Assembly (NCBI GenBank): GCA_015491615.1
Contig: WFVN01000138.1
Coordinates: 1-32,738 of the forward strand
Length of the DNA: 32,738 nucleotides
Direction of reading: 5' to 3'
Source: Gammaproteobacteria bacterium
GTDB lineage: Bacteria > Pseudomonadota > Gammaproteobacteria > S012-40
Shown: piece after piece, positions 1-32,738 of the stretch
Layout of the letters: the number at the start of each line of letters is the position of its first letter
Numbering within the stretch: position 1 is the first letter of the stretch
Position numbers and translations under genes: made by a program
The notes under the pieces: generated by a model
Database searches by the model: none
The model's input: the letters and a program-made list of their open reading frames with translations, nothing else
What the model was told of the DNA's origin: nothing

Positions 1-515
1 ATTTTGAGGAGCCGGTGGAATTTGTTGATGAAGTGGTCGTCGTAGCCGAACACCACCGAGGGGCGGAAGGCGGTGACGTGCAGGTCCGGGCTTTCGGCCG
101 CCATCACCGCCGCCTCGCCCTCGGCCTTGCTGCGCAGATAGCGGCTGGGGGCATCGGGGGCGGCGCGCAGGGCGCTCATGTGCAGCAGGCGGCGCACGCC
201 GTGGGCCCGGCATTGGTCCACCACCCGCTGGGGCAGGCGCACGTGCACGTCCTCGAAGCGGGCGTGGCGGTCCTCGTTGAGGATGCCCACCAGGTTGATG
301 ACCGCGTCCGCCCCCTCAATGACACCCGAGAGCTGGGCGTCGTCGTGGACGTCCGCTTCGATCAGATCCACCCCGGGGAGAATGCGCAGGTCCTTGTGCA
401 GATCGGGATGGGCGCTGGGGACACGCACGGCGAACCCCGCAGCGACCAGATCGTGGACGATGTGGCGGCCGATGAAGCCGCTCCCTCCCAATACGGTCAC
501 CCGTCGAATGATCAT
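1..515 (-). CDS. NAD(P)-dependent epimerase/dehydratase family (complex I NDUFA9-like), 3' end outside window
   Basis: Minus-strand translation from ATG at 515: MIIRRVTVLGGSGFIGRHIVHDLVAAGFAVRV..., Rossmann GGSGFIG motif, then ...VINLVGILNEDRHARFEDVHV...; open to window edge. Confidence 0.85.
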   Translation of the reverse strand, partial: MIIRRVTVLGGSGFIGRHIVHDLVAAGFAVRVPSAHPDLHKDLRILPGVDLIEADVHDDAQLSGVIEGADAVINLVGILNEDRHARFEDVHVRLPQRVVDQCRAHGVRRLLHMSALRAAPDAPSRYLRSKAEGEAAVMAAESPDLHVTAFRPSVVFGYDDHFINKFHRLLK

Positions 516-549
516 GTGATTCCTTTTCCGTTTGGTATTGAGGATCCGC

Positions 550-576
550 ATTATAGCCAGCCGTGGCCCGTCTCAA
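550..576 (-). promoter_or_regulatory. Candidate sigma70-type promoter for the epimerase gene
   Basis: Minus strand TTGAGA (571-576), 15-nt spacer, perfect TATAAT (550-555); spacer is short, so only a candidate. Confidence 0.35.
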
Positions 577-2534
577 CCCGCGTCGGGGGCGGCCACGGGT
601 GGCATGCGCCGGCGCAATGGATCGACGCGCCCGTCCAGGCGGTGGTCGAAGATGACGGTGTAGGCCATCACCCGCTGCACGTAGTGGCGGGTTTCATTGT
701 AGGGAATGGTCTCCACCCACAGATCGGCCGCCAGGGGCTGTTCTGGCAGCCACTGACGCACCCGCTGCGGACCGGCGTTGTACGCGGCGGTAGCCGCTAC
801 CAGATTGCCGCCGAAGGTGTCTCGCATGCGTTGCAGGTAGGCGGTACCGATGCGGATGTTCTTGTCCACGTCCAGCAATTCGCGACTGGAGCGCAGGCGG
901 GTGTTGATGAGGCGCGCGGTGAGGCGGCCAGTGCTGGGCATGACCTGCATCAGGCCCAGCGCGCCGGCGTGGGAACGCGCATCGGCCATGTATACGCTCT
1001 CCTGGCGGATGACGCCGTACACCCAGGCCGGGTCGATGCGAAGCTGGCGCGCCTGGGCGAGGACCTGCTCGCGGTACACCAAAGGGAAGCGCAGGTCCAG
1101 ATCGTCGAAATGGTCGCTGCGGGCGACGGTGAGGATGGCACGGTCGTGCCAACCCCAGCGGCTGGCCAGGACCGCCGCCATGCGCAGGCCCCGCTCGTCC
1201 AAATCGGCGATGGCGGCGTTCCACTCGCGACGGGCGTCAGCGAGCCGTCCCAGACGATACAACTCGCGGGCACGGACGATGCCCGGTCGCCGGGCGACGG
1301 CCGCCAGTTCTCCATCACTGAAGGTGAGCCGGTCGGAGCGGATGGGGTAAGCGCGCCCCAGACGGTCGGCGGCCAGGAAACCGTAATAGCCGCGTTCTCT
1401 GGAGAGACGTGTGAATTCCCGTCGCGCCGCCGACTCCAGGGCCGGGAGGCGCCCTGCGCGGGCCTCCAGGATCCGTGCCCGCCAGTAGCGCCAACGCTCG
1501 CCGTCCCGCTCGTCGGGAGGCAGGGCCTCGATCCAGGCCAGGGCGGCATCCCAGTCCTGTCGGGCGAGAGCGGACCGCACCCGCCATTCGCGCACGCGCG
1601 CATCCGCGTTGGGGACCGCCGCCAGCCAGGCGAGGGCCTGGGGCAAGCCTCGGTAGGCTGCGCGCAAGGCGATGTAGCGATCCACTTCCGCGACCACCTC
1701 CGCACCGTCCTCGGCCCGGTGCACCTCGCGCACGCCGGACCAGAAGTCGTAAGCAGCCTGTGGGTCGCGCCGGGCCAGACGCTTGACTCCGTAACGGACG
1801 ATCTCCCGTGCCAGGGGCAGGTCACGCCGGTATTCGTGGTGGTGGAGAGCCTCGGCGGGGGCACGCCGCATGCGAATCCAGCGCCGTACCCAGCGCTGGT
1901 CCGCGTCCGGCAAGGACTTGGCCAAATAGCGGGCCAGGGAAGTCCGACCATTTTGCATGACCAGGCGGATACGCGCCCACACCGCCTCCCGCGTGCGCCC
2001 GCCGTACTCGGCCCAGCGTTCGAAAACCGGATCGCAGGCGCGTGGCTGGGAGCGCCCCACCAACCACAGCCGTTCGGCCCGATCCATCGCCTCGCGGGTG
2101 CGACCGGTCTCGAACAGGGCACGGGCCTCGAGGCAGCGTAGGGTGGTGCCACCCACCGGCTGGTAATTCTCCAGGAACACCTCCCAACGCCCCTGGCGGG
2201 CGAGGCGCTTGAGCCAACGGGCACGCAAGCGATCGGCGATGGGCAGTTCACCGTGACGGGCGAGGAAAGTACGGATCTCGCTGTCGCTCACGCGCCGCAT
2301 CCAACGACGCAGGCGCTCGTATTCCAAGTAAGGCGCGAGTGGATAGGTTTCGATTTGTTGGAGCAGACGGCGGTAGGTGCGCAGGTGCCCGCGCTTGAGG
2401 GCCGCCTCGGCTTGTTGAAAAACGCGTCGCTCTTCTGCGTAAGGATCCGGCTCGGCGGCGACGGCGACACACGCCAGCGCCCAGGCGAACAGGAGAAGGA
2501 TTCCCCCCATGCGGTTCCGTGCCATACTCCTCAA
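573..2534 (-). CDS. slt: Soluble lytic murein transglycosylase (Slt70-like)
   Basis: 653 aa, signal peptide, alpha-superhelical N-part, C-terminal SLT domain: WVYGVIRQESVYMADARSHAGALGLMQVMPSTGRLTAR...NIRIGTAYLQRM...AATAAYNAGPQRV. Confidence 0.93.
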   Translation of the reverse strand: MRSMARNRMGGILLLFAWALACVAVAAEPDPYAEERRVFQQAEAALKRGHLRTYRRLLQQIETYPLAPYLEYERLRRWMRRVSDSEIRTFLARHGELPIADRLRARWLKRLARQGRWEVFLENYQPVGGTTLRCLEARALFETGRTREAMDRAERLWLVGRSQPRACDPVFERWAEYGGRTREAVWARIRLVMQNGRTSLARYLAKSLPDADQRWVRRWIRMRRAPAEALHHHEYRRDLPLAREIVRYGVKRLARRDPQAAYDFWSGVREVHRAEDGAEVVAEVDRYIALRAAYRGLPQALAWLAAVPNADARVREWRVRSALARQDWDAALAWIEALPPDERDGERWRYWRARILEARAGRLPALESAARREFTRLSRERGYYGFLAADRLGRAYPIRSDRLTFSDGELAAVARRPGIVRARELYRLGRLADARREWNAAIADLDERGLRMAAVLASRWGWHDRAILTVARSDHFDDLDLRFPLVYREQVLAQARQLRIDPAWVYGVIRQESVYMADARSHAGALGLMQVMPSTGRLTARLINTRLRSSRELLDVDKNIRIGTAYLQRMRDTFGGNLVAATAAYNAGPQRVRQWLPEQPLAADLWVETIPYNETRHYVQRVMAYTVIFDHRLDGRVDPLRRRMPPVAAPDAG

Positions 2535-2596
2535 GTTCCCTGCGCGAGCATCCGCTTCATTCTAGCCCCAACTCCAACTCTGTGACGAGGTGAGTC

Positions 2597-3961
2597 ATGG
2601 CCTTCCGATCCGTCAACCCCGCCACCGGCGAAACCGTCTTCCAACAACCAGCCTGGGACGAGGCCGCGCTGGACGCGGCTTTGCAAGAAGTGGCCCAGGT
2701 CACACCTGCTTGGATGGAGACCCCTATCCAACGGCGCACCAAACTCATGGCGCGGGCGGGCGAGGTGCTGCGTGGGCGACGCGACGAGCTGGCCCGCCTC
2801 ATCACCGAGGAGATGGGCAAGCTGTACAAAGAGGCCCAGGCGGAAGTGGAGAAATGTGCCTGGGTGTGCGAGTTCTATGCCCAGGAGGGTCCTGGCTTCC
2901 TCGCCGACGAGGTGCGCGAATCCGACGCCGGGCGTTCCCTGGTGGCCTTCCAGCCCCTGGGCACGGTGCTCGCGGTGATGCCCTGGAACTTCCCCCTCTG
3001 GCAGGTCTTCCGCTTCGCCGCTCCGGCCCTGGTGGCCGGTAACACCGGCGTCCTCAAGCACGCCTCCAACGTCCCCCGTTGCGCCCTGGCCATCGAATCG
3101 GTGTTCCGCGAGGCGGGCTTCCCGGACGGCGTGTTCCGCACCCTCATGATCCGCGCCGATCAGGTGGCGCGAGTGATCGACGATCCGCGCGTGCACGCCG
3201 TCACCCTCACCGGCTCGGAACCGGCGGGCCGGCGGGTGGCCGCCGAGGCGGGGGCACAGATCAAGAAGACGGTACTGGAATTGGGCGGCTCCGACGCCTT
3301 CGTCGTTCTCGACGACGCCGACCTGGATCTGGCGGTACAGGAGGGGGTCGCCTCCCGCTTCCTCAACGCCGGCCAGAGCTGCATCGCCGCCAAGCGCTTC
3401 ATCCTCGTGGAGGCCGTGGCCGAGGCCTTCCTGGAACGTTTCAAGGCGGCGGTGGAAGCCCTGCGCCCCGGCGACCCCATGGACCCGGACACCACCCTCG
3501 CCCCCATGGCCCGCAAGGACCTGCGTGCGGAGCTCCACGAGCAAGTGACCCGCTCCATCGACCAGGGCGCGGTACCCCTCACCGGCTGCCGTCCCTTATC
3601 TAGGCCGGGTATCTTCTACGCCCCCTCCATCCTCGACCGCGTGGGCCCGGGCATGGCCGCCTACGAAGAAGAACTGTTCGGCCCCGTGGCCATTGTCATC
3701 CGCGCCCGCGACGAGGACGACGCCCTGCGCATCGCCAACGACTCCCGCTTCGGCCTCGGCGGTAGCGTGTGGACCCGCGATGCCACCCGCGGCGAGGCCT
3801 TTGCCCGGCGCATGGCCTGCGGCTGCGCCTTCGTCAACGGCATGGTCAAATCCGATCCACGCCTGCCCTTCGGCGGTATCAAGGTCTCCGGTTACGGGCG
3901 CGAGCTCGCGCGCGAGGGGATCCGCGAGTTCGTCAACGTCAAGACCCTCTGGATCCGCTGA
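2597..3961 (+). CDS. NAD(P)-dependent aldehyde dehydrogenase (succinate-semialdehyde dehydrogenase-like)
   Basis: 454 aa; VMPWNFPLWQVFR, VTLTGSEPAGRRVAAEAG, KKTVLELGGSDAFVVLDDADL, NAGQSCIAAKRFI catalytic Cys, EELFGPVA. Confidence 0.93.
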   Translation: MAFRSVNPATGETVFQQPAWDEAALDAALQEVAQVTPAWMETPIQRRTKLMARAGEVLRGRRDELARLITEEMGKLYKEAQAEVEKCAWVCEFYAQEGPGFLADEVRESDAGRSLVAFQPLGTVLAVMPWNFPLWQVFRFAAPALVAGNTGVLKHASNVPRCALAIESVFREAGFPDGVFRTLMIRADQVARVIDDPRVHAVTLTGSEPAGRRVAAEAGAQIKKTVLELGGSDAFVVLDDADLDLAVQEGVASRFLNAGQSCIAAKRFILVEAVAEAFLERFKAAVEALRPGDPMDPDTTLAPMARKDLRAELHEQVTRSIDQGAVPLTGCRPLSRPGIFYAPSILDRVGPGMAAYEEELFGPVAIVIRARDEDDALRIANDSRFGLGGSVWTRDATRGEAFARRMACGCAFVNGMVKSDPRLPFGGIKVSGYGRELAREGIREFVNVKTLWIR

Positions 3962-4030
3962 ACGCTCAAGTCCGCGCCCCCTGCACCCGACAAATAGAAC
4001 GACGACCCGAGCGACCCCAGGAGCGGCGAC

Positions 4031-4882
4031 ATGGCGGCACGGAGACTGGATCTGGACCGGCTACCCCCTTTGCCTGACGTGGCTCGCCGGCTTCTCACCA
4101 TGGACGAGGACGCGGTGGGGACCCGGCAAGTGGCCGAATGGGTGGAGCTGGACCCGGCCCTCGCCGCGCACGTGGTGCGTCATGCCAGCTCCCCCGTGCT
4201 GGGGGTGCGCGAGCGCGTCCACTCCATCCACGAGGCGATCATGCGCCTGGGGGTGAACAAAGTCACCGAACTGGCCCTCGGGCTTGCCGCCGGCAGTGTC
4301 TTCCACCTGCCTGCCCACGGCCCCCTGGGGGCGCACGACTTCTGGCGCCACGCCGTCTTCACCGCCGCTCTCATGCATCGCCTGGCCGGCACCCTCCCCG
4401 ATTTCGGCGCCACCAAACCGGGCATGGCCTACCTCGCCGGCCTGCTGCACAATATCGGCCTGCTCGCTCTGGCGCACCTGGAACCAGAGGACTTCAAGGC
4501 CCTCAACCGCCTTGCCCAGAACGAGCCAGACACCCCCCTGGGCGACCTGGAACAACGCCTGGGCATCGAAGACCACGCCCACCTCGGCGCCCGCCTCCTG
4601 CGTCACTGGCGCATGCCGCAGGCGACGGTGGTCACCGCCCAGGCCCATCACGAGCCCCACTACCGGGGAGAAATGCACACCTACGCCAACCTGTGCAACG
4701 TGGCCATCGGCGTGGTCAAGGAACGCCTGGGGGTCGGCGATGGCGACGCCGGTTACAGCGACGGCCCGGCCCTCGCCGCCCTCGGCCTGGACGCCGGCCA
4801 AGTGAACAAGGAATGGGAGGCCCTGTGTCAATTCGAAGACGACCTGCAAGCCGCCGCCACCGCCCTCTCCAATCTGGGCTGA
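4031..4882 (+). CDS. HDOD domain-containing protein
   Basis: 283 aa; LPPLPDVARRLLTM..., VHSIHEAIMRLGVNKVTELALGLA, LAGLLHNIGLLALAHLEPEDF, AQAHHEPHY typical of HDOD. Confidence 0.88.
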   Translation: MAARRLDLDRLPPLPDVARRLLTMDEDAVGTRQVAEWVELDPALAAHVVRHASSPVLGVRERVHSIHEAIMRLGVNKVTELALGLAAGSVFHLPAHGPLGAHDFWRHAVFTAALMHRLAGTLPDFGATKPGMAYLAGLLHNIGLLALAHLEPEDFKALNRLAQNEPDTPLGDLEQRLGIEDHAHLGARLLRHWRMPQATVVTAQAHHEPHYRGEMHTYANLCNVAIGVVKERLGVGDGDAGYSDGPALAALGLDAGQVNKEWEALCQFEDDLQAAATALSNLG

Positions 4883-5487
4883 CCGCCCTCCTCCTCGCCC
4901 TCGCCCTGCCCCTCCAGGCCGAACCCGGGCGCGCCCTCCTCCAGGAGACCGCCGCTACCGCGGACACCGGTCGCATCCACATCGACCTCATCAACGGCAC
5001 CGGCGGCGCCACCCGCACCGCCCCCAGCCTGGTGCGCGTGGGCAGCCGCGCCGGAGAGTGGCAGATCGCCCGCGACGCCCTCGGATTCAAATATCCCGCC
5101 GGTCGCGCGGTGGCGGTATACGGACGTCTCGGCCTGGACACCGGCGCCGGACGCAGCGACGCCGTCGCCGGGCTGGCCTGGAGTGGTCGCAGCGGTCGCC
5201 TGCGCCTCAACCTCAACCCGGAGCTTTCCAAGGCCGGCGACACCCCCCACCTGTATCTCAACGGCGCCGCCCGCCTCGGGCTACCCCTGCCCGCCGGTCA
5301 TCCCGGTCGCCTCGCCGGCATCCTGGAGGCCAGCCTCTCCGACGAAGCAGGAAGGGAACTGGCCATCGTCGGCGGCCTGCGCTGGCAACTCCATCCCGCC
5401 CTCACCCTCGATGCGGTGATCCTCACCGCCGGCCCGGTGAACGCCATCGGGACCCCTACCGCCCTGCGCCTCTGTCTGGGCCTGTGA
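4825..5487 (+). CDS. Small secreted / outer-membrane-like hypothetical protein
   Basis: Frame differs from the HDOD gene; start GTG 4825 (alternative ATG 4813); signal-peptide-like LTALLLALALPLQA-EPGR followed by alternating beta-strand-like sequence to C-terminal ...LRLCLGL. Confidence 0.6.
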   Translation: MSIRRRPASRRHRPLQSGLTALLLALALPLQAEPGRALLQETAATADTGRIHIDLINGTGGATRTAPSLVRVGSRAGEWQIARDALGFKYPAGRAVAVYGRLGLDTGAGRSDAVAGLAWSGRSGRLRLNLNPELSKAGDTPHLYLNGAARLGLPLPAGHPGRLAGILEASLSDEAGRELAIVGGLRWQLHPALTLDAVILTAGPVNAIGTPTALRLCLGL

Positions 5488-5499
5488 AAGCCACCGGCG

Positions 5500-5521
5500 C
5501 TGTCACCAAACTGTAACATTG
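5500..5521 (+). promoter_or_regulatory. Pho box (PhoB binding site) upstream of pstC
   Basis: CTGTCACCAAA-CTGTAACATTG: two CTGT(C/A)A half-sites at exact 11-bp spacing, 56 bp upstream of the pstC ATG. Confidence 0.8.
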
Positions 5522-5576
5522 CCTCCGTACCATCCGGCTTCCGGTCCCACGTGGCCGGCCTTGGAGCCCGAACCCC

Positions 5577-7814
5577 ATGTCCGCCTTCGAACCGTCCCTG
5601 AGCTATCGACGCTGGCGCCACCTCAAGGACCGCCTGGCCAAGCACGGCGTGGCCATCGGCGGGGTGGGCGTGATCGTCGCCATCACCCTCATCTTCTTCT
5701 ATCTCCTCCTCGTCGTCCTGCCCCTGTTCAAACCGGCGGAAATGGAAGCGGGGCCCAGTTTTTCTCTCACCGACGCTCCCCAGGCCATCCACTACCTCAC
5801 CGTGGACGAGTACGTGGAGGTGGGCCTGGCGGTGGACGAGGCCGGTCGGGCCCTGTTCTTCTCCACCGCCGACGGCCACCCCCTCGAACGCATCGACATC
5901 GAGCTCCCTCCGGGGGCCCGCGTCACCGCCTTGGGCAAGGGCGACCCGGCCATCGAGATCCTCGCCCTAGGGCTGGACAACGGCCAGGTGGTGGTAGTCA
6001 AGCCGGTGTACAAGATCAGCTACCCCGATGACCGCCGCCACATCACCCCTACGTTGGAATATCCCCTGGGCACCGACCCCATCGATCTGGACGAGGACGG
6101 CGCCCCCTTGCGCGCGGTGGCTCTGCAGATGGGCGAGGAGCAGGCCACCCTCGCCGCCGTGGGCGAGTCCGGCCAGGTGTTCGTCGCCAACCTCGCCATC
6201 GAGGAATCGTTCCTCGGCGAGGGCTTCAGCTTCGAACAAGAAAACACCGTCATCGAACCGGACCTGGACGACATCCGCTACCTCCTGGTGAGCGGCCCGC
6301 AGACCGAGCTCTACCTCGCCAACGGCGACGGCAACGCCCTCCTCTATGACCTGCGCGACCCTACCGAGCCCGAGCTCCTGCAACGCCTGGACCTCACCCC
6401 GCCGGGGGTACGCCTCACCAGCCTGCGCTTCCTCACTGGCAGCGTCTCCCTCATGGTCGGTGATTCCCGCGGCCACATCGCCCAATGGTTTCCGGTGAAC
6501 GAACGGGGCCGCCCGCGCTTGGTACACGTGCGCGAATTCGCCGAGCAGGACGCAGCCATCACCGACATCGCCCCGGAACACGGCCGTCGTGGTTTCGTCG
6601 CCGCCGATGCCAAAGGCCGGCTGGGGGTGTACTACACCACCTCCGAGCGTCTCCTGGCCTTGGCCCCCGTCACCGATGTCCCCGTCGCCAAGGTGGCGGT
6701 GAGCCCGCGCGCCGACGCCGCCCTGGTGCTGGATGCACAAGGACGCCTGCACGTCTTTCGCATCCACAACGAGCACCCGGAGATCTCCTTCAAGTCCCTG
6801 TGGGGCAAGGTGTGGTACGAGGGCTACAGCGAGCCGGCCCATCTCTGGCAATCCTCCGCCGCCACCACCGACTTCGAGCCCAAATTCAGCCTCACCCCCC
6901 TGGCGCTGGGCACCCTCAAGGCGGCCTTCTACGCCATGCTGGTGGCCGTCCCCCTGGCCATCATGGGGGCCATCTACACCGCCTACTTCATGTCCCCGGG
7001 GTTGCGCCGAGTGGTGAAACCCACCATCGAGATCATGGAGGCCCTGCCCACCGTGATCCTCGGCTTCCTCGCCGGCCTGTGGCTGGCCCCTTACGTGGAG
7101 GCCCATCTGCCCGGCATCTTCGCCAGCCTCCTCATCTTGCCCGCTGGCGTCCTCCTGTTCGCCTATCTGTGGCAGCGCCTGCCCCGCACCTTGCGTGCGC
7201 ATGTGCCCGACGGTTGGGAACCCCTGTTACTGCTGCCGGTACTGGCCGCGCTCACTGCCCTGGCCATGTGGCTCAGCTATCCCATGGAAGAACTCTTCTT
7301 CGAAGGCGACATGCGTAACTGGCTGGCCAACGATCTCGGTATTCCCTTCGACCAGCGCAACGCCATCGTCGTCGGCCTGGCCATGGGCTTCGCCGTCATC
7401 CCCACCATCTTCTCCATCACCGAGGACGCCATCTTCCAAGTGCCCAAGCACCTCACTTTCGGCTCCCTGGCCCTCGGCGCCACCCCGTGGCAGACCCTCA
7501 CCCGGGTGGTCATCCTCACCGCCAGCCCCGGCATCTTTTCGGCAGTGATGATCGGTCTCGGGCGCGCCGTGGGAGAAACCATGATCGTCCTCATGGCCAC
7601 CGGTAACACGCCGGTGATGGACTGGAGCCCCTTCCAGGGCATGCGCACCCTGTCGGCCAACATCGCCGTGGAGATGCCCGAATCGGAGGTGGACAGCACC
7701 CACTACCGGGTCCTGTTCCTGGCCGCCCTGGTACTGTTCTTGTTCACCTTCGCCGTCAACACCGCGGCGGAGATGGTCCGTCAACGCCTGCGCAAGAAAT
7801 ACAGCAGCCTATGA
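5577..7814 (+). CDS. pstC: Phosphate ABC transporter permease PstC, with large N-terminal periplasmic extension
   Basis: 745 aa; C-terminal permease: LGTLKAAFYAMLVAVPLAIMGAIYTAYFMSPGLRRVVKPTIEIMEALPTVILGFLAGLWLAP..., SLALGATPWQTLTRVVILTASPGIFSAVMIGLGRAVGETMIVLMATGNTPVMD. Confidence 0.93.
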   Translation: MSAFEPSLSYRRWRHLKDRLAKHGVAIGGVGVIVAITLIFFYLLLVVLPLFKPAEMEAGPSFSLTDAPQAIHYLTVDEYVEVGLAVDEAGRALFFSTADGHPLERIDIELPPGARVTALGKGDPAIEILALGLDNGQVVVVKPVYKISYPDDRRHITPTLEYPLGTDPIDLDEDGAPLRAVALQMGEEQATLAAVGESGQVFVANLAIEESFLGEGFSFEQENTVIEPDLDDIRYLLVSGPQTELYLANGDGNALLYDLRDPTEPELLQRLDLTPPGVRLTSLRFLTGSVSLMVGDSRGHIAQWFPVNERGRPRLVHVREFAEQDAAITDIAPEHGRRGFVAADAKGRLGVYYTTSERLLALAPVTDVPVAKVAVSPRADAALVLDAQGRLHVFRIHNEHPEISFKSLWGKVWYEGYSEPAHLWQSSAATTDFEPKFSLTPLALGTLKAAFYAMLVAVPLAIMGAIYTAYFMSPGLRRVVKPTIEIMEALPTVILGFLAGLWLAPYVEAHLPGIFASLLILPAGVLLFAYLWQRLPRTLRAHVPDGWEPLLLLPVLAALTALAMWLSYPMEELFFEGDMRNWLANDLGIPFDQRNAIVVGLAMGFAVIPTIFSITEDAIFQVPKHLTFGSLALGATPWQTLTRVVILTASPGIFSAVMIGLGRAVGETMIVLMATGNTPVMDWSPFQGMRTLSANIAVEMPESEVDSTHYRVLFLAALVLFLFTFAVNTAAEMVRQRLRKKYSSL

Positions 7815-9472
7815 ACGTGCGCGCCTGGTTCAAGAGCGGTTCCCCTTGGGTATGGCTCAACGCCGCCGCGGTGAGCGCCAGCATTCTCATGGTAGTGGGC
7901 CTGCTCGCCCTCATCGCCGCCCGCGGCCTGGGCCATTTCTGGCCGCACCCGGTGGTCGCCTTCACCTATCACGAAGGACCGGATCAGAGCCGCCGTATCA
8001 TCGGCGAGATCCAGGACGACGAAGAACTACCCGCTTCGCGCTTGCGCGAAGCCGGATATTGGCTCCCCGACGGCACCGGCGAGCGCATCACCCGTTACCT
8101 GGTCAAGGTAGGCAACCGGGACGTGTACGGGGCCGACTTCTTCTCCGCCGCCTCCAGCAACATGGGTCCCTGGGAATACCCCCGCGGCATCTTCGTGGCG
8201 GAACGCTGGGAGTGGGGCAACTTCTACGGCTTCCTGCGGCAAGTGAAAGAGGCCGGGCACGTAGTGGCCGAAGGCGACGGGGCCTGGACCGTCCTCCAAG
8301 AACGTCTGAGCCGGGTGCGTGAACTGCATGACGCCATCCGCCGCCTGGAAAAGGACGAGATCGGCGCCATCAACTACCGCATGGAGCGCCTGCGCCTGAA
8401 AGAGCGGGGTTACGAGCTGGACGGCGAGCTCACCCCGGCGCGCAAGGCCGAGATCGAGATGGAACGGGCCCGTCTGCAACGGGAATACGAAACCGTCCAG
8501 GCGCGCCTCCAAACGCTCTATCGGGACATCCGGCGGGACAGCTTCACCGCCGAGGTGATGACCGGACAAGTGGTGGAGATTCCCCTCGCTACGGTGGTAC
8601 GCGCCTATCGCCCCAACGCCATGGGTCCGTTCGAGAAGGTCGGCCACTACCTGGCCAAGCTGTGGGAGTTCGTCTCCGAAGAACCACGTGAGGCGAATAC
8701 CGAGGGCGGCGTCTTCCCGGCCATCTTCGGCACCGTGATGATGGTCCTCATCATGAGCGTGTTCGTCACCCCCATGGGCATCGTCGCCGCCGTCTACCTG
8801 CGCGAATACGCCAAACAAGGGCCCCTGACACGCGTCATCCGCATCTCCGTCAACAATCTCGCCGGTGTGCCCTCCATCGTCTATGGCGTCTTCGGCCTGG
8901 GCTTCTTCGTCTATTTCCTGGGCGGCAACATCGACCGCCTGTTCTTCCCCGAGGCCCTGCCCTCACCCACTTTCGGCACCCCCGGCATCCTCTGGGCCTC
9001 CCTCACCCTGGCCCTGCTCACCCTGCCGGTGGTCATCGTCTCCACCGAGGAGGGTCTTTCGCGCATCCCCAAATCCCTACGCGAAGGGAGCCTGGCCCTG
9101 GGGGCGACCAAGGCGGAGACCCTCTGGCGGGTGGTTCTGCCCATGGCCAGCCCCGCACTCATGACCGGCCTCATCCTCGCGGTGGCGCGCGCCGCCGGCG
9201 AGGTGGCGCCGTTGATGTTGGTGGGGGTGGTGAAACTGGCCCCCGCCCTGCCCCTGGACGGCAACTTCCCCTTCCTGCACCTGGAGCGTAAATTCATGCA
9301 CCTGGGTTTCCATATCTACGACGTCGGTTTCCAGAGCCCCAACGTGGAAGCAGCACGTCCCCTGGTGTACGCCACCGCCCTGCTCCTGGTGCTGGTGATC
9401 GTGGTCCTGAACCTCACCGCCATCCAGATCCGCAACCGTCTGCGCGAGAAATACCGCTCCTTGGAAACTTGA
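7811..9472 (+). CDS. pstA: Phosphate ABC transporter permease PstA, with N-terminal extension
   Basis: 553 aa; 4-nt ATGA overlap with pst[92 protein letters not shown]. Confidence 0.93.
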
Positions 9473-9474
9473 AG

Positions 9475-10335
9475 ATGAATGACGAGACCGCGAACAAACC
9501 GACCCTGGACCGACCGGCCACCCACGCCATCGACATCGCCAACCTGCAGCGCGGCGGCGAACGCATGGACCTGGCCCAGGAGGACATCGCCCTCAAGGTG
9601 GAGAACCTGCGCCTGTGGTACGGGGAGAAACAGGCCCTCAAGGGCATCGACATGGACATCCCCCGCACCCGGGTGACCGCCTTCATCGGCCCCTCCGGTT
9701 GCGGCAAGTCCACCCTCCTGCGTTGCTTCAACCGCATGAACGATCTGGTGGACAACGTGCGCATCGAGGGCCGCATCCTCCTCGACGACCGGGACATCTA
9801 CGACCCCGCCCTGGACGTGGCCGAACTCAGAAGACGGGTGGGAATGGTGTTCCAGAAGCCCAACCCATTCCCCAAGTCCATATACGAGAACGTGGCCTAC
9901 GGCCTGCGTATCCAGGGCATCAACGACCGCCGCATCCTCGACGAGGTGGTGGAGAAGTCCCTACGCCGCGCCGCCCTCTGGGACGAGGTGAAAGACCGCC
10001 TGCAGGACAACGCCTTGGGCCTCTCCGGCGGTCAGCAGCAGCGCCTGGTCATCGCCCGCGCGGTCGCGGTGGAGCCGGAGGTGCTGCTCCTGGACGAACC
10101 CGCCTCCGCCCTCGACCCCATCTCCACTCTCAAGATCGAGGAGCTCATCTACGAGCTCAAGTCCAACTACACCATCGTCATCGTCACCCACAACATGCAA
10201 CAGGCGGCGCGCGTCTCCGACTACACCGCTTTCATGTACATGGGCGAGCTCATCGAGTTCGGCGACACCGACGGGTTGTTCACCAATCCCAAGAAGAAAC
10301 AGACCGAAGACTACATCACCGGCCGTTACGGCTGA
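9475..10335 (+). CDS. pstB: Phosphate ABC transporter ATP-binding protein PstB
   Basis: Walker [13 protein letters not shown], signature LSGGQQQRL, Walker [34 protein letters not shown] at 9475 (TTG 9469 also possible). Confidence 0.96.
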
Positions 10336-10394
10336 ACGGCGCACTCCGGGCCACGCCACGGTCCAAGGGAAAGGCCCGCCGCGGAGGAAAGCAC

Positions 10395-11117
10395 ATGGAC
10401 ATCGACAAAGAACGACTCACCCACCACATCTCGCGTCAGTTCAACGCCGAGCTGGAGGACCTGCGCAACCGCGTCCTCACCATGGGAGGCTTGGTGGAAC
10501 AGCAGATCACCGACGCCGTACGCGCCCTGGTAGAAGGGAACACGGAATTGGCCGAGGCGGTCATCCCCCGCGATCACCAAGTGAACGCCCTGGAGGTAGC
10601 CATCGACGAGGAGTGTACCCACGTCATCGCCCGCCGCCAGCCGGCCGCCTCCGACCTGCGCCTCATCATCGCCGTCATCAAGACCATCACCGATCTGGAG
10701 CGCATGGGCGACGAGGCCGAGCGCATCGCCCGCATGGCCATCCACCTGGCCAGTCTGGAGCGCCCCCGCAGCCAATACCTGGAGATCCAGAACCTGGGCG
10801 ATCACGTGCGTCAGCTCACCCACGACGCCCTCGACGCCTTCGCCCGCATGGACGCCGAGGCCGCCGCCCATGTCGCCCAGCGGGACACCAAAGTAGACCT
10901 CGAATACGAAGGCATCATCCGCCAGTCGGTCACTCACATGATGGAGGACCCGCGCTCCATCGCCCGCATCCTCGACGTGATGTGGTCGGCGCGTGCCCTG
11001 GAACGCATCGGCGACCACGCCCGCAACATCTGCGAATACGTCATCTACCTGGTGAAGGGTAAGGACGTGCGCCACACCAGCCTGGAACAACTGGAAAAGA
11101 CCGCGCGCGGCGAGTGA
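10395..11117 (+). CDS. phoU: Phosphate signalling complex protein PhoU
   Basis: MDIDKERLTHHISRQFNAELEDLRNRVLTMGGLVEQQI...; two PhoU repeats with IKTITDLERMGDEAERIA and ARALERIGDHARNICEYVIYLVKGKDVRH; AGGAAA upstream. Confidence 0.95.
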   Translation: MDIDKERLTHHISRQFNAELEDLRNRVLTMGGLVEQQITDAVRALVEGNTELAEAVIPRDHQVNALEVAIDEECTHVIARRQPAASDLRLIIAVIKTITDLERMGDEAERIARMAIHLASLERPRSQYLEIQNLGDHVRQLTHDALDAFARMDAEAAAHVAQRDTKVDLEYEGIIRQSVTHMMEDPRSIARILDVMWSARALERIGDHARNICEYVIYLVKGKDVRHTSLEQLEKTARGE

Positions 11118-11122
11118 GCCGA

Positions 11123-11407
11123 TCAGCCGGGAAAATGGTAGTACTTGCGCACCGGGGCGCGGATCTCCCAGATACAGCGCATCCCCGCCGGGAAGGTGAC
11201 CAGGTCGCCCGCCCGCAAAGTCACCGGCGCACCGCCCTCCGGCGTCACCACCACCTCCCCTTCCAACAGGTAGCACACCTCCTCGGCGGCATACTCCCAC
11301 GGAAAGATGCTCACTTCCTTTTCCCACACGGGCCAGGCGGACACGCCCAGCGCCTCCAGGCGTTCCCGCGAGGGCGCCCGTTCGATGACGATCTCTCGCT
11401 CGTTCAC
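11123..11407 (-). CDS. Cupin domain protein (DUF861-like)
   Basis: 94 aa: WEKEVSIFPWEYAAEEVCYLLEGEVVVTPEGGAPVTLRAGDLVTFPAGMRCIWEIRAPVRKYYHFPG. Confidence 0.85.
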   Translation of the reverse strand: MNEREIVIERAPSRERLEALGVSAWPVWEKEVSIFPWEYAAEEVCYLLEGEVVVTPEGGAPVTLRAGDLVTFPAGMRCIWEIRAPVRKYYHFPG

Positions 11408-11409
11408 GA

Positions 11410-13302
11410 CTACAGCTCCTCCAGATAGGTATAACCGGACAGACCCGACTCCAACAAGGCCAAGGTCTCGGCGGCCGTCTCCGTCTCCAAGCCTGCTTCC
11501 GCCACCCGCCGGTGGTAATCCTCCATGAGCCGGCGCGGATGGTAGTGGATGTAGCGGAGGATCTCGTCCACCGTGTCTCCCCGTTCCGGCTCCTCCAGAC
11601 GATACCCCTCCTCGGTGAAAGTGAGGTTCACCGAGTGGGTGTCACCGAACAAGTTGTGCAGATCCCCCAGGATTTCCTGATAGGCCCCGACGAGGAAAAA
11701 GCCCAACAGATAAGGCTCACCGGGGCGCAGGGGATGCAGGGGCAGGGTGTGCTCCACCGAGTCGCCTTCCACATAGTCGTCGATGCGCCCGTCGGAGTCG
11801 CAGGTGAGGTCCTGGATCACCCCCCGGCGCGTGGGCGGCTCGTCCAGCCGGTGCAGAGGCACGATGGGGAACACCTGGCGGATGGCCCACACGTCGGGCA
11901 GGGACTGGAACAGGGAGAAGTTGCAGAAATACTTGTCCGCCAACTTTTCCGACAGCTCGTCCCGCAACTCGCGGTGCGCCAAACGGTCGTGGCGCAGCCG
12001 CGACAAGACCTGGCGGCAAATAGCGAAGTACAACGCCTCGGCCATCGCCCGCTGCTCCAGGTCCAACACCCCGTGGCTGAACATGCCCTGCGCCTCCGCC
12101 AACCAATGGGCGGCATCGTGATAGGCCTCCATGGGCGGAGGCGGCGGATCGGCGGCGTAGGTCTCCCACAGGCTGCGGATCACCAAAGGGGCGTCCGCAG
12201 GCGGAGTCGGCGGCTCACGCTCCGGCACCATGCGCTCCACCTCGATGACCCGCGTCACCAACAGGGCGTGGTGGGCGGTCATGGCGCGCCCCGACTCGGT
12301 GATCACATGGGGATGGGGCAGATCGTGCTCGCTGCAGATGGCCCACAGGGCGTGCACCACGTCGCGGGCATACTCCTCCATCGTGTAGTTCATGGAGCAC
12401 TCCGAACGCGAACGGGTGCCTTCGTAGTCCACCCCCAGCCCTCCACCCACGTCGGCGAACTCGATGGGGGCCCCCTGGGCACGCAACTGGGCGTAGAAAC
12501 GGGCAAACTCGTCCATGCCCTTCTGGATGTCGCGGATATTGGCGATCTGCGACCCAAGATGGCAGTGCACCAGGCGCAGGCAATCCAAGGCCTCCGCCTC
12601 GCGCAGACGGGCCACCGCCTCAATCACCTGGGCGGCGGAGAGGCCGAACTTGGACTTTTCCCCCCCGGTGTTCTGCCACTTGCCCTTGCCGATGGAGGCC
12701 AAGCGCACGCGCAAACCCAACAGGGGCCGCACCCCCAGGGCGCGGGCCTCCTCCAGCACCAGGTCCAACTCGGAGGATTTTTCCAGAACGATGAACACGC
12801 GCAGCCCCAGGCGCAGACCGATGAGGGCGAGGCGAATGTACTCGCGGTCCTTGTAGCCGTTGCAGATCACCACCCCACCAGGGCGTGAACGGGCCAGCGC
12901 CACCATCAGCTCCGGCTTGCTGCCGGCCTCCAGGCCCACCGCCCCCGAATCGGTGGCGAGAATATGCTCCACCACCGTGCACTGCTGGTTCACCTTGATG
13001 GGATAGACGGCGGTGTAACCGCCTTCGTAGCCTTCGCCCGCCATGGCCCGGGCGAAGGCCTGGTGCAGGCGCCGCACCCGGTCGTGGAGAATGTCGCTGA
13101 CGCGGATCAACAGCGGCAGATCCAGCCCCTGGGCCCTGGCCTCCTCTACCACCGTCTCCAGGTCCACGGAACGGACACTGTCCGCCGATGGACGCACCCG
13201 CAGGCGACCGTCCATACCGACGAAGAAATAGCCATCGCCCCAATGGGGCATGTTGTAGGTCGCCTCGGCCCGTTTCGGGTCCCAGGGACGCGCCTTTTCC
13301 AT
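11410..13302 (-). CDS. speA: Biosynthetic arginine decarboxylase SpeA
   Basis: Start MEKARPWDPKRAEATYNMPHWGDGYFFV at 13302; AVYPIKVNQQCTVVEHIL (PLP Lys), GLEAGSKPELMVAL, CNGYKDREYIRLAL, LVHCHLGSQIANIRDIQKG. Confidence 0.95.
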   Translation of the reverse strand: MEKARPWDPKRAEATYNMPHWGDGYFFVGMDGRLRVRPSADSVRSVDLETVVEEARAQGLDLPLLIRVSDILHDRVRRLHQAFARAMAGEGYEGGYTAVYPIKVNQQCTVVEHILATDSGAVGLEAGSKPELMVALARSRPGGVVICNGYKDREYIRLALIGLRLGLRVFIVLEKSSELDLVLEEARALGVRPLLGLRVRLASIGKGKWQNTGGEKSKFGLSAAQVIEAVARLREAEALDCLRLVHCHLGSQIANIRDIQKGMDEFARFYAQLRAQGAPIEFADVGGGLGVDYEGTRSRSECSMNYTMEEYARDVVHALWAICSEHDLPHPHVITESGRAMTAHHALLVTRVIEVERMVPEREPPTPPADAPLVIRSLWETYAADPPPPPMEAYHDAAHWLAEAQGMFSHGVLDLEQRAMAEALYFAICRQVLSRLRHDRLAHRELRDELSEKLADKYFCNFSLFQSLPDVWAIRQVFPIVPLHRLDEPPTRRGVIQDLTCDSDGRIDDYVEGDSVEHTLPLHPLRPGEPYLLGFFLVGAYQEILGDLHNLFGDTHSVNLTFTEEGYRLEEPERGDTVDEILRYIHYHPRRLMEDYHRRVAEAGLETETAAETLALLESGLSGYTYLEEL

Positions 13303-13323
13303 GTCTTGTCGATCACCAGCCGC

Positions 13324-13329
13324 TATAAT
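13324..13329 (+). promoter_or_regulatory. Candidate -10 box (TATAAT) for speE in the speA/speE divergent spacer
   Basis: Perfect TATAAT 44 nt upstream of the speE ATG (13373); no clear -35 at 17 nt. Confidence 0.4.
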
Positions 13330-13372
13330 CGGGCGCCTATTGTATAAGAGCGCAAACAAGGGAGCGACGGCG

Positions 13373-14236
13373 ATGTCCGAGGTCATGTCCGGAGGAAAAT
13401 GGTTCACGGAAGTGTGTGAGGAAGGGGGCAGCGCCTTCTCCCTGCAGATACGCGCCAAGCTGCACGAGGAACAGACCCCCTTCCAGAAGATCGAGATCTA
13501 CGAGACCACCCACTTCGGAAATCTCATGATCATCGACGGCTTCATCATGCTCAGCCAGCGGGACAACTTCCTCTACCACGAGATGATCGCCCACCCGGTG
13601 TTGTTCACCCACCCCGACCCCAAGCGGGTGCTCATCGTCGGCGGGGGAGACTGCGGCACCCTGCGCGAAGTGCTGAAACACCCCGGCGTGGAAAAGGTGG
13701 ACCAGGTAGAGATCGACGAACGGGTCACCCGCCTGGCCGAGCAATTTTTCCCCGAGCTCACCGAGGCCAACGACGACCCGCGCGCCCACCTCCACTTCGA
13801 AGACGGCATTCGCTGGGTGGCCGATGCCGCCTACGGCTACTACGACGTCATCATCATCGACAGCACCGACCCCATCGGTCCCGCCGAGGGCCTGTTCACC
13901 CAGGCTTTCTATAGCGACTGCCGCCGCGCCCTGGGCGAAGGCGGCCTCATCGTCCAGCAGAGCGAATCCCCCCTGCTGCACATGAACATCCTCAAGGACA
14001 TGCACCACGCCATGCGCGGCGCCGGCTTCCTCGACACCGCCACTCTCTTTTTCCCCCAGCCCGTCTATCCCACCGGCTGGTGGACGGTGACTATGGCCTG
14101 CAAGGACAACGTCATCAGTGGCTTTCGCAAACGAGATGCCGACGACCGTCCCTTCACCACCCGCTACTACAATGCCGCCGTCCATCGAGGGGCCCTGGCG
14201 GCGCCGGAGTTCTTTTATCCTCGGATTTTCGAGTGA
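13373..14236 (+). CDS. speE: Spermidine (polyamine aminopropyl) synthase
   Basis: MSEVMSGGKWFTEV...; FGNLMIIDGFIMLSQRDNFLYHEMIAHP, RVLIVGGGDCGTLREVLKH, VIIIDSTDPIGPAEGLFTQAFY. Confidence 0.94.
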   Translation: MSEVMSGGKWFTEVCEEGGSAFSLQIRAKLHEEQTPFQKIEIYETTHFGNLMIIDGFIMLSQRDNFLYHEMIAHPVLFTHPDPKRVLIVGGGDCGTLREVLKHPGVEKVDQVEIDERVTRLAEQFFPELTEANDDPRAHLHFEDGIRWVADAAYGYYDVIIIDSTDPIGPAEGLFTQAFYSDCRRALGEGGLIVQQSESPLLHMNILKDMHHAMRGAGFLDTATLFFPQPVYPTGWWTVTMACKDNVISGFRKRDADDRPFTTRYYNAAVHRGALAAPEFFYPRIFE

Positions 14237-14469
14237 GTCACAGAAACCCACACCCGATTTGACCCGGCGGTGGCAAAACCCCGGCGATCCAACATTCCGC
14301 CACCCCGGGAACACCCTCTTCAATGAACGACTTCACCACCGAGGCCTTCATACCCAACCCACCTTTGACGAAACACTCGAAATCCCAGGTCGAGCCACAC
14401 GAAACTTCAGGGACACCCCAGTAGAATTCTCCCGACGACCTCCGCTGCCCGCCTCCCTGACCCCTCCGA

Positions 14470-15972
14470 TCACCCCCCCGTCATAAACTGCACACCGGAG
14501 ACGCACCGATAATTCGGATCGAAAAGATCATAATCTTCTGGAATCGAGGTCTTTTTGACTATACGCGCGATATTGTTCAACAGCTTCTCTGCCGGCACCT
14601 TGTTGACGTTGAAGAGTATGGCGACGTTGATTTCCGTATCGATATTCGTTAAATCAGGGTAAAAATACTTGGATACCCGGGCTCCACCAGGCACTCTCGG
14701 TATGGAGCCGTCTTTGGTGACATAATCGTACGTTACCCTATCTTCCACCTTATCCCAACCCAAAACTCTTCCAAATTCATTTTCCACCATACTCTTGATG
14801 GTCTCGGAATCCAGCAAACGACTTTCTGCAACATACGGCTGTCCCAGGACATCGTTACGCGTATCCAGGGCGCAAAGTATCCTCGCCATGTCATGGGCAT
14901 TGGCGGCCCACCCACCGGTGGCTAGACCAAGCATACTATCGATAGTGGGAGCCGGCGGCATCTTACGTTGGGTCTGGTCTTTCTTTTCATCATAGAAGTA
15001 ACTCGTCGCATCAAGATTCGTGAAGGTGTAGGCATCCACGAGATTTGAAAGTCCCAAGGGAGCGAACACATTATCCTGAATGTAATCGTGGTAGGACTGC
15101 CCACTGCGCTCACTGATGAGAAGGCCCAGCACACCGAAACCATGGTTGGAATAACGACGATTTAAACCTGCCTTGAAGCGGAGGGGGACGGCTCGAAATT
15201 GTTTCCCCTCACTTGTTGTGTACACGTAGGTCCCCGCCAACATGGCCGCATGTAGTTGCGCATAGGAAAGCGGAACATTCGCACCGAGATTCCAATAGTC
15301 GCGTGCTACTTTCGTGTTCCCGCTCCTCAAATAACCAGCCGTATGGGAGAGAACATGCCAGACCCGAATCTGGCTGGCCCACTCCAACATCTTCTCAACA
15401 TTGGCTTGGCTCCCCCCTTGATCCAAATATTGAGGCAAGGAATTCACGTCGAGTTCTTCCTTAGAGTTCAGGAGTCTTTCGGGTGCCTCCACCAAGGCGT
15501 CGAGGTAGATCCCAATGTTGTTCAGCGCCCCATCCGGATTGGACAAGAGCCACGGCTCATCGGAAGAACCCGCTCTGGGCCATATCACTTCTATCTGGCT
15601 GCTGTAGACAGGCTGATCGAGGGAAATATCACCCGACTCGACGAGCTGGAGGACACCGATGGCCGTGACCACTTTGCTGACGCTGCCGATGCGGGTACGG
15701 TGCCATGGCTTCATCGCCTCTTGATTTTCTCTGTCAGCCCAGCCGTACCCCTTCCAGAGCACGAGCCGGCCATTTTTGGTCACCGCCACGGTGGCACCAG
15801 GGATCTCGTTATCCTCCAAGTATTTCAATACCAGAGCGTCGATCTCGGTCCCCAGAAGCGGAGTTTGCTTACCGGAAATAGGCGGAGACGAACCACCACA
15901 GGCACTCAGCAACAGAAATACGGATGCGAAAGTCAGAAGTCTGCCGATGGATCGAAAAGTCTCTCTCTCCAT
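14470..15972 (-). CDS. Serine hydrolase lipoprotein, class C beta-lactamase / penicillin-binding-like family
   Basis: Start MERETFRSIG at 15972 (alternative 15987); lipobox LLLSACGG; SVSK (SxxK) in RTRIGSVSKVVTAIGVLQLVESG; RRYSNHGFGVLGLLI (YxN); lower GC than neighbours. Confidence 0.85.
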   Translation of the reverse strand: MERETFRSIGRLLTFASVFLLLSACGGSSPPISGKQTPLLGTEIDALVLKYLEDNEIPGATVAVTKNGRLVLWKGYGWADRENQEAMKPWHRTRIGSVSKVVTAIGVLQLVESGDISLDQPVYSSQIEVIWPRAGSSDEPWLLSNPDGALNNIGIYLDALVEAPERLLNSKEELDVNSLPQYLDQGGSQANVEKMLEWASQIRVWHVLSHTAGYLRSGNTKVARDYWNLGANVPLSYAQLHAAMLAGTYVYTTSEGKQFRAVPLRFKAGLNRRYSNHGFGVLGLLISERSGQSYHDYIQDNVFAPLGLSNLVDAYTFTNLDATSYFYDEKKDQTQRKMPPAPTIDSMLGLATGGWAANAHDMARILCALDTRNDVLGQPYVAESRLLDSETIKSMVENEFGRVLGWDKVEDRVTYDYVTKDGSIPRVPGGARVSKYFYPDLTNIDTEINVAILFNVNKVPAEKLLNNIARIVKKTSIPEDYDLFDPNYRCVSGVQFMTGG

Positions 15973-16326
15973 GTGGAAACCACCCATATCCCAATGCCGA
16001 CCAAAGACTCTAAAAATAGAGATGATTATAGACAGCAAATAGAGATATAGACAGCCATTTTGTAGAGTCAAACTGTTGTCCGTCGCCGACTCGGCAAGCA
16101 TCGGCCACGAGCGGGATCATGGTCACGTTCCCTAGAGGGTTTTGGGATTCTGACGGGCCAAATCCTGCCTACAACACCATGCTGGAGATATCGATCACTT
16201 TGCCTAGGCCCGCGATTCATCGGGTGGTGAAACGAGAATCTTTCTAGCCCCATAGGCCCAGACTTAGATACATGCCATCGTGTCGCCTCGCGGTCTTCCT
16301 CTCACCTGTGACTTTTGCACCGGAGA

Positions 16327-18234
16327 TCAACGAGCGGAGGGAAAGAAAGCCTTGCGTAAGTAGGCGACGATGGAGTCGATTTCGGCCGGGGTGAGAACTC
16401 GTCCCCAGGCGGGCATGGCGCTGCCGGGAACACCGTAGGCGATGCGCGAGGCCAGGTCGTCGTCGGTGAGGCGCGCCAGGGTCTGATCACGAAGATCACG
16501 AGGCGGGGGCTCGAGGAAAGCGCCGATCCAATTGCGACCACTGCCGTCGGCGGCGTGGCAGAAGGAACAGTTCTCCTGATAGAGCCGCTCCCCCGCTCGC
16601 TCGCGGGGGGTGGCGTCGATCAGGACCGGGGCGCGGTCATGGACGGCATAAGGGGTGGCGCCACTCACCTGGTCCGGGGCACGGTGGTCATAACCGGCGC
16701 GCGGATAAGATACCGCCCACGACCGCCACGGTACCCCTTCGGTTTCCACCCGCGCCCGGTCGTGGCAACTGATGCATGCCCGGAGATAGAGGATGCGGCC
16801 ACGCTGCTGCGCCGGGGTGAGGCGGTCCACCGGCCGGTCCAGGGGGATCTCTCCCAAGGCGAAGGGAAAGGCATCGCGGTAACGGTCGTGGTCGGGCCAG
16901 CCGTTCTCGGCGGTGTGGTAATCGCCGGCCGGGGCTTTGGCGACGACGAAGCGCGTATGGACGAAGCGAGCCACGGCACGCATGTCCGCCTCCTCGAGGA
17001 CGCGGGCGAAGGATTGCATGGCGGTTCCGGGACGCCCTTCCCGCAGGACGCGGACGATGGCCTCGACGGTCAGGCGCTCGGGGTCGGCGGCGGTGAAATC
17101 CACCGGCGGTGGATCAAGGAAGGTGGCGGCCAGAGTCTTGGCGTCGCCGTCGTAGCCGTGGCAGAAGTAACAGCGGAAGTCGTAGATGCGCCGGCCACGG
17201 GCCAGCTCCGGCTCGGGATCTTCGCCGCGAACGTCCTCTCTTGCGTCGCCCCCTCCCGCTTCTCCTTCGCGCGGGCGAATGAAACGAATGAACACGTACT
17301 CGGCCACGTCGGCGATCTGCTGCGGGGTGAGGACCTTGCCCCAAGCAGGCATGACGGTTCCCCGCTTGCCTCGTTCGATGGCCTGGTAGAGGTGCGCCCG
17401 ATCGAAACGGGCGCGACTGGCGGTGCTGGTGAAGTCACGCGGAGGCGGGTGGATGAAGTGGGCGCGGGGGCCGTCACCGCGCCCGTCCCGCCCGTGACAT
17501 TCATAACACTGCCCCTGGAAGATGGCTTCGCCGCGTAGGGGGTCGCCCTCGAGATTGCCGGGATACCCCCTGGCGGATACGGTCGCTCGTAGCAAAGACG
17601 CCTCATACCGCGCCCGCCCGAGGAAGCGCTCGCGCACGAAGTCCACTACTCGTTCGATCTCTTCCGGCGACAGGCGCGAGACGAAAGGCATCATGGCGGT
17701 GCCCGGGCGTCCGTGGGTGACGGCGTCGATCATGCGCTCGCGGGTGAGCGTCCCAGGATCGGCCTGAGTGAAATCCCGTGGCGGTGGTTTGAAGCTGTTG
17801 CGCGCCCACATCGCCGCCGCGCCATCGTCCCCGTGGCAGACGGCGCAATGCCGCCGGTAGAGGGCCTCGCCGTTCTTCTTATCATCCGAGCCGCCATTTC
17901 CTTTTCCCCTTTTGGCAGGCATGAAGCGACGGCGCACGAAGTCCACCACTTGCTCGATCTGCTCCGGGGTGAGACGCGAGGCGAAGGGCATCATGGCAGT
18001 ACCCGGGCGTCCGTGGGCGACGGCGTCGATCATGCGCTCGCGGGTGAACGTCCCAGGATCGGCCTGAGTGAAATCTCGTGGCGGCGGCTTCAATGAACGG
18101 GCGGCGCGGGAGTCACCGTCTCCCCGCTCTCCGTGGCAAACGGCGCAATGGGCTTGATAGAGACGTTCCCCTTCGTCCGCCAAAGCGACATTCATGGCTA
18201 CATAGACGCACAACCAAAGCAGGTGGCGTTTCAT
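16327..18234 (-). CDS. Hexaheme c-type cytochrome built from six tandem cytochrome c domains, secreted
   Basis: Signal peptide MKRHLLWLCVYVAMNVALA (start 18234; alternative 18255); six CXXCH: CAVCH, CAVCH, CYECH, CYFCH, CISCH, CSFCH; Met-ligand-type motifs GTAMMPF x2, GTVMPAW, GTAMQSF, GSAMPAW. Confidence 0.9.
   Translation of the reverse strand: MKRHLLWLCVYVAMNVALADEGERLYQAHCAVCHGERGDGDSRAARSLKPPPRDFTQADPGTFTRERMIDAVAHGRPGTAMMPFASRLTPEQIEQVVDFVRRRFMPAKRGKGNGGSDDKKNGEALYRRHCAVCHGDDGAAAMWARNSFKPPPRDFTQADPGTLTRERMIDAVTHGRPGTAMMPFVSRLSPEEIERVVDFVRERFLGRARYEASLLRATVSARGYPGNLEGDPLRGEAIFQGQCYECHGRDGRGDGPRAHFIHPPPRDFTSTASRARFDRAHLYQAIERGKRGTVMPAWGKVLTPQQIADVAEYVFIRFIRPREGEAGGGDAREDVRGEDPEPELARGRRIYDFRCYFCHGYDGDAKTLAATFLDPPPVDFTAADPERLTVEAIVRVLREGRPGTAMQSFARVLEEADMRAVARFVHTRFVVAKAPAGDYHTAENGWPDHDRYRDAFPFALGEIPLDRPVDRLTPAQQRGRILYLRACISCHDRARVETEGVPWRSWAVSYPRAGYDHRAPDQVSGATPYAVHDRAPVLIDATPRERAGERLYQENCSFCHAADGSGRNWIGAFLEPPPRDLRDQTLARLTDDDLASRIAYGVPGSAMPAWGRVLTPAEIDSIVAYLRKAFFPSAR
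17641..18093 (-). repeat. Near-identical 300-bp-offset tandem repeat inside the hexaheme cytochrome gene (domains 1 and 2)
   Basis: 17701-17780 vs 18001-18080 differ at about 4 of 80 positions by eye; flanking 17641-17700 vs 17941-18000 more diverged; exact 300-nt spacing = 100 codons. Confidence 0.85.
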
Positions 18235-18346
18235 AAGCGAAGACGACGGGGGCATGGGGCGGTTGGCTTGGATCGGGGGTTTGCGCTAACCTACGGCGGC
18301 ACGACAGAACGACGAAACCGCGTGCGAGGGGGGATCATACCGGGCC

Positions 18347-19156
18347 ATGGCCAGGGGGGGCAAACGCAACGTCGAGAGGATGTATCGGCACCTGCCGACA
18401 GCGGTGTTCGCCGTGCTCCTGGCGGCCCTGGCGGCCTTGCCCGGCTGGAGCGACACCCTCATCGGTGACCCGGTGGCAGGCGCCAACGACCCCATTCTCG
18501 GTTCCAAACACGACTTCACTGGGTTGAACCGCCGTGCCGGCGTGTTCGCCATGCCGGGAGTGGCCTTCTCCGACTACGGCAACCCCTGCGTCTACTGTCA
18601 CCTCCCTCCGGAGAAGGCCGAGGTGGATGAGACGAAGGAAGGGGCCATCCCCGACTGGAACCGTTTCTACCCCGCCACCGATGCCTACCGGCTCTACGAC
18701 AGCACTTACATGGACTCCAAGACGCGCACCCCCAGCCCCATCAGCCTGCTTTGCCTTTCCTGCCACGACGGCACCATGGGAGTGGACATGGTGGTCTTCC
18801 CGCCGACCGATTTCGACAGCGCCCAGGATGAGGCCCTGCACATGCGCATCCATGGCGCCGACGACGTCGTCTCCTGCGGCAAGTGCCACAACGGGCGCGT
18901 GGCGCACGACATCTCCATCAAGCACATCGGCACCGACCTGCGCAACGATCATCCCATTTCCATGCGCTATGCCGGTCTGTTGCGCGCGGACGAGGACTTC
19001 CGCCTCCCCGATACTCCCGAGGGTTTCAACAACGGTGTGCGCTTGTACGAAGGACGGGTCGAGTGCGCTTCCTGCCACAACGTCCACAACCCGGAGAAGG
19101 ACCTGCTCCTGCGAGCCGACTCGGACCTGCTCTGCCAGACATGTCACACCAAGTAG
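18347..19156 (+). CDS. Pentaheme doubled-CXXCH / cytochrome c3-like multiheme cytochrome, secreted
   Basis: Five CXXCH: CVYCH, CLSCH, CGKCH, CASCH, CQTCH; SLLCLSCHDGTMG, VECASCHNVHNPEKDLLLRADSDLLCQTCHTK; signal sequence MYRHLPTAVFAVLLAALAALPGWS (alternative start 18380). Confidence 0.88.
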   Translation: MARGGKRNVERMYRHLPTAVFAVLLAALAALPGWSDTLIGDPVAGANDPILGSKHDFTGLNRRAGVFAMPGVAFSDYGNPCVYCHLPPEKAEVDETKEGAIPDWNRFYPATDAYRLYDSTYMDSKTRTPSPISLLCLSCHDGTMGVDMVVFPPTDFDSAQDEALHMRIHGADDVVSCGKCHNGRVAHDISIKHIGTDLRNDHPISMRYAGLLRADEDFRLPDTPEGFNNGVRLYEGRVECASCHNVHNPEKDLLLRADSDLLCQTCHTK

Positions 19157-19290
19157 CCCGCTTGGCAAGGGGCCACCACACAACGCCCGGAGCTCATCGG
19201 CAACCCGTGAACGGCTGGCTCGCCCCGACCCGATTTTGCCGCCTTTCCCCGTCGCACGACACCGAAGAGCCACCGAACGAAACGACTGCC

Positions 19291-20352
19291 GTGGCACGCC
19301 TGGTCGTTTTGTTCGTCGCCGTTCTTCTGAGCGCCTGCGCCTCACGCCCCTCGATACCGATTTCAGCGCCGCCCGTCTATCCGCCACCGCCATCCGAGCC
19401 CCGTTTCGTGTACGACGGCACCCTGCGCACCAGCAGCGATTTCATCCGCCCCACCTTCGGCGACCGCTTGCGCGCCTTCGCTACCGGTAGCCGCGAGACG
19501 CCTTTCGGTCTCGCCAAGCCCTTCGCGGTCGCGGTACGCGCGGGGCGCATCTACGTGAGCGACACCCAGCAGCGGGCGGTGCTGCTGTTCGATCTTTCCG
19601 GCCAGCGGGTGGTAGTCATCGGCGAGCGGGGGGCGGGCACGCTGGTGAAGCCCATGGGCGTGGCTCTCTCCCACGATGGCCAGCGTCTGTTCGTGGCCGA
19701 CGTCACCGCCCGCCGGATCCAGGTCTTCGACGCAGAAGGGAAACACTTGGCCACCCTGGGACGCGACGCCGGCATGCGCCGCCCGGTGGGGTTGGCTCTT
19801 TCCCCCGACGACGCCCGCCTGTATGTGGTGGACGTGGGGGGCGTGGACACGGACCGCCACCGGGTGTGGGTATTCGACACCCGCAGCGGCAAGCTGCTGT
19901 TCCATTTCGGCCGCCGCGGCACCGCCCTGGGCGAGTTCAACCTGCCCATCCACGCCGCCACCGGCCCCGACGGCACCCTCTACGTGGTGGACGGGGGCAA
20001 CTTCCGCGTCCAGGCCTTCGACCCGGACGGACGCCCCCTGTTCGCCTTCGGCGCCCCCGGCCGGCGCTCGGGGCAGTTCTCCCGCCCCAAAGGGATCGCC
20101 ACCGATGGCGAGGGGCGCATCTACGTGGTGGACGCGGCCTTCGGCAACGTGCAGATCTTCGATGCCCGCGGGCGCCTGCTGATGCACCTGGGCGACCGGG
20201 CCACCAGCGGCGGCCCGGGGCGCTTCATGCTCCCCTCGGGCTGCACGGTGGACGAGGCCGGACGCCTGTTCGTGGTGGATCAGTTCTTCCGCAAAATCGA
20301 CGTCTTCCGCCCCGCCGCCCAGCCCCCGTGGGAGCGCCTGCCACTACGCTAA
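19291..20352 (+). CDS. NHL-repeat (6-bladed beta-propeller) lipoprotein
   Basis: GTG start VARLVVLFVAVLLSACAS with lipobox; repeats KPMGVALSHDGQRLFVADVTARRIQVFDAEGKHLATLG, LPIHAATGPDGTLYVVDGGNFRVQAFDPDG, RPKGIATDGEGRIYVVDAAFGNVQIFDARG. Confidence 0.88.
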   Translation: MARLVVLFVAVLLSACASRPSIPISAPPVYPPPPSEPRFVYDGTLRTSSDFIRPTFGDRLRAFATGSRETPFGLAKPFAVAVRAGRIYVSDTQQRAVLLFDLSGQRVVVIGERGAGTLVKPMGVALSHDGQRLFVADVTARRIQVFDAEGKHLATLGRDAGMRRPVGLALSPDDARLYVVDVGGVDTDRHRVWVFDTRSGKLLFHFGRRGTALGEFNLPIHAATGPDGTLYVVDGGNFRVQAFDPDGRPLFAFGAPGRRSGQFSRPKGIATDGEGRIYVVDAAFGNVQIFDARGRLLMHLGDRATSGGPGRFMLPSGCTVDEAGRLFVVDQFFRKIDVFRPAAQPPWERLPLR

Positions 20353-22803
20353 CCCGGGCGGGGAGAAACCCTCCTGCAGTTGCCTCTGAAACGCCTCGCC
20401 AGGCAGGGGTGGGCTGATGTAGTACCCCTGGATGGCGTCCACACCCATGGTTTTGAGCAATTCGGCGGCGCGCGCGTCCTCGACCCCTTCGGCGATCACC
20501 CGCAACCCCAGATCGTGGGCCATGTCGATGGTGGAGCGGACAATCACCCGGCTGTGCTCGTCCTGTACCAGGCCGACGATGAAGGAACGGTCGATCTTGA
20601 TCTCGTTCACCGGCATCTGCTTGAGATAGGAAAGGGAAGAGTAGCCGGTACCGAAATCGTCGATGGAGACGGTGAAACCACGTTGATTGAGGGCTTCGAG
20701 GATATGGCTGGCAGCGCGGACATCCTCCACCAGAGCCGTTTCGGTCACCTCCAGTTTGACGAAGCGAGGCGAGACACCGGCCGATTCCACCTGCCGCGCC
20801 ACATCCTCCGCCAGACTGGGACGTTGCAGATCGCGGGCGGAAAGGTTCAGCGCCAGACACAGACCATGGGAAAGAATGACCGGCGCGCATTCGGCCAGAA
20901 CCCGCTCCAACACCCAATCGGTGAGGGTGTGGATGAGACCGGTCTGTTCCGCCAGGGGAATGAACTCGGAAGGTTGCATGATGCCGTGTACCGGATGGTG
21001 CCAGCGCACCAGGGCCTCGCAGGCGGTGACCCGGGCCTGCTGGAAGGACCACACCGGCTGGTAGTGGAGCAACAGTTGTCCCTGACCGAGGGCCTCGCGC
21101 AGCTCTCCCATCACCGCCAACTGGCGGAGGTTGTGCTGGTCGCTCTCCGGGTCGTAGAGGGCATAACCCCGATTCTCCCGCTTGGCCATGTACATGGCCA
21201 CGTCGGCCCGCTGCAGGAGTACGCCGGCATCTCGCCCATGGTAGGGATACAGGGCGATGCCCATGCTACACCCTACCTGTAAGCGCTGGCCGTCGACGAC
21301 GAAAGGCTCCTCCAGGGCCTTCACCAGCTTGTTGGCGGTGTGCACCGCCTGACGCACGTCGGCTCCCGGCAGGAGGATGGCGAATTCGTCACCGCCCAGG
21401 CGAGCGACGGTGTCCGATTCGCGCAACAACAGGCGCAGGCGCTGGGCCACCTGCTGCAGGAGCTTGTCGCCCACCTGGTGGCCGAGGGTGTCGTTGACGA
21501 TCTTGAAGCGGTCTAGATCCATGAGACAGAGGGCAAAGCGACCCTTCTCCCGTTGCGCGGCACGCACGCACTGCTGCATGCGATCGAACAGGAGGGTGCG
21601 GTTGGGAAGATCCGTGAGAGCGTCGTGCAGGGCCTGGTAACGCAGCGCGGCCGTCTGCACCTTGCGACTGGTGATGTCGCGGGCCACGGCGATGTGATAA
21701 TCGGTGGAACCGAGACGGATACGACGCAGGGTCACCTCCATGGGAAAGACGGTACCGTTGCGACGGCGCCCGTACAGCTCATGCATCTCTTCTTCTTCGC
21801 CCTCGCCGCCCAGAAACAAACGACGCGCCGCTTCGCGATAAGGTTCGGGCACGAGCCGTTCCACCGGCTGCCCCACCAATTGCCCCGGCGGGTAACCGAA
21901 CACCCGTTCGCATGAGGCATTGGCGAGGCGCACCACCCCCTGCGGATCGACGAGGATGATGGCGTCGGCGACGTGGTCCATAACGGCGCGGGTACGGGCT
22001 TCGCTCACCCGCAGGGCCTCCTGCATCTGATTGAAGGCGACCGCCAACTCGCCAATCTCGTCCTTACGTTCGACGGGAATACGCACTTGGCGTCCGCCGC
22101 GGGCCACTTCGTCGATGGCCGCCCGCAGAATCCCCAAGGGGCGGATGACGTCGCGCCGCAGAGCCAGAAACAGAATCAACCCCAGGGCCAAAGCCAACGC
22201 CAGGGCGCCCACCCACAACTTGGTGCGCGTAGCCTGGATGCGCGCCTGCGTCTGGGCGGTGGAAACAGCGAGGTAAAAGACACCGCGTAGGGGCGCGTGA
22301 TCGTAACCATGGCAGGAAAAACAGGCGACATCGGCGCGAATGGGCGTCATCAGAGCGAGGACCCCGGGACGCGAGTCATCCAGCACCGTCTCACCACGCA
22401 GGGCCCGCTCCAACATGCCGGGAGAGACCAGATCTGGGTGACGGGCCGGACGTGGTTCCCGCTCGAACACTGGCCCGCCCAGATAGGCATTGACCTTTTC
22501 CACCGTGCGCAGATCGGTAAAGGCCTCGCTTCCGTCGCGGCGCAAGACTTCGATCTCCAGGATGCCGGCGACGCCGTGGAGCCGATCCAGCCATTCCCGC
22601 GCCAAAGTCCCGCTGCCGTTGAGCATGAGGGTCTTGAGGCTGGCCATGAGGGTCTGGGCGTGCACCTTGAGTTGCTCGGTATCGGCGCTGTGGATGGCGC
22701 GCGCCAGCTCCCGGTCCACCCACACGCCCACGCCCCCGAGGACGAGGAGGAGCACGCCGGCGAGAATGGCGGCGAGGCGCAGGCTGAGACTGTGCAGGTT
22801 CAT
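20344..22803 (-). CDS. Membrane GGDEF-EAL protein with CXXCH-containing periplasmic sensor, HAMP and PAS domains
   Basis: TM1 LAAILAGVLLLVLGGVGVWV, periplasmic ADVACFSCHGYDHAPLRGVFYLAV, TM2 LWVGALALALALGLILFLAL, HAMP, PAS (DHVADAIILVDPQGVV), RESDTVARLGGDEFAILL (I-site RxxD and GGDEF), EALVRWHHP, EVTETAL, DDFGTGYSSLSYL. Confidence 0.93.
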   Translation of the reverse strand: MNLHSLSLRLAAILAGVLLLVLGGVGVWVDRELARAIHSADTEQLKVHAQTLMASLKTLMLNGSGTLAREWLDRLHGVAGILEIEVLRRDGSEAFTDLRTVEKVNAYLGGPVFEREPRPARHPDLVSPGMLERALRGETVLDDSRPGVLALMTPIRADVACFSCHGYDHAPLRGVFYLAVSTAQTQARIQATRTKLWVGALALALALGLILFLALRRDVIRPLGILRAAIDEVARGGRQVRIPVERKDEIGELAVAFNQMQEALRVSEARTRAVMDHVADAIILVDPQGVVRLANASCERVFGYPPGQLVGQPVERLVPEPYREAARRLFLGGEGEEEEMHELYGRRRNGTVFPMEVTLRRIRLGSTDYHIAVARDITSRKVQTAALRYQALHDALTDLPNRTLLFDRMQQCVRAAQREKGRFALCLMDLDRFKIVNDTLGHQVGDKLLQQVAQRLRLLLRESDTVARLGGDEFAILLPGADVRQAVHTANKLVKALEEPFVVDGQRLQVGCSMGIALYPYHGRDAGVLLQRADVAMYMAKRENRGYALYDPESDQHNLRQLAVMGELREALGQGQLLLHYQPVWSFQQARVTACEALVRWHHPVHGIMQPSEFIPLAEQTGLIHTLTDWVLERVLAECAPVILSHGLCLALNLSARDLQRPSLAEDVARQVESAGVSPRFVKLEVTETALVEDVRAASHILEALNQRGFTVSIDDFGTGYSSLSYLKQMPVNEIKIDRSFIVGLVQDEHSRVIVRSTIDMAHDLGLRVIAEGVEDARAAELLKTMGVDAIQGYYISPPLPGEAFQRQLQEGFSPPGLA

Positions 22804-23028
22804 GGGGCTCCGGTATGACGGAAGAGTGTCTACTTTTCAGCAGGTTCCGCGCCAATCCTCCCTGACGGTCCTCGAAGCATTTAATCATCAGCCCGGCCGC
22901 GGGAAAAGGGCGAGATCCCTTCAGCGTCATACGAGCCTGGGGGAGCAATGTGATTCCAAGGTGAATGGCCCAGACCGGCATCTCATCGCCGTCTCCCGTT
23001 CGTCTCCGGCTTGGATCAAGAAGGAGCT

Positions 23029-24222
23029 TCAGGGGAGATGGAGACGGGTCACACCCCCGTAACTACCGATCCACAAGCTTCCGTCGGCGGCGCGCGACAT
23101 GGAAAACACGTTGTCGGCGAAGAGACCGTCCTTACGGGTGAGGACGACGAAGCCACGCCCGTCCTCGCGAAAGCGCGCGAGGCCGGCGCTGGTGCCGATC
23201 CACAGCGTGCCCTGGGAATCGATGTGAAGCATGAAGACATGGTTGGCCGGCAGACCGTCGCGGGTGGTGTAATTGGTCCAGCGCTGCCCGTCATAGCGCG
23301 CCAGACCACCACCCCAGGTACCTGCCCAGACGGTTCCATCGGCGGTCACCGCCAGGGAGACGATGTAGTTGGGATTGTAAGCAACCGTGACCCGCTCCAG
23401 CCCTTGCTCGTGTTTCTGTTGGGCATGGTGGCGCGAGGCGGCCCCAGGGTCGGATTTGAACTGGATGGCATCCTTGACCACCTCAAAGGGCGCTCCGACA
23501 CCTTCCTCGTGGGCCCAATGCTCCCAGCGACCCTCCTGATAACGGGCCACCCCACCCTCAGTGGCGAACCAGATGGCACCGTCGGGCCCCTTTTCCACCC
23601 CGTATACCCAGTCGTTGGGCAATCCCCCCTCGGTGTTGGCGACGTCGAAGGTCTCCCAGGCTCCCGGGTCACCCAAGCGAGCGCCACGTACCCGATTGGC
23701 GCCGGACCAAGTGGCGATCCACAGGTCGCCCCGGTCGTCCAACTGGGTATCGTACACGAACTGGTCGGCCAATCCGTGGGGGATGTTGTAGTTCGTCCAA
23801 CTGTCCTTTTCCGGATCGTATACCGACAAGCCACCGCCGTAAGTTCCCACCAGCAGAAGCCGGCCCAATTTACCAAGGTGGAAGACGCCGTTGGAAAGGA
23901 GGCTGCCACTGTCGATGTTGTAGAGACGATAATCGTCACGGCGGATATCGTAGCGGATGACCCCGCCGGAGGTGCCCACCCAAACGACATCGCCATCGGC
24001 GAGGATGGCCTTGACGTTGCGGTTGCCAACGCGGAAATGGCTGAAACGGGGCGGGCGACGGGCTCCTTGGTGTGGCTGGGCCTGGTCGACACCCGCTTCG
24101 GGGCCCCGGGCCTCCGGTGAAGTGGGACCCGTTTGCGCTTGACGCTGGCCCAACCAATACCCCCCTCCCGCCACGGCGACCAGGAGGGCTGCAACGAAAA
24201 AAAACCTGGGGCGGGAGGTCAT
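23029..24222 (-). CDS. Reg_prop (two-component-regulator-propeller-like) beta-propeller protein, membrane-anchored or secreted
   Basis: 397 aa; N-terminal hydrophobic segment FFFVAALLVAVAGGGYWLG; repeats DLWIATWSGANRV, AIWFATEGGVARY, TVWAGTWGGGLARYDGQRWTNYTTRDGLPANHV, TLWIGTSAGLARF; no kinase or receiver domain. Confidence 0.85.
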   Translation of the reverse strand: MTSRPRFFFVAALLVAVAGGGYWLGQRQAQTGPTSPEARGPEAGVDQAQPHQGARRPPRFSHFRVGNRNVKAILADGDVVWVGTSGGVIRYDIRRDDYRLYNIDSGSLLSNGVFHLGKLGRLLLVGTYGGGLSVYDPEKDSWTNYNIPHGLADQFVYDTQLDDRGDLWIATWSGANRVRGARLGDPGAWETFDVANTEGGLPNDWVYGVEKGPDGAIWFATEGGVARYQEGRWEHWAHEEGVGAPFEVVKDAIQFKSDPGAASRHHAQQKHEQGLERVTVAYNPNYIVSLAVTADGTVWAGTWGGGLARYDGQRWTNYTTRDGLPANHVFMLHIDSQGTLWIGTSAGLARFREDGRGFVVLTRKDGLFADNVFSMSRAADGSLWIGSYGGVTRLHLP

Positions 24223-24284
24223 GGACGGGCACCCAATATGCAGACGCCCGGCATTCTACCATCCCCGGGGAGAGGGGGCAGCCG

Positions 24285-25316
24285 TCACCACCCGATGCGC
24301 GCCACCAAGCCATTGAGACCGGCCCAGACCCCACCGTCCTGGGTCACGGCGAGGGCATACACGTCCCGCTGGGGCAGACCTGACACCCCATGCCAACGAC
24401 CGTCCTTTCGGTAGGCCAGTCCCCCGTCGGTGCCGGCCCACAAGCGCCCGTCGCCATCTACCGCCAAAGCATAGACGATATCGCCCGGCAAACCGTCGGC
24501 ACGGGTCTCGTTGCGGAAACGGCGGCCATCGAAACGGGAGACGCCACCGCCCCATGTCCCTACCCACACATGGCCGTCGCCGTCCACGGCGAGGGAGAAG
24601 ACGTAGTTGGGATTGAAACTGGGACGACCATCCACGCGCACGTTCAGGTCGTGGCGATTGCGTGTGCCAAGGCCGGTGTTGTCGCTGAAGGGGCGACCGT
24701 CACGGTTGGGGGCCCCCAGGCCGTCGGCGTGGGTCCAGGTACGCCAGGAGCGACCGTCGAAGGCGTTGAGACCGCCCTCGGTACCCACCCAGAGGACACC
24801 GCGCGGATCCACGGCGAGGGCATACACCCATTCGTTGATCAGTTCCTCCAGATAGGTCTCGAAACGGTCTTCGCCACGGCGCCAGCGGTTGAGCCCGGCC
24901 CAGGTACCGATCCATACGTCGCCAGCGCGGTCTTCCGCGAAGCTGTACACCCAGTAGTCGGCCAGTCCGTGGAGTGGGAAATAGGTCTTCCAGCGACCCT
25001 CGGCATAGCGAGACACCCCGCCCCCATTGGTGCCCAACCATACCTCGCCGCGGCTGTCCACGAAGGCGGCGAAGACATACTCGTTGGCCAGGGCGTTGTC
25101 GCGGGTGAACACCCCCAGGCGCTCGCCCGTGCGCAAATCCACCTGCATGGCCCCCACGGAAGTCCCCACCCAGAGTTGCTGGCGAGCGGAGTCCACTGCC
25201 AAGGCCCGCACTACCACGCCCTGCCCCACTTGGAAGGATTCGCGCACGGCGAAACCCGCCGCCTGGACGACGGCACAAAACGAGACGGAGAAGAAAAGAA
25301 ACAGACGTGCAATCAC
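24285..25316 (-). CDS. Reg_prop beta-propeller protein, secreted, paralogue of the downstream gene
   Basis: 343 aa; signal peptide MIARLFLFFSVSFCAVVQA; repeats EVWLGTNGGGVSRYAEGRWKTYFPLHGLADYWV, DVWIGTWAGLNRW, VLWVGTEGGLNAFDGRSWRTW, HVWVGTWGGGVSRFDGRRF. Confidence 0.87.
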   Translation of the reverse strand: MIARLFLFFSVSFCAVVQAAGFAVRESFQVGQGVVVRALAVDSARQQLWVGTSVGAMQVDLRTGERLGVFTRDNALANEYVFAAFVDSRGEVWLGTNGGGVSRYAEGRWKTYFPLHGLADYWVYSFAEDRAGDVWIGTWAGLNRWRRGEDRFETYLEELINEWVYALAVDPRGVLWVGTEGGLNAFDGRSWRTWTHADGLGAPNRDGRPFSDNTGLGTRNRHDLNVRVDGRPSFNPNYVFSLAVDGDGHVWVGTWGGGVSRFDGRRFRNETRADGLPGDIVYALAVDGDGRLWAGTDGGLAYRKDGRWHGVSGLPQRDVYALAVTQDGGVWAGLNGLVARIGW

Positions 25317-25609
25317 AGAAGACTGCGCAAATAGAGAACGACGTTCTCGATTTCCCGGTCGCTGAGGATGCCGGCGAACCCGGGCATCACCCCATTGCCC
25401 TGTCGGATCCGCTCGGCCAGGTCACGGTCGGTGGTGTTGAGGCGCTCACCGAGGGCAAAATTGGGCATGCCAGGCATCATCCCCTCCCCCGCCGGACCGT
25501 GACACCCCATGCAGTAACGATCGTACACCGTTTTTCCGGCAGCCACCGGGTCGTCGGCCCCAACGGCACCGGCGAAGGCAACGAAGAAGACCCAAACGGC
25601 TATCCTCAT
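25313..25609 (-). CDS. Small monoheme cytochrome c, periplasmic
   Basis: MRIAVWVFFVAFAGAVGADDPVAAGKTVYDRYCMGCHGPAGEGMMPGMPNFALGERL...NGVMPGFAGILSDREIENVVLYLRSLL; ATGA overlap with downstream propeller gene. Confidence 0.9.
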   Translation of the reverse strand: MRIAVWVFFVAFAGAVGADDPVAAGKTVYDRYCMGCHGPAGEGMMPGMPNFALGERLNTTDRDLAERIRQGNGVMPGFAGILSDREIENVVLYLRSLL

Positions 25610-25619
25610 GGGCACGGCT

Positions 25620-26438
25620 TCAGTCGATTCCCAACCGCAAACGGCGCTCGGTGAACCAGTCGTCGCCGATACCGATGTTGGGTTTGACATCCTGTACCTG
25701 AAAGAAAGAGGTATGGAAGGTCTGAACGTTCTGCACGAAGACCCGATCCCAAGCCCAGGCCTTCCCCACCTGTTGCCAGGTGAGGAGCTGACGCTTGAGG
25801 AACAAACCCTTACGGTCGTAATAATCCACCCGCGTCTTGACACACTGTTCCCAGTTTTCGGCCTTCTTGAACCAGTTGACCTTCTTGCTGTAGATGGAAT
25901 CGGGCTCTTTGGGCACGCTCTCCACGACGAAGAACTCTTCGCCTTTGCGGTCCCGTTCCAAACGCAGGAAACGGTGCTCGTCGTCGTCCAACCGGCGCAG
26001 GCTGATGTCTCCGTAGGTGAGATCGGATCCCAGGAAGCTGTCCCCCAGGTCGCGCACCGATACACGCCGGATCTTGCGCAGCACCGGCAGGTAGATCCAT
26101 TGATCGGCATTCTTCCCCGTTTCCGGCAGATAGGCCCAGCGCATGAAAGCGGCACCACGGGCATCCGGTGGATAGAGGGTGAAGAGAACCATCTTCTCCT
26201 GGATACCGTCCTTGCCCTTGTAGTCCTTCCACAGACGCAGGTAAACGGTGAGCTTTTCGTTGCCGGCCCGGTCCTTGAGGCGAATGGTAAGGCGCGATTG
26301 TTGATCGTCACCTGGGTGTTTGTAATCACAGCGAGCAACGATATCGCGGCCGTTCAGCGATATGCCAGCAGAGCTCTCCCCCTCCACTGCGAAGGCCGGG
26401 AGGGAAAGGAGCGCTGCGAGCAAAATCAGCCGTTTCAT
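25620..26438 (-). CDS. Outer membrane lipoprotein-sorting (LolA-like) protein
   Basis: 272 aa; signal peptide MKRLILLAALLSLPAFA; KMVLFTLYPPDARGAAFMRWAYLPETGKNADQWIYLPVLRKIRRVSVRDLGDSFLGSDLTYGDI typical of this family. Confidence 0.82.
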   Translation of the reverse strand: MKRLILLAALLSLPAFAVEGESSAGISLNGRDIVARCDYKHPGDDQQSRLTIRLKDRAGNEKLTVYLRLWKDYKGKDGIQEKMVLFTLYPPDARGAAFMRWAYLPETGKNADQWIYLPVLRKIRRVSVRDLGDSFLGSDLTYGDISLRRLDDDEHRFLRLERDRKGEEFFVVESVPKEPDSIYSKKVNWFKKAENWEQCVKTRVDYYDRKGLFLKRQLLTWQQVGKAWAWDRVFVQNVQTFHTSFFQVQDVKPNIGIGDDWFTERRLRLGID

Positions 26439-27469
26439 GTTGTCGCGCCCGGTTTCACCGCCTGGATGAGAGTGAAGGGGCTGGGCTCGGGGAGGGGTCG
26501 GTAGGCGATGTCGGTGAACCCGACGTCACGCACCATGTCGGCCACTTCCTTCACCGAGTAAGCCCGTCCGGCAGGGGTGTGGACCAACTGATTGAGCCCG
26601 ATGAGCACCGGGAGCAACGGCCCCGACTTCTCCTCATTGAGGAACTGTTCCTGCACCAGCAGCACCCCACCCGGATCCAGGGCCTCGTAAGATTTGCGGA
26701 TGATCTCGCGAATCACGTCCGGCCCTTCCTGGTTGATCATGGAGGACAGGAGCACCACGTCGTAGCCGCTGCCGAAAGGGTCTTCCAGGTAGTTGCCTTC
26801 CTTGGTGCTCACCCGCTCACCGGCGCGGTAATCGGCGATGATGTCGCGGGTGACCTCCAAGGTCTGGGGCAGGTCCATGACGTCGGCGGTCATGCCGAGA
26901 TTCCTCTCCGTCATGATGATAGAGAAGATGCCAGGTCCACCACCCACGTCCAACATCCGCTTTTTACCGGGCAGGGGGACTTCCTCGGCAAGGAGCTGTG
27001 CCTGCGGGATCCCCCGATAGAGCATACCCATGATGTACGTGCGGGTCTCCTCGGGGCCGTGCTCGTGTTGTTTCTCCACCACCGGGCGCCCTTCGATCAC
27101 CGCTTTCTTCAGACCGGTCCAGGCCTCCACCCAGGATTCGAACATGCTGACGATACCGCCCTGATAACGGGGACTGCCCCTCACCAGGAAGGTCTCCGCC
27201 AAGGGAGTGTTGGTGAAACACTCACCCTCCTTGCGCAGGAAGCCCTGACATACCGAGGCTATGAGGATCATCTCCAGGCCACGCGCATCGGCGCCTGTCT
27301 TCTCGGCCAGTTCTTCGGCCGTGGCCGGCCCTTCATGTAGCAGAGTGAACACGTCCAGGGCGTTGGCCACGTGGAATGCGAACGAGGGCCAATAAGCGGA
27401 AGCGGCTTCCATGACCGCCATAGGATTGAGGCCATCGTCTTTGGAGTCGTTCTGCCAATCTTTGTCCAT
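26435..27469 (-). CDS. SAM-dependent O-methyltransferase (plant OMT / acetylserotonin-type family)
   Basis: 344 aa; winged-helix-like N-part ATAEELAEKTGADARGLEMIL; KRMLDVGGGPGIFSIIMTERN; VVLLSSMINQEGPDVIREIIRKSYEALDPGGVLLVQEQFL; ATGA overlap with the next gene. Confidence 0.85.
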   Translation of the reverse strand: MDKDWQNDSKDDGLNPMAVMEAASAYWPSFAFHVANALDVFTLLHEGPATAEELAEKTGADARGLEMILIASVCQGFLRKEGECFTNTPLAETFLVRGSPRYQGGIVSMFESWVEAWTGLKKAVIEGRPVVEKQHEHGPEETRTYIMGMLYRGIPQAQLLAEEVPLPGKKRMLDVGGGPGIFSIIMTERNLGMTADVMDLPQTLEVTRDIIADYRAGERVSTKEGNYLEDPFGSGYDVVLLSSMINQEGPDVIREIIRKSYEALDPGGVLLVQEQFLNEEKSGPLLPVLIGLNQLVHTPAGRAYSVKEVADMVRDVGFTDIAYRPLPEPSPFTLIQAVKPGATT

Positions 27470-27567
27470 CGAAGTCCCTTGCTTGATATGAACGCCGCAC
27501 CGGCCGACGGATTCCTCCGACCGGATAACGGGAATCTTAAACGCGAAGCGGAAGGAGATAAAGGAAA

Positions 27568-27587
27568 GGGGGCGCCGAAGCGCCCCC
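27568..27587 (-). terminator. Rho-independent-like terminator downstream of the secreted Gly-rich protein gene
   Basis: GGGGGCGC-CGAA-GCGCCCCC perfect 8-bp stem, tetraloop; on the minus strand followed by TTTCCTTTATC; 34 nt past the stop codon of the 27622-28674 gene. Confidence 0.7.
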
Positions 27588-27621
27588 TCCCTTTTCTTCG
27601 GCTAGACAGCCTTGCCGTTGA

Positions 27622-28674
27622 TCACGGGCAAACGTCGGTCACCCCATCGGCACCCACGCCCGTGGGGCTGGGATTGCCATCCGTGCCCACCAAGCAGGGA
27701 TTGGGACCGAAGTTGCCGTCCCAGTTCCAGGGTCCGGCCTGGAACAGACTGAAGTAGGCGATGGGATTGGGCGTCTGGGGCGAGCCGACCACCTCGTAAG
27801 CCTGGTAGCCGAACATGCTGCCCATCATGCCGCCGGTCATACCGCCGCCACCACCCGTACCACCGGTACCAACGGTGGAAGTCAAGTCGATGGACTGACC
27901 GATCCAGGTGGCCTTGATGTTGTCACCCGGATTGTAGGTGAGGGAGTCCCCCGTGGGCAGGCTGGCGGTACCGGAAGCGTTCATCCGGGTACCGGCGAGC
28001 TGACGCAGGGTGAACACCTGCAGATCGGTGGGGGCACCCACCGCGCCTTGCTGCAGACCCACCACCTGGTCCAACTCCATGGTGAAGCCGTCGGGCTGGC
28101 CGTCTCCGTCGCTGTCGACGTCCGCGGCATAGAAGAAGTTGCTCACGAAGTCATCGGCATAGCCGGCGCCACCGGCATTCTCCAGAATTTGGTCGATGAC
28201 GATGGTGTCGGCATTGGGATCCAGCCCCCAACCGGTGGCGAGGCTGGTGTTGGCAGCGAACACGGTGCCGTCGGGCGTGGTCTGGTTGATGGTCTGCTTA
28301 CCGATGATGCCCTGCGGGTTGGCGCCGCCGCCACCACCGAAGTTGACGGTCATAAGAACCACCGTCTCGTCGGCGAAGCTGGGCGCCGTGAGGGTGGGGT
28401 CGACCGTGGCATTCTGGTCGGTGACGATGGTGCGGATGTAGGCATCGGTGGCACCCGCCTGCTGCATGCTCAATTGCAGGAAGCCGTTACCCTCGGCGAT
28501 GACGCCGCAGGTCCACCCCGCCGGACAGTTGTAGCTGATGGCCCCGTTATTGGCGGTCCACTGATCGAAGGTCTTGACCTCGATGGGGACTGCGGCGGAA
28601 CTCGCCCCGGCATACATCGCCGCCAACGCCCCCGCGAGCGCAGTCATTTTGATGAACTCCTTCCCCGTACGCAT
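27622..28674 (-). CDS. Secreted hypothetical protein with Asp-rich calcium-type loop and Gly/Met-rich segment
   Basis: Start MRTGKEFIKMTALAGALAAMYAGASSAA with strong SD GAGGAGG; DVDSDGDGQPDGF; TGGTGGGGGMTGGMMGSMFGY; no family recognised. Confidence 0.8.
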   Translation of the reverse strand: MRTGKEFIKMTALAGALAAMYAGASSAAVPIEVKTFDQWTANNGAISYNCPAGWTCGVIAEGNGFLQLSMQQAGATDAYIRTIVTDQNATVDPTLTAPSFADETVVLMTVNFGGGGGANPQGIIGKQTINQTTPDGTVFAANTSLATGWGLDPNADTIVIDQILENAGGAGYADDFVSNFFYAADVDSDGDGQPDGFTMELDQVVGLQQGAVGAPTDLQVFTLRQLAGTRMNASGTASLPTGDSLTYNPGDNIKATWIGQSIDLTSTVGTGGTGGGGGMTGGMMGSMFGYQAYEVVGSPQTPNPIAYFSLFQAGPWNWDGNFGPNPCLVGTDGNPSPTGVGADGVTDVCP

Positions 28675-28713
28675 AGCAACCTCCTCGTTCTTGGTTGGCT
28701 TTCGGTTGACCCA

Positions 28714-28734
28714 TCCCGCCATCCTTTGGCGGGA
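28714..28734 (-). promoter_or_regulatory. 5' UTR hairpin with AAGGA loop
   Basis: TCCCGCCA-TCCTT-TGGCGGGA, perfect 8-bp stem; on the minus-strand RNA the loop reads AAGGA; 40 nt upstream of the ATG at 28674. Confidence 0.6.
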
Positions 28735-28752
28735 CCTTGGAACGAACTGCAC

Positions 28753-28767
28753 GTCCTGTTCCAGGAC
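28753..28767 (-). promoter_or_regulatory. Short perfect hairpin in the same leader
   Basis: GTCCTG-TTC-CAGGAC, 6-bp stem, 3-nt loop. Confidence 0.45.
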
Positions 28768-28806
28768 CAACGCCCCTTCCTGGAGCGCTGCGCAGTCTTA
28801 CCTCTC

Positions 28807-28835
28807 AAGCTAGCAATGACCTCGTTCGAAGTCAA
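28807..28835 (-). promoter_or_regulatory. Candidate sigma70-type promoter of the secreted protein gene
   Basis: Minus strand TTGACT (28830-28835), 17-nt spacer, TAGCTT (28807-28812); -10 is weak. Confidence 0.4.
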
Positions 28836-28888
28836 GTTTTTGGCTGCCTTATTCTCCATGGAGTTTTCCGTTTTCAGGCACCAAAAAC
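28836..28888. repeat. Inverted repeat with internal palindrome, possible operator
   Basis: GTTTTTGGCTGCCT (28836-28849) / AGGCACCAAAAAC (28876-28888), one-nt imperfection; internal perfect palindrome CTCCATGGAG (28854-28863). Confidence 0.7.
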
Positions 28889-28932
28889 ACAAGCTTTTGA
28901 TTGAAAGATGTTTTTGCACCTCCTGAACGAGT

Positions 28933-29568
28933 CTAGCGGTTCAAATAGCCGTAGAACACGCGGTTGAGGTAGCGCAAGTTCCTTTGCCCGCGGCCCACGT
29001 CCAGGCGTGTCGCCGAGGCGTAGTCCAGGGTGAGCCAGCGATAGCGCGCCAGGGGCAGGCCCAGGGTACGCGCCAGATACACCCGCAGCGGGCCCACGTG
29101 ACTCACCACGGCGATGCGCTCGCCCGGATGGCGCGCGAGGATGGCCTCGATGGCCGGGCACACCCGTTCGGCCAGTTGGTGGACAGTCTCGCCATCCGCC
29201 GGGGCGTAGCCGGCCTGGTCGGCCTTCCAGGCGCGGAATCCGTCGGGGTCGCCAGCCTGGATCTGGTCGAAGGTGAGCCCTTCCCAGACACCGAAGCGGC
29301 GCTCCACCAGTTCCGGCACCAGGATCACCTCGCAGCCGGCGGTAGCGGCCACGGCCTCGGCGGTCTGCCGCGCCCGGGCCACCGGGCTGGCATAGACCGC
29401 CGCCAGCCCTTCGCCGGCCAGTCCCTGCGCCAGGGCCTCGGCCTGCCTGCGGCCGTTTTCGTTGAGGGGCGGATCTTCCCGCTCGTCGCAGTAGATGCGG
29501 TCGAGAGGAAAGTCCGTCTCTCCGTGACGGCACAGGTACAGGTCGGTGCTCGGTTCCTTTTCTCTCAT
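28933..29568 (-). CDS. Histidine phosphatase (phosphoglycerate mutase-like) family protein
   Basis: LYLCRHGETDF (RHG motif), PPLNENGRRQAEALAQGLAGEGLAAVYASPVARARQTAEAVA, ELVERRFGVWEGLTF, IAVVSHVGPLRVYLART. Confidence 0.92.
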   Translation of the reverse strand: MREKEPSTDLYLCRHGETDFPLDRIYCDEREDPPLNENGRRQAEALAQGLAGEGLAAVYASPVARARQTAEAVAATAGCEVILVPELVERRFGVWEGLTFDQIQAGDPDGFRAWKADQAGYAPADGETVHQLAERVCPAIEAILARHPGERIAVVSHVGPLRVYLARTLGLPLARYRWLTLDYASATRLDVGRGQRNLRYLNRVFYGYLNR

Positions 29569-29643
29569 CGCGGTCCTCTCGTCCTCCCACGGGCCATCCC
29601 GGAGGAGGCTTCGCTTTGGCTATCGGCCAATTACATCACAGTT

Positions 29644-30327
29644 TTAGGGTTTTGTGGCGTGCCAACTCTCGGGAAGAATGAAGGCCCGGATGCGCGTGGC
29701 ATCGGGGCTGAGACCCAGCGCCTCGGCGAGGGCGGCGAAGGGGGCCGTATCGCCCTGGACGAGGGAGTGGCTGGCGATCTCGCGCCACCAGGCGACACCG
29801 GCGCACAGGGCCTGCAGGCGCCGCAGGTAGGCTTCGGCCCAGTCCCGCCATTGGGCTTCGCTGAGGCCGTGCTGGGCCATGAAGGGAGTGCGCTGGCAGG
29901 AGCGGATGACATCGTCCACGGGGCGTTCGACGATCACCCAGCGGGCCTGCGGGAAGGCCTGCGCCCACAGGGGCCACAGGAGGGTGAGCTTGGCGTCCTT
30001 GAACAGCCAGGGACGGCTGCCATCGTAGCCTTCGTCCCGCAGGATGCAGTGGACGGTCTCGCGCAGGTTGTCCACCGGCAGGAGTTCGTCGGGGGCAGGC
30101 AGGCGGCGCACGCCCAAGGGGTCCATGCCGAGGGCCCGGAGAATGCCTTTGTCGACCCCTTCGCGCAGGGCGACGTTCTCGAAAAAGCCGCGGGGATTGG
30201 GGGGGCCGCCGGGGACGGTACGACCCACCCAGGCGCCGCTCTCGGCCAACAGACCGGCCACCAGAGAAGTGCCCGAACGGGGCAGGCCGGTGACGAGGAT
30301 GGGACGGTCCCAGTGGTCGGACGTCAT
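29644..30327 (-). CDS. Sulfotransferase family protein
   Basis: PILVTGLPRSGTSLVAGLLAESGAWVG (5'-PSB-type P-loop), WLFKDAKLTLLWPLWAQAFPQARWVIVERPVDDVIRSC. Confidence 0.87.
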   Translation of the reverse strand: MTSDHWDRPILVTGLPRSGTSLVAGLLAESGAWVGRTVPGGPPNPRGFFENVALREGVDKGILRALGMDPLGVRRLPAPDELLPVDNLRETVHCILRDEGYDGSRPWLFKDAKLTLLWPLWAQAFPQARWVIVERPVDDVIRSCQRTPFMAQHGLSEAQWRDWAEAYLRRLQALCAGVAWWREIASHSLVQGDTAPFAALAEALGLSPDATRIRAFILPESWHATKP

Positions 30328-31397
30328 TCGCGGTGCACGGCGTTGAGGATGGCGGTGACCACGTCTTCGGGTTCCACGCCGGGAATCTGTAGCCCCAGTT
30401 CCCGGTAGGCGCGGGCCACCGCGGCGAGCAGAGGCTCACGTTCCAGGGGCAAGCCGCGCAGGCGCTCGTCGAGGCGCAGGACGCCGTTCTCCGGCCAGCA
30501 GGTGAAGTCGCCGCTCACCAGGAGGTCGGCGATGCGACCGTCCTTGACCAGGAGCTGCACCCGCAGGAGCCCGCCGGGGGCCTTGTGGGCGGCCTCGGTG
30601 AGGTGGGTGTCGGCGGCAATCTTGACCCCCATCTCGACGAATTTGCGTCCCATTTGATAGGTCCATTCGGGGTCGGCCAGTTCCCGTTCCGCCCGTTCGA
30701 TGGCGGCCAGTTCGTGCTCGCCGGGTTCGTCCAGGACCGGCTCGACCCCGAGGACGGCGGCCACCTGGCACAGGAACTCCGCCTGCACCGCCGCGCGCGG
30801 GGGGGCTTCCCCCAGTTCCTTGCGCAGGGTGGTCATGTAGTCGTCCAGGCCCTGACGGAGCTTGTCGCGGAATTTCTCCGAGGGCACGCGCAGGCAGCGG
30901 GCCATGGTCTCGGTGTCGAAGTCGAACAGGAAGCTGCCCACCATGACCACCGCCTCGCCGATGTGGGCGGCGCCGGTGCCGCCGATCTTGCGCCCGTGCA
31001 CATGGATGTCGTTGATAGGGCGGAAGCGTGCGTCCACCCCCAAGGCCTGGTAGGTGCGTGCCACCGGCTCGATGAAGCGGGGGTAGATCTCCAGCACCTG
31101 TCCGGGCACCAAGTGACGGGGGAAGATGAAGTGGAAGAAGAGCTGGTTGCTGTCGAGGAGGACGGCGCCGCCTCCCACGTGGCGGCGGATCACCGGCAGG
31201 CCGTGTTGCCGACACCAGGCCTCGTCCACTTCCAGGGCGATCTCCTGGTGCAGGCCCACGCAGACGTAAGGGGCGTCGGGGGAGACGAGAGTGAGCACGG
31301 GGTCGTCGTCCCGCCCCAACGCCTCGGCCACGCCGTGATAGACGGCCTGGGAGCGCAGGGGCGAGACGGTACCGAAGTCGAGGACGCGCAGGCGCAT
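30324..31397 (-). CDS. Lipoate-protein ligase / BPL_LplA_LipB family protein with C-terminal accessory domain
   Basis: PYVCVGLHQEIALEVDEAWCRQHGLPVIRRHVGGGAVLLDSNQLFFHFIFPRH (RRxxGGGAV), NDIHVHGRKIGGTGAAHIG; 4-nt overlap with sulfotransferase. Confidence 0.87.
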   Translation of the reverse strand: MRLRVLDFGTVSPLRSQAVYHGVAEALGRDDDPVLTLVSPDAPYVCVGLHQEIALEVDEAWCRQHGLPVIRRHVGGGAVLLDSNQLFFHFIFPRHLVPGQVLEIYPRFIEPVARTYQALGVDARFRPINDIHVHGRKIGGTGAAHIGEAVVMVGSFLFDFDTETMARCLRVPSEKFRDKLRQGLDDYMTTLRKELGEAPPRAAVQAEFLCQVAAVLGVEPVLDEPGEHELAAIERAERELADPEWTYQMGRKFVEMGVKIAADTHLTEAAHKAPGGLLRVQLLVKDGRIADLLVSGDFTCWPENGVLRLDERLRGLPLEREPLLAAVARAYRELGLQIPGVEPEDVVTAILNAVHRE

Positions 31398-32624
31398 TCA
31401 GACGATTCCCGGGATGAAGCGGTAGCGGACGCGGCGCATGTACCAGCGGTATTCGGGATACTGGCGCAGGTGGCGTTCCTCGGTCAAACAGCGGGCCACG
31501 TAGAGCGCGCTCCAGCCGAGCATGCCGAACAGCCAGGGCCAGGACCAGAAGGCGCCGTACACCCCCGCCTGGAGCCACCAGAAAGTGAGTTTGCAGGTGG
31601 TGGCGGGGTGGCGTACGAGGCCGTAGGGGCCGCGCCATTGGAGGCGCTTGAAGGTGATGTTGGCGCCGGAGGGCCCAAGGGAGAGGTCGCTGTAAATGAG
31701 GGCGGCGAGGAGTGCAGTGAGCACCACCTGGAAGGCGAGAACGGCGCCGGCGTCGGGAAGCAGGAGGGTCTGTGGGGCGGCGGTGCCCACGTTGGGGCCG
31801 AAGGGGAAGATGAGGCCGGTGACCTGGTTCATGGGCGCGTAGCAGGCCAGACACACCAACCAGCCGGAGAGGGTGGTGTCGATGGAGCGGCTGCGGTTTT
31901 CCATCCAGCGGGATTCCAGGCCGTAGGCGGCGGAGGCGGCGATGGCGTCGGCCGCCCACAGGAGGCTGGAGAGCCAGGCCAGGGCAACCAGATCGAAGCC
32001 ACCGCCCCACTGCCCCGCCAGGCGTACCGCCTGGTCCAGGTTGACCCCCACCTGTCCCACCATGACGGGGATGAAGTAGGCACGCGAGAGGAGGTTCAAC
32101 AGGACCTTGCGGTTGCCCCAATTGCGCCAGGCGCGCCGGCGCAGGCGATACCCGGGCCACAGGCTGCGCAGCAGTTGCCACAGGCGCACGGCGGGGTCGT
32201 GATAGTCCTCCACCGGGCTGGCGCGCAGACGCAGGGTGAGGAGGAAATAGGGCAGGCCCAAGGGCAGGTAGAGATCCCACAGGGCCCGCAGGAAGGCGGT
32301 GGTGTGTTCCAGCCCCCGGTAGTAGGGGTGGTGGGCGAAGAAGGCCCGGGCCAGCCACAGGAGGGCGCCCCAGATCAGGTAACGCGCGAGGGCGCGCGGG
32401 AGCAGGTGCGACCAGGGCCGGGCGTCGATCCGGTAGTGGCCGAGTCCCCGCCCCTGGCGCCAGGCGTTCATGATCCCCCAGAGGGCGGCGAGGATCAGGG
32501 GCGGCCAGTGGAAGTGTTCGCCGATGCCGCCTTGCCGTGCCGCCCAGAGATAGGCCCCCGTCACCACGGCGAGGGCGGCGGCGACGTAGGCGTGCGGCGA
32601 GAGGTTGAAACTGCGCGGATCCAC
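31398..32624 (-). CDS. Polytopic membrane protein, isoprenylcysteine carboxyl methyltransferase (ICMT/PEMT)-like C-terminus
   Basis: 408 aa, multiple hydrophobic segments; C-term RGPYGLVRHPATTCKLTFWWLQAG...EERHLRQYPEYRWYMRRVRYRFIPGIV resembles ICMT-type RHP...E..L motif. Confidence 0.7.
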   Translation of the reverse strand: MDPRSFNLSPHAYVAAALAVVTGAYLWAARQGGIGEHFHWPPLILAALWGIMNAWRQGRGLGHYRIDARPWSHLLPRALARYLIWGALLWLARAFFAHHPYYRGLEHTTAFLRALWDLYLPLGLPYFLLTLRLRASPVEDYHDPAVRLWQLLRSLWPGYRLRRRAWRNWGNRKVLLNLLSRAYFIPVMVGQVGVNLDQAVRLAGQWGGGFDLVALAWLSSLLWAADAIAASAAYGLESRWMENRSRSIDTTLSGWLVCLACYAPMNQVTGLIFPFGPNVGTAAPQTLLLPDAGAVLAFQVVLTALLAALIYSDLSLGPSGANITFKRLQWRGPYGLVRHPATTCKLTFWWLQAGVYGAFWSWPWLFGMLGWSALYVARCLTEERHLRQYPEYRWYMRRVRYRFIPGIV

Positions 32625-32709
32625 GGAGAGCGCAGGGGCAAGATCCGGGCCGGAAGTGCGAACGAAGAGCCTCGATCGGGTGACTCAGGCACAGGAGGGG
32701 TCTCGCCCC

Positions 32710-32738
32710 ATGGTAACGGTCACGGACGACGTAGGGCC
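32710..32738 (+). CDS. Possible 5' end of a plus-strand CDS running off the window
   Basis: AGGAGGGG (32693-32700), 9 nt, then ATG GTA ACG GTC ACG GAC GAC GTA GGG; too short to identify. Confidence 0.3.

Follow-up and report, generated by a model that had tools for sequence, protein, structure and literature searches.

The window that we analysed, that is, the whole stretch of 32,738 nucleotides of gammaproteobacterial DNA, contains exactly 13 CXXCH motifs upon six-frame translation, all of which fall inside four genes between positions 16327 and 25609 (split 6+5+1+1). First-order Markov copies of the window, translated in the same six frames, give a chance expectation of 1.9 on average and 6 at most, and the grouping of four CXXCH proteins in one cluster, proposed earlier in a sequence-only reading of this DNA, is thus borne out by both count and control. 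Six motifs lie in a secreted hexaheme cytochrome c (16327-18255, minus strand; Cytochrome_CBB3, E 1e-73), five in a putatively secreted pentaheme cytochrome assigned by homology to the OmcE nanowire family (18347-19156, plus strand, with a start at 18347 or 18380; Paired_CXXCH_1/Cytochrome_C7), one in a predicted HAMP-PAS-GGDEF-EAL c-di-GMP enzyme (20344-22803, minus strand; Pfam domains) and one in a small secreted monoheme cytochrome c (25313-25609, minus strand; Cytochrome_CBB3, E 1.5e-14). Among these genes lie one NHL and two Reg_prop propellers, namely an NHL beta-propeller lipoprotein (19291-20352, plus strand; NHL, E 4.7e-21; GTG start, lipobox LSAC), a Reg_prop protein with an N-terminal signal/anchor (23029-24222, minus strand; E 4.9e-25) and a second one with a signal-like N-terminus (24285-25316, minus strand; E 3.2e-36). 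The cluster is completed by a LolA-like secreted protein (25620-26438; PF17131, E 3e-38), an O-methyltransferase (26435-27469; Dimerisation and Methyltransf_2 in Pfam) and an ORF encoding a secreted Gly-rich protein without Pfam or NCBIfam match (27622-28674), so that the plus strand carries only two cluster genes, pentaheme and NHL, and the minus strand all the others. Domains of window proteins were called with Pfam (NCBIfam was also searched), which confirmed the NHL, Reg_prop, LolA-like and O-methyltransferase assignments of the sequence-only reading.

The hexaheme cytochrome consists of six class I/cbb3-type cytochrome c domains in tandem (Cytochrome_CBB3/Cytochrom_C repeats in Pfam) and is a fusion of two triheme cytochromes that are encoded by separate genes in most relatives, a single six-heme ORF being found, among the loci compared, only in the window and in a congener (genome G001, locus L072). 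Its identification as the cbb3 oxidase subunit CcoP was rejected, owing to a score of 128 bits versus an NCBIfam equivalog cut-off of 180 and to the lack of an adjacent ccoN; the COX1 homolog of the window genome is on contig C11. The sole match in a PDB search was one chain of a hypothetical cytochrome (6h5l_B).

Conservation of the locus

The cluster is one conserved locus and not a chance grouping. We compared up to 80 related gammaproteobacterial loci, all found with one pentaheme query and related by descent, and took as denominators the loci with room for the gene in question. In these counts, which are not independent, the NHL gene always comes directly after the pentaheme gene (75/75), divergent triheme cytochromes accompany the pentaheme in 70 of 74 loci, the Reg_prop pair is present in 37 of 47 and adjoined by the small cytochrome c in 33 of 47, the GGDEF/EAL enzyme occurs in 26 of 47, and a ccm-type gene adjoins the locus in 32 of 45. 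In relatives, Kelch propellers and ccmF/G/H/I are part of the locus (ccmI/H/F are backed by Pfam, and ccmG is a ccmG-like redoxin); in the window genome, ccmF is on a separate contig (C177). The pentaheme is spread over 13 family labels, the locus is carried by a Candidatus Tenderia sp. genome (L127), and in Thiomicrorhabdus (L147) only the pentaheme, NHL and ccm genes of the locus gene set were found together.

Other genes have a much narrower distribution. LolA-like orthologs are limited to the window's family among the loci compared, homologs of the Gly-rich protein occur in five same-family loci (28-78% identity; six sequences in all), and the O-methyltransferase beside the locus has three matches, all in the window or on the same G001 contig. 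Being specific to the window's genus, this last gene was rejected as a core member. Neighbourhood analysis had been set beforehand as the test that could refute the sequence-only reading, and it found the core genes conserved together across many genomes. The idea of one envelope electron-transfer or redox-sensing system stands for this core, but not for the LolA-like, methyltransferase and Gly-rich genes, which are lineage-specific extras. There is good support for the view that the locus encodes an electron-transfer system of the envelope or cell exterior that includes redox sensing.

The sensing part centres on the product of 20344-22803, in which the CXXCH motif (CFSCH) sits in the N-terminal extracytoplasmic region, and HAMP, PAS, GGDEF and EAL domains are present with intact GGDEF and EAL motifs. 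This N-terminal CXXCH is kept in 25 of 26 full-length orthologs, within a conserved CHGYD...LRGV context, and a PDB search with the region returned nothing meaningful. The protein is predicted to act as a c-di-GMP enzyme with a putative heme-motif sensor. Could the locus then be primarily a redox-sensing/biofilm-control system, in which sensing falls to the GGDEF/EAL enzyme and the propellers, and the cytochromes do no more than report redox state? Conservation of the heme motif in the sensor would fit, as would the use of Reg_prop propellers as sensor domains by hybrid two-component systems, but the many loci without GGDEF/EAL keep the pentaheme, NHL and triheme genes, which means that sensing is not universal and makes this reading highly improbable.

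The pentaheme cytochrome and the OmcE family

The pentaheme orthologs, which show 50-83% identity and nearly all carry five CXXCH, form one clade in the tree (80/80 tips, support 0.92). Their profile matches PDB 7tfs_A (E 2.7e-19), the OmcE filament of Geobacter sulfurreducens (PMC12954529), and 9yuq_N, from a 16-chain multiheme cytochrome (E 1.9e-13). When tetraheme relatives are included, the wider profile can be aligned with OmcE from one end to the other (9-240 versus 13-232, E 3.4e-39), so that homology spans its full length, and the two share KHD (N-terminal), CVxCH, WNR, CxSCHDG, NDHP, SCHxVH and CHxK (C-terminal) motifs. On sequence grounds, the pentaheme is therefore in the OmcE nanowire family, but, with five heme sites instead of four, it is a variant and not an OmcE. 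The additional site corresponds to an inserted CGKCH with flanking sequence, which tetraheme relatives lack. Outside CXXCH, exactly five His are invariant in 14 orthologs (H55, H165, H187, H202 and H247), which are candidate distal ligands, one per heme, a number consistent with and sufficient for bis-His ligation. Where OmcE and the tetrahemes have a TPH histidine after heme 1, the pentaheme has IPP/LPP, and it has gained two other invariant His. The N-terminus has a hydrophobic segment, as judged by eye, and AlphaFold2 modelling gave a pLDDT of 40 with 54 sequences and of 42 with 112. The gene environment differs as well, since the gammaproteobacterial locus has heme GGDEF/EAL, Reg_prop, Kelch and ccm genes.

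Whether these features make a filament is what separates our preferred reading from one in which the pentaheme has the OmcE fold but never polymerises, acting as a soluble or lipoprotein-bound monomer that relays electrons between periplasmic cytochromes and Uet (undecaheme electron transfer, known in Tenderiales and Gallionella). Homology alone does not prove polymerisation, and OmcE filament formation involves a His from the neighbouring subunit (PMC9473688), a contact that sequence by itself does not reveal. The loss of the TPH His and gain of two others suggest that subunit contacts may differ; in addition, the tetraheme UetA has been described as an extracellular cytochrome and no more (PMC10734462). 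However, the two closest relatives of solved structure both resemble assemblies (7tfs being a filament and 9yuq having 16 chains), and one distal His per heme is retained as in the filament family, which leads us to consider a monomeric relay unlikely, albeit credible.

Relation to the Uet conduit

The absence of a porin that the sequence-only reading pointed out holds for 16327-28674, where Pfam and ORF translations yielded no candidate, but not for the genome as a whole. Contig C136 carries a Uet-like cluster that encodes a candidate porin along with three trihemes, two NHL proteins and an 11-heme protein, arranged much as reported for Uet (PMC10734462), and this accounts for the porin missing from the window. 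Across 369 genomes, 30 have both pentaheme and Uet porin, two have only the pentaheme, five only the porin and 332 neither; the two pentaheme genomes without Uet porin have Uet-like cytochromes. Besides the Uet-like cluster, the window genome encodes a tetraheme of the pentaheme's superfamily paired with an NHL protein, but the window has no porin, c7-type trihemes or undecaheme, its trihemes are of class I/cbb3-type and its pentaheme clade is separate, from which it follows that the window locus, as far as gene content tells, is a companion of Uet and not the Uet cluster itself. The porin-cytochrome conduits (Mtr/Mto, PCC3) and the Geobacter Ext/Omc clusters similarly use multiheme cytochromes for envelope electron transfer. 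They differ in that the window has neither porin nor decaheme, MtrC-type domains matching it only weakly and partially by profile.

This distribution also bears on whether the locus might mainly serve to make c-type cytochromes, the propellers and small cytochromes being chaperones or heme handlers around Ccm and the pentaheme a client. The ccm-type genes seen in most loci with room for them, including that of Thiomicrorhabdus, would be expected, but the pentaheme and NHL genes remain paired where ccm is not linked, the window being one such case, a similar tetraheme-NHL pairing goes with Uet, and the presence pattern tracks Uet, whereas Ccm is far more widespread. We thus deem this function quite improbable.

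The combination, which the sequence-only reading did not recognise as a pathway, may be undescribed, although its pentaheme belongs to a known family. We found no description of a pentaheme nanowire or of the present locus in the literature searched (Baquero 2023, Cell, and Eddie 2022, mSphere, were outside its scope), and the text of the paper on electron uptake by Candidatus Tenderia electrophaga, in which Uet-type genes are highly expressed, contains neither a pentaheme nor a propeller locus (PMC5371394).

A model for the locus and its implications

Our best explanation, to which we assign a probability of about 0.6, is that the locus, redox-sensing and linked to c-di-GMP, serves a pentaheme extracellular cytochrome of the OmcE type that works with Uet. 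What was observed is which genes are present, how far they are conserved, the homology to the OmcE family, the numbers of heme sites and His and the co-occurrence with Uet; from this we infer that the pentaheme is secreted to the surface and polymerises, as well as what its partners do and how signalling works. The locus would make and control an extracellular cytochrome of the OmcE type that has one heme more than the four of OmcE. After secretion and maturation by Ccm, which relatives encode next to the locus, this protein would be exported to the cell surface, there to polymerise or at least to form a chain of surface hemes. The NHL lipoprotein could be a partner devoted to assembling or anchoring it at the outer membrane. 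The small cytochrome c and the trihemes, fused to a hexaheme in the window, would carry electrons across the periplasm, and the porin-cytochrome conduit of Uet, whose genes lie elsewhere in the genome, would move them through the outer membrane, while the heme-motif GGDEF/EAL protein would read periplasmic redox state and tune c-di-GMP, and thereby biofilm formation or expression. As for direction, we lean slightly towards electron uptake, as in Tenderia, over electron disposal; neither RuBisCO nor dissimilatory DsrA was found in the 87% complete window genome. A bolder proposal, possible but somewhat short of probable, is that these proteins define a new subclass of polymeric extracellular five-heme wires, widespread among uncultured gammaproteobacteria, built by a dedicated propeller lipoprotein, connected to Uet and switched by an adjacent heme-bearing c-di-GMP enzyme.

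Structures of cytochrome nanowires are known from Geobacter and two archaea (PMC12954529). The five-heme version, if it is a wire, would extend nanowires to uncultured gammaproteobacteria that probably use electrodes or minerals, such as Tenderia. Neither the assembly factors nor the regulator has, to our knowledge, been settled for any cytochrome wire, and this locus offers a candidate for each, that is, the NHL lipoprotein for assembly and the putatively heme-sensing c-di-GMP enzyme for regulation.

Gene content and order of the locus

The putative redox locus (16327-28674) concentrates all 13 CXXCH motifs found in the window by six-frame translation, which fall within four genes at 16327-25609, with none outside, as against a chance level of 1.9 on average and 6 at most in Markov copies of the window. 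The genome behind it comprises 2.12 Mb in 289 contigs and is 87% complete, the window being the entire contig C138. The protein families named in the sequence-only reading were each borne out by domain searches, and its coordinates were right except that gene starts were adjusted for NHL (19291, + strand, a GTG codon), the small cytochrome (25609, - strand) and the pentaheme (18347 or 18380, + strand). The - strand genes for the Gly-rich protein, methyltransferase, LolA-like protein, cytochrome c, two Reg_prop proteins and GGDEF/EAL enzyme are tightly packed, the cytochrome gene overlapping a Reg_prop gene, and the LolA gene the methyltransferase gene, by 4 bases, and these overlaps suggest that the set may be co-transcribed. 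It is convergent with the + strand pentaheme-NHL pair; beyond that pair lies the hexaheme gene, divergent from it, 91 bases separating start codons 18255 and 18347. The hexaheme gene (16327-18255) corresponds to two triheme genes of relatives (L077, L100 and others), which are fused only in the window's genus. Adjoining it is a Beta-lactamase-family (PF00144) serine hydrolase (14470-16101), which is not conserved alongside the locus.

Conservation in relatives

Scanning 84,980 species genomes gave 278 relatives, of which 80 loci were kept. Every one comes from a metagenome-assembled genome with the label Gammaproteobacteria or Proteobacteria; one is from a Candidatus Tenderia (L127) and four are from Thiomicrorhabdus (L147-L150). 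Within the family, 10 of 12 other genomes have pentaheme orthologs (63-82% identical), which other families carry too. The neighbourhood comparison named in the earlier reading as a check came out in its favour, since gene order and core content are conserved across these loci, tblastn of the window genes returning the order histidine phosphatase, Gly-rich, LolA-like, cytochrome, Reg_prop pair, (Kelch), GGDEF/EAL, pentaheme-NHL, then trihemes. Counted only over loci with long enough contigs, and as descriptive fractions rather than independent trials because loci share ancestry, NHL directly follows the pentaheme in 75/75, a divergent triheme occurs in 70/74, and the trihemes are paired or fused in 62/67; Reg_prop pairs are present in 37/47, the small cytochrome in 33/47, GGDEF/EAL in 26/47 (34/47 with Kelch as an alternative) and a ccm-type gene in 32/45. 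Pfam confirms ccmI, ccmH, ccmF, a ccmG-like redoxin and Kelch in relatives' loci. As argC, erpA, anmK and related housekeeping genes lie on the opposite flank in most loci, this is a stable chromosomal locus.

The smallest form seen, in Thiomicrorhabdus sp. (L147), consists of pentaheme-NHL followed by ccmF, ccmG, ccmH and ccmI-like genes and a four-heme relative. In some relatives (L072:6087-7863, L074, L081, L082, L084, L087 and L093), a DsrE-family protein and a ~450-residue protein with a signal-like N-terminus, without Pfam match and porin-like by eye, sit beside the trihemes, and are a possible outer-membrane partner. The Gly-rich secreted protein (27622-28674), which matches no family, is conserved in five same-family loci (28-78%).

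A five-heme relative of OmcE

The pentaheme (18347-19156, + strand) belongs to the family of OmcE, the Geobacter nanowire subunit. The profile built from 14 orthologs hits PDB 7tfs_A (E 2.7e-19), which is the OmcE nanowire (PMC12954529), and 9yuq_N (E 1.9e-13); when it is widened to tetraheme relatives, the alignment with OmcE runs from end to end (E 3.4e-39). Unlike OmcE and the tetrahemes, the pentaheme has an extra CGKCH site, inserted after the second heme site and before the NDHP motif. It lacks the CHTPH histidine that follows heme 1 in those proteins and has two additional His, H165 and H187 (269-residue numbering). Exactly five non-CXXCH histidines are invariant in the 14 orthologs (H55, H165, H187, H202 and H247), a count of candidate distal ligands that would agree with bis-His ligation of five hemes. 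In OmcE, one heme ligand is supplied by the adjacent subunit (PMC9473688). Two AlphaFold2 attempts on the pentaheme yielded no usable model. Its orthologs form one clade (support 0.92), and a second five-heme OmcE-like paralog forms a separate one (0.997); it lies immediately after the NHL gene in 16 loci (including L080:9116-10117 and L081:12116-13123) and is absent from the window.

A Uet-like conduit and a possible electron path

The earlier statement that no porin is visible holds within the window; the genome has a porin candidate elsewhere, on contig C136 (1-11036), which carries a near-complete cluster resembling Uet, the undecaheme porin-cytochrome conduit of Tenderiales and Gallionella. 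It encodes, in order, a 578-residue protein, two trihemes, a 548-residue protein, a third triheme, two NHL proteins and an 11-heme protein; the first, without Pfam match, is a beta-barrel candidate by position and length, and one triheme matches NCBIfam nanowire_3heme. This agrees with the described Uet pathway (PMC10734462) and with the Tenderia genes for trihemes (Tel_16515, 16520, 16530), TPR protein (Tel_16525) and undecaheme (Tel_16545) (PMC5371394). Among 369 sampled genomes of the class, 32 have pentaheme orthologs and 35 the Uet porin, with both in 30, the pentaheme only in 2 and the porin only in 5. Since 30 of the 32 have the porin, and the other two (G082, G211) carry, on one contig, matches of UetA and undecaheme size, the genomes with the pentaheme locus, which span 13 family labels, form a subset of those bearing Uet, a co-occurrence inflated by shared descent.

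The genome also has a COX1 homolog (contig C11), which resembles a cbb3 oxidase by eye, and a cluster of pentaheme, molybdopterin/iron-sulfur-like and membrane subunits (C205:1727-5458), which looks like alternative complex III; together they would fit a Tenderia-like oxygen-linked electron-uptake chain. Autotrophy is unsupported, since no RuBisCO was found in this incomplete (87%) genome. Elsewhere, an ORF with 21 tandem CXXCH (C179:556-2406), adjoining a 743-residue ORF, is possibly a PCC3-like large multiheme.

We propose that (i) the pentaheme may reach the cell surface and polymerise, (ii) the NHL lipoprotein, its constant partner, would assemble or anchor it (the tetraheme is likewise paired with an NHL protein, as on contig C239), (iii) the trihemes and monoheme would carry electrons across the periplasm and (iv) the GGDEF/EAL enzyme, whose heme motif is conserved in 25 of the 26 full-length copies, may sense redox via its heme and link it to c-di-GMP. 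OmcE-type wires and Uet are already known, and the literature searched, which excluded the two most relevant papers, contained neither a five-heme OmcE relative nor such a locus.
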